NCBI GenBank assembly: GCA_947470895.1
Contig: CANIVF010000009.1
Span: forward strand, 29,990-93,989
Length of the DNA stretch: 64,000 bases
Direction of reading: 5' to 3'
Source: Bacteroidota bacterium
GTDB taxonomy: Bacteria; Bacteroidota; Bacteroidia; Cytophagales; Cyclobacteriaceae
Part shown: one piece after another, positions 1 through 64,000 of the stretch
Layout: each line of letters begins with the position of its first letter
Numbering within the stretch: the first letter of the stretch is position 1
Program-made: the position numbers and the translations under genes
The notes under the pieces: generated by a model
What the model saw: the letters and a program-made list of their open reading frames with translations, nothing else
What the model was told of the DNA's origin: nothing
The model's database searches: none

Positions 1-207
1 AATCAACTTCAACAGGATTTTTTTTGGTACATCTGGTTTCTCACCTAACATATCATTTAGGTCAGATTAATTATCACAGAAGATTAATTGACTAAATAAT
101 AGTCGATTACCTGTGATTGCTTAGCGACAGCAAAAATCCATCGTCAGAATTAAGGCTCACCAATTTCACAGAAAATATTTTTACCTTCCACCCAAATTAT
201 AAACGAC
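1..207. other. Upstream region of ilvE
   Basis: This AT-rich stretch has no open reading frame that I can support. It contains a 9-bp direct repeat, AGATTAATT, at 64-72 and 81-89, spaced 17 bp start to start. That spacing could suit a regulator binding successive helical faces, but in such AT-rich DNA it may be chance. I see no clear TTG/TAnnTTTG promoter and no attenuator-like leader peptide. Confidence 0.3.
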
Positions 208-1269
208 ATGAACCCTATTCCAGTAGAACACACTCCCCACTCGCGTCTTTCCACTATTGATTTTAATAACCTAGGCTTTGGAAATCACATCAGCGATCAC
301 ATGCTCGTAGCGGATTATAAAGATGGAAAATGGCAAGAACCCAAAATTGTTCCTTATGGTGACCTGGCGCTGAGTCCAGCTATGTTATCTCTTCATTATG
401 GTCAGTCCATTTTTGAAGGAATGAAAGCATTCAAAAATAAAAATGAGGAGTTGGTTATCTTCAGACCACAGCGACATCATCAACGCATTCTCAAATCGAT
501 GGAACGTATGTGCATGCCTCCTATGAGCGAAGAATATTTCATCCATAGCTTGAATGCGATCATCAAAGTTGACGAAGCATGGGTGCCAACTTCGGAAGGA
601 GCTTCTTTATACCTGAGACCATTTGTATTTGCAACGGAATCCAAGCTTGGCGTAAAAATTTCAGACGAATATAAATTCATCATTCTCACTAGTCCTGTGG
701 GTCCTTACTTTGCAAAACCAGTACGGGTGAAAGTGGAAGATCATTTTGTGAGGGCTGCCGAAGGAGGTACAGGCTTTGCCAAGTGTGCCGGAAATTATGG
801 TGGGGCTTTCTACCCCACACAGCTTGCCAAAGAACAAGGCTTTGATCAGGTACTCTGGACCGATGCACGTGATCATCAATACATCGATGAATCAGGCGCT
901 ATGAACGTGATGTTCGTGCTGAATGGGAAATTAATAACCCCTCAACTTACCTCTGCCATATTGGATGGCATTACCAGAAATTCACTTTTATCATTGGCTG
1001 GTAAATTGAGCATCCCAGTAGAAGAGCGCAAAGTAAGTGTTGCCGAAATCAAAGAAGGTTTTGAAAAGGGATTGCTCACCGAAGCATTTGGAGTAGGCAC
1101 TGCCGCTGTAGTATCTACCATTGCCGCGATCAATATTGCAGGTCAAGAATTTACTTTACCGGCAGTAGATACCAACAGCATTCAACTGCGGTTAAAGAAA
1201 AAACTGGAAGACATCCGTCACGGTTATGAGCCTGATGAGTTTGGCTGGGTGTATAAAATTCCAAATTAA
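208..1269 (+). CDS. ilvE: Branched-chain amino acid aminotransferase
   Basis: A PLP-dependent fold-type IV transaminase. It catalyses the last step of leucine, isoleucine and valine synthesis and the first step of their breakdown, exchanging the amino group with glutamate/2-oxoglutarate in the cytosol. At 353 aa it has the length of the longer bacterial and mitochondrial-like BCAT type. Visible family landmarks are LHYGQSIFEGMKAF (about residues 62-75), the PLP-lysine region GFAKCAGNYGGAF with Lys192, the DESGAMNVMFV stretch that binds cofactor phosphate, and the C-terminal TEAFGVGTAAVVS motif. The ATG start fits the family N-terminus. A flavin-nucleotide-binding protein begins 2 bp after the stop, so the two are probably co-transcribed. 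No other ilv or leu gene is in the window. Confidence 0.95.
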   Translation: MNPIPVEHTPHSRLSTIDFNNLGFGNHISDHMLVADYKDGKWQEPKIVPYGDLALSPAMLSLHYGQSIFEGMKAFKNKNEELVIFRPQRHHQRILKSMERMCMPPMSEEYFIHSLNAIIKVDEAWVPTSEGASLYLRPFVFATESKLGVKISDEYKFIILTSPVGPYFAKPVRVKVEDHFVRAAEGGTGFAKCAGNYGGAFYPTQLAKEQGFDQVLWTDARDHQYIDESGAMNVMFVLNGKLITPQLTSAILDGITRNSLLSLAGKLSIPVEERKVSVAEIKEGFEKGLLTEAFGVGTAAVVSTIAAINIAGQEFTLPAVDTNSIQLRLKKKLEDIRHGYEPDEFGWVYKIPN

Positions 1270-1271
1270 AT

Positions 1272-1916
1272 ATGAGCACTTTTCCCATTACGGATAAAAC
1301 AGAAATTACACGACTGCCAAAGCGTGGAGTGTATGATAAAGATGTCGTGTACGCTATTCTGGATGAAGCGCTGGTTTGTACGGTGGCGTTTGCCGTTGAT
1401 AATCAACCATTTCAAATACCAACAGGATTCTGTCGCATCGGAGATAAACTCTACATCCATGGCTCGGTAGGCAGCCATTACATGCGTGAACTTCAAACCA
1501 CAAAATCGCCCGTTTGTATCAGCGCAACATTAATCGATGGCATGGTGCTGGCAAGGTCTGCATTTCACCATTCTGTAAACTACCGGTCAGTGATCATTTT
1601 CAGCGAGCCTGTAGTGGTTACAGATCAGGATGAACTTTATAAAGCGCTGGAAGTATTCACCGGAAAAATGTGCCCTGGTCGATGGGCTGATGTGCGCAAG
1701 CCTACAGCGGGAGAATGGAAAGCCACCCTATTACTTTCTTTTGAAATTAAGGAAGCCTCTGCCAAAGTGCGCACAGGCCCACCAAAAGACGATGAAGAAG
1801 ATTATGATTTAAATGTTTGGGCTGGAGTTCAACCTCTTAAATTGCAAAGACTACCCGTGGTGCCAGATCCGGATTTAAAAGCGGGTATCGAATTGCCATC
1901 CTACCTAAGTGAGTGA
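1272..1916 (+). CDS. Pyridoxamine 5'-phosphate oxidase-like FMN-binding protein
   Basis: A cytosolic 214-aa protein of the split-barrel flavin-binding superfamily (Pyridox_ox_2/NimA-like). The N-terminal RLPKRGVYD and ILDEAL motifs, the central FQIPTGFCRIGDKLYIHG segment and the FHHSVNYRSV block (about residues 98-107) are typical of this family. The C-terminal KVRTGPPKDDEEDY and WAGV segment is also characteristic. Members bind FMN, and some reduce small molecules, but the substrate cannot be read from sequence. It starts 2 bp after ilvE. That makes an operon likely and suggests a link to amino acid or PLP chemistry, which is only inference. It is not the canonical PdxH. Confidence 0.85.
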   Translation: MSTFPITDKTEITRLPKRGVYDKDVVYAILDEALVCTVAFAVDNQPFQIPTGFCRIGDKLYIHGSVGSHYMRELQTTKSPVCISATLIDGMVLARSAFHHSVNYRSVIIFSEPVVVTDQDELYKALEVFTGKMCPGRWADVRKPTAGEWKATLLLSFEIKEASAKVRTGPPKDDEEDYDLNVWAGVQPLKLQRLPVVPDPDLKAGIELPSYLSE

Positions 1917-1922
1917 AAATCA

Positions 1923-1952
1923 TTGAGATTAGGCCTTAATTTGGTATCTTCG
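1923..1952 (+). promoter_or_regulatory. Bacteroidota-type promoter for the small basic protein
   Basis: TTG at 1923-1925 is followed after 19 bp by TATCTTCG at 1945-1952. This matches the Bacteroidota primary sigma consensus TTG-N19/20-TAnnTTTG at all but one -7 position. Transcription would start near 1958, leaving a leader of about 78 nt before the ATG at 2036. It sits directly after the stop of the flavin-binding protein, so the small gene probably has its own promoter. Confidence 0.5.
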
Positions 1953-2035
1953 CCCGCTCTGAACTAAAATTTTTGATCACCTGTTTATTCTTTGGCCTCA
2001 AAAAGGTCAAATAAACTTTAAAAAAACAAACAATC

Positions 2036-2263
2036 ATGGGAAGACCTCCTGTACTACCAAAAAAGAAAAAAGACGGTTTTTGGCTTGAAGTGCGCAATAA
2101 AGGCGCTAGATCAGGTACTATTTTAATTCGCGATAGTCATCAGGCGATGATGCAGGCAGCCAAGCAGTATGAAATGACCAAGGATGTAATTATTCTTGGA
2201 GAGCACAAAAACGGCAAAAAAATAGACGATAAAGCCAAGGCTAAAAAAGTCAAAGAAGAATAA
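2036..2263 (+). CDS. Small basic conserved-type protein, function unknown
   Basis: A 75-aa, strongly basic protein with no signal peptide or membrane segment. The N-terminal LPKKKKDGFWLEVRNKG looks like one beta strand followed by a turn. SHQAMMQAAKQYE is probably an amphipathic helix, and the last 20 residues are lysine-rich (DDKAKAKKVKEE) and probably disordered. The charge would suit nucleic acid or ribosome contact, but I do not recognise a characterised family. It has a good promoter at 1923-1952, is followed by a strong hairpin at 2279-2326, and appears monocistronic, which supports a real expressed gene. Confidence 0.7.
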   Translation: MGRPPVLPKKKKDGFWLEVRNKGARSGTILIRDSHQAMMQAAKQYEMTKDVIILGEHKNGKKIDDKAKAKKVKEE

Positions 2264-2278
2264 TCTTCAAAAAATTGA

Positions 2279-2326
2279 AAAGAGTTACTCTCTCAGTCTT
2301 TTAAAGAATTGGGAGAGTAACTCTTT
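2279..2326. terminator. Bidirectional hairpin terminator between the small basic gene and tadA
   Basis: The arms AAAGAGTTACTCTC (2279-2292) and GAGAGTAACTCTTT (2313-2326) are perfectly complementary over 14 bp with a 20-nt loop. The hairpin lies between convergent genes. Its right arm encodes the last residues of tadA, and the tadA stop codon is inside the left arm. Tracts of A on the left and TTT on the right give modest U-runs in both directions. Confidence 0.75.
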
Positions 2327-2728
2327 GCTTTCCTGCCCACTTATACCTTTCAACACCTCTGTACGCGGATGTAGCAATGGACTTCTTGCCAAAGAATAAC
2401 CCCGCTGTTCATCCTCAGCACCAAAAATAAGTTTTTGAAGTTGCACCCAGTGCAAAGCTCCTGCACACATCACGCATGGCTCCAGGGTTACATACAGTGT
2501 GCATTCACTTAAATATTTTGATCCAAGATAATTGGCAGCTGAAGTTACCGCAAGCATTTCGGCATGGGCCGTGGCATCATTAAGTTGCTCCGTTTGGTTA
2601 TGAGCTCGCGCAATGATTTTATTCTGGCAAACCACCACCGCTCCTACCGGAACTTCACCTTTATCGAATGCCTTTCGAGCCTCTTTCAAAGCCTCACGCA
2701 TAAAATACTCAAGAGAATATAGTTCCAT
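2285..2728 (-). CDS. tadA: tRNA-specific adenosine deaminase (TadA-like)
   Basis: A zinc-dependent cytidine/deoxycytidylate deaminase-fold enzyme. It most likely converts A34 to inosine in tRNA-Arg(ACG), which widens codon reading. The zinc site is complete: HAE (His ligand and catalytic Glu) near residue 55 and PCVMC (two Cys ligands) near residue 85. The N-terminal EVPVGAVVV and the ARAHNQTE segment match TadA more closely than guanine deaminase. The ATG at 2728 is preferred over a TTG two codons upstream, giving 147 aa. It starts 17 bp after the stop of the exported protein at 2746-3294, so the two probably share a transcript. Other deaminase specificity cannot be fully excluded. Confidence 0.88.
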   Translation of the reverse strand: MELYSLEYFMREALKEARKAFDKGEVPVGAVVVCQNKIIARAHNQTEQLNDATAHAEMLAVTSAANYLGSKYLSECTLYVTLEPCVMCAGALHWVQLQKLIFGAEDEQRGYSLARSPLLHPRTEVLKGISGQESKELLSQFFKRLRE

Positions 2729-2745
2729 TGGCAATTGTTTTCAGA

Positions 2746-3294
2746 TTACTTTACCCGCACCGATTTCATCATAGCCCGCACATTCTCCTGCCAGTCTTCG
2801 CGCATAGCTTTAGGACAATTGAATGAAACAACCAGCGTACGGCCAGGTTCAATCAAGTATTGAATATAAGTGTATCGAAATACAGGTTGCTGCTCACCCA
2901 GTGCCATCTTGTTGCCGTTTACACGGGATTCGAACTCAAAAAAAATGTACTTCTTCTTATGGATGGTGTGTATGCCCTCTTCAATAATATCCACCCGATC
3001 AAAAAGGTTGGTGATACTTGATTTAAAAAACTTTTGGGCAATCTCCAGATCGGTGTCAGGCCATTGAGTAGCCGAAATATTCACACTGAAGTCCAGAGTT
3101 CTGTTCAGGTCCGTATAAGCAGCCAATGGGGCGCGCACAGAAGGATATCGCAATATAATATCATCTTCGGCCATGGGCTGAAGCTCCGATGGAAGTGATA
3201 TTACGATACCCTCCGCAACCTTGGTCTTCACCAATTTAGAGGGTGAAAAGGCGAAAAGGACGATGATAGCAACCGATAGTAGTATTTTTTTCAT
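2746..3294 (-). CDS. Exported protein, function unknown
   Basis: A 182-aa protein with a clear N-terminal signal peptide (MKKILLSVAIIVLFAF). It is therefore probably periplasmic, or held at the membrane if uncleaved, because no AxA site is obvious. The mature part looks like a single alpha/beta domain. It has a LPSELQPMAEDDI segment, a central region rich in aromatic beta strands (FFEFESRVNG, FRYTYIQYLIE) and a final helix with MMKSVRVK. The layout recalls small periplasmic PsbP-like domains, but I do not recognise the family with confidence. It lies upstream of tadA on the same strand, probably in one operon, and is divergent from aspS. Confidence 0.7.
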   Translation of the reverse strand: MKKILLSVAIIVLFAFSPSKLVKTKVAEGIVISLPSELQPMAEDDIILRYPSVRAPLAAYTDLNRTLDFSVNISATQWPDTDLEIAQKFFKSSITNLFDRVDIIEEGIHTIHKKKYIFFEFESRVNGNKMALGEQQPVFRYTYIQYLIEPGRTLVVSFNCPKAMREDWQENVRAMMKSVRVK

Positions 3295-3380
3295 AGGGAT
3301 TTAAAAAACGAAATTGGATCAAGGCTCTGTATAACGTGCAACCTTTATTAATTTGCGCGTCCAAATTTAATGATTTTACC

Positions 3381-5138
3381 ATGCTTAGAACTCATACTTG
3401 CGGTGAACTGCGAATCAGCGATGTAAATAAAGAAGTAACCCTCACCGGTTGGGTGCAGCGCCTGCGCGATAAAGGCAGTTTGTTGTGGGTTGATCTGCGC
3501 GACCGGTACGGAATCACACAACTATTTTTAGAAGAAGGTAAAACCGATCCGGCTTTGTTGCAGGCTGCCCGATCGGCAGGCCGTGAATATGTATTGAAAG
3601 CAAAAGGCACAGTGGTAGAACGTCTTTCAAAGAATGATAAAATGCCAACCGGTGACGTGGAGATTCGTGTGACTTCCATTGAAGTACTCAATACATCCAA
3701 AACTCCTCCCTTCACCATTGAAGACAATACCGATGGTGGCGATGACCTTCGCATGAAATACCGCTACCTCGACTTGCGTAGAAACGTAGTACGCGAAAGC
3801 CTTCAGCTCAGACACAAGATGGCGCAGCAGACACGCATCTATCTGGACAGTTTGAATTTTATTGAAGTTGAAACACCGGTGTTGATCAAATCAACTCCCG
3901 AAGGCGCGCGTGATTTCGTTGTGCCTTCACGCATGAACCCGGGAGAATTTTATGCGCTGCCACAGTCGCCACAAACATTCAAGCAGTTGTTGATGGTATC
4001 CGGCTTCGACCGCTACTATCAGATTGTAAAATGCTTCCGTGATGAAGACTTGCGTGCCGATCGTCAGCCTGAGTTTACACAGATCGATTGCGAGATGGCC
4101 TTCATCACACAAGAAGATATTTTATATACGTTTGAAGGACTGGTAAGACATCTTTTCAAAAACGTGAAAGGAATCGACATGCCATCGGTGCCACACATGA
4201 GCTATGACGATGCCATGAAATACTATGGCTCAGACAAACCCGACACTCGCTTTGAGATGAAGTTTGTTGAGTTAAACGATATTACCCAGGGAAAAGGATT
4301 CCAGGTTTTTGATAGCGCTGAGCTGGTAGTTGGTATCTGTGCAAAAGGCTGTGCTGAATACACACGCAAACAATTAGACGAACTCACAGAGTATGTGAAG
4401 AAACCACAGATTGGCGCCAAAGGTCTGGTGTATGTGCAATGTAAAGCAGATGGCACGTTCAAATCATCGGTGGATAAATTCTATTCCGCTGATGATTTGA
4501 AAACATGGGCTGAGAAATTCAATGCTCAACCGGGTGATTTAATCTTTGTTCTTTCAGGCGATGCTGACAAAACGAGAAAAGCACTGAATGAACTTCGCTT
4601 AAAAATGGGCGATGCTCTGGGCCTTCGCGATAAAAATAAATTCGCTGCCCTTTGGGTGATCGACTTCCCTTTGTTGGAGTGGAGCGAAGACACTAATCGT
4701 TGGCATGCCATGCACCACCCATTCACTTCTCCGAAACCAGAAGATATGAAGTTGCTGGAAAGCGACCCTGGCAAGGTGCGAGCGAATGCCTATGACATGG
4801 TCATTAACGGAACTGAAGTGGGGGGTGGATCTATTCGTATTCACGACCGGGCAACCCAGCAACTCATGTTCAGCAAACTTGGATTTAGCGATGAAGAAGC
4901 AAAAAAACAATTTGGTTTCTTAATGGAAGCATTTGAATATGGTGCGCCTCCACATGGTGGTATTGCCTTCGGCTTCGATCGCTTGTGTTCACTCTTTGGC
5001 GGTGCTGATTCCATCCGCGACTTCATTGCATTCCCCAAAAATAATGCGGGTCGCGATGTGATGATTGATACGCCTTCTACGATTTCACAAGAACAGTTGA
5101 CTGAGTTGAATATTCTGGTGAAGGAGATTAAGAAATAA
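3381..5138 (+). CDS. aspS: Aspartate--tRNA ligase
   Basis: A class IIb aminoacyl-tRNA synthetase that charges tRNA-Asp in the cytosol. The ATG at 3381 gives 585 aa with the standard bacterial N-terminus (RTHTCGELR). An in-frame GTG 45 bp upstream adds residues that do not fit. An OB-fold anticodon-binding domain comes first ([19 protein letters not shown]). The class II core follows, with motif 2 [16 protein letters not shown], a bacterial GAD insertion domain of about 120 residues, and motif 3 [10 protein letters not shown] near the C-terminus. The length matches bacterial AspRS rather than the shorter archaeal type. It is monocistronic, with a terminator at 5161-5187. Whether it also acts on tRNA-Asn cannot be decided here. 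Confidence 0.97.
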
Positions 5139-5160
5139 ACTTATTACAAATTTTATTAAG

Positions 5161-5187
5161 AGAGCCAGTCAATCGCTGGCTCTTTTC
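5161..5187 (+). terminator. Rho-independent terminator of aspS
   Basis: AGAGCCAG (5161-5168) pairs perfectly with CTGGCTCT (5176-5183) around a 7-nt loop. A T-rich tract (TTTTCTTTTT) follows directly. The hairpin starts 22 bp after the aspS stop codon. Confidence 0.85.
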
Positions 5188-5264
5188 TTTTTCAACCACT
5201 GATAGAATAAGACTCAGAAGTTCGCTTCTTTTTTTATAGCTTTCTTTAACAAATCAGACATGCC

Positions 5265-7211
5265 ATGAAATTGATCCTCCCTCTGGTCCTTTTACCGTTC
5301 CTACTTTCTGCACAACTTAAAACTATTGAGCCCGTCAGCTTCTCAGAAGTAACCATTACAGACAACTTCTGGAAACCAAGAATCGAGCAAGTTGCCACGA
5401 CCACATTAGAGGCATGCATTTATCAAACGGAAGTAAAAACAGCCCGCATCAGAAACTTTGAGATTGTTGGTGGCACACGCCAAGGAAAGTTTGAGGGAAT
5501 TTTTTACGATGACTCGGATGTATTCAAAGCATTGGAAGCCATCGCCTACTCACTAAAAAATAAACCAAACCCAACACTCGAAAAGAAAGCGGATGAGTGG
5601 ATTGATAAAATCGCTGCTGCCCAACAAAAAGACGGATACATCAACACCTACTACACGCTTAACGGCCTCGACAAACGATGGACAGACATGAGTATGCACG
5701 AAGATTATAATGGTGGTCATTTGATTGAAGCTGCTGTAGCGTATTACCAGGCTACAGGAAAAAGAAAATTACTGGATGTGTCTATCCGGTTTGCTGATCA
5801 CTTTGATTCATTGTTCGGACCTGGAAAAAGACATTGGGTAACTGGTCATCAGGAACTTGAACTTGCCCTTGTGAAACTTTACAAGGCAACTCAAAACAAA
5901 AAATACCTGGACATGGCCAAATGGTTGCTGGACGAGCGCGGACACAAATATGCACAAGGCTACACGTGGACAGAGTGGAAGGACACGGCTTATGCCCAGG
6001 ATGTCAAACCAGTAAAAGAACAAACAGAAATCACCGGTCATGCCGTGCGTGCCATGTATATGTACACGGGTGCAGCGGATGTGGCATCACTCACAGGCGA
6101 TGAAGGCTATATGAAAGCCATGAAAACGGTTTGGGAAGATGTGGTTCATCGCAATATGTACATCACGGGGGGTATTGGTTCATCAGGAAGCAACGAAGGG
6201 TTTTCCATTGATTATGATTTACCCAACGAACAAGCGTATTGCGAAACATGTGCTTCGGTTGGAATGGTGTTCTGGAATCAACGCATGAATCTACTCACAG
6301 GCGAAAGTAAATACTTTGATGTGCTGGAGCGAAGTTTATATAACGGAGCCCTTGATGGTTTGTCACTAAGCGGAGACAAATTCTTTTACGGCAATCCACT
6401 CGCATCCAATGGAAAGCATTTCAGAAGAGAATGGTTCGGTACGGCATGTTGTCCTGCCAATATTGCACGATTGGTTTCGTCATTGGGTGATTACATCTAT
6501 AATAAATCGAATGAAGCCGTGTGGATCAATCTGTATGTAAGTAGCCAGACGAAACTGGCTATGGGCAAAACTCCAGTTCTTATCGAACAGAAAAGCAATT
6601 ATCCATGGGATGGCGAAGTTATAGTAGCTGTGAATCCTGAAAAGAAAAGTAAGTTTAGTGTAATGCTTCGCCTTCCCGGCTGGGCTACGGGTGAAACTGT
6701 GCCTGGTGGTCTATATCACTTTGAAAAAGCTGCTAATTCAAGCATCCTGGTAAAAGTGAATGGAAAAGACTTTGCCTACACGGCAGATAAAGGATATGCA
6801 GTCATCGCCCGCGAATGGAAAAAAGGAGATGTCATCAGCTTATCACTTCCTATGGATGTGAACGAAGTTTCATCGAGAGAAACCATCAAAGCCAACGAAG
6901 GACGCATCGCCCTGCAACGCGGGCCATTGGTGTATTGCGTTGAGGGTGCTGACAATGATGGCCAAGCCTGGAATTTTGTCGTGCCAGATAACACACAGTA
7001 CACGATTACTTACAATTCAGGCTTACTTAAAGGCATTGTTACCATACAAGCCAATGTCCCGGCTGTAAAAATCGGTGCTGATGGTTTAAGTATCAATACC
7101 AAAACCAAAACAATCACCGCCATTCCTTACTATAGTTGGTGTAATCGTGGCAGCAACCCGATGCAGGTTTGGCTTCCAAGAAAGATTAAAGACATTAAAT
7201 TGAATTATTAA
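5265..7211 (+). CDS. Exported glycoside hydrolase family 127 (beta-L-arabinofuranosidase-like)
   Basis: A 648-aa enzyme with a signal peptide (MKLILPLVLLPFLLSAQ), so it is periplasmic or secreted. The (alpha/alpha)6-barrel domain belongs to GH127 (formerly DUF1680). It shows the metal/nucleophile cluster seen in HypBA1-type enzymes: CETC within NEQAYCETCASVG (about residues 325-335) and a CC pair in FGTACCPANIARL (about 395), where one cysteine is the expected nucleophile. A C-terminal beta-sandwich part follows. The likely role is removal of terminal beta-L-arabinofuranose or a related sugar from plant glycans. No SusC/SusD pair or other glycosidase is nearby, so this is not a polysaccharide utilisation locus. 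A TPR lipoprotein follows after 13 bp. Confidence 0.88.
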   Translation: MKLILPLVLLPFLLSAQLKTIEPVSFSEVTITDNFWKPRIEQVATTTLEACIYQTEVKTARIRNFEIVGGTRQGKFEGIFYDDSDVFKALEAIAYSLKNKPNPTLEKKADEWIDKIAAAQQKDGYINTYYTLNGLDKRWTDMSMHEDYNGGHLIEAAVAYYQATGKRKLLDVSIRFADHFDSLFGPGKRHWVTGHQELELALVKLYKATQNKKYLDMAKWLLDERGHKYAQGYTWTEWKDTAYAQDVKPVKEQTEITGHAVRAMYMYTGAADVASLTGDEGYMKAMKTVWEDVVHRNMYITGGIGSSGSNEGFSIDYDLPNEQAYCETCASVGMVFWNQRMNLLTGESKYFDVLERSLYNGALDGLSLSGDKFFYGNPLASNGKHFRREWFGTACCPANIARLVSSLGDYIYNKSNEAVWINLYVSSQTKLAMGKTPVLIEQKSNYPWDGEVIVAVNPEKKSKFSVMLRLPGWATGETVPGGLYHFEKAANSSILVKVNGKDFAYTADKGYAVIAREWKKGDVISLSLPMDVNEVSSRETIKANEGRIALQRGPLVYCVEGADNDGQAWNFVVPDNTQYTITYNSGLLKGIVTIQANVPAVKIGADGLSINTKTKTITAIPYYSWCNRGSNPMQVWLPRKIKDIKLNY

Positions 7212-7224
7212 AATCTTAAAGCGC

Positions 7225-8148
7225 ATGAAAAAAATACTTGCAATAGGCCTGCTGACTATCGTTGTTGGTGCTTGCAATAAAGCTGATGACTATTATCACC
7301 TGGGTATCGATGCTTTCAATGCCAAAAATTATGAAAAGGCAATTGTTTATTTTGACTCAACCCTCATGCTTGATCAGAATAATGCCAGTGCATTTATAAA
7401 CCGTGCCAATGCCAAATATGAGCTAAACGACTTCGAAAATTCACTCACGGATTTCGCCAAAGGGATTGAAATGTGGCCAAAGGATGAATCGAATAGGAAG
7501 GAACTGGCTATGATATATTCAGAACGAGCCGATGCGTACTATGAACTGAAAAAATATGACCAGGCCATTGAAGACTACAGTGAAGCCATCACTAAAGATG
7601 CAACACTAATTAGCGCATACATAGGCAGAGGTGATGCATATATCAAAAAACAAATTCCCGACTTGGCTAAAGCTGATTATGAAAAAGTAATTTCACTGGA
7701 TAACAAAATAGCCAATGCGCACTACGGCCTGGGTAATTTCTATTACGACTCGAAAGACTATGAAAGCGCTATCGTTCATTATAATCTTGCTATTGAAATA
7801 GATAATACCATTTACGCTTATTATATGGACCGGGGTGACTCTTATTATATGATTGAAAAATATAATCAGGCTATCGAAGACTTTACCAAAGCCATCGAAC
7901 TTAAACCTGATGATGCTAAAGCGTACATTTTCAGAGGAGATGCCAAAGACAATGTTGACTTGGGACAAGACGCTTTGGCTGACTATGACAAGGCCATTGA
8001 GATTGATCCAGCAAATTCATCTGCGTATTACAACAGAGGTATCACGAAGAGGAAATTAGGTGATAAAAAAGGTGCCTGTTTAGATTTTAATAAAGCGATT
8101 GAACTTGGCCGTGATGATGCCAAATCCTATGCTGATGAATGTAAGTAG
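7225..8148 (+). CDS. TPR-repeat lipoprotein
   Basis: A 307-aa protein with a lipoprotein signal peptide. The lipobox VVGAC places the lipidated cysteine at residue 17, so it should be anchored to an envelope membrane. The rest is about eight TPR units of 34 residues with the usual W/L-G-Y-A-F-A-P pattern, for example AYYELKKYDQAIEDYSEAI, AYIGRGDAYIKK and AYYNRGITKRKLGDKKGAC. TPR arrays bind partner proteins, and no catalytic part is visible. It starts 13 bp after the GH127 gene, so co-transcription is likely, but a functional tie is not evident. It is convergent with the CHAT locus, whose last codon lies only 11 bp away. Confidence 0.85.
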   Translation: MKKILAIGLLTIVVGACNKADDYYHLGIDAFNAKNYEKAIVYFDSTLMLDQNNASAFINRANAKYELNDFENSLTDFAKGIEMWPKDESNRKELAMIYSERADAYYELKKYDQAIEDYSEAITKDATLISAYIGRGDAYIKKQIPDLAKADYEKVISLDNKIANAHYGLGNFYYDSKDYESAIVHYNLAIEIDNTIYAYYMDRGDSYYMIEKYNQAIEDFTKAIELKPDDAKAYIFRGDAKDNVDLGQDALADYDKAIEIDPANSSAYYNRGITKRKLGDKKGACLDFNKAIELGRDDAKSYADECK

Positions 8149-8158
8149 CTCTGCCTCG

Positions 8159-9808
8159 TCACCTCCAATCACCCAATAACACAGCAGCAGCCCAATAATA
8201 AGGATGTGAGAATTTTGGATTATTAGCCAGATTAACCTGTGCTAAGCGTAGTGCATCTACGGCAACCATGGTTTTAATGTTCTTGTAAAAATTCTGCATG
8301 AGAATGGAAGTAGCCTCATCATCTACTTTCCAAAGGGTGGCCACTACCGACTTCACTCCATTCTGAAGAAATCCACTTGCGGGACTTACCGGTGAACTCT
8401 CATCGGATCCTTTAGACACTGCCGTTTGACAAGCCGATAACACAACAATATTCAAATGACTCATCACATCCATGCCCCACAACTCCTCTAAGGTAAATTT
8501 ACCATCCTCATCCTTGGCGGGATTGCCAGCCATGGTGATGAATGATTTTCCAAAATCTTCATAGTCGAGGTTTCCATGAGTTGCAAAGTGCATTACATTA
8601 AATTCTTCGCCAGCATATTTAGCTTTATCTTCAGTAGCTTCTTCGCGAAGGAATATCGATGAATTAGGATAGAGACTTTTTATTTCCACTACTTCCAGTT
8701 CGGTAGAAGGGAGTGTTTTATCAGGATTAACGAATGCAAGAATTTTCAACTGACGTGTTTCTGAACCTGTCACCCGTAACAACATATCGGTAGAGCTCGC
8801 ATAGAAAATGGCATACTGATTCATCATCATGCTGAACTTCCCATTCTTTAACGTTTTACCTAACAATTGAAAAGGAATGTAACTGAGTGTACCATTGGGT
8901 ATAATGCATAACCGTTTCTTACCTGCAATCTCAGCACTTGCTGGTGAAATCATATAGTGATACAACTCTTCAAATGGTTTCAACAGCGCATTCACCTGTT
9001 TCATCTCATTTACCTCCTCTTCACGCTCGGCAGCTTCGTTCTTCATATTCAACTTCTCGAATACACATTGGTTGGTGCGAACGATATTCAGTGCCGCGTT
9101 AATGTTTCGCGTCAGTTGAGCACGTGAAATATTCACCACTTTGGCTAACACCGTGTCAGAGGTAGCTATAAAAATATATAACTGATTCTCACCTGGCAGG
9201 TAAGACAATAGCGCCATATCATTAGGAATTTGCATTTTCTTTCCCTTCAGTTGTGCTGGCTGAACACTGTTATTAAAAAATCTGGAAAGTTCTGGTCGCA
9301 CATTTACTTGCTGATTAACAAATTTAAGATAGTCACCTTCGGCTACCGTTTTAATGCCTTCGAGATTCTTTAACTTTTCGATGTTTTGTTTTTCAGCCGG
9401 GAGTGCTTTCTCATTCTCAATCTGCTTTTCAATGCCATCTAACTTTGCCTTTTTATTACGTTCCTCATCAAGGACTTTATTTTTGGCGGCATCCTGAAAC
9501 TTCACATCCATGCCTTTGAATTTTTCTTTCAAATTATCCTCATTGTTTTTTTGAAGATAACTCATGGCCAAATCGGTCTCACCCTGTTGTAACAATACAT
9601 CGACCAGTGTTTCATACACTTTCAAAATATTTTTATCGGATGAGAACATCTTACGGGCCTCTTCACCGCCAGAAACTTTATTTCTGATTTTTCCAATCAC
9701 CTCGATTGATTCTTTAAGGTATTGAGTGCTCTGAGGAAGCTGCTTATTCTCTTTATACAGAATCCCAAGCCAATATAAGCTCTCCCAAAGCGTGTTGGTC
9801 TTACCCAT
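8159..9808 (-). CDS. CHAT protease domain fragment of the TPR-CHAT locus
   Basis: The C-terminal part of the broken locus, 549 aa from the first ATG after the TAG at 9833. The frame is open from 9832. It starts with two last TPR-like units, then a charged coiled coil (about residues 85-150). A CHAT domain follows from about residue 190 to the end. The catalytic His is in HFATHG (His411) and the Cys in LSACQT (Cys460), with the family motifs VATLWKVDDEAT and YYWAAAVLLGDW at the end. CHAT domains are clan CD cysteine peptidases related to caspases and separase. If translated alone it would have no export signal and would stay in the cytosol, unlike the intact parent. Confidence 0.75.
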   Translation of the reverse strand: MGKTNTLWESLYWLGILYKENKQLPQSTQYLKESIEVIGKIRNKVSGGEEARKMFSSDKNILKVYETLVDVLLQQGETDLAMSYLQKNNEDNLKEKFKGMDVKFQDAAKNKVLDEERNKKAKLDGIEKQIENEKALPAEKQNIEKLKNLEGIKTVAEGDYLKFVNQQVNVRPELSRFFNNSVQPAQLKGKKMQIPNDMALLSYLPGENQLYIFIATSDTVLAKVVNISRAQLTRNINAALNIVRTNQCVFEKLNMKNEAAEREEEVNEMKQVNALLKPFEELYHYMISPASAEIAGKKRLCIIPNGTLSYIPFQLLGKTLKNGKFSMMMNQYAIFYASSTDMLLRVTGSETRQLKILAFVNPDKTLPSTELEVVEIKSLYPNSSIFLREEATEDKAKYAGEEFNVMHFATHGNLDYEDFGKSFITMAGNPAKDEDGKFTLEELWGMDVMSHLNIVVLSACQTAVSKGSDESSPVSPASGFLQNGVKSVVATLWKVDDEATSILMQNFYKNIKTMVAVDALRLAQVNLANNPKFSHPYYWAAAVLLGDWR

Positions 9809-9832
9809 CTCACGAGACTTTTTGATACTCTC

Positions 9833-12800
9833 CTATAATAAAGGTTTTGCCTTCGCATAATTTTTTCGCACCACTTCAAGCTGTCCCAGCAAATTCATGT
9901 TCCCAACGTAGGAAATCATCAAATTCTTTTCCTTCGATACCTTAACTCCATCCGTCAGGTATGTGAAGCCTTCATCATATTTTTTCTCTTCGATTTTTAG
10001 TCTGCCCAGAACACCCAATGCATCAACTTTAGATCGAATAGCTCCAACTAGTTCACAGGTTTTCAAAGATTCTTTCAACCATTTATCTGACTCCAGAAAA
10101 TTATTCAGATAAAAATAAGATTCCCCGATGGCAGCCTGTACAATAGAAAGATTTTCATTTAAGTCGTTTGCTTTTTTCATCAAAGCCAATGACTGTTCGT
10201 AATACTCCAATCCTTTTTTGTAATCACCTTGAGATGTATAGATCTCGCCTATGTTTGCCAAAGGGGCCAAACGAGAATAATGAGCATTTGCTTTAGAATA
10301 TAAGCTATCCGCTTTATGTTGATTTTGCAATGCGAGTTCATATTCACCAAGCTGTTTGTATATATTTCCAAGATCGATATAGGAACCCGCCATTCCCCAT
10401 TCGTTGTGGAGTTCGTTGTATAACTTCAAACTCTCATCAGCCAACACAACGGCTTTTTGAAACTCCCCCACTTCTCTCAGCACAGTAGCTCTTGCGCCAA
10501 TTACCATTGCTTTGATAGACACGTTATTCAGTGTATCAGCAATTACCTGAGCCTGATCAATATATTGAATTGCTTTTGCATTATCACCATACACATAACT
10601 GGCATCCGATCCTATTCCGACCCAGGTAGAAGCTACTTCTTTCCATTGCTTATTCTTCTTATATAAGTCTAACGCCTTAATCGCATTTCCGTCAGCTAAA
10701 GCCGCTTTGCCTTGAGAACGATAAAGCCCTTTCATGCGCAAATAGCAATAAGCCAGAATATCATCACCTTTTAATTCAAAAGCTATCTTTACAGATTCAT
10801 TAAAATAAACTTCTGCCTCCTTATAATTACTCTCAACACCTTGCATGATCGTACCCATATTAGCGAGTGTATACACCACACCTGCCTTATCTTTTATTTT
10901 TCTCTGAAGAACCAAAGCCCGATTGTAATAATCAATGGCTAGTTTATACTCATTCTTATTTTGATAAGCTCCGGCCAATTGATTCAATGAAGAAGCCCAG
11001 TTCAATGTATCCTTCTGCGCTTTCCGAAGCAAAATAGCTTGATTGAAAAAATCAAATGCCTTCGTATAGTCTTTTGATTTTAATGAGTTGGCTGCTAAAT
11101 CATGGTAGGTTGATGACAAGAGCGTAGAGTCATTGGTGATTTTAAGAGACTCCAATGCATGGACCAGAGCATTGGCCCTTTCAACTGGATTATTTGTTTC
11201 GGTATACAAGGTTGCCAACTTTGACCACGAACTGGCCAATTGCTCATAATTTTTACACCGGGTAGCTAACTCAATAGCAGCCCGATGAGAAGCAATCGCC
11301 TTTTGAAAGTCAAGTAAGCTCCAATAATTCTGCCCGATGTTTGATAACATCACCGATGCGTTTACAGAATCACGCACCTCAATAAACAAGTCATAAGCTA
11401 TCCGGAAATTCACGATGGCGACTTTATATCTGCTCTGATTCTGCCCCATATTATAGGCCATATCCCAATAAGAAGAAGCAGCTTCCTTCTTATCGCCAGC
11501 CATCCGATACAATTCAATAGATTTCATATAAAAATCATTGACCTTACTATAGTCCTTCATCTCTTTATAAACTCCGGCAATACTTTCAGCAGCACTACCC
11601 TCTTTAACAAAATCGCTCAATTCATGATAAAGTCGCAAGGACTCATTTAACGCCTTAAGTTGTTTAGCCACATTTTTAAAATGCCCATAAGTAAATCCGA
11701 ACCTTTCGTATGTATCCGCACGATTTGCTCGGTGATTGGGTCGGATTGTCAGCGCAAGAGCACGTTCATGGGTTTTATAAGCATTCACAGAATCTCCTAA
11801 ATCACGAAACTGGTAAGCCATGTTATTAATAATGGTGACAAGGTTACCGGTATCTTTTAAAACGATATAGATCTTTTCAGATTCCTTAAATAACTCAATT
11901 GCCTTTCGGGGATTTTTCAAATAGTCCTTTCCTTGCAACAAAGCAAAGTCCCAAAAAGCATCCGCCCTTTTTGACAAGTCACTTGGATTGACTAAGGCGA
12001 TACGCTCCAGAGCTTTCAGTAAAGCCTGTGAAAATTGCTTCGATCCCTTATAGGAATCCAAAAGGTTTTTCTTTGTTTTCACAAGCTTAACAGTATCCTT
12101 TATATAGGTATAAATCTTCTCAGACTCGTTATAACTTATAATCGATTGAGCATAGTCTTTATGATCATAACTTAAAGCACCCTGATAATCCAGAGCAAGC
12201 GCTAGGCTTGTTTTATTACCCCAATTACGGGCTAACAAAATAGCATCTTGCACGGCTCGCTTTGCCTGATCATAATTATTCAATTTGTTATAATTGATCG
12301 CTGCATTCTTCCTTAGAATAATCATACTACTGGAATCTTGCAAAGACTTATAAATTTCAAAAGCCTTATCAAAATACCGTATTGCCTCGGAATAATTCTT
12401 AACACCATCAGCATAAACAATTCCTGCATTCCAAAGGATATCAGCTTTTTTTTCTGGTTTATTATTCTGGCTCGCTAATTTCAGGGCGTATTGATTGTAA
12501 TCCATTGAGGGCTTGTAGTCACCCATCTTATTGAAAAGTAAAGCAATAGCTTCTAAAGAATTAAATAAATTATCCTTGTGGTCAGCATTATCAGATTCTT
12601 CTTTTACCAGCTCCTCCCTGATTTTAATAGCTTCTTTATAAACTTCTATTGCTTCCTTGGTTTTTGAAAGATTGTCATACGCTTGTCCCAGAAAATTCAA
12701 CGCATAACCGCGACCAAACAAAGTACTTGACTTTTTAAAACTATCATCCGCACGTTTTGCCCAAAAAGCTACTGCCGCATAATTCTCAAGCGCTTCAAAT

Positions 12801-13108
12801 ACCAGCGCCATTTCATACTCATATTTGGCAGAAATAAAATGCTCACTTAATTTCTCGCCTAGAAAGATGCAACTGCCAAGCAGATCTTCTGCTTCTTTAT
12901 ATTGCTTGTTCTCACGAAACCCCTTTGCCTCTTTATACCATTCCTCTGCTAGGTCAATCGTGATTCTTCTCTGGTAAAAAGTATATCGCTCATCCCACTC
13001 GGTAGAATCTTCAGGTAAGAAAAGAGCCTTTAATGCCGCTGCTGTCGTGCGGTCTCCCTCCAAAGAGTAATCCGAATAATCATCAATGAGCGACATCGAC
13101 CTACACAT
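9833..13108 (-). CDS. TPR-array fragment of the TPR-CHAT locus
   Basis: The middle part of the broken locus. It is 1091 aa from ATG 13108, although the frame is open from 13135. It consists almost only of TPR units of 36-42 residues, roughly 25-28 of them (typical pieces: AIEVYKEAIKIREEL, ALDYQGALSYDHKDY, ALANMGTIMQGV, YIDLGNIYKQLGEYELAL). The spacing is that of kinesin-light-chain/Rapsyn-like TPRs, which often sit in front of CHAT domains. It ends in the middle of a repeat at TAG 9835-9833, and the next unit continues after the stop in the same frame. This fits truncation of a longer solenoid rather than a natural end. No signal peptide or enzyme motif lies inside this piece. Confidence 0.75.
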   Translation of the reverse strand: MCRSMSLIDDYSDYSLEGDRTTAAALKALFLPEDSTEWDERYTFYQRRITIDLAEEWYKEAKGFRENKQYKEAEDLLGSCIFLGEKLSEHFISAKYEYEMALVFEALENYAAVAFWAKRADDSFKKSSTLFGRGYALNFLGQAYDNLSKTKEAIEVYKEAIKIREELVKEESDNADHKDNLFNSLEAIALLFNKMGDYKPSMDYNQYALKLASQNNKPEKKADILWNAGIVYADGVKNYSEAIRYFDKAFEIYKSLQDSSSMIILRKNAAINYNKLNNYDQAKRAVQDAILLARNWGNKTSLALALDYQGALSYDHKDYAQSIISYNESEKIYTYIKDTVKLVKTKKNLLDSYKGSKQFSQALLKALERIALVNPSDLSKRADAFWDFALLQGKDYLKNPRKAIELFKESEKIYIVLKDTGNLVTIINNMAYQFRDLGDSVNAYKTHERALALTIRPNHRANRADTYERFGFTYGHFKNVAKQLKALNESLRLYHELSDFVKEGSAAESIAGVYKEMKDYSKVNDFYMKSIELYRMAGDKKEAASSYWDMAYNMGQNQSRYKVAIVNFRIAYDLFIEVRDSVNASVMLSNIGQNYWSLLDFQKAIASHRAAIELATRCKNYEQLASSWSKLATLYTETNNPVERANALVHALESLKITNDSTLLSSTYHDLAANSLKSKDYTKAFDFFNQAILLRKAQKDTLNWASSLNQLAGAYQNKNEYKLAIDYYNRALVLQRKIKDKAGVVYTLANMGTIMQGVESNYKEAEVYFNESVKIAFELKGDDILAYCYLRMKGLYRSQGKAALADGNAIKALDLYKKNKQWKEVASTWVGIGSDASYVYGDNAKAIQYIDQAQVIADTLNNVSIKAMVIGARATVLREVGEFQKAVVLADESLKLYNELHNEWGMAGSYIDLGNIYKQLGEYELALQNQHKADSLYSKANAHYSRLAPLANIGEIYTSQGDYKKGLEYYEQSLALMKKANDLNENLSIVQAAIGESYFYLNNFLESDKWLKESLKTCELVGAIRSKVDALGVLGRLKIEEKKYDEGFTYLTDGVKVSKEKNLMISYVGNMNLLGQLEVVRKNYAKAKPLL

Positions 13109-13135
13109 GGTGTTAGAATAATCCTGAACAATGTG

Positions 13136-13546
13136 TTATAAATATGACCACACTTTGGTGGTATCGGTTTCGCTCAAGACTTCATGTAAAAACCTCCCTT
13201 TATTCTTACCTTCCTTCACGCTTTTCTGATCACCCGATTCCCGCAACTTTCTACCCTGCTCATTAATAGTCCGTTGCATGGATATAAGCTTCTCCGTTCG
13301 GAGTCGTGATCCATCCGATTTTAAAATCGCATCTAACGTGTAATAGGGTTTGCCAGCATCATTCAGGAATTCAATACCATACTCGATTACAAAAAAATAA
13401 ATGGAATGAGTTTCCTTTTTAACCCGAATTTGAACGAAGACAGCATCGCCTGCATAAGGAGGGTCGCTTGTCTCTACCAAAGCTGTTGATTGGCCCGATA
13501 AAACTTCGACTAACTTAAGTTTAGCTAAAAACTTGCCTGGGCCACT
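13136..13546 (-). pseudogene. N-terminal domain fragment of the TPR-CHAT locus
   Basis: The open stretch of 136 codons between the TGA at 13547 and the TAA at 13136. A TTG at 13480 is the only start-like codon near its beginning. The sequence looks like one small beta-rich domain (LKLVEVLSGQ, VFVQIRVKKE, SIYFFVIEYGIEF) followed by a charged linker (EGKNKGRFLHEVL). It continues the preceding signal-peptide fragment, which ends VTINHGSEIGLTVN, in the same frame. It probably belongs to one N-terminal domain of the exported CHAT protein. I do not recognise the domain. Translation as a separate protein seems unlikely. Confidence 0.55.
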
Positions 13547-13756
13547 TCAATTAGGATTAACCGTAGTGTATAGTTCACCCGATTGATTGACTGTGAGACC
13601 TATTTCTGAACCATGATTGATTGTTACCAAATATTGCTCAGTGCCTTTCTTAACAACGGAATTCACTTTAAAGGTAAACCAATATTCTTCCGTTTGGCCA
13701 TGTACTGAAACTGTCATCAGACAGCCCATTAAAAAGCTACAAAAATTGATTTTCAT
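13547..13756 (-). pseudogene. Signal-peptide fragment of the TPR-CHAT locus
   Basis: A 69-aa frame from an ATG, with a standard signal peptide (MKINFCSFLMGCLMTVSVHGQ). It then shows short beta strands (EYWFTFKVNSVVKKG, YLVTINHG) and ends at TGA 13549-13547. As a separate product it would be a peptide of about 48 residues after processing. Because the same frame continues without a break in character into the next fragment, I read it as the N-terminus of the giant exported TPR-CHAT protein. The presence of a signal peptide implies the parent protein works in the periplasm or on the surface, not in the cytosol. Confidence 0.6.
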
Positions 13757-13832
13757 TGCGATGAGAACATTGCTTGAAAATGTACGAACAATTTTTGTTC
13801 CGATTGGGGAAAATATTCAATTATGAAGCATA

Positions 13833-13850
13833 ATCCGTACTGGTACGGAT
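13833..13850. repeat. 18-bp dyad upstream of the TPR-CHAT locus
   Basis: ATCCGTAC-TG-GTACGGAT is a perfect 8-bp inverted repeat with a 2-nt centre. It lies 77 bp before the ATG at 13756 and 39 bp after the end of the bestrophin-like gene. The tiny loop and lack of a T-run argue against a terminator, so an operator for a dimeric regulator is more likely. Confidence 0.45.
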
Positions 13851-13888
13851 AGCCAGTATTCTAAAATCCTATGTTCCTGAAATTTCTG

Positions 13889-14665
13889 TCAGGAAAGAAA
13901 GCTGGTTGTTTCGGTTGCCGAGATTACGATATCATCTTCCCCTACTTCATCAAAAGGGTTCTCCAAATGATCCTGAATATTATCAAGGCTTACCAAAATG
14001 AAACTGTAAAGCACGGGCATCACATACTCCAACGAAGCAGAGTAGTCATGGAATGTGCTCGCAAAATAAGGACCATAGATGATGGGGAAAATATAAATGA
14101 ACACCTTACTGTATGTTCTTAATGTGATTGGTGTTCTGTAGTTATGAATGATCTTCATGTTATCAAAGGCAATTATGATTTTGCTAACATACTGGCTCAC
14201 TCTTGAAATTTCACCGCTCTGAACTCCATACTTCCTGAGCTCCATAGTCAACACCGAAAGTCTCGAGAATAATTCATACATCTTCTTTTCATTAGGGTTC
14301 CATTCAGGATTGTGATTGCTTTTAAACATGTCCCTCATCAGCGTCATCATTTCAAGAATAATCTGCTTGGTCTGGATTGGCAGGTCGTTATTCTTATCCG
14401 TTGTCCAATCCCTTGTGGCAAAATACAGAGCGACAGCGTGTCCTTTAAAATCAGCTAGCCGTTGCAGAGCTGTTTCCCTTCGGGTGTAGGCGGATCCGAT
14501 TGAAAATACTACAGGGAAAACAATGGCAACACCAACCAGCATATCAGGAAATTTGGCTGTGAACCCAAAATGAAAGCATAAATACGTAGATATTAATGCG
14601 AGCGCGGTAATAATAAAAGTCTTATAGTTAATGATTGATGAGAAGCTTCGAAAAATTCGTTTCAT
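13889..14665 (-). CDS. Bestrophin-like membrane protein
   Basis: A 258-aa integral membrane protein. Two hydrophobic segments lie near residues 17-60 (FIITALALISTYLCFHFGF, GVAIVFPVVFSIGSAY) and two more near 190-225 (VFIYIFPIIYGPY, MPVLYSFILVSL), flanking a charged, helical cytosolic middle. The C-terminal LDNIQDHLENPFDE motif is the hallmark of the bestrophin/UPF0187 family of anion channels, where it follows the last membrane helix. The channel function is inferred from this motif and topology only, and the protein is a little shorter than usual (about 290). It lies 132 bp upstream of the CHAT locus on the same strand. An 8-bp hairpin covers the start codon. Confidence 0.65.
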   Translation of the reverse strand: MKRIFRSFSSIINYKTFIITALALISTYLCFHFGFTAKFPDMLVGVAIVFPVVFSIGSAYTRRETALQRLADFKGHAVALYFATRDWTTDKNNDLPIQTKQIILEMMTLMRDMFKSNHNPEWNPNEKKMYELFSRLSVLTMELRKYGVQSGEISRVSQYVSKIIIAFDNMKIIHNYRTPITLRTYSKVFIYIFPIIYGPYFASTFHDYSASLEYVMPVLYSFILVSLDNIQDHLENPFDEVGEDDIVISATETTSFLS

Positions 14666-14689
14666 ACCACATTTGCTTTAGATGTGGTA
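14665..14689 (-). promoter_or_regulatory. Hairpin abutting the start codon of the bestrophin-like gene
   Basis: TACCACAT (14665-14672) and ATGTGGTA (14682-14689) pair over 8 bp around a 9-nt loop. On the minus strand the stem ends at the A of the ATG, so the folded mRNA would occlude the translation start. It may control initiation. It is also the only hairpin after the OmpA gene (stop at 14765), but it has no T-run. Confidence 0.4.
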
Positions 14690-14764
14690 ATTTTCCAAAA
14701 AGGAATTGATAATACCTAATTGTTATTGATAAGTTAAGCTTTTAAAAATGACATTAGTCATAAG

Positions 14765-15955
14765 TTACTCAGCAAGAACCTCCACTTCTACGCGCACATT
14801 CCTTCTTGCTTTATCACTGTTTTTATCATGTAGCATACGACTGCCACCCCATCCCTTGGTTTCGATACGGTAGGCTGCAATTTGATTTGAAACAAGCCAG
14901 TCCTTTATTGTAATTGCTCGCTGAAGTGATAAGTCTCTTGCCGAACCTGAACCTGTTTTCACATCGGAGCTTAGCTTAAAGAAATTCTTACTCGGCCCCA
15001 TCGAAATGATTCTTCCATTTCCACCACCATTAGTGTGCCCATGTAATCTTATCCGATATGCTTGGTTGCTCTTCAACATATCCAACAACTTACCCAATTC
15101 ATATTTCGATTCGGGCAACATTACGGTTGCATCGTTAAAAAAGTATACATTGTAAAGAGTTTCAATGTCCCCTTTATGCAACCTGTCCACGTCAAACATA
15201 ATAATATAATGATCGTCATCCCATCGTACATAATCAGGAATGCTATCCTTTAAAGTTTGCAGACTCAGCTCATGTTGAACCTTTCTATATCCAAAAGAAT
15301 TTCCTACCAAAGTTACTTTCCCGTTTTTTGTTTTTGGATATGGGATAGATACCAACTGATTCCCTTTTTCCCTCTTCAATAACGTGGATTTCTCCGTGTC
15401 TATAATTTCTACTTCTCCCTCTACGGGCTCGCTATTGTTAGGATTATAGAGACGGAAAATTACTTTGGCATCGGGCAGTGGTGATGACTTCTTTTCTTCA
15501 ACCTTTAATTTTACTTTGTCCTTTTCGTATTTCGTAACCTCCACATTACTTTCCACCGGTGTTATTGTTTTCTTCTGTACAATTTCTTCTGGCTGAATGT
15601 CTGGCTTTCGTACTTCCGCTGTTGAGATTAAATCTTTCATGATACGAACCCAAGCCTTATCAAAGCCTGCGTCTTTACGTGTGTTGAGCATAACACGGAT
15701 TGACTCATTGAAGTCTGTATAATAATCAAGATAAACGTAATAGAAATTGCGTGAAAGATCGAAACCGTATTTAGAATGTAAACCACCCCTATTTAACGTT
15801 TCTGAGTAATCGATCATATACTTTTCCTGCCCGATTCGATAAGCTGCCACCACAATGTAGTAGCCTTTGGGTAACGGATCTCCTATATGGGATTCATTTC
15901 TTGCCGAAATAAAGACATAGCCAAGCAAAGCAAAGACTAAAGCATTTCTTTTCAT
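14765..15955 (-). CDS. OmpA-family peptidoglycan-associated protein with SPOR-like N-terminus
   Basis: A 396-aa exported protein (N-terminus MKRNALVFALLGYVFISA). Residues about 25-110 (GYYIVVAAYRIGQEKYMIDY to FYYVYLDYYTD) look like a SPOR-type domain of the kind that binds denuded glycan strands. A charged linker and a beta-rich part follow (VIFRLYNPNNSEPVEGEVEI). The C-terminal 130 residues are an OmpA/MotB domain (YFFNDATVMLP, IRLHGHTNGGG, LSLQRAITIKDWL, ETKGWGGSRML, RRNVRVEVEV) with the Asp replaced by Asn in the usual HTD motif. Related proteins occur in Bacteroidota motility and envelope systems. It lies 99 bp upstream of the bestrophin-like gene on the same strand. Confidence 0.82.
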   Translation of the reverse strand: MKRNALVFALLGYVFISARNESHIGDPLPKGYYIVVAAYRIGQEKYMIDYSETLNRGGLHSKYGFDLSRNFYYVYLDYYTDFNESIRVMLNTRKDAGFDKAWVRIMKDLISTAEVRKPDIQPEEIVQKKTITPVESNVEVTKYEKDKVKLKVEEKKSSPLPDAKVIFRLYNPNNSEPVEGEVEIIDTEKSTLLKREKGNQLVSIPYPKTKNGKVTLVGNSFGYRKVQHELSLQTLKDSIPDYVRWDDDHYIIMFDVDRLHKGDIETLYNVYFFNDATVMLPESKYELGKLLDMLKSNQAYRIRLHGHTNGGGNGRIISMGPSKNFFKLSSDVKTGSGSARDLSLQRAITIKDWLVSNQIAAYRIETKGWGGSRMLHDKNSDKARRNVRVEVEVLAE

Positions 15956-16020
15956 GGGTTAGATTTTGATCAATTAAAGATTACCTAAAAACATGAATTT
16001 TCCAATGAAGAACAGTTCCT

Positions 16021-16971
16021 TCACTTAATCCATGCTTTCAAAAAACCAAATCCGTAGCCAATCATTTGAACAAAAACAGAAGGAATACTCAACCATGCTA
16101 CTTGCCATGATCGAGTGTTGATATAACAATCAACTGCTACCATCAATACATAGATACCATACAGTAGTGAGACAAGATAGGCACCTGAGAAAATACTAAA
16201 CCATAAAATGGGTATGGTTACTAAACCCAAAAGAAAAAACGCTGGGAACCAATGTGTAATCTTTACTTCACCCGGGTGTTTGCGCCCTACCCAAATTCTA
16301 CCTTTTCCAAAATTAGAAACCTGCCTGAAAAATTGCACCAGCGATGTTCTCCTTTTATGATATACGAATGCATCCTGAATGAGTGATGTTTTAAAACCTT
16401 GCTTCCTGATTCGTATGCTTAATTCAATGTCTTCCGCAAAGCGATCAAAATGAAATCCTTTTGTTGCTTCAAATACTTCACGACTCATACCCATGTTAAA
16501 GCTACGAGGTTGAAATGCTTTTTGATTTCCGCCACGAATGCCACCCGTAGTTAATGTGGATGACATTGTGAATGCCATGGCTTGCTGCAGCGGAGTGAAA
16601 TCCTTCATGCCCCGATCGGGGCCACCCCAGGCATCTGTCTTTTCTTTTTCCAAAAACGATTCTACAGCTTCAAAATAATGAGGAGGAAGAATGCAGTCAC
16701 TGTCAAACACGACAAAGTATTTTCCTCGTGCATTTTCAAAACCAAAATTACGGCTCGGCCCTGGGCCCGTATTGGGTTTAAAGAAATACCGAATAGAAAG
16801 TTTGCCTGAATATTGTTCAAACACATGCTCACTCCTCACGGTTGATCCGTCTTCTACCAACACGACTTCAAAATCCTGAATCGTTTGTCGTGTCAGGCTT
16901 TCCAATAGCTCAGCCACTTCCTGTGGGCGGTTATATACCGGAACGATGACCGAATAGGTTGGCTGACTCAT
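16021..16971 (-). CDS. Family 2 glycosyltransferase, membrane-associated
   Basis: A 316-aa GT-A fold inverting glycosyltransferase. The N-terminus YSVIVPVYNRPQEV begins the nucleotide-sugar domain. VEDGST and the FDSDC motif (a DxD metal site, about residue 93) bind the donor, and DRFAEDIELSIR near residue 190 supplies the probable catalytic base (ED). Three C-terminal hydrophobic segments (HWFPAFFLLGLVTIPILW, AYLVSLLYGIYVLMV, AWLSIPSVFVQMIGYGFG) anchor it to the inner membrane. It probably adds sugars to a lipid-linked or cell-surface polysaccharide, and donor and acceptor are unknown. It stands alone with no polysaccharide cluster, 65 bp upstream of the OmpA gene. Confidence 0.9.
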   Translation of the reverse strand: MSQPTYSVIVPVYNRPQEVAELLESLTRQTIQDFEVVLVEDGSTVRSEHVFEQYSGKLSIRYFFKPNTGPGPSRNFGFENARGKYFVVFDSDCILPPHYFEAVESFLEKEKTDAWGGPDRGMKDFTPLQQAMAFTMSSTLTTGGIRGGNQKAFQPRSFNMGMSREVFEATKGFHFDRFAEDIELSIRIRKQGFKTSLIQDAFVYHKRRTSLVQFFRQVSNFGKGRIWVGRKHPGEVKITHWFPAFFLLGLVTIPILWFSIFSGAYLVSLLYGIYVLMVAVDCYINTRSWQVAWLSIPSVFVQMIGYGFGFLKAWIK

Positions 16972-17076
16972 GGCAACAAAAATAGTGATTAAGACGGATT
17001 GCGCTTGGGCTATTCATCATCACAAAATGCCTTTATAACTCTTATTCCTTTTGTACCTTTCAAGAAATCATCCGTC

Positions 17077-17589
17077 ATGAGAATTATTGTAACTCTTATT
17101 GCATCACTTCTGGCATTCAGTAACATTGCGCAGACAAAGAATTATGTAAATGGCACCAAAACCGTTGAATCGACAATTACCACATTATACGAGGTAATTT
17201 CCGGAGGGCCTGGTGTGGAGCGTGATTGGGCACGGTTTAAAAATCTATTTAAACCCGAAGGGCGACTCATTCCCACCAGAAAAGATGATCAAGGCAATCT
17301 AATTATTAAAGCCCTTAGCCCCGATGAATACATCGAGATTTTTACACCTCGTATCGTTACTGGTTTTTTTGAGCGCGAACTCCATAGAACCGTGGAGGAA
17401 TTCGGAACGGTAGTCCATGAGTTCAGCACCTATGAAACACGGGATAAGCAAGATTGGCCGGCAACCAACCGAGGCATCAATAGCATTCAACTTTTCAATG
17501 ACAACAACCGCAATTACATCGTGAGTGTGTATTGGTGTGCCGAAAACATCGGATTTGAATTGCCTAAAAAATGTTTAACGAAAAATTGA
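17077..17589 (+). CDS. Exported NTF2/SnoaL-like protein
   Basis: The ATG at 17077 gives a 170-aa protein with a signal peptide (MRIIVTLIASLLAFSNIAQ). An in-frame start 78 bp upstream would bury it. The mature part resembles NTF2-like/SnoaL proteins: an N-terminal helix (TVESTITTLYEVISG), DWARFKNLFKPEGRL, SPDEYIEIFTPRI and a strand-rich end with GINSIQLFNDNNRNYIVSVYWCAEN. Such folds act as small-molecule binding or catalytic domains, and the ligand is not predictable here. It is followed after 44 bp by the exported M20 hydrolase, so the two may be an operon. The divergent neighbour is the GT2 glycosyltransferase. Confidence 0.75.
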   Translation: MRIIVTLIASLLAFSNIAQTKNYVNGTKTVESTITTLYEVISGGPGVERDWARFKNLFKPEGRLIPTRKDDQGNLIIKALSPDEYIEIFTPRIVTGFFERELHRTVEEFGTVVHEFSTYETRDKQDWPATNRGINSIQLFNDNNRNYIVSVYWCAENIGFELPKKCLTKN

Positions 17590-17633
17590 GACGGTTAAGT
17601 GCAAAAACACCTCATCCCTTTATGACCATTAAA

Positions 17634-19151
17634 ATGAAAAATGTTGCCGCATTAGTTTTTCTGTTGTTTGCTTTTTGTTCTGTTGAAGCACAACGTTCTA
17701 AAAATTCTAATCTGGATAAAATTGCCAATAAACATGGCATCCATTCGTTTAAAGAATTCTATGAACTACTAAGCTTGAGTAATGATGCTCATTTTCCTGA
17801 GGACATTGAGAAAAATGTTCAATGGTGTGAATCCGCTTTCGCAAAGCGTGGCTTCATCACCAAACGATTGAATACACCAACGGTTCCTCTTTTACTGGCT
17901 GAGCGCTCGGTTAAAAATGCAAAGAAGACGGTGTTGATCTACTTGCAAATTGATGGACAGCCAGTGAGCCACACGCAATGGGAACAAGAAAGTCCGTGGA
18001 AACCAACACTAAAAGAAAAAGATGCCAGTGGAAAATGGAATGCGATTGCGTTCGAAAGATTGTACGAAGACCCTGATCCTGATTGGCGCATTTTTGCACG
18101 AGCTACTTCCGATGCCAAAGGTCCCGCTATGGCCTTTCTTGCATCGCTGGATGCATTGAATGAGTTGAAGGCAGAGCCAAATTATAATATGAAAGTGATT
18201 ATGGACTTCGAAGAAGAGTTAGGATCACCCAATTTGCCAGCAGCTGTAACACAATACAAGACTGAATTAGCTTCAGATATGTTGATCATCTTTGACGGAC
18301 CTCGGCATGTGAGTAATCAACCCACGCTAAGTTTTGGTGCACGCGGTATCTGCGAAATCACGCTCACTACGTTTGGTCCGCGAGTGCCTGTGCATAGCGG
18401 CAATTATGGAAACTATACACCGAATCCAGCCTTGCGCCTTTCCAGGTTATTGTCTTCCATGAAAGATGATGATGGCCGGGTAACCATTCCCGGATTCTAT
18501 GAAGGTATCGTGCTCAGTGAAGAGGAAAAGAAAATATTGATGCAAGTACCAGACGATGAAAATGAGATCAGGAAGTTTTTAGGAATTGCCCAGCCGGATA
18601 AAATCGGTGACAACTTTCAGGAATCACTGCAATATCCGACCTTAAATATTCGTGGGATGGATGCGCTATTCATAGGCAAAGAAGCCCGAACCCTGATACC
18701 TGCAACAGCCACCGCTGAAATCGATATTCGCTTAGTGCCCACCAGCCATGCAGAAAGATTGATTGGTCTCGTGAAAAAACATATTGAAGAACAAGGTTAT
18801 TACCTCGTTGACAAAGAACCTACTGAAGAGGAGCGCATGAAGTATCCAAAAATTGCAGCTTTTCAATCCAGCATTTCGTATGGAGCATTTCAAACACCCT
18901 ATAATTCAGAAACTGGCATGTGGCTTAGTAAAGCCATGGTGAGAGCTTTTGGAAAGGAACCGATTAAGATTCGAATTGGTGGAGGTTCAATTCCTATTTC
19001 ACCATTTGTGATTACATTGGCAATTCCAGCCGTAGCCGTGCCCATTGTAAATGCCGATAATAATCAACATGCTGAGAATGAAAACATAAGGGTTGGAAAT
19101 TACATTGATGGAGTCAAAACATTTTTAGCCATCATGTTGGAAAAACTCTGA
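17634..19151 (+). CDS. Exported M20-family metallohydrolase with altered metal site
   Basis: The ATG at 17634 gives a 505-aa protein with a signal peptide (MKNVAALVFLLFAFCSVEAQ). An upstream in-frame start at 17571 overlaps the previous gene and hides the signal. The M20 fold is clear. Asp160 in the ATSDAKGP motif bridges the metals, Glu193/Glu194 in DFEEELGS act as base and ligand, there is a dimerisation insert around residues 245-400, and HAENENIRVGNYIDG near the end carries the last His. The canonical first HxD site is QID (Gln105, Asp107) in LQIDGQPV, so the usual His ligand is missing. This seems to be a trait of a subfamily. The substrate, probably a peptide or N-acyl compound, is unknown. 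Confidence 0.85.
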   Translation: MKNVAALVFLLFAFCSVEAQRSKNSNLDKIANKHGIHSFKEFYELLSLSNDAHFPEDIEKNVQWCESAFAKRGFITKRLNTPTVPLLLAERSVKNAKKTVLIYLQIDGQPVSHTQWEQESPWKPTLKEKDASGKWNAIAFERLYEDPDPDWRIFARATSDAKGPAMAFLASLDALNELKAEPNYNMKVIMDFEEELGSPNLPAAVTQYKTELASDMLIIFDGPRHVSNQPTLSFGARGICEITLTTFGPRVPVHSGNYGNYTPNPALRLSRLLSSMKDDDGRVTIPGFYEGIVLSEEEKKILMQVPDDENEIRKFLGIAQPDKIGDNFQESLQYPTLNIRGMDALFIGKEARTLIPATATAEIDIRLVPTSHAERLIGLVKKHIEEQGYYLVDKEPTEEERMKYPKIAAFQSSISYGAFQTPYNSETGMWLSKAMVRAFGKEPIKIRIGGGSIPISPFVITLAIPAVAVPIVNADNNQHAENENIRVGNYIDGVKTFLAIMLEKL

Positions 19152-19243
19152 GAATTGGTGTCGTGATTATTTTACGAACAATTTGTTAAAAAAATAGAGC
19201 CACCGATAACCATAATCCAGCAACTGATTTTATCTTGCACCCG

Positions 19244-20356
19244 ATGGAGAACTTCGTAGTTTCAGCGCGTAAATACCGGCCTTTAGGGTTTGAAGAAGTA
19301 GTGGGCCAGGAGCACATTACCACTACGCTGAAAAATGCTATTGATAACAGTAAGGTCGCCCAGGCACTTTTGTTCTGCGGACCACGAGGTGTAGGTAAAA
19401 CTACCTGCGCTCGCATTGTAGCCCGCATGATCAACGGCTTCGAAGAAAAAGCAGAAGTCAATTCCCTCAACATCTTTGAACTTGATGCCGCTTCCAACAA
19501 CTCGGTGGATGATATACGCAATCTGATAGAACAAGTACGCTACCCACCTCAGTTTGGAAAATACAAGGTCTATATCATTGACGAGGTTCATATGTTGTCT
19601 CCTTCGGCCTTCAATGCGTTTTTGAAGACCCTGGAAGAACCACCTCCATACGCGATCTTCATTCTGGCTACTACCGAAAAGCATAAGGTGATACCCACCA
19701 TTCTTTCACGTTGTCAGATTTTTGATTTCAACCGTATTCAGGTTTCTGACATTGCTCGTCAGTTAAAGAAAGTGGCTGATCGTGAAAAAATAAAAGTAGA
19801 AGACGAGGCGTTGCACCTGATTGCACAAAAAGCCGATGGTGCTTTGCGCGATGCACTCTCTATTTTCGATTTGATGGTCACGTTCTCTTCGGGCAAGGAG
19901 GTGACGTTTAAAGATGTGCTTAACAACCTGCACATTCTCGATTACGATTATTATTTCAAAGTAGTGGATGGCTTGCTTACTGAAAATCATACACAGCCAT
20001 TATTGATTCTGGACGAAATCTTAAAAAAGGGATTTGATACGCACAATTTTATTGTAGGATTGAGCGAGCATGTAAGAAACCTTTTGATCTCTCAGGATGC
20101 GCGCACCATTAATCTGATGGAAGTACCCGACAGCATTAAGAAAAAGTACTTAGATCAGGCGAATGTATTGTCACCCTCACTTCTTCTTTCGTGGTTGAAC
20201 ATTGCCAATCAGTGCGACATCAATTATAAGAGCAGCAAAAATCAGCGTCTGTTGGTAGAGCTGGCTTTAATGAAGATGGCACACATTCAGGAAGTGTTCA
20301 AGGGCTCTTCATCGCCTGCAACAGCGGAAGCTGGGTTAAAAAAAAAATTGAACTAA
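19244..20356 (+). CDS. dnaX: DNA polymerase III gamma subunit (unshifted dnaX product)
   Basis: Normal decoding of dnaX without slippage gives 370 aa. It contains domains I-III of the clamp loader: the AAA+ ATPase with Walker A GPRGVGKTT, the lid and the oligomerisation collar. It ends GLKKKLN shortly after the collar. This is the size and domain content of gamma in bacteria that make two DnaX products. Gamma can join the clamp loader but lacks the tau region that contacts polymerase alpha and the replicative helicase. TATCTTGC at 19231-19238 resembles a -7 promoter element and would start transcription near the ATG, but a matching -33 box is not clear. Confidence 0.75.
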   Translation: MENFVVSARKYRPLGFEEVVGQEHITTTLKNAIDNSKVAQALLFCGPRGVGKTTCARIVARMINGFEEKAEVNSLNIFELDAASNNSVDDIRNLIEQVRYPPQFGKYKVYIIDEVHMLSPSAFNAFLKTLEEPPPYAIFILATTEKHKVIPTILSRCQIFDFNRIQVSDIARQLKKVADREKIKVEDEALHLIAQKADGALRDALSIFDLMVTFSSGKEVTFKDVLNNLHILDYDYYFKVVDGLLTENHTQPLLILDEILKKGFDTHNFIVGLSEHVRNLLISQDARTINLMEVPDSIKKKYLDQANVLSPSLLLSWLNIANQCDINYKSSKNQRLLVELALMKMAHIQEVFKGSSSPATAEAGLKKKLN

Positions 20357-20964
20357 GTACTGAAGATCAAAGGACTCTTGCCATTCCCGACAAGGAAGAA
20401 CCAAGTAAGCAAAAAGTTACCGAACCAGTTCTGTCTGCCTCACCTTCTACCCCTGTAGTTGAAAAAGAAGTTCCTGTTCAAAAGGCTACTCCACCAAAGG
20501 AAAACGCGCGGCCCAAGACCACAATCAATCTCACCAACATTTTAAAACCTCAAGTAAAAACCGAAGAAGTAAAAGAAGAACAAAAAGGGCCAGCACCGAA
20601 ACAAGACGATCCCATTATAGAAAGTAAACTTCGTAAGGTATGGAAAGAATATGCCGAAGAAAGAAAAAGTCAGGTTGCCGAGTATCACATACTCAGCCAA
20701 ACGTTCACCATAAAAAATAATTTGATTACTCTTTTTCTCAATAATCCAATTGAGGAACCTTTACTGCAAGGAATGAAATCGGATTTCGTGGGTTTTTTAC
20801 GAGAAAAACTTAATAACAGCACACTTCAAATTGAAGGCGAATTGCAACAACATAATACAAAAAGGAAAGCCTACACAAACAAAGAAAAGTTTGATTACTT
20901 GGTGGATAAAAATCCCTACATCAAAGAGCTACAAGAAAAATTAGGTCTCGATCCGGATTATTAA
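19244..20964 (+). CDS. dnaX: DNA polymerase III tau subunit, read through a -1 shift at an A10 run
   Basis: The clamp-loader ATPase. The ATG at 19244 (MENFVVSARKYRPLGFEEVVGQ) fits the family better than a TTG 9 bp upstream. Visible motifs are Walker A GPRGVGKTTCARI, DEVHMLSPSAFNAFLKTLEEPP (Walker B and SRC-like region) and the sensor region around ILSRCQIFDF. Frame 0 ends at TAA 20354-20356 after GLKKKLN. The -1 frame from the ten As at 20338-20347 is open without a stop to TAA 20962-20964. It encodes a Pro/Glu/Lys-rich linker and a C-terminal domain (SKLRKVWKEYAEE, FTIKNNLITLFLNN, LREKL). The tau form is 573 aa. A plain frameshift mutation is possible but less likely, given the known dnaX precedent. 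Confidence 0.85.
20326..20347 (+). other. Slippage site of dnaX (A10 run)
   Basis: Ten consecutive A residues at 20338-20347 follow TT, read in frame 0 as TTA AAA AAA AAA TTG AAC TAA. A purine-rich GGAAG at 20326-20330 lies 7 nt before the run, near the distance of the stimulatory Shine-Dalgarno in E. coli dnaX. Slippage could be transcriptional (A9-A11 runs, as in Thermus dnaX) or ribosomal (-1). No strong hairpin is evident directly downstream. Confidence 0.7.
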
Positions 20965-21052
20965 CGTTTCTTGAATTACAAATTCACTGATCAGTCTTTC
21001 CAAAATTTTTGATCCTGAAAATGAGTGAAGGGGTAAAAGAGTAGGATGGATT

Positions 21053-22159
21053 CTAAACCTTCACATAAATTTTCTTCTTGTCCATAACATACCCTACGGC
21101 CCAGCACGAGAGCATAATCCACAAAGCAAAACCCAGCGATCCAGTATAATCACTAAGTGTCGCTCCAAAAATATGTTGCGCAATCCAACTGTAAGCAGAC
21201 TGATCATTGATCTTAAAGGTGAACAATAAGATCACAAACACTTCGGATACGAGATAAATGAACAACGTGTTTTTACCAAACACTTCAAAGAAGTAAGTCC
21301 ATTTGGTTTTTTTGGCAATATCAATGATGAACACCAAAATAGGCAAAACCAACAAATCGATTCCCACCGTGTGCAACACAAATGAACTGGTCCATAATTT
21401 TTTATTGATTGGAAATAATAAATCCCACCACAATGCCATGAAGATGAACGCAGCGCCCACCATCATCATCTTGGCAAGCGTTTCATAGTTCTGTCCATTC
21501 TTCTGCAGATATAAACCAGTCATATAACCCGCAATAACATTGACGATGGAGGGAAGTGTGCTCAATAATCCTTCCGGATCGAAAGCGAGGCCTTCGCCAT
21601 GATACATGTGACTTTCACCGATCAGAAAGGCATCTAATTTCAAAACAGCATTTCCTTCCAGCGTGAGATCACCAAAGGCTCCCAGTAAAACACGGTATAA
21701 TACAAGAGCCACCAAACTAAAAATAAGTGCTCCCTTTACTTTGAAATAATGGATGATGATGGATGCGAAGAAATAACACAACGCGATACGCTGCAACACA
21801 CCAAAGATGCGCGTTTGATTGATAGGCTTGAGATGGCCGCCTTCAAAAAACGGAAACCAATACATGAGAAAGCCTAACAAAAATATGATGAGCGTGCGCT
21901 TAAAAATCTTTTTGAGAAACTCTCCATCACCCATCGATTCATATTTAGGCAATGCAAAACTCATGGAGTTACCTACCACAAAGAGAAAGGTTGGAAACAC
22001 CAGATCAGTGAGTGTGAAGCCATGCCACTCAGCATGTAATAAGGGCGAATACGTAGCAGAATAATTTCCCGGAGAATTAACAATGATCATTAACGCCACA
22101 TCCAAACCTCTGAATACATCCAATGATAAATAACGATTCTTAAGTTCTTGCATAGCCAT
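21053..22159 (-). CDS. Membrane acyltransferase, NagX/HGSNAT-like (DUF5009/DUF1624 type)
   Basis: A 368-aa polytopic inner-membrane protein with about ten hydrophobic segments. The N-terminal RYLSLDVFRGLDVALMIIVN, the HAEWHGFTLTDLVFPTFLFVVG motif (about residues 43-63, containing the conserved His expected to take part in acetyl transfer) and the RIFGVLQRIALCYF motif (about 117-130) define the heparan-alpha-glucosaminide acetyltransferase-like family. In bacteria these proteins are often found with N-acetylglucosamine or other glycan catabolism. Here no such neighbours exist, so the sugar substrate is unknown. It is monocistronic and divergent from the ChaN-like gene, with 178 bp between them. 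Confidence 0.85.
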   Translation of the reverse strand: MAMQELKNRYLSLDVFRGLDVALMIIVNSPGNYSATYSPLLHAEWHGFTLTDLVFPTFLFVVGNSMSFALPKYESMGDGEFLKKIFKRTLIIFLLGFLMYWFPFFEGGHLKPINQTRIFGVLQRIALCYFFASIIIHYFKVKGALIFSLVALVLYRVLLGAFGDLTLEGNAVLKLDAFLIGESHMYHGEGLAFDPEGLLSTLPSIVNVIAGYMTGLYLQKNGQNYETLAKMMMVGAAFIFMALWWDLLFPINKKLWTSSFVLHTVGIDLLVLPILVFIIDIAKKTKWTYFFEVFGKNTLFIYLVSEVFVILLFTFKINDQSAYSWIAQHIFGATLSDYTGSLGFALWIMLSCWAVGYVMDKKKIYVKV

Positions 22160-22337
22160 TGCTCGTTTCGGATGGTTAATATATGGTAAATAAAGAAATT
22201 TGAGTTATTCCTATTCTGATTTTTTCATGAAATTACATGATCGGAAACTCTGGGTCCCATCTATAAAAATCATCTTAATGAAATAGAAGCTTAATGATCA
22301 ATTCAAAGTATCTTTATTCAACCTAACCGATCGAAAA

Positions 22338-23195
22338 ATGAAAATTCTCATTCTGCTTTTTAGTTTAACATTCCACCTCGCTTCGGCTCAGGATAAACCA
22401 GCCTACATACTTTTCAATTCTGAAGGTAAAGAAGTACGTTACGAAAAAATGATCAAGGAGCTTGAAAAAGCAGAGGTTGTTTTCTTTGGTGAACAACATA
22501 ACGACCCCATTTCTCATTGGATGGAGTTGCAAGTCATGAAAAGCCTTTATGAAAAAGATAATCGCCTCACGCTGGCTATGGAAATGTTTGAATCCGATGA
22601 TCAGCTTGTGTTGAATGAATATCTCCGTGGCACCATTGAAGAAAGGCATCTATTAAGTGAAACCAAAGTGTGGGATAATTATAAGACCGACTACAAGCCC
22701 CTGGTAGAATTTGCAAAAGACAAAAAACTTATAGTGGTGGCTTCAAACATTCCCAGGCGATATGCAAATCTGGTCTATCGCAAAGGCATTCAGGCATTGG
22801 ATTCATTGCCGGCCGAAGCAAAGCAATGGATCGCGCCACTCCCATTTGAAATCGATTTGGAATTGCCTGGCTACAAAAGTATGATCACCGCCATGGGACC
22901 ACATACCAGTGCTGGCACTGCAATAAATATGGTACGGTCGCAAGCTTCTAAAGATGCAAGTATGGCATACTTCATTCTGAAGAACAGACAAGGACAAGTC
23001 TATCATGTGAATGGCGCCTACCACTCACAAAACGGAGAAGGAATCATTTGGTATTTGAAAAAAATTCAACCTCAGATAAAAGTGCTCACCATTCATGTTG
23101 CCGAACAAGCAGACATTACTAAACTTGACGACACTCACAAAAAGACAGCCGATTTTATTATCTGTGTTCCAAAAGATATGACCAGAACATACTAA
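22338..23195 (+). CDS. Exported ChaN-family iron/heme-binding-type protein
   Basis: A 285-aa protein with a signal peptide (MKILILLFSLTFHLASAQ) and no lipobox. The ChaN/Tiki-like fold is shown by VVFFGEQHNDPISHWME (His in the GEQHN motif, about residues 50-66), LAMEMFESDDQLVLNEYLRG, WDNYKTDYKPLVEFAK and NIPRRYANLVYRKG, and the later NGAYHSQNGEGI with a second conserved His. ChaN of Campylobacter binds two cofacial hemes. Other members of the fold are metalloproteases, so either role is possible. It lies only about 1.1 kb from the heme uptake block, which favours heme/iron binding. A glyoxalase-fold gene follows after 9 bp. Confidence 0.82.
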   Translation: MKILILLFSLTFHLASAQDKPAYILFNSEGKEVRYEKMIKELEKAEVVFFGEQHNDPISHWMELQVMKSLYEKDNRLTLAMEMFESDDQLVLNEYLRGTIEERHLLSETKVWDNYKTDYKPLVEFAKDKKLIVVASNIPRRYANLVYRKGIQALDSLPAEAKQWIAPLPFEIDLELPGYKSMITAMGPHTSAGTAINMVRSQASKDASMAYFILKNRQGQVYHVNGAYHSQNGEGIIWYLKKIQPQIKVLTIHVAEQADITKLDDTHKKTADFIICVPKDMTRTY

Positions 23196-23204
23196 CATAA
23201 CATT

Positions 23205-23618
23205 ATGGATCAACACATTGCACACATCGCCCTAGTGGTGAATGATTATGACGAGGCTATCCATTTTTATACCGAAAAGTTAAATTTTCATATTGTGGAA
23301 GATACTGTGCTGAGTGAAACAAAACGATGGGTGATTATTGCTCCACGCGGATCAGGGACATGTCACCTGTTACTTGCCAAGGCTTCCAATGAAGAACAGC
23401 ACATCCGTATTGGAAACCAAACTGGTGGTCGTGTATTTCTGTTTTTGTATACAGACAACTTTAAACGCGATTATGAAAATCTGAAAGCGAATGGTGTAAC
23501 GATTGTACGCGAACCAGCCCATGAAGAATATGGTACGGTGGCTGTGTTTACCGATTTGTACGGAAATCTTTGGGATCTAATTGAGCCTGTTCGTAAAGAT
23601 AAAATTGTACAAAACTGA
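23205..23618 (+). CDS. VOC/glyoxalase-fold protein
   Basis: A cytosolic 137-aa single-module vicinal-oxygen-chelate protein. The opening HIAHIALVVNDYDEAIHFYTEKL is the standard first beta-alpha-beta unit with a metal-binding His. RVFLFLYTDNFKRDYENLKANGV and HEEYGTVAVFTDLYGNLWDLIEP make the second unit, with a terminal Glu ligand. Members include glyoxalase I, dioxygenases and resistance proteins. The specific reaction is not readable here. It starts 9 bp after the ChaN-like gene and is probably co-transcribed. The DNA just after its stop holds an 11-bp palindrome, GTACACTGTAC, at about 23622-23632. Confidence 0.88.
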   Translation: MDQHIAHIALVVNDYDEAIHFYTEKLNFHIVEDTVLSETKRWVIIAPRGSGTCHLLLAKASNEEQHIRIGNQTGGRVFLFLYTDNFKRDYENLKANGVTIVREPAHEEYGTVAVFTDLYGNLWDLIEPVRKDKIVQN

Positions 23619-23731
23619 TCAGTACACTGTACAAAATTGGATAATCACATCGGAAAGAATTCCGTAATCTTCCAGAAAAGCACGTTTTACAAATTGGCTT
23701 TGTGTTTGCACAAGAAAATTAAACACCGATT

Positions 23732-23932
23732 ATGAGAACATTTCTTGCCTTGGTTTTATGGGGCCTGCTCTTCGTCATCTGCTGGCCCATTGCGTTGATC
23801 ATGCTTTTTCTTTTTCCCTTCGTTTGGTTGCTGCTGCTACCCTTCCGAATTGTCGGGTTTACCTTGGATGTTGTATTCAGCCTGATTAAAGGAATACTAC
23901 TTTTTCCTTTCAGAATAATGAATGTTTTATAA
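23732..23932 (+). CDS. Very hydrophobic small membrane protein
   Basis: A 66-aa protein made almost only of hydrophobic residues: FLALVLWGLLFVICWPIALI, FLFPFVWLLLLPF and VVFSLIKGILLFPF. This suggests two or three membrane-embedded helices, with Pro-Phe breaks (PF repeats at LFPF, LLPF, LFPF). The few charges are single Arg and Lys residues. I do not recognise a named family. The clean ATG start, stop and separate upstream space of 113 bp support a real gene. It may be a membrane-inserted regulator or assembly factor, which is speculation. Confidence 0.6.
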   Translation: MRTFLALVLWGLLFVICWPIALIMLFLFPFVWLLLLPFRIVGFTLDVVFSLIKGILLFPFRIMNVL

Positions 23933-23955
23933 GCTTGAGGAAAATAAAGTTGAGC

Positions 23956-24264
23956 TTAAGAAGCCATTACCAATTCCGATTCTCTTCTTTTTAAAGATCG
24001 GTCAAGCACGAACGTGCCTAGAGGGATGAGCGATGCTCCTAAGGCAATCAATACCCACAACAAATTCCATTTCATCGGCTTGATGGCCATCAACACCGCG
24101 AGAATATAGAGCATAAATAAAACCCCGTGTATCCAGCCAGTAATTTTGACTGCCAGCGGTAAATCCAGATAATACTTCAACGGCATAGCAATCAGCAGCA
24201 ACACCAGGAAGGAAACTCCTTCTATAAATCCGATCAATCGTAAAGTTGAAATTCTACTTCTCAT
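23956..24264 (-). CDS. DUF3817 membrane protein
   Basis: The ATG at 24264 gives 102 aa starting MRSRISTLRLIGFIEGVSF, which is the typical DUF3817 N-terminus. A longer frame upstream runs into a terminator hairpin and is rejected. Three membrane helices are visible (GVSFLVLLLIAMPLKY, WIHGVLFMLYILAVL, WNLLWVLIALGASLIPLGTFVLD), ending in a positively charged tail. Family features include the RLIGFIEGxSFL and GWIHGVLF motifs. The function of the family is unknown, though it is widespread in Bacteroidota and Actinobacteria. It follows the HmuY-like gene on the same strand, separated by a strong terminator, so it probably has its own promoter. Confidence 0.8.
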   Translation of the reverse strand: MRSRISTLRLIGFIEGVSFLVLLLIAMPLKYYLDLPLAVKITGWIHGVLFMLYILAVLMAIKPMKWNLLWVLIALGASLIPLGTFVLDRSLKRRESELVMAS

Positions 24265-24284
24265 TTCCTTTACACGTTTAAAAA

Positions 24285-24317
24285 TGATGAGAAGAATATT
24301 GGTCATTCTTCTCATCA
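24285..24317 (-). terminator. Rho-independent terminator after the HmuY-like gene
   Basis: TGATGAGAAGAAT (24285-24297) pairs perfectly with ATTCTTCTCATCA (24305-24317), a 13-bp stem with a 7-nt loop. On the minus strand it is followed by TTTTTAAA. It lies 14 bp after the end of the HmuY-like gene and separates it from the DUF3817 gene. Confidence 0.8.
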
Positions 24318-24330
24318 CCATCTAAAAAAA

Positions 24331-24987
24331 TTAGTTAAATGCTTTTGTATCATTGGGCTGATATACATATCGGAATGTATAATAGCGCGCAATGTTTGCC
24401 GATGTTGGGCTAGCCGGAGCATCTTTGTAGTAGCTCACAATTTCCATCTTGGCATAACGGCCTTCAGAAGTTTTAACAATAATAACCTTACCCGCTGTTG
24501 GGCGGTTTACCTGAGCCGCTCCATCATAGGTGTACCATCCTTGTCCAGATCCTGTTGGAATAGCGAGGTTAGGATTAGGAGCTCCTGCAATGGGCGCAGG
24601 ATCATTGTCTGATTTGTAACCATCAGCAGGTGCTGTTGTTAGTTCATCAAAAATTCCATTTACTAGTTGTGCTTGTGATGTGCCAGGACCACTCATGGCA
24701 CTATTCACGATGATGGTAGTTCCATTGAATCCAAGATCCCATTTGATGGTAGCACTGTCTGTGTTCAAAATGATTTCACCGGTTTTGAAACTGAATAAAG
24801 TAAATTTTCTGGTAAGGCCTGTTGGTTGACCATTGGCAGGATTGAACCCCGTACCAGGATCTGCCGCTAAATTAGTAATCGTAGTGGCAACCACCGGAAC
24901 CGGATCTTCACTCTCATTACATCCTGTAAAGGCAATCACGAAACCTGACACCACCGCGATTAACAAAATTGATTTGATTAAATTCAT
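24331..24987 (-). CDS. hmuY: HmuY-like heme-binding lipoprotein
   Basis: The ATG at 24987 gives 218 aa with a lipoprotein signal (MNLIKSILLIAVVSGFVIAFTGC, lipobox FTGC). The mature protein has the HmuY all-beta pattern: FTLFSFKTGEIIL, WDLGFNGTTIIVNS, GWYTYDGAAQVNRPTAGKVIIVKTSEGRYAKMEIVSYY and IARYYTFRYVYQP. Porphyromonas HmuY is a surface hemophore that passes heme to the TonB-dependent receptor HmuR. The heme ligands differ between homologues and cannot be assigned here. It starts 15 bp after the stop of the receptor gene, so the two form one transcription unit, ending at the hairpin 24285-24317. Confidence 0.85.
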   Translation of the reverse strand: MNLIKSILLIAVVSGFVIAFTGCNESEDPVPVVATTITNLAADPGTGFNPANGQPTGLTRKFTLFSFKTGEIILNTDSATIKWDLGFNGTTIIVNSAMSGPGTSQAQLVNGIFDELTTAPADGYKSDNDPAPIAGAPNPNLAIPTGSGQGWYTYDGAAQVNRPTAGKVIIVKTSEGRYAKMEIVSYYKDAPASPTSANIARYYTFRYVYQPNDTKAFN

Positions 24988-25002
24988 ATGGATATACATT
25001 AA

Positions 25003-27174
25003 TTAAGGTTGAATATTCTTTTTTGAAAACGAGTAACTTACACTGGTATAAAACAAGCGGCCCGGAAGGTTTGGTATAGTAACCGGTTCGGTATGATCAA
25101 ACACATTATCTACACCCAGTTGAACACGAATGGTCTGGTTAATGGTCTTAGCTACTGAAATATTGACCAAGGCATAGCCACTCACAAAGTCATCATACTT
25201 ATCAAGAATGGAATTACTGTTGCGATCTGAAGGTGGAATGATTTCTCCTTGTATGTTGCCGCGAATGTCACCAATGCCATACTTGCCTCGGTAAATCACG
25301 CGCAAACTTCCTTCCCATCCGCTTGGCTTGTGATCATAAAATAATTTTATGTTGCCCATGTTGCGAGAGCGGTTGTATAATCCAAAGTATTCGCCTGGCT
25401 TCAGGCGTTTAGTTGCCAGCGTAATGGGATCGCGCCAGTACATATATCCTGCTTTCACAGCTTCGGCTATGTCTTTATCTTTTGCAAACAGCAATTGATA
25501 TCCCACCGAAAGACTTAGGTACTTAGCTACCGGATAGGAAAAATTAGATTCAACACCCTGGGTGAATGCCCGTAGTATATTACGATAACTATAAATGCTC
25601 TGTCCAGTGGTTGTGACAGCTACTGCTTGTGTTTCAATCAGGTTATTGATGCTGTTGTGAAAAACATTCAAATCCATCTTTAAGGAAGGAAGTATTTTAA
25701 CATGAGCACCCGCATTGATGGATACCGACCGCTCTGCCTGCAGAGCGCCCAAACGGTTGGGATCAAATAAATAGATTTGTATCTGGCCGGCAGCATCCAG
25801 TTCAGCAAGGCGATCAAGGGCTACTTCAGTGCCTAAGACACTATAACCACCCCCTGCTGAGTTATTGAAATTAAAATAAAGTTGGCGGAAGTCCGGTGCT
25901 TTAAATCCTACACCTCCACTTATTTTAAAGGTCACTTTCTTATTGAGTTCGTAGCGAGAAGAAAGCTTTGGACTGAACTGGCCTCCATAGATTGTGTTAT
26001 GGTCATAACGACCACCGGAAATCACCGTAAGCTTTTCCAGAGGCAACCACTCGTGTTGAAAAAATCCATAACTCGTTTCCTGAAATCTTTTTTCTTCATC
26101 GCCATACCGCGAAGTCTGAACCATCTCCTTGATGTATCCACCTCCAGCTGTTAGAATATTCCGATCGTTAAAAAAATATTCAGCATTCAACTCGGGGCGC
26201 GTGAATGATTGCTCGAAGTTATCCTGATAGTAGGGACTTCCATCGGTTTCAAGATTGAGTTTGGTTTCGGTTAGGTAATGGGTGGAATAAAATCTGGCGA
26301 TCATTTTCAGCTTATCAGAAAAACGATGGGTAAGCACCGGATTAAAATTCCAGTCGTGTGTGTTGCCGTTTCCTGCTGTGCGCGTGCGGCTTCCGTTAGA
26401 TTCTACCTCAAAACGAAAAACCTGGTCTTCATCAAAAAATCTACCCGCAACACTGATATCGGTTGCCGAACTAAACTTGTAAGTTAGTTTTGAATTGAAT
26501 GTGTAATTAGTAAATGGAGAAACTGTTTTACCAAAATTTTGTGGAGATAGATCGTAGCCATCGGTGTGATAGCGATTTCCAAATACGTACACACCCCACT
26601 TCTTTTTAGTAAACGCCACATCAGCATTAACATCCAATGTATTGTTTGTTCCATAGCGCATGGCTGCATTGGTACGAATGCCGGTTGGCCTGTCGGTGAT
26701 AATGTTAATTACTCCTGCCAAAGCATCTGAGCCATACAAGCTGGATGAAGGGCCTTTTACAATTTCAATTTGTTTGATGTTGCCAATGGCAATACGACTC
26801 AACTCCAGAGAACCAGTATAACGTCCGATAATGGGTTCACCATCAATCAAAATCAAGGTGTAATCAGGATTGAACCCTTGAATCTGAATGCCGTTTCCCT
26901 GAGCGTTTATTTGAGGAACGACCACTAAACCCGTCTGTTCGGTTAGCACATCGTTGAGCCTCAAAGAGCCCATGGTTTTTATTTGATTTTTGGGAATGAG
27001 TGAAACCGGCATCGGCAATGCTCCCACCATTCTTTCATTGCGTGTAGCTGTTACGATAATTTCATCCAGCTGCTTTGTCTTGAGGGTATCCGCAGCGGCA
27101 TCAAACTCCTGACCAAAAGCGTTTGCTGTGGTGATCAAAAACATACAGAAACTAAATGGGGATAAAAATTTCAC
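25003..27174 (-). CDS. hmuR: TonB-dependent heme receptor (HmuR-like)
   Basis: An outer-membrane receptor of about 723 aa. The GTG at 27174 (VKFLSPFSFCMFLITTANAFGQ) gives a good signal peptide. A longer ATG frame from 27216 is less suitable. After a TonB-box-like DEIIVTATR comes the plug domain (LNDVLTEQTGLVVVP, IQIQGFNPDYTLILIDGEPIIGR, IEIVKGPSSSLYGSDALAGVINI). A 22-strand barrel with a short linker to NVFDHTEPVTIPNLPGR and a terminal aromatic strand follows. Pairing with the HmuY-like lipoprotein points to heme as substrate. The divergent AraC gene is the likely regulator. The family can also carry cobalamin or siderophores, so the ligand is inferred. Confidence 0.88.
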   Translation of the reverse strand: MKFLSPFSFCMFLITTANAFGQEFDAAADTLKTKQLDEIIVTATRNERMVGALPMPVSLIPKNQIKTMGSLRLNDVLTEQTGLVVVPQINAQGNGIQIQGFNPDYTLILIDGEPIIGRYTGSLELSRIAIGNIKQIEIVKGPSSSLYGSDALAGVINIITDRPTGIRTNAAMRYGTNNTLDVNADVAFTKKKWGVYVFGNRYHTDGYDLSPQNFGKTVSPFTNYTFNSKLTYKFSSATDISVAGRFFDEDQVFRFEVESNGSRTRTAGNGNTHDWNFNPVLTHRFSDKLKMIARFYSTHYLTETKLNLETDGSPYYQDNFEQSFTRPELNAEYFFNDRNILTAGGGYIKEMVQTSRYGDEEKRFQETSYGFFQHEWLPLEKLTVISGGRYDHNTIYGGQFSPKLSSRYELNKKVTFKISGGVGFKAPDFRQLYFNFNNSAGGGYSVLGTEVALDRLAELDAAGQIQIYLFDPNRLGALQAERSVSINAGAHVKILPSLKMDLNVFHNSINNLIETQAVAVTTTGQSIYSYRNILRAFTQGVESNFSYPVAKYLSLSVGYQLLFAKDKDIAEAVKAGYMYWRDPITLATKRLKPGEYFGLYNRSRNMGNIKLFYDHKPSGWEGSLRVIYRGKYGIGDIRGNIQGEIIPPSDRNSNSILDKYDDFVSGYALVNISVAKTINQTIRVQLGVDNVFDHTEPVTIPNLPGRLFYTSVSYSFSKKNIQP

Positions 27175-27347
27175 GGGTGCAAAGATTGAAAGGTCATCTA
27201 CCAAAAAATACCCCAAAAAGTATAATTAATGACAAATAGATCACCAAGGCATATATTTACAAAGAATGGGTACTTTTGAACTAAAACCTCTTAATTTGGT
27301 TCTAAGAGAGTGTGATTTTTGTCATTTTATAAGATGAAACAAATACT
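27175..27347. promoter_or_regulatory. Divergent control region between hmuR and araC
   Basis: This AT-rich interval of 173 bp must contain two opposing promoters. It carries a 9-bp inverted repeat with distant arms, AATGACAAA at 27228-27236 and TTTGTCATT at 27318-27326, one near each gene. Such split arms suit a dimeric AraC-type regulator or a looped arrangement. No convincing TTG/TAnnTTTG pair is visible in either direction, which fits activator-dependent promoters. Confidence 0.45.
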
Positions 27348-28238
27348 ATGGATACTCTGCAAGTAATAAATACTCAAAAAAGTGAATTTGAAACATTGCT
27401 AGACCGCGATGATATCATACTTCAAATCGCTGAAAATAAAGACGAAGAAGAGATTGCCATCAAGAGCCAGGTTGACCGAAATATCATTCACTTTTACTTT
27501 TGCCTTGATGGATCTGGGATCTTTGCATTTGGCCCGCACTACAGTCGCGTGCTTGAAAAACAACATAATTCGTTTTTCTATAATCCAGACATGGATCTTC
27601 CTTTTCAGTTGCGACTGGCTCCTCAAACCCGCATCGTGGCATTCTCCATTAAACTAGAGAGCCTTCATAAGCTATTTACGCATGATGCGCTACCCTTTCT
27701 TAAGCCTGAAAATGCAAAAACAAAATTGTATGACGAACGGGAGATTCCAACAAACTTACTTGTCGTACTAAATCAAATCTTCACGGTCAATCTTAGCGAG
27801 AGTGCACAAAAGCTCTATTACCTCGGCAAAGTTTTAGAAATACTGGGACTATATTTTTCTGAAAAGAAACCCGACACTGAAGCGTGTCCTTTTTTAAAGG
27901 ATCAGGAGACTGTGCGCAAAATCAAGCATGCTAAAGAATATATGCTGAAGCATATGGATAATCCTCCTGGTTTAAAAGAGCTTGCGAAAACTGCCGGGTT
28001 AAATGAATATCAATTGAAAGTTGGATTCAAAGAGATTTATGGCAACACTGTATTTGGGTATCTGCTGGACCATAAGCTCGATCATGCACGGGTATTATTG
28101 GATACATCAAAGTTTCAAGTGAACGAAGTAGCGTATCAGATTGGCTATGCCAACCCAAGCCATTTCATTGCCGCCTTTAAAAAGAAGTTTGGAGTAACTC
28201 CGAAAAAATACCTGATGAATATTGATCGAAAGGTGTAA
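27348..28238 (+). CDS. AraC-family transcriptional regulator
   Basis: A 296-aa DNA-binding protein with a C-terminal AraC/XylS domain (about residues 190-292). The two helix-turn-helix units show in LKELAKTAGLNEYQLKVGFKE and VNEVAYQIGYANPSHFIAAFKKKFGVTPKKYL. The N-terminal 170 residues form a sensing region, with IHFYFCLDGSGIFAFGPHYSRVL similar to that of PchR-type regulators that bind iron-siderophore or heme ligands. Its place, divergent from hmuR and next to the heme biosynthesis run, makes control of heme uptake the best guess. Possible binding sites are the distant arms at 27228-27236 and 27318-27326. Confidence 0.88.
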   Translation: MDTLQVINTQKSEFETLLDRDDIILQIAENKDEEEIAIKSQVDRNIIHFYFCLDGSGIFAFGPHYSRVLEKQHNSFFYNPDMDLPFQLRLAPQTRIVAFSIKLESLHKLFTHDALPFLKPENAKTKLYDEREIPTNLLVVLNQIFTVNLSESAQKLYYLGKVLEILGLYFSEKKPDTEACPFLKDQETVRKIKHAKEYMLKHMDNPPGLKELAKTAGLNEYQLKVGFKEIYGNTVFGYLLDHKLDHARVLLDTSKFQVNEVAYQIGYANPSHFIAAFKKKFGVTPKKYLMNIDRKV

Positions 28239-28299
28239 TCATGCTGAAAGCAAAAATAAATAGAATATCATCTACCTATTTGCGTTCATCTTCCATTAA

Positions 28300-29577
28300 T
28301 CAGTTAAAATTTCTTACTGCATTAATGGTTGCCTCCACTTCTTCATCGGTTATCGCAGTACTGACGAACCAACTTTCATAAGCAGAAGGAGGAAGGTATA
28401 CACCCTGATGCAATAGTTGATGGAAGAAAAGATTGAACAAGGGCATATCACATTGCCTGGCAGTTTCAAAGTCAACAACCTCATGCTTGCCAAAGTGTAG
28501 ACTCATCATACTTCCCAAACGATTCACCGTGTGATCAATTCCTTTCGATGATAATACGGCTGATATTCCTTCAGCCAGTTTTTTGGTTGTTTGTTCCAGT
28601 TTTGAAAAGATGCCTGAATTTTCTTTCAATTCCTTGAGCAATGTATAGCCGGCAATCATCGCGATGGGATTACCACTCAATGTGCCGGCTTGGTAAACAT
28701 TTCCCAACGGAGCAATATGTTGCATAATTTCTTTTCGTCCACTAAATGCGCCAACAGGCAAACCACCCCCAATAATTTTTCCGTAAGTTACCAGATCGGA
28801 TTTGATGTTGAAATATTGCTGTGCTCCTCCTCCAGCAAGGCGAAAGCCCGTCATCACTTCATCAAAGATCAAGACGATTTTATGTTGATCACACAGTGTT
28901 CTCAACCCTTCCAGAAATCCTGGTTTTGGCAAAATACAACCCATGTTGCCTGCCACTGGTTCAATAATCATGGCGGCAATTTCATTGGGATGAGCAACAA
29001 TCAAGGTCTGTAGTGCCTGGAGATCATTAAAGGGTGATGTCAACGTGTCCTCTGCCACAGCAGCTGATACGCCAGGCACCGATTGTATGTTCAGAGTTGC
29101 CAGACCACTTCCTGCTTTTACTAATAAGGAATCGGCATGACCATGATAGCAACCTTCAAACTTGATGAATTTATTTTTACCGGTATAACCCCGGGCTAAT
29201 CGAATAGCACTCATGCATGCTTCTGTTCCGCTGCTTACCATGCGAATCAGATCTACATTCGGCACCATGGATTTGATCAACTCGGCCATGTCGGTTTCCA
29301 ATTCAGTTGGCGCACCAAAGGATGTTGAGTCCGCAGCACGTTCGCAAATGGCTTGCACAACAGGTTCGTAGGCATGACCTAAAATCATAGGGCCCCATGA
29401 GTTGATGTAATCGATATACCGATTGCCATCTTCATCATAGAGATAAGCACCCTTCGCTTTTTTTATAAAGATTGGTGTGCCACCCACACTTTTAAATGCC
29501 CGCACCGGTGAGTTTACTCCACCGGGAAGATGGTGTTGGGCGCGTTCAAATAAATTTTTACTTTTTGAGTGATCCAC
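28300..29577 (-). CDS. hemL: Glutamate-1-semialdehyde 2,1-aminomutase
   Basis: A PLP enzyme that turns glutamate-1-semialdehyde into 5-aminolevulinate, the second step of the C5 heme pathway. Its 425 aa match the family. Visible landmarks are [17 protein letters not shown], the [16 protein letters not shown] cofactor site, [21 protein letters not shown] and the PLP lysine in [16 protein letters not shown] (about residue 265). Numbers and motifs separate it from ordinary class III transaminases. It is the last gene of the minus-strand hem run and starts 3 bp after hemB. It is convergent with the AraC gene, with 61 bp between the stops and no clear terminator. Confidence 0.96.
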
Positions 29578-29580
29578 GAT

Positions 29581-30558
29581 TCAAGTATTTCTTTTGAGCA
29601 ATTGCACCGCATGCTTTGCAAAATACGTGGCAATCAAATCCGCGCCAGCGCGTTTAATACTCGTTAGTACCTCCAGAATCGCTTGATCTTCGTTGAGGTA
29701 CCCAGCCTTAGCTGCCGCTTTGATCATGGCATATTCTCCGCTTACGTGATAAGCGCTCACCGGAAGCTTAATTTCATTTTTTACTTCGCGGATAATGTCG
29801 AGGTAAGCATGAGCCGGCTTTACCATAATGATATCTGCTCCTTCTTCCACATCCATTCGCACTTCTTTAATTGCCTCCAATCGATTGGATGGATCCATTT
29901 GATAGGTCTTCTTATCTCCAAAGCCCGGAGCGCTGTCCAGGGCATCGCGAAATGGACCATAAAAACATGAGGCATATTTTGCTGCATAACTCATGATACC
30001 GGTATTGTGAAAGCCTTCCATTTCAAGCGCTTCACGAATGACACCTATACGACCATCCATCATATCACTAGGGGCTACAAAATCGGCCCCGGCACGTGCA
30101 TGGCTCACACTCATGCGAGCGAGAACATCTACCGTTTTATCATTTACAATTTTATGATTTTCAACAATACCATCGTGCCCAAACGAGGAGTAAGGATCAA
30201 GAGCCACATCGGTCATCACAATCATATCAGGTAAGACATTTTTGATAGCGCGAACACTCCGTTGCATTAATCCATCTCCGTTAACAGCCTCTTTACCGGT
30301 ATTGTCTTTTAATTCACCATCTACCTTTGCAAATAATAATGCGCAGCGTATGCCCAATGCATAACACGATTGCAACTCTTCAATGACCATATCCAGTGAA
30401 TAGCGGTAGTATCCCGGCATGGAGGCAATCTCCTCTTTAACCTGTTGACCCTCCATGATGAAGACCGGTAAAATAAAATCAGAGGCCTGTAATGTGGTTT
30501 CTCTCACCATACCTCTCACCGAAGCGGATTGTCTTAAAATGCGATTACGTCTGATCAT
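29581..30558 (-). CDS. hemB: Delta-aminolevulinic acid dehydratase (porphobilinogen synthase)
   Basis: Condenses two 5-aminolevulinate molecules into porphobilinogen. Its 325 aa are typical. The Schiff-base lysines lie in SYAAKYAS (about residue 198) and in IIMVKPAHAYLDII (about 250). The metal-binding segment reads DVALDPYSSFGHDG, with Asp/Ser/Asp in place of the Cys residues of zinc enzymes. This protein should therefore be of the non-zinc, Mg-type group. FAKVDGELKDNTGKEAVNGDG is the active-site region. It lies between hemE (63 bp upstream) and hemL (3 bp downstream), in the same direction. Confidence 0.96.
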   Translation of the reverse strand: MIRRNRILRQSASVRGMVRETTLQASDFILPVFIMEGQQVKEEIASMPGYYRYSLDMVIEELQSCYALGIRCALLFAKVDGELKDNTGKEAVNGDGLMQRSVRAIKNVLPDMIVMTDVALDPYSSFGHDGIVENHKIVNDKTVDVLARMSVSHARAGADFVAPSDMMDGRIGVIREALEMEGFHNTGIMSYAAKYASCFYGPFRDALDSAPGFGDKKTYQMDPSNRLEAIKEVRMDVEEGADIIMVKPAHAYLDIIREVKNEIKLPVSAYHVSGEYAMIKAAAKAGYLNEDQAILEVLTSIKRAGADLIATYFAKHAVQLLKRNT

Positions 30559-30621
30559 AAGTAGGATATTTAAATTTTTAACTACGTCCTGTGTTCCTGA
30601 CTCTTTGAGCAGGTTTAATTA

Positions 30622-31662
30622 TTATGCTTCACTATTCAGGCTATACTCCTTCACAGCATCAACAAATGCCTTCGCATGTCTAACCGGAATGGAAGGCGTG
30701 ATACCATGGCCCAAGTTGGCGATATATCCGTTTACACCAAAATCATCAATCATGGCATGAACCTCTCTCCGGATCTCGTTAGGTTGCATCATCAACTTAC
30801 TCGGATCAAAATTACCTTGTAAAGCTACGCGATGCTGCGTATCCCTTCGTGCATCGGCAGGTTTAATCGTCCAGTCGAGGCCGATGCCAGAAACATTTTG
30901 ATATTGCGATAACGAACATAATGCATAGTTACTTCCTTTTGGAAAAAGAATAACAGGCGCATAGGGTGCCACGGCATCTGCTATCTTAATCAGGTATGGA
31001 GCAGCAAAAAGATCAAAGTCAGCCGGAGCGAGTAAGCCACTCCAGCTATCAAACACCTGCAACACATCAGCTCCCGCTTTGGCCTGCCCGATTAAATACT
31101 GAATAGTAGCCTGTGTGATTTTTTCGAGCAACATGGAAGCCAGTTCGGGTTGTGTGAAACAAAATGCTTTCGCCTTGTCAAATCCTTTACCTCCCTTTCC
31201 TTCCACCATGTAGCACAATAAAGTGAAGGGAGCGCCTGCAAAACCTATTAACGGAACGCGATCATTTAGTTCATGTTTTGTTAGCTTCAATGCATCCAAC
31301 ACATAACTAAGCCGGGATACGATATCATGCTCATTCAAGAGATCAATATCTTTTTGAGTTTTAATCGTATTGGGAAGAGATGGCCCTTTACCTTCCTCCA
31401 TCAAAACAGTCATGCCCATTGCCTTCGGCACCACGAGAATATCAGAAAAAATAATGGCCGCATCCACCCCCAGGATATCTACCGGTTGCAATGTGATTGC
31501 GCAAGCAAGCTCTGGTGTTTCTACGCGGGTGAAAAAGTCGTACTTATTTCTAAAGGCAATATATTCGGGCAAATACCTGCCTGCCTGCCGCATCATCCAC
31601 ACGGGAGGTCTTTTTACATCCTCATGGCGAAGTGCCCTTAACAACAAATCATTCTTTAACAT
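30622..31662 (-). CDS. hemE: Uroporphyrinogen decarboxylase
   Basis: Removes four carboxyl groups from uroporphyrinogen III to make coproporphyrinogen III. At 346 aa it is full length. The conserved N-terminal RPPVWMMRQAGRYLPEY motif binds substrate carboxylates. The catalytic Asp is expected in the VDAAIIFSDILVVP segment (about residues 68-81), and GFAGAPFTLLCYMVEGKGGKGF and the end segment GYIANLGHGITPSIP complete the fold. hemD precedes it by 12 bp and hemB follows after 63 bp. The 63-bp gap is the widest in the hem run and could carry a second promoter, though none is obvious. Confidence 0.96.
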   Translation of the reverse strand: MLKNDLLLRALRHEDVKRPPVWMMRQAGRYLPEYIAFRNKYDFFTRVETPELACAITLQPVDILGVDAAIIFSDILVVPKAMGMTVLMEEGKGPSLPNTIKTQKDIDLLNEHDIVSRLSYVLDALKLTKHELNDRVPLIGFAGAPFTLLCYMVEGKGGKGFDKAKAFCFTQPELASMLLEKITQATIQYLIGQAKAGADVLQVFDSWSGLLAPADFDLFAAPYLIKIADAVAPYAPVILFPKGSNYALCSLSQYQNVSGIGLDWTIKPADARRDTQHRVALQGNFDPSKLMMQPNEIRREVHAMIDDFGVNGYIANLGHGITPSIPVRHAKAFVDAVKEYSLNSEA

Positions 31663-31674
31663 GCGCAGGCATTT

Positions 31675-32355
31675 CTAATAATAATCAATCATCGTCTGGA
31701 TGAGTATATCCTCGGAAGGAGCAACAGGTATATATGTTTTTTTATATCCGCATTGTTTAGCATAATCTGCCGTTGTTTGTCCGATGCAAAAACACGGAAC
31801 TTGCTTCAGCGGATTTGATGAAAGAAAACTATCCACCGCACTCGGGCTGAAAAAAACTATGCCTTCATAAGATTCAGTAATGGCCATCGGAGTAAACGCT
31901 GTGCGATAAGCGATTACATCATGCACCAACACACCCGCATTCTTTAGTTTTTCCGACAATTCTTCTCTTCTGAGATTACTGCCAATATACGTTACCGCTT
32001 TTACTTCCACATCGTGCAGAATTTCATCAGCCAATGCAGACGCGGTAGAAGCTGTGGATTTAATATTCACTTTCGAAGCCGCTGCATACTCTTTGGTTCC
32101 TCGCGAAATGCAATACACTATATAATCTTCACGGTTGAGATTAAGATGCTTCACGATCTGTAGAAAAGCTTTCACACCCGTAATACTTGTAAGCACAATG
32201 AAATTATGTATAGATCGAGCATCGAGCTCTGCCGGAACAGAAATGGCTTTACTGATAAAATCATGATCAGTAAATTTCCAACCTGCTACACTGAGGTCAT
32301 CCACTTTTGCAGATGTTAGTTTTCTCGTTGAAACGATATGTGGTGCATGACTCAT
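31675..32355 (-). CDS. hemD: Uroporphyrinogen-III synthase
   Basis: Closes and inverts ring D of hydroxymethylbilane to form uroporphyrinogen III. Members diverge strongly, so identity rests on the two-domain pattern and position. FIVLTSITGVKAFLQIV (about residues 50-66) and GIVFFSPSAVDSFLSSN (about 165-181) are the typical paired segments facing the cleft. CIGQTTADYAKQCGYKKTYIP gives the conserved glycine loop near the C-terminus. It has 226 aa, about normal. It overlaps hemC by 4 bp (ATGA), showing tight translational coupling, and lies 12 bp before hemE. Confidence 0.9.
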   Translation of the reverse strand: MSHAPHIVSTRKLTSAKVDDLSVAGWKFTDHDFISKAISVPAELDARSIHNFIVLTSITGVKAFLQIVKHLNLNREDYIVYCISRGTKEYAAASKVNIKSTASTASALADEILHDVEVKAVTYIGSNLRREELSEKLKNAGVLVHDVIAYRTAFTPMAITESYEGIVFFSPSAVDSFLSSNPLKQVPCFCIGQTTADYAKQCGYKKTYIPVAPSEDILIQTMIDYY

Positions 32356-33272
32356 GAGGGACGGAATGTTTTTATGATTTCAATAGCACCTCGCTTACGA
32401 ATGGCCTCGGCAGCAAGCTCACCGGCATGAGCAACTTCCTTCAAACTGAATTTCATTTCTATTTCAATTTTCTCTTTCGCATCTAGGCTCGTAATGTTGC
32501 CTTTAAAAAATAATTCGTCATTGCGAAGTTCAGCATAAGCGGCAATGGGAACAGCACAACCGCCATGAAGGGCTGCTAAAAAATCACGCTCGACTGATAT
32601 GCACATTTTAGTATTACTATGATTGATTGCGTGGCATACTTCCAGCGCATGCTGATCATCTTCACGGCAAACGATTCCAATTGCACCTTGCGCTGGTGAT
32701 GGAAGCATCCAATCCAAGGGAATCATGTGATGAGATGATATTTCTAAACGATTCAAAGCAGCCTGTGCAAAGATGGCTCCATGCCAATCGGACTGATCCA
32801 GTTTCTCTAATCTGGTCTGAATATTTCCCCGCAAGTTTTCTGTCTTATGATGAGGATAACGATTCGACCACTGCAATTTTCTTCGCAAACTACTAGTTGC
32901 GATGATATTTTCCTTTGTAAAATCGATGGTTAACGTTCCCGCTGGTAAGACAAGACAATCCAACGATGTAGCCCGCTCAAGCACTGCACTTAACGTAAGC
33001 CCTTGCGCTTGTTTGGTTGGAATATCTTTCGTAGAATGCACTGCAATATCAACGTTGTTCTGCAATAGCGCTACATCGAGCGACTTCGTGAATATTCCCT
33101 GTATGCCCATGTCATAGAGCGGAGTGACCAAGTCCATATCACCATCAGAAGTGATCTCTATGATTTCAGATGGCATACCGAGGTTGCATAACCTACGTTG
33201 AACTTCACGAGACTGATAGAGTGCCAGTGGGCTATTGCGGGTACCAATACGAATAGATCGCGCTGTTTTCAT
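32352..33272 (-). CDS. hemC: Porphobilinogen deaminase (hydroxymethylbilane synthase)
   Basis: Polymerises four porphobilinogen units into hydroxymethylbilane on a covalently bound dipyrromethane cofactor. It has 306 aa. The N-terminus RIGTRNSPLALYQS, the AVHSTKDIPT stretch (about residues 80-89, with the catalytic Asp), ATSSLRRKLQWSNRYP and LRGNIQTRLEKL are all typical. The cofactor-binding cysteine is in LHGGCAVPIAAYAE (about residue 236). It overlaps hemA and hemD by 4 bp each, so the three genes form a tightly coupled start of the heme operon. Confidence 0.96.
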   Translation of the reverse strand: MKTARSIRIGTRNSPLALYQSREVQRRLCNLGMPSEIIEITSDGDMDLVTPLYDMGIQGIFTKSLDVALLQNNVDIAVHSTKDIPTKQAQGLTLSAVLERATSLDCLVLPAGTLTIDFTKENIIATSSLRRKLQWSNRYPHHKTENLRGNIQTRLEKLDQSDWHGAIFAQAALNRLEISSHHMIPLDWMLPSPAQGAIGIVCREDDQHALEVCHAINHSNTKMCISVERDFLAALHGGCAVPIAAYAELRNDELFFKGNITSLDAKEKIEIEMKFSLKEVAHAGELAAEAIRKRGAIEIIKTFRPS

Positions 33273-34492
33273 TGTACTTCGGGAACCAAATTATTCATTG
33301 TTTCTATTAACCGACAGCCCGCATATCCGGATTCTTTGATTTCCTGAATCAACGATGAAAAGGTTTTTTCAATTTTCTGTTGTTGGTCGTTACCTTCAAT
33401 CTCAGCAAAGATTGCCTGTTCATCATAAATAAGATTCTTGACTTTCTCTTTATAGCTCAAAATAACTTCGCGATGGCTATATACCTGTTGCCATTCGATT
33501 AATTGATTAATAAAAACTTCTACAATTTTTTTAGCTCGTGGTATCTCCAACTTTCTTTGCTGCATGAGTTTGTTGTGAACCGCAGAGACTTCATCAACAG
33601 AATAAAGGCGCACACCCGGTATTGAGTTTACTTCAGGATTGATAGCTTGAGGTACACTAAGATCCAGAAAAAGTTTCTGAGAACAGTTTGGAATATCCTT
33701 TGTATTGATGAAGTAACTCTCCAACCCTATGGTAGTAATGATCACATCAAACTGATCAAGCTGTGTTCTGAATTTATCAAACGGTACCACGATCGCATTC
33801 ACTTGAATCGCCAATTTTTCTGCTCTTTCTAACGTGCGGTTGGTTACGATTAAACTTATTTCAGGAAAATAATGGCGAAGGTTACGAGCCACAGCAGATC
33901 CTAAATCACCCGCGCCAACGAGTAAGATGTTTTTAATGTTGTGTGCTTCCCGTTCATGAAACATGAGTTCTGCGGCCGCATAGCTCACCGAATATTTCCC
34001 ACTACTGAGGTTAGTATGTGCTTTTATTCTTTTTTGAGCCTGATAAGCAAAATTAGAAATGCGATCGGTGATTGTTCCGATCATCCCGCGCGTGCGGGCC
34101 TTTTCCAAGGCTGATTTTACCTGGCAAACAATTTCGTAGTCACCAATAATTTGCGAGTCGAGACCCGAAACCACATAAAAGAAATGGCGCACTGCATCCA
34201 TCCCCGTAAGGATATAAAAATATTGATCGAAATCTTTTTCTGTAACAGATAACTGCTGGACAACTACTTTTTTGAGTGACAAAACAGGAGCGCACGCATA
34301 GAACTCGGTACGATTGCAGGTTGAAAGTTGAAAGAAGTCGCTAAATCCTGCTTGGGCAGATTTTTCATACAGATTTTCCGATTCAGTACTTGTGAAAGCA
34401 AACCTGCTTCGGATATGGGTATCAGCCTTAGTGAAGTTGGTACCCAATACGATGAAATGTTCAAGATTTCTGAAGAAACTGAATTGCTCCAC
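33269..34492 (-). CDS. hemA: Glutamyl-tRNA reductase
   Basis: The first committed step of C5 heme synthesis: it reduces glutamyl-tRNA(Glu) to glutamate-1-semialdehyde with NADPH and is the usual control point. It has 407 aa. The catalytic Cys is in FQLSTCNRTEFYA (about residue 60). The ISNFAYQAQKRIKAHTNLSSG segment, the nucleotide-binding NILLVGAGDLGSAVARNL and the C-terminal dimerisation helix (about 330-400) complete the three domains. The start codon is GTG at 34492, so expression may be kept low. It opens the run hemA-hemC-hemD-hemE-hemB-hemL. The 160 bp upstream contain no obvious promoter match. Confidence 0.95.
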   Translation of the reverse strand: MEQFSFFRNLEHFIVLGTNFTKADTHIRSRFAFTSTESENLYEKSAQAGFSDFFQLSTCNRTEFYACAPVLSLKKVVVQQLSVTEKDFDQYFYILTGMDAVRHFFYVVSGLDSQIIGDYEIVCQVKSALEKARTRGMIGTITDRISNFAYQAQKRIKAHTNLSSGKYSVSYAAAELMFHEREAHNIKNILLVGAGDLGSAVARNLRHYFPEISLIVTNRTLERAEKLAIQVNAIVVPFDKFRTQLDQFDVIITTIGLESYFINTKDIPNCSQKLFLDLSVPQAINPEVNSIPGVRLYSVDEVSAVHNKLMQQRKLEIPRAKKIVEVFINQLIEWQQVYSHREVILSYKEKVKNLIYDEQAIFAEIEGNDQQQKIEKTFSSLIQEIKESGYAGCRLIETMNNLVPEVQ

Positions 34493-34652
34493 AGTAACGA
34501 ATTGCTTTAGAACACAAAAATGGTCCCAAAGGAATTAAAAAAATAGCCCTAGAGTACAAATACCTTATAAATCATTTATGAGGCGAACTAACGTTTCTTA
34601 AAATAGCTCAATCCGTAGTTTTCTTATGGATAGGGTGCTATTGTAATTATCA

Positions 34653-36884
34653 TTATTTCATTCGGTATCCCAACGTAGCAAAAAAGGTTCTTCCATCAGC
34701 GGGCAATACTCCCGGACCAGGATAGCCACCTGCTCTGCGCGTAAAGTAATTTTTATCTGCGAGGTTATTCACTCCGGCTTTTACCAGCAAGCCCGATTTA
34801 TGATTGTAACCAATCGTAATATCTACAATCGCATAAGCTGGTATCAATCCATTTTGTCCATTGGCCGATGGCGCTTGAGTATTGTTTGCATCAGTAAATA
34901 ATTGGTCGGTGTAGCTGTATTGAATACTGGATGAGAATCCTTTAAATTCATAAGTTAATCCGGCTCTTAAAATATGCTCAGGCGCATACTCTACTTTTTT
35001 ACCCTTGTAATTGGTCTCGCTCAACGCATTATCGACAACGGATATCACTTGAAAGTTATTGTAGCGAGCATCATTATACCCATACGAAACAAACATACTC
35101 AGCTCGCCTAAACGAGCTGAATTACTTGTTGCCTTTGTGATATTTAACTCTCCAAATGCTTCTATCCCACTTGAAGCGCTACTGCCCACATTGGTTTTGT
35201 AATTGTAAAACGATCCATCGACACGTTGTTGTTTTATTGTGCCTACACGATTGTCATAGATCAGATGAAAGGCGCTCACATCAAAGACTAAATAACCTTC
35301 AAGATTGCCCCGATAGCCAAGGTCGATATTCACTCCTTTTGCATCAGTAAGATCAGGATCAATCACATCGGTGGTTGGCGGAGTGGTTAAGTCGGCAAAC
35401 TGAACAGGTCTGTAGGATTGTGTTGCATTCGCATAAAGCTTAGATGTTTTTGAAATTGAATACTCCATGCCAAACCCACCGATCAAAAAGCCTCTGCCTC
35501 GCTCCTGATTTTGTAAATAAACCGGATTGCCATTAGATACACTGCTATAGCCGCTGGCTTTAGCAAATAAATATTCATAACGAATACCTGGTACCACGAT
35601 AAATTTATCAGAGATGCTAAATAAATTTTCGGCAAAAAAAGCTGCGTTTTTACTACCATAATCAATGTCGCCTGTCCACGAGGTCCCATCTTGCAATGTA
35701 GTTTCATAGGATGCCTCTGGTGTTCCTTTTCCACCACGATAGCGCAGCGTAGTTCCTGAATACAAGCGCATTCCAGCACTTAAATTATGACCTAATCTTC
35801 CTTTTTGATAACCCAACAGGTATCTGGCCTCCATGCCATAATTCCTGTATTGGTCTATGTCTACCGTGCGCGAACTATACTCTCCTATTGACTGATTAAT
35901 CTCATCTGCCACGGTAATTCCTGCACTTGGTAAAAAGCCAACACTGTTGCGATCTCCAAGGATGTTAAAGAGCTTTATGTTTAATCGTTGTCCGGAAGTA
36001 AGTTTTAAATCGGTGGTTACAGCAACTGTTTGCCACCTCAAATCAAACCAATTTCTACTTCGCAAACTTTGCTTTGGATTGATTTGAAATTGATCATCAG
36101 TAAGGCCACCAGGTTGTTGGCTCAACGAATGCCAACGCGTAAACTCTGTGGTAACAGCTACCTTAGCCGATACCTGATATGTGAAGGTTGTCGATCCTGT
36201 ATTGCTGCGATATTCGTTATTGTCTCTCCAGCCATCGGCACTGCGGTGATCAAAGAATGCGTAATAATTTAACTTACCAGTCTTGCCCCCTACGGCATTA
36301 TAAGTGTTCAATAGTCCATTGCTTCCAACAGTCTGATACGTTTCCACCTGAACCGGTTTAGTAAACTCGCTACCATTTTTAAGAATATAATTGACCATGC
36401 CACCAATCTGTGGCCCATATTGAAGGGATCCATGACCACGCACCACTTCAATGCGCTGCACTGATTGAAGTTGTGGGTTATAGTAGGCTTCCGGGTATCC
36501 ATATGGATCGGCAGAAATATCATAGCCGTTTTGCCTAACATTGAATTCCCAGGAGCGATTTGGGCTTAGACCACGGCCAGCAATATTAATTTGAATGCCA
36601 CTACCCTCACTTTCCCAGATAAAAATGCCAGGCACTTTTGCCATTACCTGACGCATCGTGTTGGTGACAATATTTCCTTTTACATGATCAAGTACAACCA
36701 ATGCACTTTTTTTGCCAGCGTAAATGTTGGTGCCCACAATTTCAGGAAGTTGGTGTATATCCGACTTGCTCTTTTGCCCAACGATGGTGATCTCAGATAA
36801 AATCCGGGCAGGAATAGAATCTTGCTCCTGGGCAATTAATGAATTAACCATCATTACGTTAATTAGTACAAGTGCGTATCTCAT
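34653..36884 (-). CDS. TonB-dependent receptor, FecA-like
   Basis: An outer-membrane receptor of about 743 aa from ATG 36884 (MRYALVLINVMMVNSLIAQ). Another ATG at 36911 adds 9 residues, and the start upstream of that adds an unrelated hydrophobic stretch. The plug domain includes LVVLDHVKGNIVTNTMRQVMAKVPGIFIWESE, IQINIAGRGLSPNRSWEFNVRQNG and VEVVRGHGSLQYGPQIGGMVNYI. The barrel closes with GVNNLADKNYFTRRAGGYPGPGVLPADGRTF and a final aromatic strand. The plug and the PGPGVLP end fit ferric dicitrate or other siderophore receptors (FecA group), but the ligand is not proven. No sigma/anti-sigma pair is present. The upstream neighbour is a LuxR-type regulator. Confidence 0.87.
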   Translation of the reverse strand: MRYALVLINVMMVNSLIAQEQDSIPARILSEITIVGQKSKSDIHQLPEIVGTNIYAGKKSALVVLDHVKGNIVTNTMRQVMAKVPGIFIWESEGSGIQINIAGRGLSPNRSWEFNVRQNGYDISADPYGYPEAYYNPQLQSVQRIEVVRGHGSLQYGPQIGGMVNYILKNGSEFTKPVQVETYQTVGSNGLLNTYNAVGGKTGKLNYYAFFDHRSADGWRDNNEYRSNTGSTTFTYQVSAKVAVTTEFTRWHSLSQQPGGLTDDQFQINPKQSLRSRNWFDLRWQTVAVTTDLKLTSGQRLNIKLFNILGDRNSVGFLPSAGITVADEINQSIGEYSSRTVDIDQYRNYGMEARYLLGYQKGRLGHNLSAGMRLYSGTTLRYRGGKGTPEASYETTLQDGTSWTGDIDYGSKNAAFFAENLFSISDKFIVVPGIRYEYLFAKASGYSSVSNGNPVYLQNQERGRGFLIGGFGMEYSISKTSKLYANATQSYRPVQFADLTTPPTTDVIDPDLTDAKGVNIDLGYRGNLEGYLVFDVSAFHLIYDNRVGTIKQQRVDGSFYNYKTNVGSSASSGIEAFGELNITKATSNSARLGELSMFVSYGYNDARYNNFQVISVVDNALSETNYKGKKVEYAPEHILRAGLTYEFKGFSSSIQYSYTDQLFTDANNTQAPSANGQNGLIPAYAIVDITIGYNHKSGLLVKAGVNNLADKNYFTRRAGGYPGPGVLPADGRTFFATLGYRMK

Positions 36885-36989
36885 AAAGAATTGATAAGGC
36901 TTAAAATGCATTCTACTTATTATAAATAATAAGCAAATATCAATATCGGAGATTGGCGAAAAAATCACCTTTGAGGGGTAAAATTCATC

Positions 36990-37005
36990 TACCCTTTAAA
37001 GGGTA
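36990..37005. promoter_or_regulatory. 16-bp perfect palindrome between the response regulator and the FecA-like gene
   Basis: TACCCTTTAAAGGGTA is a perfect palindrome beginning directly after the stop codon of the response regulator gene (37006). A third half-site, GGGGTA, lies 10 bp further at 36975-36980 in the orientation that also pairs with TACCC. It sits 106 bp before the receptor ATG. It could be an operator or a short terminator stem, and there is no T-run. Confidence 0.45.
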
Positions 37006-37659
37006 CTAATACTTTTTAGGCTTGAGCAAGCCAAAATCAATGGCATAAACCACAAATTCGGTGGGCGATTTAATGTCGAGTTTTTTAATGATGTTCTTAC
37101 GGTGCGCATGAACAGTATGCGGGCTCAGATTGAGCAAGTCTGCAATTTTTTTTGTAGAAAAGCCGGCAGCCAGGTTTTTAAGTATCTCAGTTTCGCGCTG
37201 AGTGAGCCCGGTTGGCCCGCATTCCAATCGTTCAATAGTTGGATCCGTTTTTTCAAGGATCATGTTTAGTACTTTATGGCAAAAGAACTTTTCGCCACGA
37301 GCGGTTGCCCGAATGGCCAGCAAAATTTCTTCTTTGCTACACGATTTAGTTAAAAATCCCTGAACCCCCATCTGAACTACCCTCATGATGCTTGTTTTAT
37401 CATCATCAGAAGTTATCACCAGTGTGTTCACACGACAGGCACGCAAAATATTTTCTAACTGATCGGGTGATATATATTCTGGTAAATTATAATCCACAAT
37501 CAATACATCTGGTTTTATTCTTGAAATCTCACTTTCAAGCATTGCAGGCTCATGAATTATTGAAGACAGCCTAAAATCAGGTCTGTCTTGAAGAATAAAT
37601 TGCAACCCAGAAAGAGTAAGGCTTTGATGATCAGCTACTATTATATCTATCATTGCCAT
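37006..37659 (-). CDS. LuxR/NarL-type response regulator
   Basis: From ATG 37659 (MAMIDIIVADHQS) it has 217 aa. An N-terminal receiver domain has phosphoacceptor Asp in VLIVDYNLPEY (about residue 52), VITSDDD and LTKSCSKEEI with the conserved Lys. A C-terminal LuxR helix-turn-helix follows (about 145-205: LTQRETEILKNLAAGFSTKKIADLLNLSPHTVHAHRKNIIKKL). The first acidic site is ADHQS rather than the usual DDH, so one of the two Mg-binding acids is missing. No histidine kinase is adjacent. It lies upstream of the FecA-like receptor on the same strand and may control it. Longer N-terminal extensions are not supported. Confidence 0.87.
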   Translation of the reverse strand: MAMIDIIVADHQSLTLSGLQFILQDRPDFRLSSIIHEPAMLESEISRIKPDVLIVDYNLPEYISPDQLENILRACRVNTLVITSDDDKTSIMRVVQMGVQGFLTKSCSKEEILLAIRATARGEKFFCHKVLNMILEKTDPTIERLECGPTGLTQRETEILKNLAAGFSTKKIADLLNLSPHTVHAHRKNIIKKLDIKSPTEFVVYAIDFGLLKPKKY

Positions 37660-37780
37660 CGATCCTTGAATGTAAAGCACCAAAATACAATTATTTAGAA
37701 TAATTATAAACAAGGATATTTAGCCTGTGGAAATTTCCAAATACCTATGGGAATTGACGATTGCTCTTAAAATGCAAAAC

Positions 37781-39337
37781 TTAGTATCTCCTACGCGTTG
37801 TAGTTCTTCTTGGTGTCGATCCGAAAAGCATACCAAAAACACCTCTAACTAGCTCACGGCCTATTTGTTTTGTAACTGGTGATGATAATACTTCATCCAG
37901 CGTGCTCCTCTCTTTTCTTACTGCAGCGCGTGAAGACGTTTTTTCCTCTTGTTTGATTTCTTCTTGCTTCTCCTCTTCTTTTCTAGCCGATTGCATTTTT
38001 TCATCCAGCATTTCAAAGGCACTTCTCGGATCAACCGTTTCCTTGTACTTTTTATACATGTAGGAACTATCGAGATGCGATTGGTATTCCTGAGGAGTAA
38101 GCGGCCCCATTAACGAAGATGGTGGTGCCAGGTGAGTAACAACCGTTTCTGTTGGAATTCCTTTTTCGTTAAGAACTGTGATGAAAGCCTGTCCTGTGCC
38201 CAGCTGAGTAAACTGTTGCTCCATATCGTAAAACTCAGATTTAGGGAATGACTTGATCGTTTCCTTAAGTGCTTTTACATCGTTGGGTGTAAAGGCACGG
38301 ATAACATGATGAACCCGATTACCTAACTGTGCCAACACATTTGCTGGAACATCCTGACTAACCTGAGTGCAGAAAAATACACCAACGCCTTTCGATCGAA
38401 TGAGGCGAATGATCTGATCAATCTGATCCATAAATGCTTTGGGAGCATCTTTAAAAAGTAAATGTGCTTCATCAAAAAAGAACACGAGTTTCGGCTTATC
38501 AAGATCTCCGGCTTCCGGCAAATTCTGATACAACTCGGCCAGTAGAGCAAGAATGAATGTTGAGAAAATAGCTGGCTGGCTTTGCACATCGGCTACGTTC
38601 AATAAACTAATCACTCCTCGTCCATCTACCTTTTCGAAAAGATCATCGATATCAAATGACTTCTCTCCGAATAACTGGTCAACACCTTGCTGCTCTAGTG
38701 CTACAATCTTTCTCAGGATAGTGCTCGCTGTGGCGGAAGATATTTTTCCATAATCACCTTTTATTTCAGCAGCTCCCTCTCCCTCGGTCAGGTAATTCAA
38801 TACTTTTTTTAAATCATTGAGATCAACGATGGGCAATGCGTTGTCATCTGCATACTTGAATAAGATCATCAGCACACCACTTTGCACTTCATTCAGCTCA
38901 AGTACTTTGCTTAGCAACACCGGGCCAAATTCCGTAATCGTTGCACGCATCTGTGAACCAGCTTTTCCACTAAGTGAATACAACTCTACCGGAAAACCTG
39001 CAGCCGCATATTGAATACCTAATGCGGATGCTCGTTCATTGATCTTCTCATTGGCCACACCGTCTTTTGCCAATCCGGAAACATCACCTTTCATGTCAGG
39101 CATAAACACACATACGCCTGCATTGGAAAGTTGCTCAGCCAACAATTGTAATGTTCTGGTTTTACCCGAACCTGTGGCTCCGGTAACCAATCCATGCCGG
39201 TTCATCATCTTGAGAGGAAGATTTACCTTAGCCTCAGCCAGAATTTCTCCCTGATAAATTCCTGCTCCCAGATAAATAGAAGATCCGGAAATGGAATACG
39301 ACTTAGATATTGATTCAATAAATTTCTCCTTTGACAT
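37781..39337 (-). CDS. HerA-like ATPase (DUF853 type)
   Basis: A 518-aa cytosolic P-loop ATPase of the FtsK/HerA superfamily. Walker A is GATGSGKTRTLQ (about residues 53-64), Walker B is LVFFFDEAHLLF (about 285-296), and the sensor region reads VGVFFCTQVSQDVPANVLAQLGNRVHH. The central 120 residues include LNEVQSGVLMILFKYAD, typical of the DUF853 type. The C-terminal 80 residues are highly charged (SARKEEEKQEEIKQEEK) and end in FGSTPRRTTTRRRY, a basic tail. HerA proteins form hexameric DNA pumps, often with the nuclease NurA. No NurA or defence partner is adjacent, so this is probably the housekeeping type of unknown exact role. Confidence 0.88.
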   Translation of the reverse strand: MSKEKFIESISKSYSISGSSIYLGAGIYQGEILAEAKVNLPLKMMNRHGLVTGATGSGKTRTLQLLAEQLSNAGVCVFMPDMKGDVSGLAKDGVANEKINERASALGIQYAAAGFPVELYSLSGKAGSQMRATITEFGPVLLSKVLELNEVQSGVLMILFKYADDNALPIVDLNDLKKVLNYLTEGEGAAEIKGDYGKISSATASTILRKIVALEQQGVDQLFGEKSFDIDDLFEKVDGRGVISLLNVADVQSQPAIFSTFILALLAELYQNLPEAGDLDKPKLVFFFDEAHLLFKDAPKAFMDQIDQIIRLIRSKGVGVFFCTQVSQDVPANVLAQLGNRVHHVIRAFTPNDVKALKETIKSFPKSEFYDMEQQFTQLGTGQAFITVLNEKGIPTETVVTHLAPPSSLMGPLTPQEYQSHLDSSYMYKKYKETVDPRSAFEMLDEKMQSARKEEEKQEEIKQEEKTSSRAAVRKERSTLDEVLSSPVTKQIGRELVRGVFGMLFGSTPRRTTTRRRY

Positions 39338-39382
39338 GGTTCATGCATTTTTAGTAACTCAAATAAACCAAACTTTAACAGT

Positions 39383-39593
39383 ATGAAAAAGATTTTAGTC
39401 ATTCTTATAATAGCCTATTGGATAAATAGTGCAGCGGCTCAGCTTGATCTTAACAAAGTAAGGCAGTCAGCTTCAATGGTTGGGCTTTAGACGTGAAAGC
39501 TCTGACTATAACATCGTGAGACAACTAGCCGTTTTTGAAGCCAGGAAACACTTCGTCCTCAGTTTAACCGATCTGCAAATTATTAAACAATAA
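39383..39593 (+). pseudogene. Small exported protein broken by a frameshift
   Basis: The ATG at 39383 opens a frame with a clear signal peptide (MKKILVILIIAYWINSAAAQ), then LDLNKVRQSASMVGL and a TAG at 39488-39490, only 35 codons. Shifting by one base at GGG (39482-39484) continues the frame as FRRESSDYNIVRQL, AVFEARKHFVLSL and TDLQIIKQ to TAA at 39591-39593. The joined product would be 69 aa. The second part has a normal amino acid make-up and a stop at a sensible place, so an extra G seems likely. The family is unknown. A base-calling error would give the same picture. Confidence 0.45.
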
Positions 39594-39642
39594 ATCAGGT
39601 TTTGCACCTCCATACAGAGTAACCTGCCTTTTAAAATAAAAA

Positions 39643-39664
39643 ACCCCGAATAACCGGGGTCTTT
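39643..39664 (-). terminator. Rho-independent terminator of the DUF3078 gene
   Basis: ACCCCG (39643-39648) pairs with CGGGGT (39655-39660) around a 6-nt loop AATAAC. On the minus strand it is followed by TTTTTATTTT, 27 bp after the end of the DUF3078 gene. On the plus strand a shorter CTTTT follows, so it may also stop transcription of the small ORF. Confidence 0.8.
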
Positions 39665-39686
39665 TACTGATATGATTTTAAAATAT

Positions 39687-40598
39687 TTATTTCTTCTCTT
39701 CAAAATTCTGAAACGAGTACGCAATTCCCAACGTAAATGCCTGAGCTAGCTGCACACCAGTGTCCTGATCGGAATCGTAGATCATGATGCCTCCTAAGCT
39801 TACATTCATGAACTTATTGATCTTAGCTGTTAGATTAACGTCAAGACGATGATCAATGGTTTTAGGCTCTATCGTTTCATAATTGGCAAACATAACATAC
39901 CTCCATTTCAAGTTCAGATTCTGAGCAATGTCTTTGTTAAACTCTGCATGCATTTGAAACGCGAGCCACTCGAAGCGGGTGGATTCGCCTACGTTAACGC
40001 CATAAGGTTTAACCACATCAACAGCATCAAATCTTCCGTTATTATCAGCAACAATAGTAACACGGGGAGAAAATGGGGATAGTGTTAATTTAAAATAAAT
40101 TACCGGATGATATTCAAAACCCCAGGCTGAAGTAATGAATGCTGGCGCAAAAATATCTGAAATAAGTGTCCCGGTCTCTACCCCATTGGCATCTTTATCA
40201 TATTTATAACCTTTGGTAAACTGGGATAGAAAATTAACAGAGGTTGTTAAACTCCATTTTTCATTAAGATCGTGACCCACTTTAGTTTCCATGTAAATCC
40301 GATCTAAGGTTTTGCGATATCCTTGACCCTGATTGTTTACCATGCCATAAAGAAAATCGAATTGATTATCCCACGAAGTTTTGTTCTTTTTATAACTCGC
40401 TTTATAGTTAAGCAATGCGTTAAAGCCAAAAGAATTAACACCACCGGCTTTCCAATTGGATGAGAAAGAAGCCTGGTTTATATTAAGTCCTGTTCTGAAA
40501 TATTTTTTCCAATATGTAGTCGAGTCTACCCGAATCACCTGACCCTGAGCGTAGGTTGATACCAGAACGATTATGGTAATTAACGTGAACTTTGACAT
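39687..40598 (-). CDS. Exported DUF3078-type protein, probably outer-membrane barrel
   Basis: A 303-aa protein with a signal peptide (MSKFTLITIIVLVSTYAQGQ). The mature start YWKKYFRTGLNINQASFSSNWKAGGVNSFG is the recognisable DUF3078 N-terminus. Many alternating hydrophobic strands follow (ALLNYKASY, WDNQFDFLYGMV, WSLTTSVNFLSQF, FKLTLSPFSPRVTIV, LAFQMHAEFNKD, LNLKWRYVMFANYE, NVSLGGIMIYD), ending in an aromatic strand (FTLGIAYSFQNF). This pattern suggests a 12- to 14-strand outer-membrane barrel. The family is common in Bacteroidota and has no established function. It lies 53 bp downstream of a single-domain receiver gene. Confidence 0.82.
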   Translation of the reverse strand: MSKFTLITIIVLVSTYAQGQVIRVDSTTYWKKYFRTGLNINQASFSSNWKAGGVNSFGFNALLNYKASYKKNKTSWDNQFDFLYGMVNNQGQGYRKTLDRIYMETKVGHDLNEKWSLTTSVNFLSQFTKGYKYDKDANGVETGTLISDIFAPAFITSAWGFEYHPVIYFKLTLSPFSPRVTIVADNNGRFDAVDVVKPYGVNVGESTRFEWLAFQMHAEFNKDIAQNLNLKWRYVMFANYETIEPKTIDHRLDVNLTAKINKFMNVSLGGIMIYDSDQDTGVQLAQAFTLGIAYSFQNFEEKK

Positions 40599-40651
40599 AC
40601 TTTTTCATTTCATAAATAGGATGTTTTCGCTATAAGGGTACCCCGAGAAAA

Positions 40652-41053
40652 TCAGATAATATTTAGCCGGATTTCATCCAAAGCCATTTCGGTAAGAGGC
40701 TTGGTGATAAACTTGATCACATGGTTATTGTTTATAATCTTATCGATATCACGCTTATTGTCGGAACTTGACAGGATGATCACTTTGCTTTTATTCTTTA
40801 CCAATTCATTAAATGTTTCGAATTCATAGAGAAAAACAAATCCGTCAACGATTGGCATATTGATATCCAAAAAAATGATGCTTGGAATTTGTTCCGGATT
40901 GTTCTGATGTTCACGCAGATAATCTAAAGCACCCCTCCCTGAGCTCTTTACCTCAACCCGGTTTGCAAACTTTGTAATCTCGATAATCCTTTTGCTGATA
41001 AAATTATCAGTATCATTATCATCCACCAGCAAAACAAGATCAATAGATTTCAC
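40652..41053 (-). CDS. Single-domain response regulator receiver protein
   Basis: A 133-aa CheY-like receiver with no output domain. The acidic pair is in LLVDDNDTD (about residues 9-12). The phosphoacceptor Asp is in IIFLDINMPIVDG (about residue 63), the switch Thr/Ser in VIILSSSDN, and the conserved Lys in IKFITKPL (about 118). The N-terminal DDNDTDNFISKRIIE and the length match the Bacteroidota Rcp1/ChrR-like group that pairs with hybrid or light-sensing kinases. No kinase is nearby, so it is an orphan. It probably passes phosphate or acts through protein contact. Confidence 0.87.
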   Translation of the reverse strand: MKSIDLVLLVDDNDTDNFISKRIIEITKFANRVEVKSSGRGALDYLREHQNNPEQIPSIIFLDINMPIVDGFVFLYEFETFNELVKNKSKVIILSSSDNKRDIDKIINNNHVIKFITKPLTEMALDEIRLNII

Positions 41054-41191
41054 CTAAAAGTTGATTTAAAAACATTTATTAATACTAATTCGACAACTGC
41101 AAAATTATTGTTTTTTAACACATAACGAGGATTTAAAAATATGCGCTTCATAAACTTGAAAAAATGGGCATATAAAAGATCAAAATGGGGA

Positions 41192-43051
41192 TTATCGGGT
41201 CAAAATCTTCAAACTATCACCTTTTGAAAGCGAAAAATCAGCCATTCCATTCCAATCCATAATTTCCTTGATGGTAACATTATACTGGCGTGCTATGCTA
41301 TACAAGGTATCAGAAGTCTTCACTTCGTGGGTAATCCAGTATTCACTTTTTACCTCAATTGGCTTTGGTTCAGGTTGCATGTTAACGGATTCAGCTGGAT
41401 TCATAGTCCTAATATACTGGCCGGGTTGAAGACCACGCGTTATATCCAGTTGATTCCATTCCATCAGTTGTGTAACCGCCACATTATACTTCTTGGCTAT
41501 CGCATAGAGCGTTTCACCTGGAGCTACAACATGATTGCCTTCATTTGAAGAGGGATTAACAACAACTGTTTCTACTTTACTTTCCGTATCAGATTTTTTT
41601 TCACTCTTAGTATTCTCAACTATTAAAGTTGGTTTACTCACAACAATGGTATCTGATGTGCCTGGATTTGCCTCCCAATCAAAAAAATCTCCATTTTCAG
41701 TTTTAACCACTGGCAATACCGGAGTTTCGTCAACAGGCTGATTGAGTGGTCTCTTGGTATGTAACCAGGCAACGTCACCAGCGCTTAGATCATCCCCAAC
41801 ACGAAGGCGATTCAACTTCTTTATTCTCTTTAACGATACACCATAATGTTGACTCACTAACCACAAATCTTCTCCTTTGGCCAGTGTGTGCGTAAGTGTC
41901 GAAGATCGATTTTTCTTCTTGGCTGTAAAATAAAATTCTCCTTCCCTTATTGAATTACTGATTGAAAGGTCATTGAATTTCAAAAAATCACTTAAGCTAA
42001 CCCCGGCCCTTGCGGCCATTGCCGCATGATCTACATTGGCCAAAGCCTGAATAGCCATCACTCCATTAATTTCCTTCCTGATGGGGGTACCATTACCCTT
42101 CGAAGTTACTGCAGTAGTGGTAGCCGGAATAAGCAGCTTGTTAAAATCTTCATTGAATTTTCCTTTTGGCAAAAGCAATGCATCCGTTCTTTCGTCAGGA
42201 GAAGCTACTGCCGTAATGGTGATGGGAATAAGCAGCTTGTTAAAATCTTCATTGAATTTTCCTATAGGTAAAAGCAATGCATACGTTCTGTCGTCAGGAA
42301 TCGAACTTGATAGTATCCATTTGTTATTCGTTGCCAATTCCGTTTCATCAATCCCTAATTCTTTGGCGAGATCACTCAATTCCTTTTTCTCTCTTAATTT
42401 GATAATCTGAATCTTAACCTGTGGCTCACCTTGCACAGCTTTTTCAAAAGCCAATTTATGAGCAATGAATTTTTTAACATACCAATAAGTATCCGAAGTG
42501 ATTTCCATGTGCCTCACGCCATTGAACTTATCTCCGACTAAACGCTTTACACCGCCTGCACCCATCTGGTAAGCCTGCAGTGCGACTAACCAGTTGTCGA
42601 ATTGATAGTTATTTTCCTTCAAGTATTTGGCCGCTCCGCGACTGGCAGAAATAATATTCATCCGCTCATCAATCTGTTTGTCTACCCGCATACCCATCTG
42701 GATCGCAGTAAAGTCTTTGAATTGCCAAAAGCCCACCGCATTTGAAACAGAAACAGCATCGGCAATTAAAGCGCTTTCCTGCAGGGCCAAGTATTTGAAG
42801 TCATCAGGCAAGCGCTCCTCGGCAAATATCTTTTCAATGAATGGAAAATAGGTTCGGGCACGTTCCACTTTTATACCAAAATACTTTGGGGACTTTGTAA
42901 GTGCATCCACATCTTTCTGAATTTCACGTCTGGCATCATCACGAATGGTAAGCGTCATGTCAGCGAAATGCATCTTATGGGGCACTTCAGGAGTTTGCGC
43001 GTATGAGGGAGCAACTCCGGAAAAAATGAGTGCAACTGCAAAAAATCTCAT
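41192..43051 (-). CDS. Membrane-bound lytic murein transglycosylase with LysM domains (MltD-like)
   Basis: From ATG 43051 (MRFFAVALIFSGVAPSYAQ) it has 619 aa. A goose-lysozyme-like SLT domain (about residues 75-200) cleaves peptidoglycan glycan strands. The catalytic Glu is in KYLALQESAL, followed by AVGFWQF, ASRGAAKYLKE and ALQAYQMGAGGVKR. C-terminal LysM modules bind peptidoglycan: HTLAKGEDLWLVSQHYGVSL, HVVAPGETLYAIAKKYNVA and HEVKTSDTLYSIARQYNVT, with one or two degenerate ones before them. A 33-residue segment (LLLPIGKFNEDFNKLLIP) is present twice, from a 99-bp tandem duplication. No lipobox is visible. It is the first of a separate unit, 16 bp after the O-methyltransferase stop. Confidence 0.9.
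   Translation of the reverse strand: MRFFAVALIFSGVAPSYAQTPEVPHKMHFADMTLTIRDDARREIQKDVDALTKSPKYFGIKVERARTYFPFIEKIFAEERLPDDFKYLALQESALIADAVSVSNAVGFWQFKDFTAIQMGMRVDKQIDERMNIISASRGAAKYLKENNYQFDNWLVALQAYQMGAGGVKRLVGDKFNGVRHMEITSDTYWYVKKFIAHKLAFEKAVQGEPQVKIQIIKLREKKELSDLAKELGIDETELATNNKWILSSSIPDDRTYALLLPIGKFNEDFNKLLIPITITAVASPDERTDALLLPKGKFNEDFNKLLIPATTTAVTSKGNGTPIRKEINGVMAIQALANVDHAAMAARAGVSLSDFLKFNDLSISNSIREGEFYFTAKKKNRSSTLTHTLAKGEDLWLVSQHYGVSLKRIKKLNRLRVGDDLSAGDVAWLHTKRPLNQPVDETPVLPVVKTENGDFFDWEANPGTSDTIVVSKPTLIVENTKSEKKSDTESKVETVVVNPSSNEGNHVVAPGETLYAIAKKYNVAVTQLMEWNQLDITRGLQPGQYIRTMNPAESVNMQPEPKPIEVKSEYWITHEVKTSDTLYSIARQYNVTIKEIMDWNGMADFSLSKGDSLKILTR
42102..42299. repeat. 99-bp tandem duplication inside the lytic transglycosylase gene
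   Basis: Two copies, 42102-42200 and 42201-42299, each 99 bp (33 codons). They share long identical stretches such as the 38 bp starting at 42126 and 42225. The copies differ at a minority of positions, so the duplication is not brand new. It stays in frame and doubles a segment between the SLT domain and the LysM modules. Confidence 0.85.
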
Positions 43052-43096
43052 GGGACAAAGGTAATTAAAATACCGAAGCACGTGAATAGATCAGGA

Positions 43097-43732
43097 TCAA
43101 ATCTTTCGCATCATCATAAGGCCATCCCGCAACGGCAACAATAGATTTTCTACACGTGGATCATTCATAACTTTCTGATTGAATTCTAGTAGTGCTCGTG
43201 TGTCTTTATCGGGTTTGGGTTTAGTTACCTTGCCACTCCATAGTACATTGTCGGCAAGGATTAATCCACCGGATCGCACTTTGTCAACTATCAAATCGTA
43301 GTATTTTGAATAATTCTCTTTGTCGGCATCAATGAAAACCAAATCAAATTTTATATCTAGAGTGGGGATGATTTCGGCTGCATTGCCTATACGATAATCG
43401 ATCTTAAGATGTAACCCTGCTTCCTCAACATATTTTCTTACTCTGCTCTCGAGCTCTTCGTTGATGTCAATCGTAATCAACTTTCCATCGGGCGGCAATC
43501 CCTCTGCTAAACAGAGTGCCGAATATCCTGTGTAGGTACCCACCTCCAGAATATTTTTTGGACTCATCACATGGCTGATCATGGCGAGAAACCTTCCTTG
43601 CACCTGCCCGGATAGCATACGCGGCATCAACACCTTGGCATGTGTGTCTCGTGTTATCTTTTTTAATAAAGCAGATTCCGAAGATGTATGATCTAATACA
43701 TAGCTCTCGATGTCTTCAGGGAGAAAATCCAT
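43097..43732 (-). CDS. SAM-dependent O-methyltransferase (caffeoyl-CoA/catechol type)
   Basis: A 211-aa class I methyltransferase of the methyltransf_3 family. The SAM site is MSPKNILEVGTYTGYSALCLAEGLP (about residues 55-80) and ITIDINEE. The metal-binding Asp is in FDLVFIDADKENYSKYYDLI (about 130-149), followed by GGLILADNVLWSGKV. The C-terminal GLMMMRKI strand is typical. Members methylate catechol-like hydroxyls with Mg, and the natural substrate in bacteria is mostly unknown. It starts 1 bp after the M16 peptidase, so both are in one operon. The lytic transglycosylase follows. Confidence 0.9.
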   Translation of the reverse strand: MDFLPEDIESYVLDHTSSESALLKKITRDTHAKVLMPRMLSGQVQGRFLAMISHVMSPKNILEVGTYTGYSALCLAEGLPPDGKLITIDINEELESRVRKYVEEAGLHLKIDYRIGNAAEIIPTLDIKFDLVFIDADKENYSKYYDLIVDKVRSGGLILADNVLWSGKVTKPKPDKDTRALLEFNQKVMNDPRVENLLLPLRDGLMMMRKI

Positions 43733-43733
43733 A

Positions 43734-44969
43734 TTACTTATTGGGTTCCATAATCAGGTAACTCAATCGCTTTTCATTAAACATCTCGTTGGCCAGTTCC
43801 TGAAGTTGCAAGGCCGAAGTGTTTTTCACGCGATCAAAAATTTCTTCCAATGACGTAACCCGGCCCTGATCCAATAGATTGCGTGCCATCATCATCATGA
43901 AGCTGATGTTATTCTCTTCCGCCATAGCAATCTGCCCAAGTATTTGTTCTTTGCTGGACGAAAGTTGTTTCACTCCCAAAGGTTCATCACGCAATTTTTG
44001 CAGTTCTAGTTTCACCAGTTCAATGCTCTTCTTCATTTGCGATGGCTCCGTTCCAAAAGAAATCACAAACAAACCCGTATCCGTAAAAGGGACAAACTGC
44101 GCACCGATTGAATATACAAAGCCATGCTTTTCGCGTAGCGCCAGATTCAAACGGGAGTTCATACCAGAGCCACCTAAAATGGTGGTGAGCATATAAAACG
44201 GACTGCGCTTTTCATCTGAAAAGGAATAGGAAGAGCGACCCATCGCACAGCGCGCCTGTTTCACTGGTCGCTGCAGGGTTACATGCTTGGGTGTGTAGCC
44301 AATAAAATTTTTCCTCTTTATTCTTGATGTAGACTTTGGTATGTGACCTAAGTGTTTTTCAGCCAACTCTATTACTTTCACCATTGGAATGTTACCTACG
44401 CAGGAGAACACCACCTTGCGGGTATCCAGGTGTTCCTTCACAAACTCGGTAAAATTTTTTCTTTTGAAGGAACTCACTGTTTTTTCTATTCCCAGTATAT
44501 TCATCCCCAGCGGATGGCCGGAAAAAATAACGGAGTCAAATTCATCCTGAAGGGAATCTTCCGGATCATCGTGGTACATCGACATCTCTTCCAGAATAAC
44601 TTGGCGCTCTTTTTCAATTTGCATTTTAGGAAAGATGGAATCAAACGTAATGTCGGTGAGTAATTCTAATGCACGTTCAAAATAATCATCACGTAAGGAA
44701 GCATAGAAAAGAATTTTTTCTTTATCGGTAAACGCATTGAGCTCCCCGCCAATTGACTCCAAGCGATTTAAAATATGAAATGATTTCCGTTTGTGCGTTC
44801 CTTTGAAAGCCATATGTTCCCAAAAGTGAGCGATGCCCTGATTTTTAGTAGACTCATCACGGCTTCCGATATCCAGCATAATGCCGCAGTGCACAATTTT
44901 AGAAGTGGTGATGTGATTATGAATAACCCGTATACCGTTCTTCAGTGTGTAAATTTCGTATTCTCTCAT
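43734..44969 (-). CDS. M16-family zinc peptidase
   Basis: A 411-aa pitrilysin-like peptidase, the size of single-chain bacterial processing peptidase homologues (PqqL/YmxG group). The inverted zinc motif HFWEHMAFKGT (HxxEH, about residues 47-57) is intact, with the third ligand Glu expected near SFHILNRLESIGGELNAFTDKEK or the downstream ELLTD region. The second half includes ILGGSGMNSRLNLALREKHGFVYSIGAQ, the substrate-binding R/Y motif. It has no signal peptide, so it is probably cytosolic or periplasm-facing by other means. Operon: M16 then O-methyltransferase with 1 bp between. Confidence 0.92.
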   Translation of the reverse strand: MREYEIYTLKNGIRVIHNHITTSKIVHCGIMLDIGSRDESTKNQGIAHFWEHMAFKGTHKRKSFHILNRLESIGGELNAFTDKEKILFYASLRDDYFERALELLTDITFDSIFPKMQIEKERQVILEEMSMYHDDPEDSLQDEFDSVIFSGHPLGMNILGIEKTVSSFKRKNFTEFVKEHLDTRKVVFSCVGNIPMVKVIELAEKHLGHIPKSTSRIKRKNFIGYTPKHVTLQRPVKQARCAMGRSSYSFSDEKRSPFYMLTTILGGSGMNSRLNLALREKHGFVYSIGAQFVPFTDTGLFVISFGTEPSQMKKSIELVKLELQKLRDEPLGVKQLSSSKEQILGQIAMAEENNISFMMMMARNLLDQGRVTSLEEIFDRVKNTSALQLQELANEMFNEKRLSYLIMEPNK

Positions 44970-45135
44970 AAGTAGACTGTAAAATTAAGCTTAATCAGGG
45001 ATTAATTTTGTTCCATGCCCGAACAGAAATGACCGCTGGCGGCCATGGCTGTTGACAAGCCCACCGGAATTTTTGTAAAATCGTAGAAAATAACGGTATA
45101 AGAATTGAAACCTACTCCCTCATAATTATTAACCT

Positions 45136-45390
45136 ATGGAAACAAAAAAAGTTGTAACCTGCTTTACGATTACCTTTACGGATGATGAGTTTAATCACGC
45201 CAGATCGTATGTGGATGATATGAAGCGCCATCCGCAACGTGTGTTCTGGAGAGGCAAGAAAGGCAAGTCGGATGATGAACTTATTGTTGAACAAATTGCC
45301 CATCGCATCCTTTCTGGTTTTTACAATACCGATGCCTACCAGGCCAGTAAGCATATTGTGAAGATGGAGAGCATGTCTTCAACCGGGTAA
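45136..45390 (+). CDS. Small conserved-type protein, function unknown
   Basis: An 84-aa cytosolic protein with no signal peptide. The start VVTCFTITFTDDEFNHARSYVDDMKRHPQRVFWRGKKGKSDDELI suggests one beta strand, two helices and a basic patch (RGKKGK). The middle EQIAHRILSGFYNT is probably a helix. I do not recognise a family. It stands alone between the divergent M16 gene and the convergent Fe-S membrane protein, with an AT-rich spacer after it (TTTTTTTT-C-AAAAAA) that could serve as a weak two-way terminator. Good codon composition and isolated position support a real gene. Confidence 0.6.
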   Translation: METKKVVTCFTITFTDDEFNHARSYVDDMKRHPQRVFWRGKKGKSDDELIVEQIAHRILSGFYNTDAYQASKHIVKMESMSSTG

Positions 45391-45426
45391 TTAAAATTCA
45401 CCAATCTAATTTTTTTTCAAAAAATT

Positions 45427-46491
45427 TCAATTTGCCATAAGTGCTTTGCTTGGTCTTTTAGACCAACTCATTGGTGATTTTCTACGCAGAACGATCCACC
45501 ATAAAAAGAAGGAACTGGATAGGACATTAAGTACCAGTGGCGTCCAATAGGGTAATTGATTGCTAAGATCAAAAAAAACACCATTCGTATCCCGCGGGCT
45601 GAATCCGATTAATTGAGGTAGCCGAAACCAATAATAGCACGACACGGTGACGGCAGCAAAAAAACTGATTAATTCGCTATCGCGATCCTTTCCGAGGAGT
45701 CTTTTCAACACCAGGTAACTAATCAATGTGGCAATGCCTCCGAGCATGGGAGAACCATAGACCAAAAGAATTTTTTCAATTGCACGAGCGCCTGTAAAAT
45801 CAGGAACCTGAAACCATCCCCAAACGTATCCTGGGAAAGCACCCACCAGCAAATATTTGCTTATTTTCGATGCCTTTGATTTGGTTGACTTTACGGTAAT
45901 ATTGGCGGTGGAATCAGGACACGGACGCGAACAATGAACACAAGAACCACAATGCAGATTGGGCATTGTGAAAGCAACACCGGAACCATACAACTTCTCT
46001 ACCGGATGCACAGGGCAGAGACCAGAACACCAGCCACTTTTTCGTTCAAAAAGAAAGCCCGATGCTACCGCCACCGTGGTTACCCCGATTATCAAAAAAG
46101 CGGTGGCTTGTCCGTCAGTATTAAAAACAACATGGCGCAAGGGAATGATCACGAATAAAGCGATGATCGCAATCAAGTTGAAGATGTTTAGTTGATGCGT
46201 AGTCAGTTTTATTTTTTTTGAGAACCCAAACCGATCAGGAAAGAGTGCGGTGGTTGCCAACGGGCAAACATTTCGCCAAAAACCTGTGCCCACTACCAAT
46301 AGTGCCGGAGCTACAGGAATGAGCATGTTCCAAAATAATGTTACCCCTATGGGAGGAAGAAACAACATGAATAAAAGCATCGTGATGCCTATTAACCAAA
46401 ACAAAACCTGAACAATTTTCCAATAAAAATTTGCTTTACTACGTATTACCCGTGAGGCTTTAGCAATCAAAGGAGGAAATGTTTCCATCAT
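45427..46491 (-). CDS. Polytopic membrane protein with Fe-S cluster cysteines (NapH/NosR-like)
   Basis: From ATG 46491 (MMETFPPLIAKAS) it has 354 aa. A TTG further upstream is not needed. It has about eight membrane helices. Cysteine motifs lie in WRNVCPLATTAL (about residue 75), SGWCSGLCPVHPVEKLYG (about 150) and LHCGSCVHCSRPCPDS (about 180). The last is a CxxCxxCxxxCP 4Fe-4S binding motif of the polyferredoxin type, while the CxxxCP pairs match NapH/NosR/RdxA proteins. Such proteins pass electrons from the quinone pool to periplasmic or cytosolic reductases. No nitrate, nitrous oxide or cytochrome gene is adjacent. An 18-bp dyad lies 49 bp upstream of the ATG. Confidence 0.75.
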   Translation of the reverse strand: MMETFPPLIAKASRVIRSKANFYWKIVQVLFWLIGITMLLFMLFLPPIGVTLFWNMLIPVAPALLVVGTGFWRNVCPLATTALFPDRFGFSKKIKLTTHQLNIFNLIAIIALFVIIPLRHVVFNTDGQATAFLIIGVTTVAVASGFLFERKSGWCSGLCPVHPVEKLYGSGVAFTMPNLHCGSCVHCSRPCPDSTANITVKSTKSKASKISKYLLVGAFPGYVWGWFQVPDFTGARAIEKILLVYGSPMLGGIATLISYLVLKRLLGKDRDSELISFFAAVTVSCYYWFRLPQLIGFSPRDTNGVFFDLSNQLPYWTPLVLNVLSSSFFLWWIVLRRKSPMSWSKRPSKALMAN

Positions 46492-46539
46492 ACCAGTCAA
46501 AAATATTTTCGACAAGCTATTGGTAATGCACAAACAGAC

Positions 46540-46557
46540 ATATGACTTTTGTCATAT
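46540..46557. promoter_or_regulatory. Dyad operator upstream of the Fe-S membrane protein gene
   Basis: ATATGAC-TTTT-GTCATAT is a perfect 7-bp inverted repeat with a 4-bp centre, the layout of sites for Crp/FNR-family dimers. On the minus strand a TATTTTTG (46505-46498) matching the Bacteroidota -7 consensus lies between the dyad and the ATG at 46491. No well-placed -33 TTG is present, which fits an activator-dependent promoter. Redox or nitrogen-oxide control would suit an Fe-S protein but is only inferred. Confidence 0.5.
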
Positions 46558-46625
46558 ACTAAAAAATTTATAAGGGTATCATTCAGTAAAATGGCGAAAT
46601 CAGCGCTTAAGTAATTGGTGAGTAA

Positions 46626-47486
46626 TCAAACCCGATCCAACACTTTCTTAATCAGGTTATCTACAATTTTGTGAGGGTCTTTTGAGAATTTTGTCTTCAT
46701 GCGGTTGGCAATAATCGCATTGGCGCTGAGTACTTCATGGCCCATCAATTTGCCGAAGGCGTAGTAGGCAGAAGTCTCCATCTCAAAGTTGGTGAGCCAG
46801 AAGTCACCTTTGTGAAAGCAATTCAGATCTTCCAACAAGTTAGGAAAACGAATCGGTATGCGAAGCGCTCGTCCTTGTGGTGCATAAAACCCGGGACAGG
46901 TCACTGTGTTTCCTTTAATCATATCACTGCCTGCTATCTGATCGCGAAGGGTCTCGGAACCTCTTACCACATAAGGCATAAAAGGAAGTCCTGTTTTGCG
47001 AAGGATGTCGTGCGCCAACCCAGCCTCCACATCGTCCATGGGCAGATCGTAAAAACTCAACAGGTTATCGAGGCCCACCGCATAATCAGAAACCAGGTGT
47101 GACCCTACAGGAATATCTTCTTGTAATGAACCCGATGTGCCTATACGGATAATCTTTAATTTCTTCTTGCGCGACTTTGGTTCGCGCGTTTTTAAATCGA
47201 TGTTCGCTAAGGCATCCAGTTCACTAAGTACAATCTCTACGTTATCCGGACCAATGCCCGTACTAATCACGGTAATGCGCTTGCCTTTATATTTGCCCAC
47301 GTGTGTGATAAACTCACGCTTGTTCATTTCAAACTCAACTTCATCAAAATACTGGCTCACCGAATAGACACGTCCCGGATCGCCCACGGCAATGATGATA
47401 TCAGAAATATGTTTGGGTAATAAATTCAAATGATAAACACTTCCATCCGGATTTAAAACAAGATCAGTTTCGGATATTTTAGCCAT
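46626..47486 (-). CDS. Nucleoside phosphorylase (uridine phosphorylase-like)
   Basis: A 286-aa cytosolic enzyme of the PNP/UDP family, which splits nucleosides with phosphate for salvage. IIIAVGDPGRVYSV (about residues 30-43) and the phosphate-binding IRIGTSGSLQEDIPVGS with nearby RGSETLRD are typical, and WLTNFEMETSAYYAFGKLMGH (about 229-249) carries the ribose-binding Glu-Met-Glu motif. The later ANAIIANRM region fits uridine phosphorylase rather than trimeric PNP. Base preference cannot be decided. It is monocistronic between the Fe-S protein and a hexapeptide acyltransferase, all on the minus strand, with about 47 bp before it. Confidence 0.9.
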   Translation of the reverse strand: MAKISETDLVLNPDGSVYHLNLLPKHISDIIIAVGDPGRVYSVSQYFDEVEFEMNKREFITHVGKYKGKRITVISTGIGPDNVEIVLSELDALANIDLKTREPKSRKKKLKIIRIGTSGSLQEDIPVGSHLVSDYAVGLDNLLSFYDLPMDDVEAGLAHDILRKTGLPFMPYVVRGSETLRDQIAGSDMIKGNTVTCPGFYAPQGRALRIPIRFPNLLEDLNCFHKGDFWLTNFEMETSAYYAFGKLMGHEVLSANAIIANRMKTKFSKDPHKIVDNLIKKVLDRV

Positions 47487-47533
47487 AACTAGATACAGGT
47501 TACTGGATACTCGATAAGATGCTGTTTAGCTGT

Positions 47534-48172
47534 TTAGCTTTTTATTTTTTGTGCCGGATTTCCAAATACAGTTTCACCAGCCTTTACAGGAGCAATGACT
47601 ACAGAACCTGCACCGATGCGCGCGCCTTTGCCAATGGTTACTCCGGATACGATGGTTACCCCTGATCCGATGAATACTTCATCTTCAATGATGACCCCAG
47701 CGTTGATGTTACTTCCTGATCCTACCTGCACGAAGTTTCCCAGGGTAGCATTCACACCAATAGTGGTACGGGCATTAAGGATACAATGACTCCCCATGGT
47801 TGCGCCCGGTGCCAGGTAAACGCCATAATCGATGAAGTTGCCATGACCAATGGTAGCCTTCAGCGAGACGACCGATTGCGAGTGAATGGCATTCACCGGC
47901 TGCATCTTTCTTACTTCCTGCAGCATCTGCACTAAACCCTTTCTCAGTTTGTTGTCATCCTCCGCCACAAAGGCTTCGCATTTTTTGCCGATGAGTTTTA
48001 AGAATCCATCGTTGTCGGTGTCGCCTAACACAACCACTTCATCCAACTCGATGTTGTGCAGTTTTTTGTCATCATCTAAAAAACCATACACCACCACACC
48101 ATTCGTTTCAAAAATTTCTTTGGCAGCACGACCGAGATGATTTGCCCCAAAAATGATTACCGGATTTTCCAT
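47534..48172 (-). CDS. Hexapeptide-repeat acyltransferase, NeuD/PglD type
   Basis: A 212-aa protein. The N-terminal Rossmann-like half (VIIFGANHLGRAAKEIF) and the acetyl-CoA-dependent left-handed beta helix of [LIV]-G-x4 repeats (ATIGHGNFIDYGVYLAPGAT, CILNARTTIGVNATLGNFVQVGSGSNIN, VFIGSGVTIVSGVTIGKGARIGAGSVV) define the sialic-acid O-acetyltransferase NeuD/PglD group. These acetylate amino sugars or sialic acid. Here no polysaccharide genes adjoin, so the sugar is unknown. A conserved His as general base is expected in IHSQSVVS or in MGSHCILN. The ATG at 48172 is well placed, with only the divergent T9SS gene beyond. Confidence 0.88.
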   Translation of the reverse strand: MENPVIIFGANHLGRAAKEIFETNGVVVYGFLDDDKKLHNIELDEVVVLGDTDNDGFLKLIGKKCEAFVAEDDNKLRKGLVQMLQEVRKMQPVNAIHSQSVVSLKATIGHGNFIDYGVYLAPGATMGSHCILNARTTIGVNATLGNFVQVGSGSNINAGVIIEDEVFIGSGVTIVSGVTIGKGARIGAGSVVIAPVKAGETVFGNPAQKIKS

Positions 48173-48336
48173 GGGGCAAAGGTAAAGAACTAAATGAACT
48201 GAGAGATTGATTCCTTTAGATTTTAGAATTTTTCATAGGCTTTTACAGGCGGTAATCATGATAAGAATCATAAAAATTGATGTAGGTCATTATTGCCCTA
48301 GTGACTTCATTTGACCCGTCAAAAAACAAAAAAAAT

Positions 48337-49579
48337 ATGAAAAATTTACCTAAAATATTCCTTCCTGGAGCGAATCTGGCTCCTCTTATTTTATTTGGAT
48401 TTTTAATGCTTTTAGTTCCCGGGAAGGCAAACGGTTTCTATGCACATGTAACAGGACCAAGTTACGCTTGTCCAAATTCTGAACTCACCTATCAATATGA
48501 AGATGATTATGGTGGAGGAGATGTACAATTATGTATTACCAATGGCTTAATACTTAATCCAGTTACTCAAACATGGGTTACATGTATGGACTTCTATGAA
48601 GGTAATTTAGCAATCACTAATTTTAGTGTTAAATGGAATAATAGTGTAATTGGAACAATCGGCAATATTCACATTAAAGTTTGTGATCATACAGCTACAT
48701 TTATATGCTCTAATGGAGACAAAAGTGTGACATTGGGACCTTCTCCAGGTACTCCAATAATCTACGGAGTTGATTATTTATATAATTGCATCGATCAGCA
48801 GCAAAGTTATACTCCTGTGAGTGTTCCTGATAGCTGATAGCTGGCAACTTGTAAGTTGGAATTATTCAAGTAACATACAATCTGTTAATGGCACACTAAA
48901 TCCAAAGACCGTAAAAGCTACAAGTACAGGCTCAAATGAAATGGCAACGCTTACCGGAGTATTTAACTTTACTACCAATGGCATCACTTGCGCAACCCAA
49001 AATGTAAATAAAAGTATTTGGTTGGGTAAACCGGGTATAATCAGTCAGGTAGTAGATGGCTCCAGTTATTATGCAGGATATCAAATATGCCCGGGAAATC
49101 ATTGGGCCGGCGTGGCTTGGAATGGGCCGGTTACGAGCACATCGTGGAGTGTAACTCCAGGAATATCTTATTATTCAAACAATACCACCTGCAATTTTAC
49201 CTTACCCAGTAGCGGTTATTCAAGTGTGGCCATATGCGTTAATGCAACAAATACGTGCGGCACAAGCTCTAATACAAGTTTTTATTTAACTAAGAAAGGA
49301 TACGGTTGTGGTTCATTTCTCATTAGTGTTTCGCCTAACCCATCAAGTGAAGATTTAACAGTTACAACTTCGGTGCTTAATGAAGCCGATGGCACTCAAT
49401 ACAATGTTGTGGCCGATGGTATAGAGCTAGTTGATGATTCTAATTCAAAACTAATCAACCTAGCCCCAGCTGAGGCAACAACTAATCTTGACACAAGAAA
49501 ATTCAGAAATGGCATTTACTATCTGCACGTACGATTTGGTGAAGATCGTTATGTGAAACGTGTCATTATTAAAAATTAA
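48337..49579 (+). pseudogene. T9SS-secreted protein disrupted by a 7-bp tandem duplication
   Basis: The ATG at 48337 opens a frame (MKNLPKIFLPGANLAPLILFGF signal peptide) that stops at TGA 48835-48837. The remainder continues in another frame to TAA 49579. Removing one copy of the exact repeat GATAGCT (48829-48842) joins VSVPDS to WQLVSWNYSSN in one frame, giving about 411 aa. The product is an all-beta, Ser/Thr/Asn-rich cell-surface protein. Its C-terminal T9SS type A sorting domain is intact: FLISVSPNPSSEDLTV, then FRNGIYYLHVRFGEDRYVKRVIIKN. As it stands, translation would give 166 residues without the sorting signal, so nothing would be exported through T9SS. The tandem repeat could also revert. 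Confidence 0.82.
48829..48842. repeat. 7-bp tandem repeat causing the frameshift
   Basis: GATAGCT occurs twice in a row at 48829-48835 and 48836-48842. A single copy restores the reading frame of the T9SS substrate exactly (GTT CCT GAT AGC TGG CAA CTT). The perfect identity suggests a recent slipped-strand event. Confidence 0.9.
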
Positions 49580-49617
49580 CTTTGAGTCCTATGTTTTAAA
49601 GTAATTTTATAAGACCA

Positions 49618-49655
49618 AATATGGAAGCCTGCCGTCTGAGGCAGGTTTCCATATT
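49618..49655. repeat. REP-like long hairpin between the T9SS gene and the barrel gene
   Basis: AATATGGAAGCCTGCC (49618-49633) and GGCAGGTTTCCATATT (49640-49655) form a 16-bp stem with one G-U pair and a 6-nt loop GTCTGA. The GC-rich core differs from the surrounding AT-rich DNA. There is no T-run on either side, so it is not a standard terminator and looks like a palindromic repeat unit. Confidence 0.6.
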
Positions 49656-49671
49656 ACGAATAAAAAATCAA

Positions 49672-50265
49672 ATGAAAAGAATTTTGATATTTTGTCCGGC
49701 TGCAACTTCGTTAGTTGCAATATTAATCTCATTCCATTGTTTTAGCCAAAGTGATAATAGACCATTAACTAAAATAGGCGGATATACTTCTTTTAAGGAA
49801 GCACCATCAATTATTCTTAATCTGGAACAGGAAAGAGTTTTCATGAAACACAAGTACTTTACGTCTGGCCCTCGCATTGATTATTATAAGTTCAATCCAT
49901 TTTTCAAGCCTACAAAATTTTCTTTTGGAACTGAAAATCTAATCCTCGCATATGAAGTAAAAGTTTATCCGTTTTATTTTAAATCACACAAAACCTATCA
50001 AGGTTTTTTTCTTGGCATAGACCTCTGCTATTTCACCCCGATAAACAAGAAATATTTCTACGGACCTGGTGCGGGAGCATTAATAGGATATCAATATGTA
50101 TTCAAAAATAGATTTTCGCTTGGTGTTGAAGGAAGTGTGATTTATATGCAAAATGTCAATAAGTCGTCTCCATTTAGAAATAATCCAGAAGACAGGTACT
50201 TCTTTATTATTCCGAGTATTAAAGCAGGATTAAAGCTTGGGGCTAAAAAAAGCAATTCAAATTAA
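49672..50265 (+). CDS. Exported, probable outer-membrane beta-barrel protein
   Basis: The ATG at 49672 gives 197 aa with a signal peptide (MKRILIFCPAATSLVAILISFHCFSQ). An upstream in-frame ATG at 49621 lies inside the hairpin 49618-49655 and is rejected. The mature part shows alternating strands suited to an 8-strand barrel (FSFGTENLILAYEVKVYPFYF, TYQGFFLGIDLCYFTP, GPGAGALIGYQYVFKNRFSLGVEGSVIYM, FFIIPSIKAGLKLGAKK), similar to DUF3575-like proteins. The family is not certain and no function can be given. It is convergent with the membrane protein at 50267, with only one base between the stop codons. Confidence 0.65.
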   Translation: MKRILIFCPAATSLVAILISFHCFSQSDNRPLTKIGGYTSFKEAPSIILNLEQERVFMKHKYFTSGPRIDYYKFNPFFKPTKFSFGTENLILAYEVKVYPFYFKSHKTYQGFFLGIDLCYFTPINKKYFYGPGAGALIGYQYVFKNRFSLGVEGSVIYMQNVNKSSPFRNNPEDRYFFIIPSIKAGLKLGAKKSNSN

Positions 50266-50266
50266 G

Positions 50267-51541
50267 CTAAAGCTTAAAATCCATTAAAATCTTAGCCCTG
50301 ATTCTGTCACATGTATAATTAATCAGAGGATTGCGATACAATATGATAAAAATCAAAAAAGGAAGAAAGCCCACCCGATAGCGCGAAAGCGTGCCCAGGT
50401 TGGGTGTGGATAATGCAAGGAAAATGCAAAGCAGCGTGATATACATGATGGTTGAAAAGAGAAGAAGACCGTGAGCGTTCTTCATTCTAAAACCGCTGAG
50501 GGCAGATATCAATAGTATTGCAATCATCAGGTTTTCCAGAGAGGCTAACAGGGCCGTGATGCCGGATGCTTCCCAAACAAACGGACGCAGCAATCCTGAA
50601 AAAAGCGCCCATGGCGAATTAAGCATAACACTGGCCCAACTCGCATGCAGGTTATAAAAGTGGATCAGTCCATCTTCATCTGAAATTCTCACAAACGTGT
50701 CGTGGTTGGTAATGAGCACATCCAAAAAACGATTGAGGTGAAAATTGGGATGCAGGAGGCTTGCTCCTCCACATAAGGAGATAAAAATGATGAACCAACT
50801 TATGACCTTATGCTTTTGCATAAACGAAAACCGTCTGCTTACTAAAAACACAGTGACATCAGTAAACACAACAGCACCGAATAAAGCCGTCCAATAGTAT
50901 TTTAGATTCCATGCCACATAAAAACCATAGAGTGCGATAATCCATTCAAACCACAACAGTTTTTGCTGATGAATGAATTTCAAGAAGAAACCCACAATAA
51001 AATAAATTCCAGCAAGAGCCAACGTTTCCTTGATCAGGCCCGAACTCCAAAATACTATGGAAGGAAAAAATAAAAAAGAAAGGGAAGCCGCAAGCCACGA
51101 GTTTTCAAAGAGACTGGTCACCACAGAAAATAAATACCAGGATGCAACAAAAGCAATGAGCGAAAAGTACGCAGCACTTATCCAATAGCTATTGCCTCCG
51201 ATCCATGAAAACACACTCATGAACTTAGCCAGAAAAAGAGAGCGCGGTTGGCTATTGATCAATTGTGCTTTCAGGTGATCAGAAATTTCATCTGTAAATA
51301 AAAAATTCAGGTAGGCGGCAAAATCACTTTTGGCAAACTGAGCGAGTACGGTAGAGTCTTTAAAAAAAAGCCACGTATCGTTAGCTGAATAATAGTAGAT
51401 GTATAAAAGCCCTAACCCAGCGCCCATCAATAGTTTGAAGATGAATGCAAGCCAGAAAATTCGCGGATATTCGTTTCCGTTCTTTTTGAAAAAAATCCAC
51501 GTGATACTAAAAATGAGAATAAAGTGAAAAACTTCTATCAT
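50267..51541 (-). CDS. Polytopic membrane protein, possibly GT-C-like
   Basis: A 424-aa inner-membrane protein with about ten to twelve hydrophobic helices. An early loop with YYYSANDTWLFFKDS (about residues 50-64) contains acidic residues after the first helices, which is the place of the catalytic acid in GT-C glycosyltransferases. A luminal loop with TFVRISDEDGLIHFYNLHASW follows much later. This arrangement recalls bacterial dolichyl-phosphate-mannose-type mannosyltransferases, but I cannot assign the family, and the function is inferred only from topology. It overlaps the DUF2851 gene by 4 bp, so the two are translationally coupled, downstream of pyrF. Confidence 0.6.
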   Translation of the reverse strand: MIEVFHFILIFSITWIFFKKNGNEYPRIFWLAFIFKLLMGAGLGLLYIYYYSANDTWLFFKDSTVLAQFAKSDFAAYLNFLFTDEISDHLKAQLINSQPRSLFLAKFMSVFSWIGGNSYWISAAYFSLIAFVASWYLFSVVTSLFENSWLAASLSFLFFPSIVFWSSGLIKETLALAGIYFIVGFFLKFIHQQKLLWFEWIIALYGFYVAWNLKYYWTALFGAVVFTDVTVFLVSRRFSFMQKHKVISWFIIFISLCGGASLLHPNFHLNRFLDVLITNHDTFVRISDEDGLIHFYNLHASWASVMLNSPWALFSGLLRPFVWEASGITALLASLENLMIAILLISALSGFRMKNAHGLLLFSTIMYITLLCIFLALSTPNLGTLSRYRVGFLPFLIFIILYRNPLINYTCDRIRAKILMDFKL

Positions 51542-52851
51542 GAAACAGAGGCATCAGGTTTTAGAATAGCAGAACCGATGGCGCAATTAAGGCATTGCCT
51601 GCGTTGACAAAAGTTATTATAAAGTTCAATAAGTCCTTGCGAATCAAAAGCACTCTTGCTGGTATATCCAAGATCTTTCCACATCGTTACAATCTTATTT
51701 TTCTCAGCAGGAATGGATTGCAATATACTCACCGCTTTATCCACCAGGCTCCAATCGTCTTTAGTTTTACCAAAAGCAACCAGCAACGGCACCACAGAAT
51801 TAATGATCACCACATCAGCACTTGGTTCGCCAAAGTCTGGAACTGCTCCTTCTGCTTTTTTTCCAAAGCGATAATGTGTGTTCCAATAAGGCGATGTAGT
51901 CACTTTAAAAAATTGAAGTAAATCCTTATAATTTTCTATCTCGATGATGTTCGAAAAAATACTTTTTCTGGAATGAAGTAACGAAGCAAACTGCGCCAGG
52001 CGCAAGGTTGGAAAGTTAGAAGGTCGCAAGCGCAAAAATTTCCATTGTGCCGGATTCATCTGAGCTTCCTGCAATGAATATTTTTTACTGAGGAATTCAT
52101 ACTCGACAAATAGTTTCGTTATGTATTTATCTTTGGTTTTAGCCACTAAAAATCCTGCCTGGCCAAAAAGCAATGCCTCCATTTGAAGAGGCTGATCACG
52201 ATGTTTTTGAACGATCTTATAAGGAAGTGCTTTGGCAAGTTGAAGAAACGGATCCTTATTTACTTTAAAACCAAAATTGGAAGCCAGCATCTGATAAGTT
52301 GTTTCTTCCCAATCACCATGGTTTTGATTCAACAAACTATTCACCATGTTGGCCTTGTCTTCAAGCCGCTTCATCAACGCTTTATCCACCATCGAAAGTT
52401 TGACGAGGCTATCCGTTCTCCTGAATGAACGCTCGCACGGAATAACGGATGAATTATTGATCAGCCTTTGGTAATCTTGAATGAGTTGATTGCTTACTCT
52501 GCCTTTCAATTCCAACGATGGAATTCTGGTTCCGTCATGGCGATAGATGGGTTTGTCTTCCTCCCACACCACATGCAACACTACATTTTCGTACGCTTTA
52601 TCATGGTGATGATTATGATCAATCCACCCGGATGACTGGATATGAATTTCAACGCTACCTGCCCAATCAATTTTATCAATTTTTATTTTGGCCTGCGAAA
52701 AATCAGGACCTGCATCGGTGTTAAGTAATCCGGGCCTAAAAATAACAAGGCAATCACCGGCAGTCGTTTTTAACTCCTTCTTATCGAAGTATTGAAATTG
52801 CCACAGATAGTGTAAGAATGATTCACTCACTTCATGACGAATTAAAGACAA
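51538..52851 (-). CDS. DUF2851 family protein
   Basis: A 437-aa cytosolic protein of the DUF2851 family, common in Bacteroidota. Family landmarks are ESFLHYLWQFQYFD near the N-terminus, DAGPDFSQAKIKIDKIDWAGSVEIHIQSSGWIDHNHHHDKAYENVVLHVVW (about residues 45-100) and the C-terminal Cys-rich YNNFCQRRQCLNCAIGSAIL segment, which could bind a metal. The pattern GDCLVIFRPGLLNTDAGPDF resembles a nuclease-like core in its acidic residues, but I know no established function. It starts 15 bp after pyrF and overlaps the following membrane protein gene by 4 bp. Confidence 0.88.
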   Translation of the reverse strand: MSLIRHEVSESFLHYLWQFQYFDKKELKTTAGDCLVIFRPGLLNTDAGPDFSQAKIKIDKIDWAGSVEIHIQSSGWIDHNHHHDKAYENVVLHVVWEEDKPIYRHDGTRIPSLELKGRVSNQLIQDYQRLINNSSVIPCERSFRRTDSLVKLSMVDKALMKRLEDKANMVNSLLNQNHGDWEETTYQMLASNFGFKVNKDPFLQLAKALPYKIVQKHRDQPLQMEALLFGQAGFLVAKTKDKYITKLFVEYEFLSKKYSLQEAQMNPAQWKFLRLRPSNFPTLRLAQFASLLHSRKSIFSNIIEIENYKDLLQFFKVTTSPYWNTHYRFGKKAEGAVPDFGEPSADVVIINSVVPLLVAFGKTKDDWSLVDKAVSILQSIPAEKNKIVTMWKDLGYTSKSAFDSQGLIELYNNFCQRRQCLNCAIGSAILKPDASVS

Positions 52852-52866
52852 CCAGAAAGTATCCGC

Positions 52867-53685
52867 TTATTGTATAAAGCTATGCAAAAACATGCTCATC
52901 TCCTTTTGCACTTTCTGAGCTTCTTTTCGCGCGGCATCAGCAAAGTCTTCACCCGAGGAAGCGTAAATAATGGCACGAGATGAATTTACCAGCAAGCCAC
53001 ACTCAGGATTCATTCCTGCTTTGGATACTGCTTCCAGATCTCCGCCTTGCGCTCCAACTCCCGGAACCAGAAAGAAATGATCAGGTGCAAGCGCTCTTAT
53101 TATTACTATTTTATCAGCTTTTGTTGCTCCCACCACATACATCATCTGATCGGCTGTGGCCCAGCGCTGTGAAGCAAAAATTACTTCTTCGTATACATAT
53201 TTTCCATCGCGTGTTTCCAGTTGCTGAAAATCCACACTGCCCGGATTGGACGTATGAACTAAAAGAATCACCCATTTGCCGGGAAATTCCAAAAATGGTT
53301 TTACTGAATCTTCACCCATGTAAGGAGCTACCGTGATGGAATCAAAATTCATCATTTTAAAAAAAGCTTTTGCATAAAGTGAAGAGGTGTTTCCAATATC
53401 GCCACGCTTTGCATCGGCTATGGTAAAGCAATCTTTTGGAATATAATCCAGTGTTTTCTGTAGACTATCCCACCCCTTTGGTCCCAAGGCTTCGTAAAAC
53501 GCGGTGTTAGGTTTATAGGCAACGCAAAATTCCTTGGTAGCATCAATGATCTGCTTGTTGAATTCGAAGACAGGATCCGGACCCGATCGCAAATGAGCTG
53601 GAATTTTATCAATATCCGTATCAAGTCCTACACATAGATAAGAACCTTTTTTCTTTATCTGTTGAAATAATTGAGATCGATTCAT
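52867..53685 (-). CDS. pyrF: Orotidine 5'-phosphate decarboxylase (type 2)
   Basis: Decarboxylates OMP to UMP, the last step of de novo pyrimidine synthesis. At 272 aa it is the longer type 2 form found in Bacteroidota, Actinobacteria and others. The catalytic array is [15 protein letters not shown] (Asp-Lys-Asp, about residues 92-106). The N-terminus [15 protein letters not shown] binds UMP, and [12 protein letters not shown] near residue 210 binds phosphate. [13 protein letters not shown] and the VHTSNPGS segment are typical. It leads an operon with DUF2851 and the membrane protein, and no other pyr gene lies in the window. Confidence 0.95.
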
Positions 53686-53801
53686 GGAGCTAAATTAGAG
53701 GTTATTCAGATAACCCCTTAACCTTTTTGAAAACAAAATCATGACCATGGTTATCTGCCTTTTCCTTCTCTGCGATTAGAACAATTAACAATTTCGGCAA
53801 T

Positions 53802-53833
53802 AAAAAAGGGTCAGGTAAATAAATACCAGACCC
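53802..53833 (-). terminator. Rho-independent terminator of the ftsK-lolA operon
   Basis: GGGTCAGGTA (53808-53817) and TACCAGACCC (53824-53833) pair over 10 bp with one internal mismatch and a 6-nt loop AATAAA. On the minus strand six T follow (53807-53802). It begins 24 bp after the end of the LolA-like gene. Confidence 0.8.
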
Positions 53834-53856
53834 GTTGCTATAATCACTTAAAAAAA

Positions 53857-54498
53857 TTATCGAAGATCAATTATTTCTACACCCGGAAATTTCTTTGGAT
53901 CGAAGGTGAAGAGCGCATCATCCACTTTTACATTAGGAGTAAACTTGGTGATGGTGTATTTATAGCGGTTACCCGTTTTGTCAAACATCGTCCAGCTTTG
54001 AATGCTTTTGTCTTTTTTTACAATCATCATTTTGATTTTGAAGTATTGAGCATCTTTCTTCTCTGGCACCAGGTCAACTTCTTCCAACACGACACCTGCC
54101 TCGGTTTTATCGGCCAGATACAGGTACTTAAATCCTTTTTTATAGATGTCAAATATTTTGATTGGATTGATATCATCCGAACTGGGATCAAAATTATCAA
54201 TATTCACTTCTTTGGCAGAAGGCAGGTAAGTCCACACCGTAGTTCCGTTATTGATGATCTCCTGGTCATCGAGGGAGAGACGAAACTTTTCACCTTTCAC
54301 AACAATTTTTCCTTTGAATTCTTCTTTCACACCTTCCGATTCGTTGGTCAATGACGAGGTAAGGGTTGCTTCAAATGAGGTTATTACTTTATATTTTTTG
54401 CTCATGGCCTCCAGTATTTCGAGAGCCTTTGGATCATATTGAGAATATGATGCTGTGCCGATAAAAATCAAAATGGCACCGAAAACGAATTTTTTCAT
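53857..54498 (-). CDS. LolA-like outer-membrane lipoprotein carrier
   Basis: A 213-aa periplasmic protein with signal peptide MKKFVFGAILIFIGTASYSQ. The mature part is the open half-barrel of LolA/LolB-type carriers, which accept lipoproteins from LolCDE and hand them to the outer membrane. Landmarks are ILEAMSKKYKVITSFEATLTSSL, FKGKIVVKGEKFRLSLDDQEIINNGTTVWTYLPSAKEVNI and DKTGNRYKYTITKFTPNVKVDDALFTFDPKKFPGVEIIDLR. It starts 9 bp after ftsK. This ftsK-lolA pairing recurs in Bacteroidota, so the function is probably housekeeping. The hairpin at 53802-53833 ends the operon. Confidence 0.88.
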   Translation of the reverse strand: MKKFVFGAILIFIGTASYSQYDPKALEILEAMSKKYKVITSFEATLTSSLTNESEGVKEEFKGKIVVKGEKFRLSLDDQEIINNGTTVWTYLPSAKEVNIDNFDPSSDDINPIKIFDIYKKGFKYLYLADKTEAGVVLEEVDLVPEKKDAQYFKIKMMIVKKDKSIQSWTMFDKTGNRYKYTITKFTPNVKVDDALFTFDPKKFPGVEIIDLR

Positions 54499-54507
54499 TA
54501 TTATAAG

Positions 54508-56967
54508 TTAAGATGTAGTGTGCTTTTCTTTCAATTCAGTCAATAATTGTTCCAAACTCATGGGATCTTTGATCAAAACCTCTCTCGCTTTTGACCCTTC
54601 AAATGAGCCCACAATTTTAGCGGCTTCCAACTGATCTATCAAACGGCCAGCACGATTATATCCCAGTTTCAATTTTCGCTGGATCAGCGATGTGCTTCCT
54701 TGCTGATGCCCTACAATAAGTCGTGCCGCCTCTTCAAATAGTTGATCACGATCTGATAAGTCAACAGCCGAGGCTCCTCCTTCATCTTCGCCTTCAAACT
54801 CAGGCAACATATAGGCAGAATCATAACCACGTTGCGAGCCTATAAAATCACAAATCCTTTCAATCTCTGGTGTATCAACAAAAGGACTTTGCAAGCGCAC
54901 AATTTCAGAACCTGAAGAAAACAACATATCGCCCTGACCAATAAGCTGATCCGCACCACCGGTATCCAAAATAGTTCTGGAGTCAATCTTCGATGTTACT
55001 TTAAAGGACAAACGTGCCGGGAAGTTCGCCTTAATCACACCAGTAATTACGTTTACCGAAGGGCGTTGTGTTGCCACCACCAGATGTATACCGATAGCAC
55101 GTGCCAACTGCGCCAATCGCGCGATAGGTGTTTCCACTTCTTTACCAGCAGTCATCATCAAATCGGCTAACTCATCGATCACCAACACGATGTAAGGCAA
55201 GAAACGATGGCCTTCTTTTGGATTAAGTTTGCGTGCAACAAATTTCGTGTTGTATTCTTTTATGTTTTTCGCACCGGCATCTTTTAATATCTCGTAGCGG
55301 TTCTCCATCTCAATACACAACGAGTTGAGTGTGTAGACTACTTTCTTCGTATCGGTAATGATCGCTTCTTCACTGTTAGGAAGTTTAGCCAGATAATGTC
55401 TTTCAATCTTGCTAAACAACGACATCTCCACCTTCTTCGGATCGACCAAAACAAACTTAAGTTGACTCGGATGTTTTTTATAGAGTAGCGAAGCCAGAAT
55501 CACATTCAATCCCACCGACTTACCCTGACCTGTTGCACCGGCCACCAGCAAGTGTGGCATCTTGGTAAGATCAATCACCATCAGTTCATTGGAAATTGTT
55601 TTACCAATCGCCACAGGCAATTCTTTATCAGTCTTTTGAAAACGCTCACTACTCAATACGGAGCGAATGCCAACCATTTCACGATTCTTGTTAGGCACTT
55701 CAATACCTATCGTGCCCTTGCCGGGAATAGGTGCAATGATACGAATACCCAATGCAGATAAACTCAACGCGATATCATCTTCGAGATTTTTAATGCGCGA
55801 GATTTTAATGCCAGCTTCTGGCACGATCTCATACAACGTTACCGTAGGGCCAATCGTTGCTTTGATGCTTTGAATGCCAATTTTAAAATTGGTAAGCGTA
55901 CTTAAAATGCGATCCTTATTTTGATTTAACTCCTCCTGCGTTACCTGTACTTTGCTCGCTTCATATTCATTGAGAAGTTCAATCGTTGGGAATTTATAAC
56001 TACTCAAATCCAAAGTAGGATCATATACGCCCTGAGCTTCTACTAATTGTTCTGCCAGCTCATCATTTTCTGTTTTGGGTTCTTCAACGGTGAAAACCGG
56101 ATCACGCACTTTCTCTGGTTTTGGTGTAGAATTTTCTACATCAAGTTTAATTTCCTTTGCAGTCCGTAAAGCTTCTGCAACGGGATCTTTCACGATAAGT
56201 AATGGTTCAGGAATTTCGTCTTCTCCTACTTGATCCGGCCAATTATCACTATCATCGGTATAGGTTGGCTTAAATTTCAAATCATCGTCAGGTATGATTG
56301 CATCAAGACCTATTGGTTTGGGATCTTTAACCTGAAATGCGTTGATGGCCGTGATGTTAAAATAGTAAATGATGAAAATAAATAGCGTAAGCACCAAAAT
56401 CAGGAAAGTGCCCCACCCAAATAAGCCATCCGATATTTTTGCTAATTCGTAGCCAAGCCCACCGCTTAAAAATCCAACTTCATTTACGCCAGCCAAACTA
56501 AGGGTGATGTAACCGAGCAAAAGACTTAACCACAATCCGGCAAATACAGAAAATATAAAAGCTGAAAAAAGGGATATCAGATCCCGTTTAAAAACAAGGC
56601 GAAAACCAAGGAAAAACAAAAGTGGTGGAATGAAGAAAGTTGAAATACCCATCCATTTGAAAACAAGATAATGGGATATCACTGCCCCGATAAGACCAAG
56701 CCAGTTTTCGGCTTCTTGCCCCGATTCTACAATATGACCTATCCACGACTCCACAACACTCTGATCTGCCTTCCCTGTGAAGAGATACGAAAGAAATGCG
56801 GTAAATAAAAAAAGAGAAACAATCAACAAAAAGAACCCCAAAGCAAGACCGAATCGTGGGTCTTTAAAAAATGAAAATTCAAACTTGAATTTTGATTTAG
56901 CTGATTTTGCCTTCTTTTCCTTTTCAGGTTTCTTAAATGTGTTGGATTTAAAGGTGTTTTCTGCCAT
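54508..56967 (-). CDS. ftsK: DNA translocase FtsK/SpoIIIE
   Basis: An 819-aa septal DNA pump that clears chromosome termini at cell division. Four to five membrane helices fill residues about 33-215 (FGLALGFFLLIVSLFLFTAFLSYLF and others). A disordered acidic linker (215-330) and the alpha/beta domains follow. Walker A is LLVAGATGQGKSVGLN, Walker B is IVLVIDELADLMM, and a conserved HLVVATQRPSVNVITGVIKANFPARLSFKV segment comes after. The C-terminal gamma winged helix (LKLGYNRAGRLIDQLEAAKIVG) reads KOPS-like orientation signals on DNA. Length and layout are normal for Bacteroidota. The LolA-like gene follows after 9 bp. The region upstream has no neighbour on the same strand nearer than 105 bp. 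Confidence 0.96.
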   Translation of the reverse strand: MAENTFKSNTFKKPEKEKKAKSAKSKFKFEFSFFKDPRFGLALGFFLLIVSLFLFTAFLSYLFTGKADQSVVESWIGHIVESGQEAENWLGLIGAVISHYLVFKWMGISTFFIPPLLFFLGFRLVFKRDLISLFSAFIFSVFAGLWLSLLLGYITLSLAGVNEVGFLSGGLGYELAKISDGLFGWGTFLILVLTLFIFIIYYFNITAINAFQVKDPKPIGLDAIIPDDDLKFKPTYTDDSDNWPDQVGEDEIPEPLLIVKDPVAEALRTAKEIKLDVENSTPKPEKVRDPVFTVEEPKTENDELAEQLVEAQGVYDPTLDLSSYKFPTIELLNEYEASKVQVTQEELNQNKDRILSTLTNFKIGIQSIKATIGPTVTLYEIVPEAGIKISRIKNLEDDIALSLSALGIRIIAPIPGKGTIGIEVPNKNREMVGIRSVLSSERFQKTDKELPVAIGKTISNELMVIDLTKMPHLLVAGATGQGKSVGLNVILASLLYKKHPSQLKFVLVDPKKVEMSLFSKIERHYLAKLPNSEEAIITDTKKVVYTLNSLCIEMENRYEILKDAGAKNIKEYNTKFVARKLNPKEGHRFLPYIVLVIDELADLMMTAGKEVETPIARLAQLARAIGIHLVVATQRPSVNVITGVIKANFPARLSFKVTSKIDSRTILDTGGADQLIGQGDMLFSSGSEIVRLQSPFVDTPEIERICDFIGSQRGYDSAYMLPEFEGEDEGGASAVDLSDRDQLFEEAARLIVGHQQGSTSLIQRKLKLGYNRAGRLIDQLEAAKIVGSFEGSKAREVLIKDPMSLEQLLTELKEKHTTS

Positions 56968-57072
56968 CAGTTTAAAAAGTATCCCAAAACTAAGGAATCT
57001 GCGTCAATTTCTTAACACGGAATGGAATGCTTGCATCCGTTGATTTCGTTGAGATTGATGATCGTTAACCCT

Positions 57073-58665
57073 TTACTGCAAGGTTTCGACAAGCCTGGTG
57101 GCTTGCACATATTGTGATGGCGGCACACCAAATTCTTTTTTGAATGATTTTGAAAAATACGATTGATCTTCAAAGCCAACAGCAATACCAATCTGTGTTA
57201 CAGAATCGGCCTGAATACTGAGAAGAGCGGCCGCCTTGCGCAAGCGGATGTTTCGTATGAACTCACTCGGAGGAAACCCTGTAATTGCCTTTAGTTTGCG
57301 ATGAAGGCTGGCCCGGCTCATACCCATCGCATCGGCCATCTGGTCAACCCCAAACAAGGGGTTGCTCATGTTGGCTTCAATGATGTCCAATGATTTTTTT
57401 AGCAAGCTCTGATCATACGAATCTGCATTTCTATCCACTCCAGTAGCCAGAACTCCTTTATATTTTTCAGAAAGTTCATTGCGCTGGGCGATGAGGTTGT
57501 CAATCTTCAGGTTTAATATCCTGCGCTTATTGCTTTCGCGATAGCGTTGAAAAAAGTAAACCCCGATGGATATACCCGTTATCAAAATGCAGGCAGCCAC
57601 CCAGATATCCGTCCGCAGTTGCTGTATCCGGTTATCGCGCGCTAATACGGCAATAGTCTGATTTTTCTTTTCTGTTTCGTATCGGGTTTCTGCTTCAGCT
57701 ATTTGCGCGGCACTTTCTTCGGAATAAGCACTATCGAGGTACTGGTATGCCAAATTGCTGTATACCATGGCCTCTTTGTAGCGGCCTCTGGCTTCTTCCA
57801 ACTGAGTAAGTTTTGAGTAGGCTACTTCAATCGTTCTTTTAAATCCCATTTCTTTCGCCAGCGCAAGTGCCTTCGATAAACTCGCCTCGGCTTTTGCATA
57901 GTCACCGGTAAGCGTGTATAAATGCCCCATGCCATCGAGGGTTACGGCTATTAATTGCTTGTCACCCATCTCCTCAACGAGTGGCAAATTCTTTTCAAAA
58001 GAATCAAGAGCCTCTTTATATTTTTTTTGATTGGTATAAATAATGGCCATGTTCGTGTAGCTCTGGCTCAGGCCATAGCGATCAGTGATCTTTTTTCTGA
58101 TCTCTAAAGATGAATTGATATAGGCTAACGCCTCATCGAATTTACTGAAACTGATATGAAGCACACCTAGCGAATTGAGTGTGCCAGCCATATCTTTTTC
58201 GCTATTGATTTTTTTATAAACTTCTATCGCTTTTCCGTAATACTCCTTTGACTTTTCAAGATCTGCCCGTTGTCTGTGAATCGATCCTAACGTTTGATAA
58301 CAATTGCCAACCCCTTTCAAATCGGGTACTTTTTCAAAAAGTTGGAGAGCCTCATAAACCTGTTTTGTGGCTTTGTCGTACTCTCCTTTGTTCATATGGT
58401 AGATGCCGATTGAGCGAATCCCTGCTGCCTCTCCGCTTTGGTAGTTTATCTGTTTCGAAATTTTGATGGCTTCTTCTGCCAGTTCCTTATGTTTTTCCGG
58501 ATAGGAGGTACTCTCATGCCAACAGAGTTGCAGAAGAATTCGAACGCGCATAGAGTCCTCCTGTGGATTATTTTCTAAACGGGAATAAAGGCTATCCACC
58601 ACACTCTTTTGACTGAATGTGACTTGGACCATAGATAATAGTAAATAGAGAAGAAGATAACGCAT
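57073..58665 (-). CDS. TPR-sensor AraC-type transmembrane regulator
   Basis: A 530-aa one-protein sensor-regulator. The signal peptide (MRYLLLYLLLSMVQVTFSQ) is followed by about seven TPR units in the periplasm (GEAAGIRSIGIYHMNKGEYDKA, LNSLGVLHISFSKFDEAL, GMGHLYTLTGDYAKAEAS). A single membrane helix (IWVAACILITGISIGVYFF, about residues 352-370), a coiled coil and a C-terminal AraC helix-turn-helix domain follow (SNPLFGVDQMADAMGMSRASLHRKLKAITGFPPSEFIRNIRL, GIAVGFEDQSYFSKSFKKEFGVPPSQY). This family of membrane-spanning regulators is common in Bacteroidota and usually controls its neighbours. Here the divergent cell-surface operon from 58886 is the candidate target. No kinase or receiver domain is fused. 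Confidence 0.9.
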   Translation of the reverse strand: MRYLLLYLLLSMVQVTFSQKSVVDSLYSRLENNPQEDSMRVRILLQLCWHESTSYPEKHKELAEEAIKISKQINYQSGEAAGIRSIGIYHMNKGEYDKATKQVYEALQLFEKVPDLKGVGNCYQTLGSIHRQRADLEKSKEYYGKAIEVYKKINSEKDMAGTLNSLGVLHISFSKFDEALAYINSSLEIRKKITDRYGLSQSYTNMAIIYTNQKKYKEALDSFEKNLPLVEEMGDKQLIAVTLDGMGHLYTLTGDYAKAEASLSKALALAKEMGFKRTIEVAYSKLTQLEEARGRYKEAMVYSNLAYQYLDSAYSEESAAQIAEAETRYETEKKNQTIAVLARDNRIQQLRTDIWVAACILITGISIGVYFFQRYRESNKRRILNLKIDNLIAQRNELSEKYKGVLATGVDRNADSYDQSLLKKSLDIIEANMSNPLFGVDQMADAMGMSRASLHRKLKAITGFPPSEFIRNIRLRKAAALLSIQADSVTQIGIAVGFEDQSYFSKSFKKEFGVPPSQYVQATRLVETLQ

Positions 58666-58797
58666 ACAGGCGCAGCTTTGAAAAATGGATTGATTTTTTC
58701 GCTTTTAAAACAGCGGTTATATCCAAAAATAGGGTTTATGATACGAATCTACCTGATGTTGCCAAGAAATTACACGTGCTAATAATAGTTAGGAAGA

Positions 58798-58805
58798 TAG
58801 ATTTG
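58798..58805 (+). promoter_or_regulatory. -7 promoter element of the cell-surface operon
   Basis: TAGATTTG matches the Bacteroidota -7 consensus TAnnTTTG at every fixed position and lies 80 bp before the ATG at 58886. No TTG stands 19-21 bp upstream, so the -33 part is weak or replaced by an activator. The divergent TPR-AraC regulator gene ends its upstream region 132 bp away. Confidence 0.4.
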
Positions 58806-58885
58806 TGGAACGAGATCTCTTATTAGTTTACTCTTATCAATATTTTTTGAGAATATACTTCAACAAAAAAATAAACTCCAAACTT

Positions 58886-59881
58886 ATGAACCGACTTCTC
58901 CTACCCCTGCTGCTTTGCAGCTTCTTAACACAAGCACAAAACATTTTACGTGTGAACAACAATGTTGGTGTTAACGCACCCTACACCACAATTGCCTCCG
59001 CGATTGCAGCGGCAGGCGTCAACGATATTATTATAGTGGAAGGTTCTGTAACAGCCTACGACAACATAACCATTACCAAAAAAGTGAACATAATCGGCCC
59101 TGGCTACTTCCTGTTGGAGAACCTGAATTTTCAAGGAAGCACAAACTCTGCTTCATTATCAACTATTAGTCTTGGCGCAGGGTCGGATGGATCCTCTTTT
59201 TTTGGATTAAATATTACTGGAAACATTTCAATAGCAGACAATGTCCCTTCCAGCAATCTAACCGTTTCAAATTGCCGCATAGGTGCCTTAACTCTTAGCG
59301 GCACCGTGAATAATTTTTATATAAGTGGATGTTATATTACCAATAACCTTGTTTTCACCAACTTATCTCAGTTTACAGGAGCCATTGTTTCCAATAATTA
59401 TATTAGCGGTTTTGGTCAAGGTAGTTTAACAACACTGGTAAATCTGACTCATAATATAATTGCTGGTAGCATCTCGTCATCATATAACTGCGACTTCCTC
59501 AATAATATTTTAATAGGACAGAATAACACAAGCAGATATTATAACAGCATTATCAAGAACAATGTATTTACCGTTACGCAGGCCACTTTAGATGGCGCGG
59601 GATCTCCGATTGATGGAACCAATTTTTTCAGCGCACTTACAACCGACCTTTTCGTTGGCCTGGCAAACAACACCACCGACACACAGTGGAAACTGAAAGC
59701 CGGCTCGCCCGCCATTGGTGCCGGTATCAGTGGCGTGGATTGTGGTATGTATGGAGGCAACAATCCATATCGGCCATCTGGCATTCAATTGGGGCAGCCT
59801 ACCATTAACAGCATTACTGTACCTGCCAGCGTGCAGCAAAATGGAACGCTGAATGTGAAGGTGAGTGCTAAGGTGAATTAA
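58886..59881 (+). CDS. Exported right-handed beta-helix protein, copy 1
   Basis: The ATG at 58886 gives 331 aa with signal peptide MNRLLLPLLLCSFLTQAQ. An in-frame start 81 bp upstream is rejected. The N-terminal VNAPYTTIASAIAAAGVNDIIIVEGS and VNIIGPGYFLL mark the start of a pectate-lyase-like parallel beta helix, followed by NITGNISI, ISGCYITNN, IVSNNYISG and ILIGQNN-type rungs. The C-terminal region DTQWKLKAGSPAIGAGISGVDCGMYGGNNPYRPSG and final TLNVKVSAKVN are shared with the next gene. Such proteins bind or cleave surface glycans or act as adhesins. It has no recognised T9SS domain. Its stop (TAA) overlaps the next gene's first possible ATG by one base. Confidence 0.78.
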   Translation: MNRLLLPLLLCSFLTQAQNILRVNNNVGVNAPYTTIASAIAAAGVNDIIIVEGSVTAYDNITITKKVNIIGPGYFLLENLNFQGSTNSASLSTISLGAGSDGSSFFGLNITGNISIADNVPSSNLTVSNCRIGALTLSGTVNNFYISGCYITNNLVFTNLSQFTGAIVSNNYISGFGQGSLTTLVNLTHNIIAGSISSSYNCDFLNNILIGQNNTSRYYNSIIKNNVFTVTQATLDGAGSPIDGTNFFSALTTDLFVGLANNTTDTQWKLKAGSPAIGAGISGVDCGMYGGNNPYRPSGIQLGQPTINSITVPASVQQNGTLNVKVSAKVN

Positions 59882-59919
59882 TGAACGCTAAAAAAATACA
59901 ACCAATTAAACTCCTTCCA

Positions 59920-60921
59920 ATGAAAAATAAGATATGCCTATCAGTGCTGTTAGTGGCTTTTATAATCTGCAACACACAAGCTCAAACGGTTCGCAGAGTA
60001 AGCAATGCAGTCGGTGCTGGTGCTCCTTATACTACTATTCAAGCTGCGCTTACAGCGGCTAGTAATGGCGACATTATTTTGGTAGAGGGAAGTCCGACAA
60101 ACTATGCTGGAGCCATTTCTATTACCAAACAAGTAACCATACAAGGCCCAGGCTATTTGCTTGATCAGAACACTGGTATGCAAGCCAATCTGTATGATGC
60201 TGTTGCCGTGGCAACAATCTCATTTGACGCTGGAAGTGCAGGCAGTATCATAAGGGGCATGAAAACTTCTTCAATAGACATTAACACATCCAATATTACT
60301 GTCTCCAACAATTACATAGCGGGTGGTTCAGTAGATATGAACACTGGATCGAACAATATTGTCATCTCAGGAAATTACCTACTCAATGCTATTATTCGGT
60401 CATTCTCAAACATGACTAGCTTGCTTATTGCGAATAACTATGCTGGAGGCGGTATTAGTTTCAGCCTCAGCCTTACCACATTGGCTGTTGTTTCCAACAA
60501 CATAATCGCAGCAGGTGGCACTAACTTTTACCTTCAGAATTCAACCATCGTAAACAATATCTTCTTAACGGCTGGCACGGCAATAGGAGAAACGCTCAAT
60601 TCAACTATCCAAAACAATGTTTTTGTCAGTGCCTCGCAAACGGGTGCCGATGCAACCAATGTGTTTGGCGCTACAGCCTCTTCTCTGTTTGTTGGTCTCG
60701 CTGGCAATACGACTGACACCCAATGGAAACTAAAAGCAGGCTCACCGGCTATTGGCGCTGGCGTGGGAGGAACTGATTGTGGCATGTATGAAGGCAATAA
60801 TCCACCCTATAAAATCTCGGGGATATTCACAGGCCAACCCACCATCAATAATTTCACTACGCCAGGCACTGTGCCTGCTAACGGAACACTGAACGTGAAA
60901 GTAAGTGCGAAAGTGAATTGA
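59920..60921 (+). CDS. Exported right-handed beta-helix protein, copy 2
   Basis: From ATG 59920 (MKNKICLSVLLVAFIICNTQAQ) it has 333 aa. An ATG at 59881 overlapping the previous stop adds 13 residues before the signal peptide and seems less likely. It is a clear paralogue of the preceding protein: GAPYTTIQAALTAASNGDIILVEGSPTNY, VTIQGPGYLL, rungs with ITVSNNYIAGG, NIVISGNYLLN and LAVVSNNIIAAGG, and the same end (WKLKAGSPAIGAG, TLNVKVSAKVN). The copies are diverged in DNA, so the duplication is old. Function and ligand are unknown. It is part of the operon with the CHU_C protein, whose start lies 34 bp downstream. Confidence 0.78.
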   Translation: MKNKICLSVLLVAFIICNTQAQTVRRVSNAVGAGAPYTTIQAALTAASNGDIILVEGSPTNYAGAISITKQVTIQGPGYLLDQNTGMQANLYDAVAVATISFDAGSAGSIIRGMKTSSIDINTSNITVSNNYIAGGSVDMNTGSNNIVISGNYLLNAIIRSFSNMTSLLIANNYAGGGISFSLSLTTLAVVSNNIIAAGGTNFYLQNSTIVNNIFLTAGTAIGETLNSTIQNNVFVSASQTGADATNVFGATASSLFVGLAGNTTDTQWKLKAGSPAIGAGVGGTDCGMYEGNNPPYKISGIFTGQPTINNFTTPGTVPANGTLNVKVSAKVN

Positions 60922-60955
60922 TTACATGCAAACCCGTACCGCTCCAACTTATCAT

Positions 60956-63781
60956 ATGAGAAAAATCTTATCGATAATTTTCGTGTTTGCATTAAGCTTC
61001 GCCACGCAAGCACAGAATATCACCCGCTTCGAATATTTTTTTGACTCCGATCCCGGATATGGTGCCGGAACCATTGTCAACGTTACGCCTTCCACAGCCA
61101 TCACCGATTTTAATATTCCGGTGGCAACCAGTACACTGAGCAATGGTTTTCATAAACTTTACATCCGTGCGCAGAATGTTTCCAATGAATGGACGCATAC
61201 GCACATCCGTAGTTTTTACATCGTGCCCTTCACCGCTTCGACCAACATAACACAGATCGAATACTATATTGACACCGATCCAGGCTTTGGTCTGGCCACT
61301 CAAGTTTCCTTTACAGCTGCACCAACCATCACCAACTTAGCGATTGATATTTCAACTGTGCCATTGACTTCCGGCTTTCATAAACTATATGTGCGCAGCA
61401 AATCATCGGACGGAACATGGACGCACACTCACCTACGCAGTTTTTATATCGTTCCTTTTACTGCTTCAACCAACATCGCCCAAATCGAATACTTTATTGA
61501 TACCGATCCGGGTATTGGTCTCGCTACGCAGGTTTCATTTACCGCTGCGCCAACCATTTCTAACTTAGCCATCGATATTTCAGCGGTGCCACTTACGCCA
61601 GGATTTCATAAACTATATGTGCGCACGAAATCAAGTGACGGACAATGGACACATACACACTTGCGCAGTTTTTATGTCGCGAATATTGGTATTGCCCAAA
61701 ACCTGGTCAAGTTCGAATACTTTTTTGATGCCGACCCGGGATTTGATAACGGAACAGCTGCTACTATTACTCCTGCTGCACCATCGGTCACTAATCGGGA
61801 TATTTTTGCCGATGCAACAGGGCTTGCCATCGGAAGTCATACGATCTACGTTCGCGCCAAAGACAGCGGTGGTGAATGGACACAGGTGAGCACGGGTACT
61901 TTTTCCGTCACGGCTTCATTACTACCTGGTATTACGAGCTTCACTCCAACCAGTGGTATCGCGGGTACTACGGTAACAATTACAGGAACAAATCTTACTG
62001 GTGCAACCGGAGTTACCTTTGGCGGAACGGCTGCTACATCCTTTAGTGTGGTGTCGTCTACCACCTTAACAGCTGTGGTGGGCACAGGGACTTCGGGAAA
62101 AATTTCAGTGATTACTCCGGCTGGCACGGCTACCAGTAGCACCGACTTTACCATAACATTACCCGACCTGATTACCATTTTGCCACAGCCAGCTTCCACG
62201 GCAGTGTGCGAAGGAAGTGCAACGTCATTTACGATCGCGGCAACAGGCACCACCAACCTGACTTACCAATGGCAAAAGTTTAATGGGAACAGTTTCTCCG
62301 ACCTTGCCAATGGCGGACCGTTTAGTGGTGCAACCACCTCCACACTCAATATCAACACAACAGGCAACGTTAGATCAGGAGATTTTCGATGCCGAGTATC
62401 GGGTGATGCCAGTCAGGATAAATTTTCAAATACAGCTACGCTGACGATCAACGCTAATCCAATAGCTCCCATTGCGACAGGGGCATCTAATTGCACGCCC
62501 TTAGCGTTAACGCTCACCGCATCAGGCGGAAGCAATGGACAATATCGCTGGTACACGATTGCAACAGGCGGAACGGCCATATCAGGGCAGGTAAACAGTA
62601 CATACATTACACCTGTAATCAACGCCACTAATTCGTACTATGTTGCCATCAACAACGGAACCTGCGAAAGCACTCGCACAGAAGTAATAGCAACGATTCT
62701 CACTCTTCCCAATGCACCAACCATTACTGCTGGTTCAAGTTGTGGTGCAGGATCAGTAACACTTCTAGCCTCTGGCGGCACCAATGGACAATATCGATGG
62801 TATGATGTTGCATCGGGAGGAACAGCATTGGTGGGTGAAACCAACACCACCTTTAATACACCTGCACTTACAACCACCACCACATATTATGTTTCGATAA
62901 ACAATGGCTCTTGCGAAAGTACCCGCACTGCTGTTCTTGCATCTATTTTTACTCCACCATCAAAACCAGGCATTATTTCCAGTGAACCTGTGGCCGGTGG
63001 CATCATCGAATTATGTTGGAATGCCATCACCCTTACAGCCCTGGCAGGTTTCTCATACACGTGGTCGGGCGGACAAACAACTCAATCCATCACGGTAGTG
63101 CAACCTGGCAATTACTCCGTTATTATTAAAGATAGTAATGGATGTAATAGTGTTAGTTCTGATCTATTGGAGGTCGTTTTAAATACGTCCTGCATAAACA
63201 ATTCGCCTGTGATAAACACTACATCACTTCTCACTACCATTGGGGGTTCCGTGTCCATTGATTTAACTTCCTACATCACCGATCCTGACAACAATCTTGA
63301 TCCTGCATCGCTACAAGTGGTGAATAATCAAACACAACGCGGAGGCAAGACTACCTTGACAGGATTCAACCTGAAGCTCGATTATACCGATGTGATATTC
63401 TCTGGCACCGATCTGGTCACCATTCGTATTTGTGATTTGCTGAACGTGTGTATCGAAAAAGAATTTGCGATAGAAGTAGTTGGCGATATCGTGATTTATG
63501 AAGGTATCTCTCCCAATGGAGATGGAAAAAATGATAGTTGGATTATTGAATACATAGCATTACTTCCTGACTACGTTGAAAATCATGTAACCATCTATAA
63601 CCGATGGGGCGATGTGGTTTGGGAGGGCCACGATTACAACAATACCTCTAAGATCTTTACTGGACAGAATAAAAATGAAAACGAGCTACCAACGGGAACT
63701 TACTTCTACAAACTGGAATTCACGAAGGTTAAAGATCCCAATCTTAAAATTCGCACCGGATACTTATCGCTGAAGCGCTAG
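60956..63781 (+). CDS. Large T9SS type B cell-surface repeat protein
   Basis: From ATG 60956 (MRKILSIIFVFALSFATQAQ) it has 941 aa. Four 76-residue repeats come first (FEYFFDSDPGYGAG to WTHTHIRSFYIVPFTAS, residues about 20-325). An IPT/TIG-like domain (ITSFTPTSGIAGTTVTITGTNLTGATGVTFGG) follows, then Ig-like modules with two copies of GQYRWY to CESTRT (about 520-665), a Ser/Thr-rich part and a gliding-motility-type C-terminal CHU_C domain (EGISPNGDGKNDSW, VTIYNRWGDVVWEG, LPTGTYFYKLEF). This C-terminal domain is the T9SS type B sorting signal, which anchors proteins at the surface. A PorP/SprF-like gene follows after 44 bp, the usual partner in such SprB-like pairs. Confidence 0.88.
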   Translation: MRKILSIIFVFALSFATQAQNITRFEYFFDSDPGYGAGTIVNVTPSTAITDFNIPVATSTLSNGFHKLYIRAQNVSNEWTHTHIRSFYIVPFTASTNITQIEYYIDTDPGFGLATQVSFTAAPTITNLAIDISTVPLTSGFHKLYVRSKSSDGTWTHTHLRSFYIVPFTASTNIAQIEYFIDTDPGIGLATQVSFTAAPTISNLAIDISAVPLTPGFHKLYVRTKSSDGQWTHTHLRSFYVANIGIAQNLVKFEYFFDADPGFDNGTAATITPAAPSVTNRDIFADATGLAIGSHTIYVRAKDSGGEWTQVSTGTFSVTASLLPGITSFTPTSGIAGTTVTITGTNLTGATGVTFGGTAATSFSVVSSTTLTAVVGTGTSGKISVITPAGTATSSTDFTITLPDLITILPQPASTAVCEGSATSFTIAATGTTNLTYQWQKFNGNSFSDLANGGPFSGATTSTLNINTTGNVRSGDFRCRVSGDASQDKFSNTATLTINANPIAPIATGASNCTPLALTLTASGGSNGQYRWYTIATGGTAISGQVNSTYITPVINATNSYYVAINNGTCESTRTEVIATILTLPNAPTITAGSSCGAGSVTLLASGGTNGQYRWYDVASGGTALVGETNTTFNTPALTTTTTYYVSINNGSCESTRTAVLASIFTPPSKPGIISSEPVAGGIIELCWNAITLTALAGFSYTWSGGQTTQSITVVQPGNYSVIIKDSNGCNSVSSDLLEVVLNTSCINNSPVINTTSLLTTIGGSVSIDLTSYITDPDNNLDPASLQVVNNQTQRGGKTTLTGFNLKLDYTDVIFSGTDLVTIRICDLLNVCIEKEFAIEVVGDIVIYEGISPNGDGKNDSWIIEYIALLPDYVENHVTIYNRWGDVVWEGHDYNNTSKIFTGQNKNENELPTGTYFYKLEFTKVKDPNLKIRTGYLSLKR
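61022..61915. repeat. Four 228-bp repeats encoding 76-residue surface modules
   Basis: Anchored on the TTCGAA/ATCGAA motif, units start near 61030, 61258, 61486 and 61714, exactly 228 bp apart. Units 2 and 3 have nearly identical protein (DTDPG, LATQVSFTAAPTI, GFHKLYVR, WTHTHLRSFY) but differ at many third codon positions. The units have therefore been kept by selection on protein rather than by recent copying. Confidence 0.85.
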
Positions 63782-63825
63782 AAATATATGACCTAACTAA
63801 GATTGATATTTAACTTCTTCCTCTG

Positions 63826-64000
63826 ATGAAAAGAATTCTAACAGCCATTTGCCTATTGTGGAGCATCACGGGTTACGCACAACAAGATCCGTTATATTCT
63901 CAATACCTGAATAACCCAATCTTGTTAAATCCTGCGTATGCCGGATCCAATCAACAATGGCAAACTACTGCTGGCTATCGATCACAATGGTCAGGATTTG
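63826..64000 (+). CDS. PorP/SprF-like type IX secretion membrane protein (partial)
   Basis: Starts at ATG 63826 and runs off the window end after 58 codons. MKRILTAICLLWSITGYAQ is a signal peptide. QQDPLYSQYLNNPILLNPAYAGSNQQWQTTAGYRSQWSGF is the well-known N-terminus of the PorP/SprF family of outer-membrane barrels that work with T9SS type B substrates. Direct placement after a CHU_C protein, with 44 bp between, supports this. Only the first fifth of the gene is visible, so length and integrity cannot be judged. Confidence 0.9.
   Translation, partial: MKRILTAICLLWSITGYAQQDPLYSQYLNNPILLNPAYAGSNQQWQTTAGYRSQWSGF

What the first reader, a model, noticed from the sequence alone, without database searches (positions are those of the whole stretch)
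8159..13756. One 1865-codon TPR-CHAT frame interrupted by TGA, TAA and TAG without any indel
From ATG 13756 to TAA 8159 the same minus-strand frame carries exactly three stops of three kinds (13549-13547, 13138-13136, 9835-9833). The protein pattern continues across each: signal peptide and beta domain, then TPRs, then an intact CHAT His/Cys dyad. The most visible join is AKPLL-stop-ESIKKSREM inside a TPR unit. A drifting pseudogene would normally collect indels as well. Stops alone suggest very recent loss, clustered mutation, base-calling error, or tolerated readthrough. If real, the exported CHAT peptidase is silenced while its frame is otherwise preserved.
Basis: partly seen in the sequence, partly recalled or inferred. 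Interest (0 to 1): 0.72.

Follow-up and report, generated by a model that had tools for sequence, protein, structure and literature searches.

The report
Young pseudogene of TPR-CHAT protease
A long gene for a predicted exported caspase-like protease is cut by three stop codons of three kinds in this bacterium, while most related genomes either carry it whole or lack it, so it is likely a gene caught early in being lost, an ordinary event seen unusually cleanly.

Summary
In detail: one minus-strand frame, ATG 13756 to a final stop at 8159 (TGA, not TAA), with TGA, TAA and TAG at codons 70, 207 and 1308 and no gap against the closest intact orthologue. The 34 orthologues aligned are single proteins of 1826-1924 aa, the best 80% identical. 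Pieces B and C recur exactly on other contigs (5 and 14), and piece D as a second allele, which speaks against a base-calling error. None of 35 tRNA genes found is a suppressor. The window's copy has changed faster than its sister (110 against 72 lineage-specific residues, p = 0.006), four neighbouring genes have not (48 against 57), and that excess predicts about three stops. The gene is dispensable: 13 of 62 genus genomes carry it; 18 of 18 non-carriers examined (of 49) hold no relic. Best reading: a young nonsense pseudogene of a predicted exported TPR-CHAT protease. The awkward fact is that no indel has accumulated (chance about 0.002-0.02 at indel-to-substitution ratios of 0.1-0.2), which leaves a small chance that the pieces are still translated.

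The parts
13550..13756 (-). piece A, 69 codons: start codon, signal-peptide-like N-terminus, beginning of the N-terminal domain; no Pfam match
   Evidence: Met 1 shared by 33 of 34 orthologues; signal peptide judged by eye
13547..13549 (-). in-frame TGA, codon 70; a variable column in orthologues (commonest residue in 25 of 34)
13139..13546 (-). piece B, 136 codons (ORF of 114 aa from TTG 13480); no Pfam match
   Evidence: the same 114-aa ORF on 5 contigs
13136..13138 (-). in-frame TAA, codon 207; a conserved column (commonest residue in 32 of 34)
9836..13135 (-). piece C, 1100 codons, TPR array (ORF of 1091 aa from ATG 13108)
   Evidence: TPR_12 1.6e-62; identical 1091-aa protein on 14 contigs, longest 115,917 bases
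9833..9835 (-). in-frame TAG, codon 1308; an invariant column in orthologues (34 of 34)
8162..9832 (-). piece D, 557 codons: last TPRs, linker and CHAT (ORF of 549 aa from ATG 9808)
   Evidence: second allele P0122 with one residue different
8168..8977 (-). CHAT caspase-like protease domain (PF12770), 173.1 bits; dyad His at 8578-8576, Cys at 8431-8429
   Evidence: model m85cee20b72c0 matches Csx29 and separase
8159..8161 (-). terminal TGA of the frame
13889..14665 (-). 258-aa protein with hydrophobic stretches (by eye), uninterrupted, directly upstream; matched in 58 of 62 genus genomes and beside the TPR-CHAT gene in 12 of 13 carriers
   Evidence: no Pfam match
14765..15955 (-). OmpA-family protein (PF00691), second upstream neighbour, found in the same order in several relatives

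Best explanation
The frame is one TPR-CHAT gene, carried whole by related bacteria, that three nonsense codons cut in this lineage, and it is likely a young pseudogene decaying under relaxed selection. Shown: the stops, the uninterrupted homology across them, intact orthologues, recurrence of the same pieces on other contigs, faster residue change than in the sister protein, and frequent absence of the gene in the genus. Inferred: the intact protein would be exported, with the TPR array as a sensor or scaffold holding a separase/Csx29-like CHAT cysteine protease. With the stop at codon 70 the only product with an export signal would be a 69-residue fragment, so the protease would be silenced. 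The TPR and CHAT pieces could be made only by starting inside the message, and then without an export signal. The three stops are probably independent single-base hits gathered after the function ceased to be needed; the order of events is not known.
For: Frame and stops. Intact orthologues: the 34 rows aligned are 1826-1924 aa, the best four 80, 79, 78 and 76% identical; in the genus, 10 of the 12 other carriers have open frames of 1797-2044 aa. Not a single miscall: P0014, identical to piece C, on 14 contigs, the longest (115,917 bases) longer than the window's contig (93,989); P0122, piece D with one change, in a four-member cluster on a 56,364-base contig; P0242, piece B, on 5 contigs. Relaxed constraint: 110 window-specific against 72 sister-specific residues (p = 0.006), mostly in pieces C and D (95 against 43); residues new to the family 44 of 110 against 52 of 195 in the other four (p = 0.02); branch 0.15 against 0.11. 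Not seen next door: four neighbours 48 against 57. Dose fits: an excess of 38 missense changes predicts 2.9 stops (1.5 for 20, 4.6 for 60). Dispensable: 13 of 62 carriers; no relic at E <= 0.001 in 18 of 18 non-carriers examined, of 49.
Against: No indel at all: given three stops, the chance of none is about 0.016 and 0.002 at indel-to-substitution ratios of 0.1 and 0.2 (0.3 at 0.02); published bacterial ratios seen run 0.10-0.36, and the frame holds nine homopolymer runs of 6 or more. The finding was picked because it lacks indels, which softens this. Radical changes are not enriched (13 of 110 against 24 of 195), the excess at 95%-conserved columns is not significant (11 of 110 against 9 of 195, p = 0.09), and pieces A and B are not faster than in the sister (15 against 29). 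The catalytic dyad is present. The neighbour control uses other sister species than P0002. Independence of the contigs is not shown.
Confidence: 0.8

Rival explanations
1. The pieces are still made as separate chains, by restarting at ATG 13108 and ATG 9808 just after the TAA and TAG, and a cytosolic TPR protein plus a 549-residue CHAT protein are kept in use.
For: No indel in 5.6 kb. Both large pieces open with an ATG within 27 bases of the preceding stop. The dyad is present. A 554-aa relative (P0127: CHAT with one TPR model) on a 266,839-base contig shows that a short form exists elsewhere, natural or broken.
Against: Pieces C and D are the ones that change faster than in the sister (95 against 43). 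The ATG of piece D is an old family methionine (31 of 34 orthologues) and that of piece C occurs in 10 of 34, so neither looks made for restarting. No TAnnTTTG promoter motif (motif recalled) within 200 bases upstream of either, but none upstream of the full gene either. Export would be lost.
Confidence: 0.1
2. The stops are errors of base calling or consensus in metagenome assembly.
For: Internal stops are a known product of weak assemblies (PMC11017572, abstract seen). Substitution errors would also mimic faster residue change and the lack of indels.
Against: Identical piece C on 14 contigs, piece B on 5, piece D as a different allele on another contig. Neighbours show no excess change. None of 9 CHAT and 71 TPR_12 matches in this genome holds a stop, a weak control, since both lists include this gene's own pieces and count stops inside the match only. 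Several of the contigs may come from the same reads.
Confidence: 0.06
3. The stops are read through by suppressor tRNAs or recoding and a full protein is made.
For: The frame is otherwise open.
Against: 35 tRNA genes read, none with a suppressor anticodon; the search scored 150 of 294 candidates and the set lacks tRNA-Asp and tRNA-Ile, so it is incomplete. Three different stops would each need suppression. The codon-1308 column is invariant in 34 of 34 orthologues, so a random residue there would matter.
Confidence: 0.02

Closest known systems
TPR-CHAT protease Csx29 of type III-E CRISPR (Craspase)
   Different: Far below the NCBIfam Csx29 cut-off (23.1 of 300 bits); much longer TPR array and a signal-peptide-like start; no CRISPR protein among the ten neighbouring proteins scanned, the genome was not searched for one; broken here
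Separase protease domain
   Different: Eukaryotic chromosome protease; no PDB chain found by sequence at E <= 0.001
HetF (cyanobacterial CHAT protein)
   Same: Weak profile match in the CHAT part
   Different: 26.8 bits of a 1200-bit cut-off
DdvA, transmembrane anti-sigma factor
   Different: Known here by the entry title and by passages of PMC4374960 only; no anti-sigma model in the Pfam scan of the window's pieces
Bacterial nonsense pseudogenes
   Same: Recent inactivation by point mutations with intact orthologues
   Different: Three stops of three kinds and no indel in 5.6 kb

Membership tests
CHAT domain family (PF12770) | Profile match above the curated cut-off | tested here: met
   173.1 bits against a cut-off of 24
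CHAT domain family (PF12770) | Catalytic His and Cys present | tested here: met
   H1727 and C1776, each invariant in 34 of 34 orthologues aligned
CHAT domain family (PF12770) | Protease activity | not testable with these tools
   no assay
Csx29 / Craspase | NCBIfam NF041237 above cut-off | tested here: not met
   23.1 of 300 bits
HetF | NCBIfam NF045509 above cut-off | tested here: not met
   26.8 of 1200 bits
Nonsense pseudogene | Internal stops where orthologues have sense codons | tested here: met
   34 of 34 aligned orthologues have a residue at all three columns
Nonsense pseudogene | Stops real, not sequencing error | tested here: inconclusive
   same pieces on 14, 5 and other contigs; no reads available, independence of contigs not shown
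Nonsense pseudogene | Relaxed constraint on its branch | tested here: met
   110 against 72 lineage-specific residues, p = 0.006; sub-tests mixed: new residues p = 0.02, conserved columns p = 0.09, radical changes not enriched
Nonsense pseudogene | Neutral dN/dS after the break | not tested
   no DNA of a close strain or of P0002 was at hand; the nearest held DNA is at 58% protein identity
Nonsense pseudogene | No functional product | not testable with these tools
   needs transcripts, footprints or peptides

The most novel reading that the evidence does not exclude
Stop codons are tolerated in this gene but frameshifts are not: a very long exported TPR-CHAT protease has been chopped by nonsense codons into a coupled set of reading frames whose TPR and CHAT chains are still made inside the cell, turning an exported protease into a cytosolic two-part one.
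Probability: 0.09. Interest if true: 0.6.

Novelty: new member of a known kind. Interest (0 to 1): 0.24.

Why it matters
It gives a clean snapshot of an accessory protease gene in an early stage of loss: intact relatives at 76-80%, three stops, measurably faster residue change and unaccelerated neighbours, in a genus where most species examined lack the gene. The count of stops and the excess of missense changes agree with one dose of neutral mutation, while the lack of indels does not fit well and can be tested with strain data. The intact family, a predicted exported protein of about 1865 residues with a separase-like protease end, is given no function by the libraries scanned or by the eight titles listed.

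Tried and rejected
Natural gene split: rejected as the reason for the window's pieces, since the 34 orthologue proteins aligned and 10 of the 12 other carriers in the genus are single frames. I aligned the 34 best of 120 listed rows (685 found); the list also holds shorter rows such as P0062 (1224 aa) and P0067 (1097 aa), not followed. Candidates were limited by the tool to 0.55-1.75 times the query length, so short pieces could not appear; one search looked for those with piece D and gave P0127 (554 aa on a 266,839-base contig), whose gene neighbours were not seen.

Shared split in two relatives: G013 (OLB12) and G024 (SSA6) both carry the gene in three frames, with dN/dS of 0.105, 0.111 and 0.028 outside the overlaps (that script then stopped with an error). 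At first this looked like a stable split under selection. It was set aside: N letters lie at both junctions in G024, though there are 15 N runs in that 5.7-kb slice, so the coincidence is suggestive only; and a long-read pipeline in print inserts N or NN to keep frame with database proteins and binned a chromosome to OLB12 (PMC6469205, passages). That G024 is that chromosome is my inference. Its breaks are therefore not counted as independent; G013 alone stands as broken, by two frame shifts, one at a run of seven A.

Codon-level dN/dS on the window's gene: not done (nearest held DNA at 58% protein identity). Restart promoters: no TAnnTTTG within 200 bases of any start, the full gene's start included, so uninformative. 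Relics in non-carriers at looser E (up to 10) gave only short scattered matches, best E 0.096. Sequence search of solved structures with the CHAT alignment gave nothing; the fold search did. PADLOC gave BovA at 32.6 bits in the CHAT part and a TPR model. DGR-driven mutation was considered after a paper on CHAT proteins (PMC10907252, passages) and dropped, because the changes spread along the whole frame; no DGR search was run. Paper searches were seen as listings; passages only of PMC4978911, PMC9729208, PMC10907252, PMC6469205 and PMC4374960, and the abstract of PMC11017572.

Full report
What is there. The minus-strand frame from ATG 13756 to 8159 reads 1866 codons with stops TGA, TAA and TAG at codons 70, 207 and 1308, and a terminal TGA. 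The pieces between stops are 69, 136, 1100 and 557 codons. TPR repeats fill the third, CHAT the end of the fourth. The first residues look like a signal peptide (by eye). The catalytic His and Cys are present and are invariant in 34 of 34 orthologues aligned.

Where it is. The window lies on contig 9 of a 4.92-Mb genome in 167 contigs, rated 100% complete. Several same-genus contigs agree in length with records titled Cyclobacteriaceae, Cytophagales, Flammeovirgaceae or Bacteroidetes MAGs, among them OLB12; G024 agrees with CP058703.1 (SSA6) in match position, with 100 bases difference in length. That the window's organism is a Cytophagales bacterium is inferred from these.

Orthologues are whole. 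A search with the X-masked frame gave P0002-P0005, 76-80% identical over the full length. I aligned these and the next rows down to P0036, without P0014 (the window's own piece C): 34 of 120 listed. All have a residue at the three stop columns: the first column is variable (commonest residue in 25 of 34), the second conserved (32 of 34), the third invariant (34 of 34). There is no gap against P0002 or P0005. In the genus, 13 of 62 genomes carry the gene at E <= 1e-100, this one included; 10 of the other 12 have an open frame of 1797-2044 aa and two (G013, G024) are in pieces. G024's two junctions carry N letters, so its breaks are doubtful (see Tried and rejected).

The stops look real. The 1091-aa piece C is in the protein database as one member sequence on 14 contigs, the longest 115,917 bases, longer than the window's contig of 93,989; it is identical to the window's. 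The 114-aa piece B is on 5 contigs and is the same but for the start codon's reading. Piece D is held as a 549-aa protein with one residue different, in a four-member cluster, on a 56,364-base contig. That the contigs are independent data is likely but not shown. None of 9 CHAT and 71 TPR_12 matches in this genome has a stop inside, but both lists include this gene's own pieces, so this is a weak control.

Not read through. The 35 tRNA matches were read by ARAGORN; no anticodon reads a stop. One search scored 150 of 294 candidates and the set lacks tRNA-Asp and tRNA-Ile, so it is not complete.

Relaxed constraint. In the clade P0001-P0005, residues changed in one member alone number 110 in the window's copy, 72 in its sister P0002, 66 in P0004, 25 in P0003 and 32 in P0005. 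Window against sister gives p = 0.006; by piece A-D the counts are 3, 12, 75, 20 against 11, 18, 34, 9. Of the 110, 44 are residues new to the family, against 52 of 195 in the other four (p = 0.02). At columns conserved in 95% the counts are 11 of 110 against 9 of 195 (p = 0.09), and radical changes are not enriched (13 of 110 against 24 of 195). A leave-one-out count over 35 rows gives the window's copy 7 private changes at columns invariant in the others and 73 elsewhere, the highest ratio of the 35 (0.096; next 0.087). The tree gives branches of 0.15 and 0.11. Four neighbours (258-aa protein, GH127, AspRS, GT2) show 48 window-specific against 57 sister-specific changes (p = 0.44), with G022 or G082 as sister. 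So the faster change belongs to this gene, and it is modest.

Dose of mutation. In this frame the ratio of stop to missense opportunities is 0.058-0.085 across the mutation models tried. An excess of 38 missense changes predicts 2.9 stops; three were seen. The same dose predicts indels: given three stops, the chance of none is about 0.016 at an indel-to-substitution ratio of 0.1 and 0.002 at 0.2. Ratios that I computed from a published table (PMC4978911, passages) are 0.10-0.36 in the six prokaryotes whose rows were shown in full. The frame has nine homopolymer runs of 6 or more.

Dispensable locus. The 258-aa upstream gene is matched in 58 of 62 genomes and lies beside the TPR-CHAT gene in 12 of 13 carriers by coordinates. 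Of 49 non-carriers I fetched 18; none has a relic of the gene at E <= 0.001 in the fetched stretch, two of which are short (3.2 and 5.3 kb). In eight of them the next known gene lies 11-205 bases from the 258-aa gene. Among the genomes compared, the nearest by neighbours, G022 (AspRS 93%, GH127 87%), lacks the gene. Whether absence is loss or presence is gain was not resolved.

Verdict. A young nonsense pseudogene of a dispensable, predicted exported TPR-CHAT protease: ordinary in kind, unusually clean in evidence. The lack of indels leaves a small chance that the pieces are still translated.

Noticed in passing
L035 (G024, CP058703.1) about 3.0-8.7 kb; L034 (G013, LNFR01000091.1): G024 holds 17 N letters in 15 runs in this gene region, and runs lie at both of its frame breaks, at the same aligned positions where OLB12's copy shifts. 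Frame correction against a database that holds a broken relative may carry the break into a new genome.
   Followed up: partly
P0127 (554 aa, 266,839-base contig) and P0136 (335 aa, 126,002-base contig): A short CHAT relative starting near the window's piece D, and a relative whose sequence departs from the family before the CHAT domain is complete: breakage of this gene family may recur.
   Followed up: no
window 13889-14665: A 258-aa protein without Pfam, PADLOC or NCBIfam match, with hydrophobic stretches, matched in 58 of 62 genus genomes; a near-core gene of unknown function.
   Followed up: partly
L192-L209: The slot downstream of the 258-aa gene is variable: AspRS, GH127 or a TPR protein follows at 11-205 bases in eight non-carriers, while carriers hold a TPR-CHAT gene of about 5.6 kb there.
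   Followed up: partly
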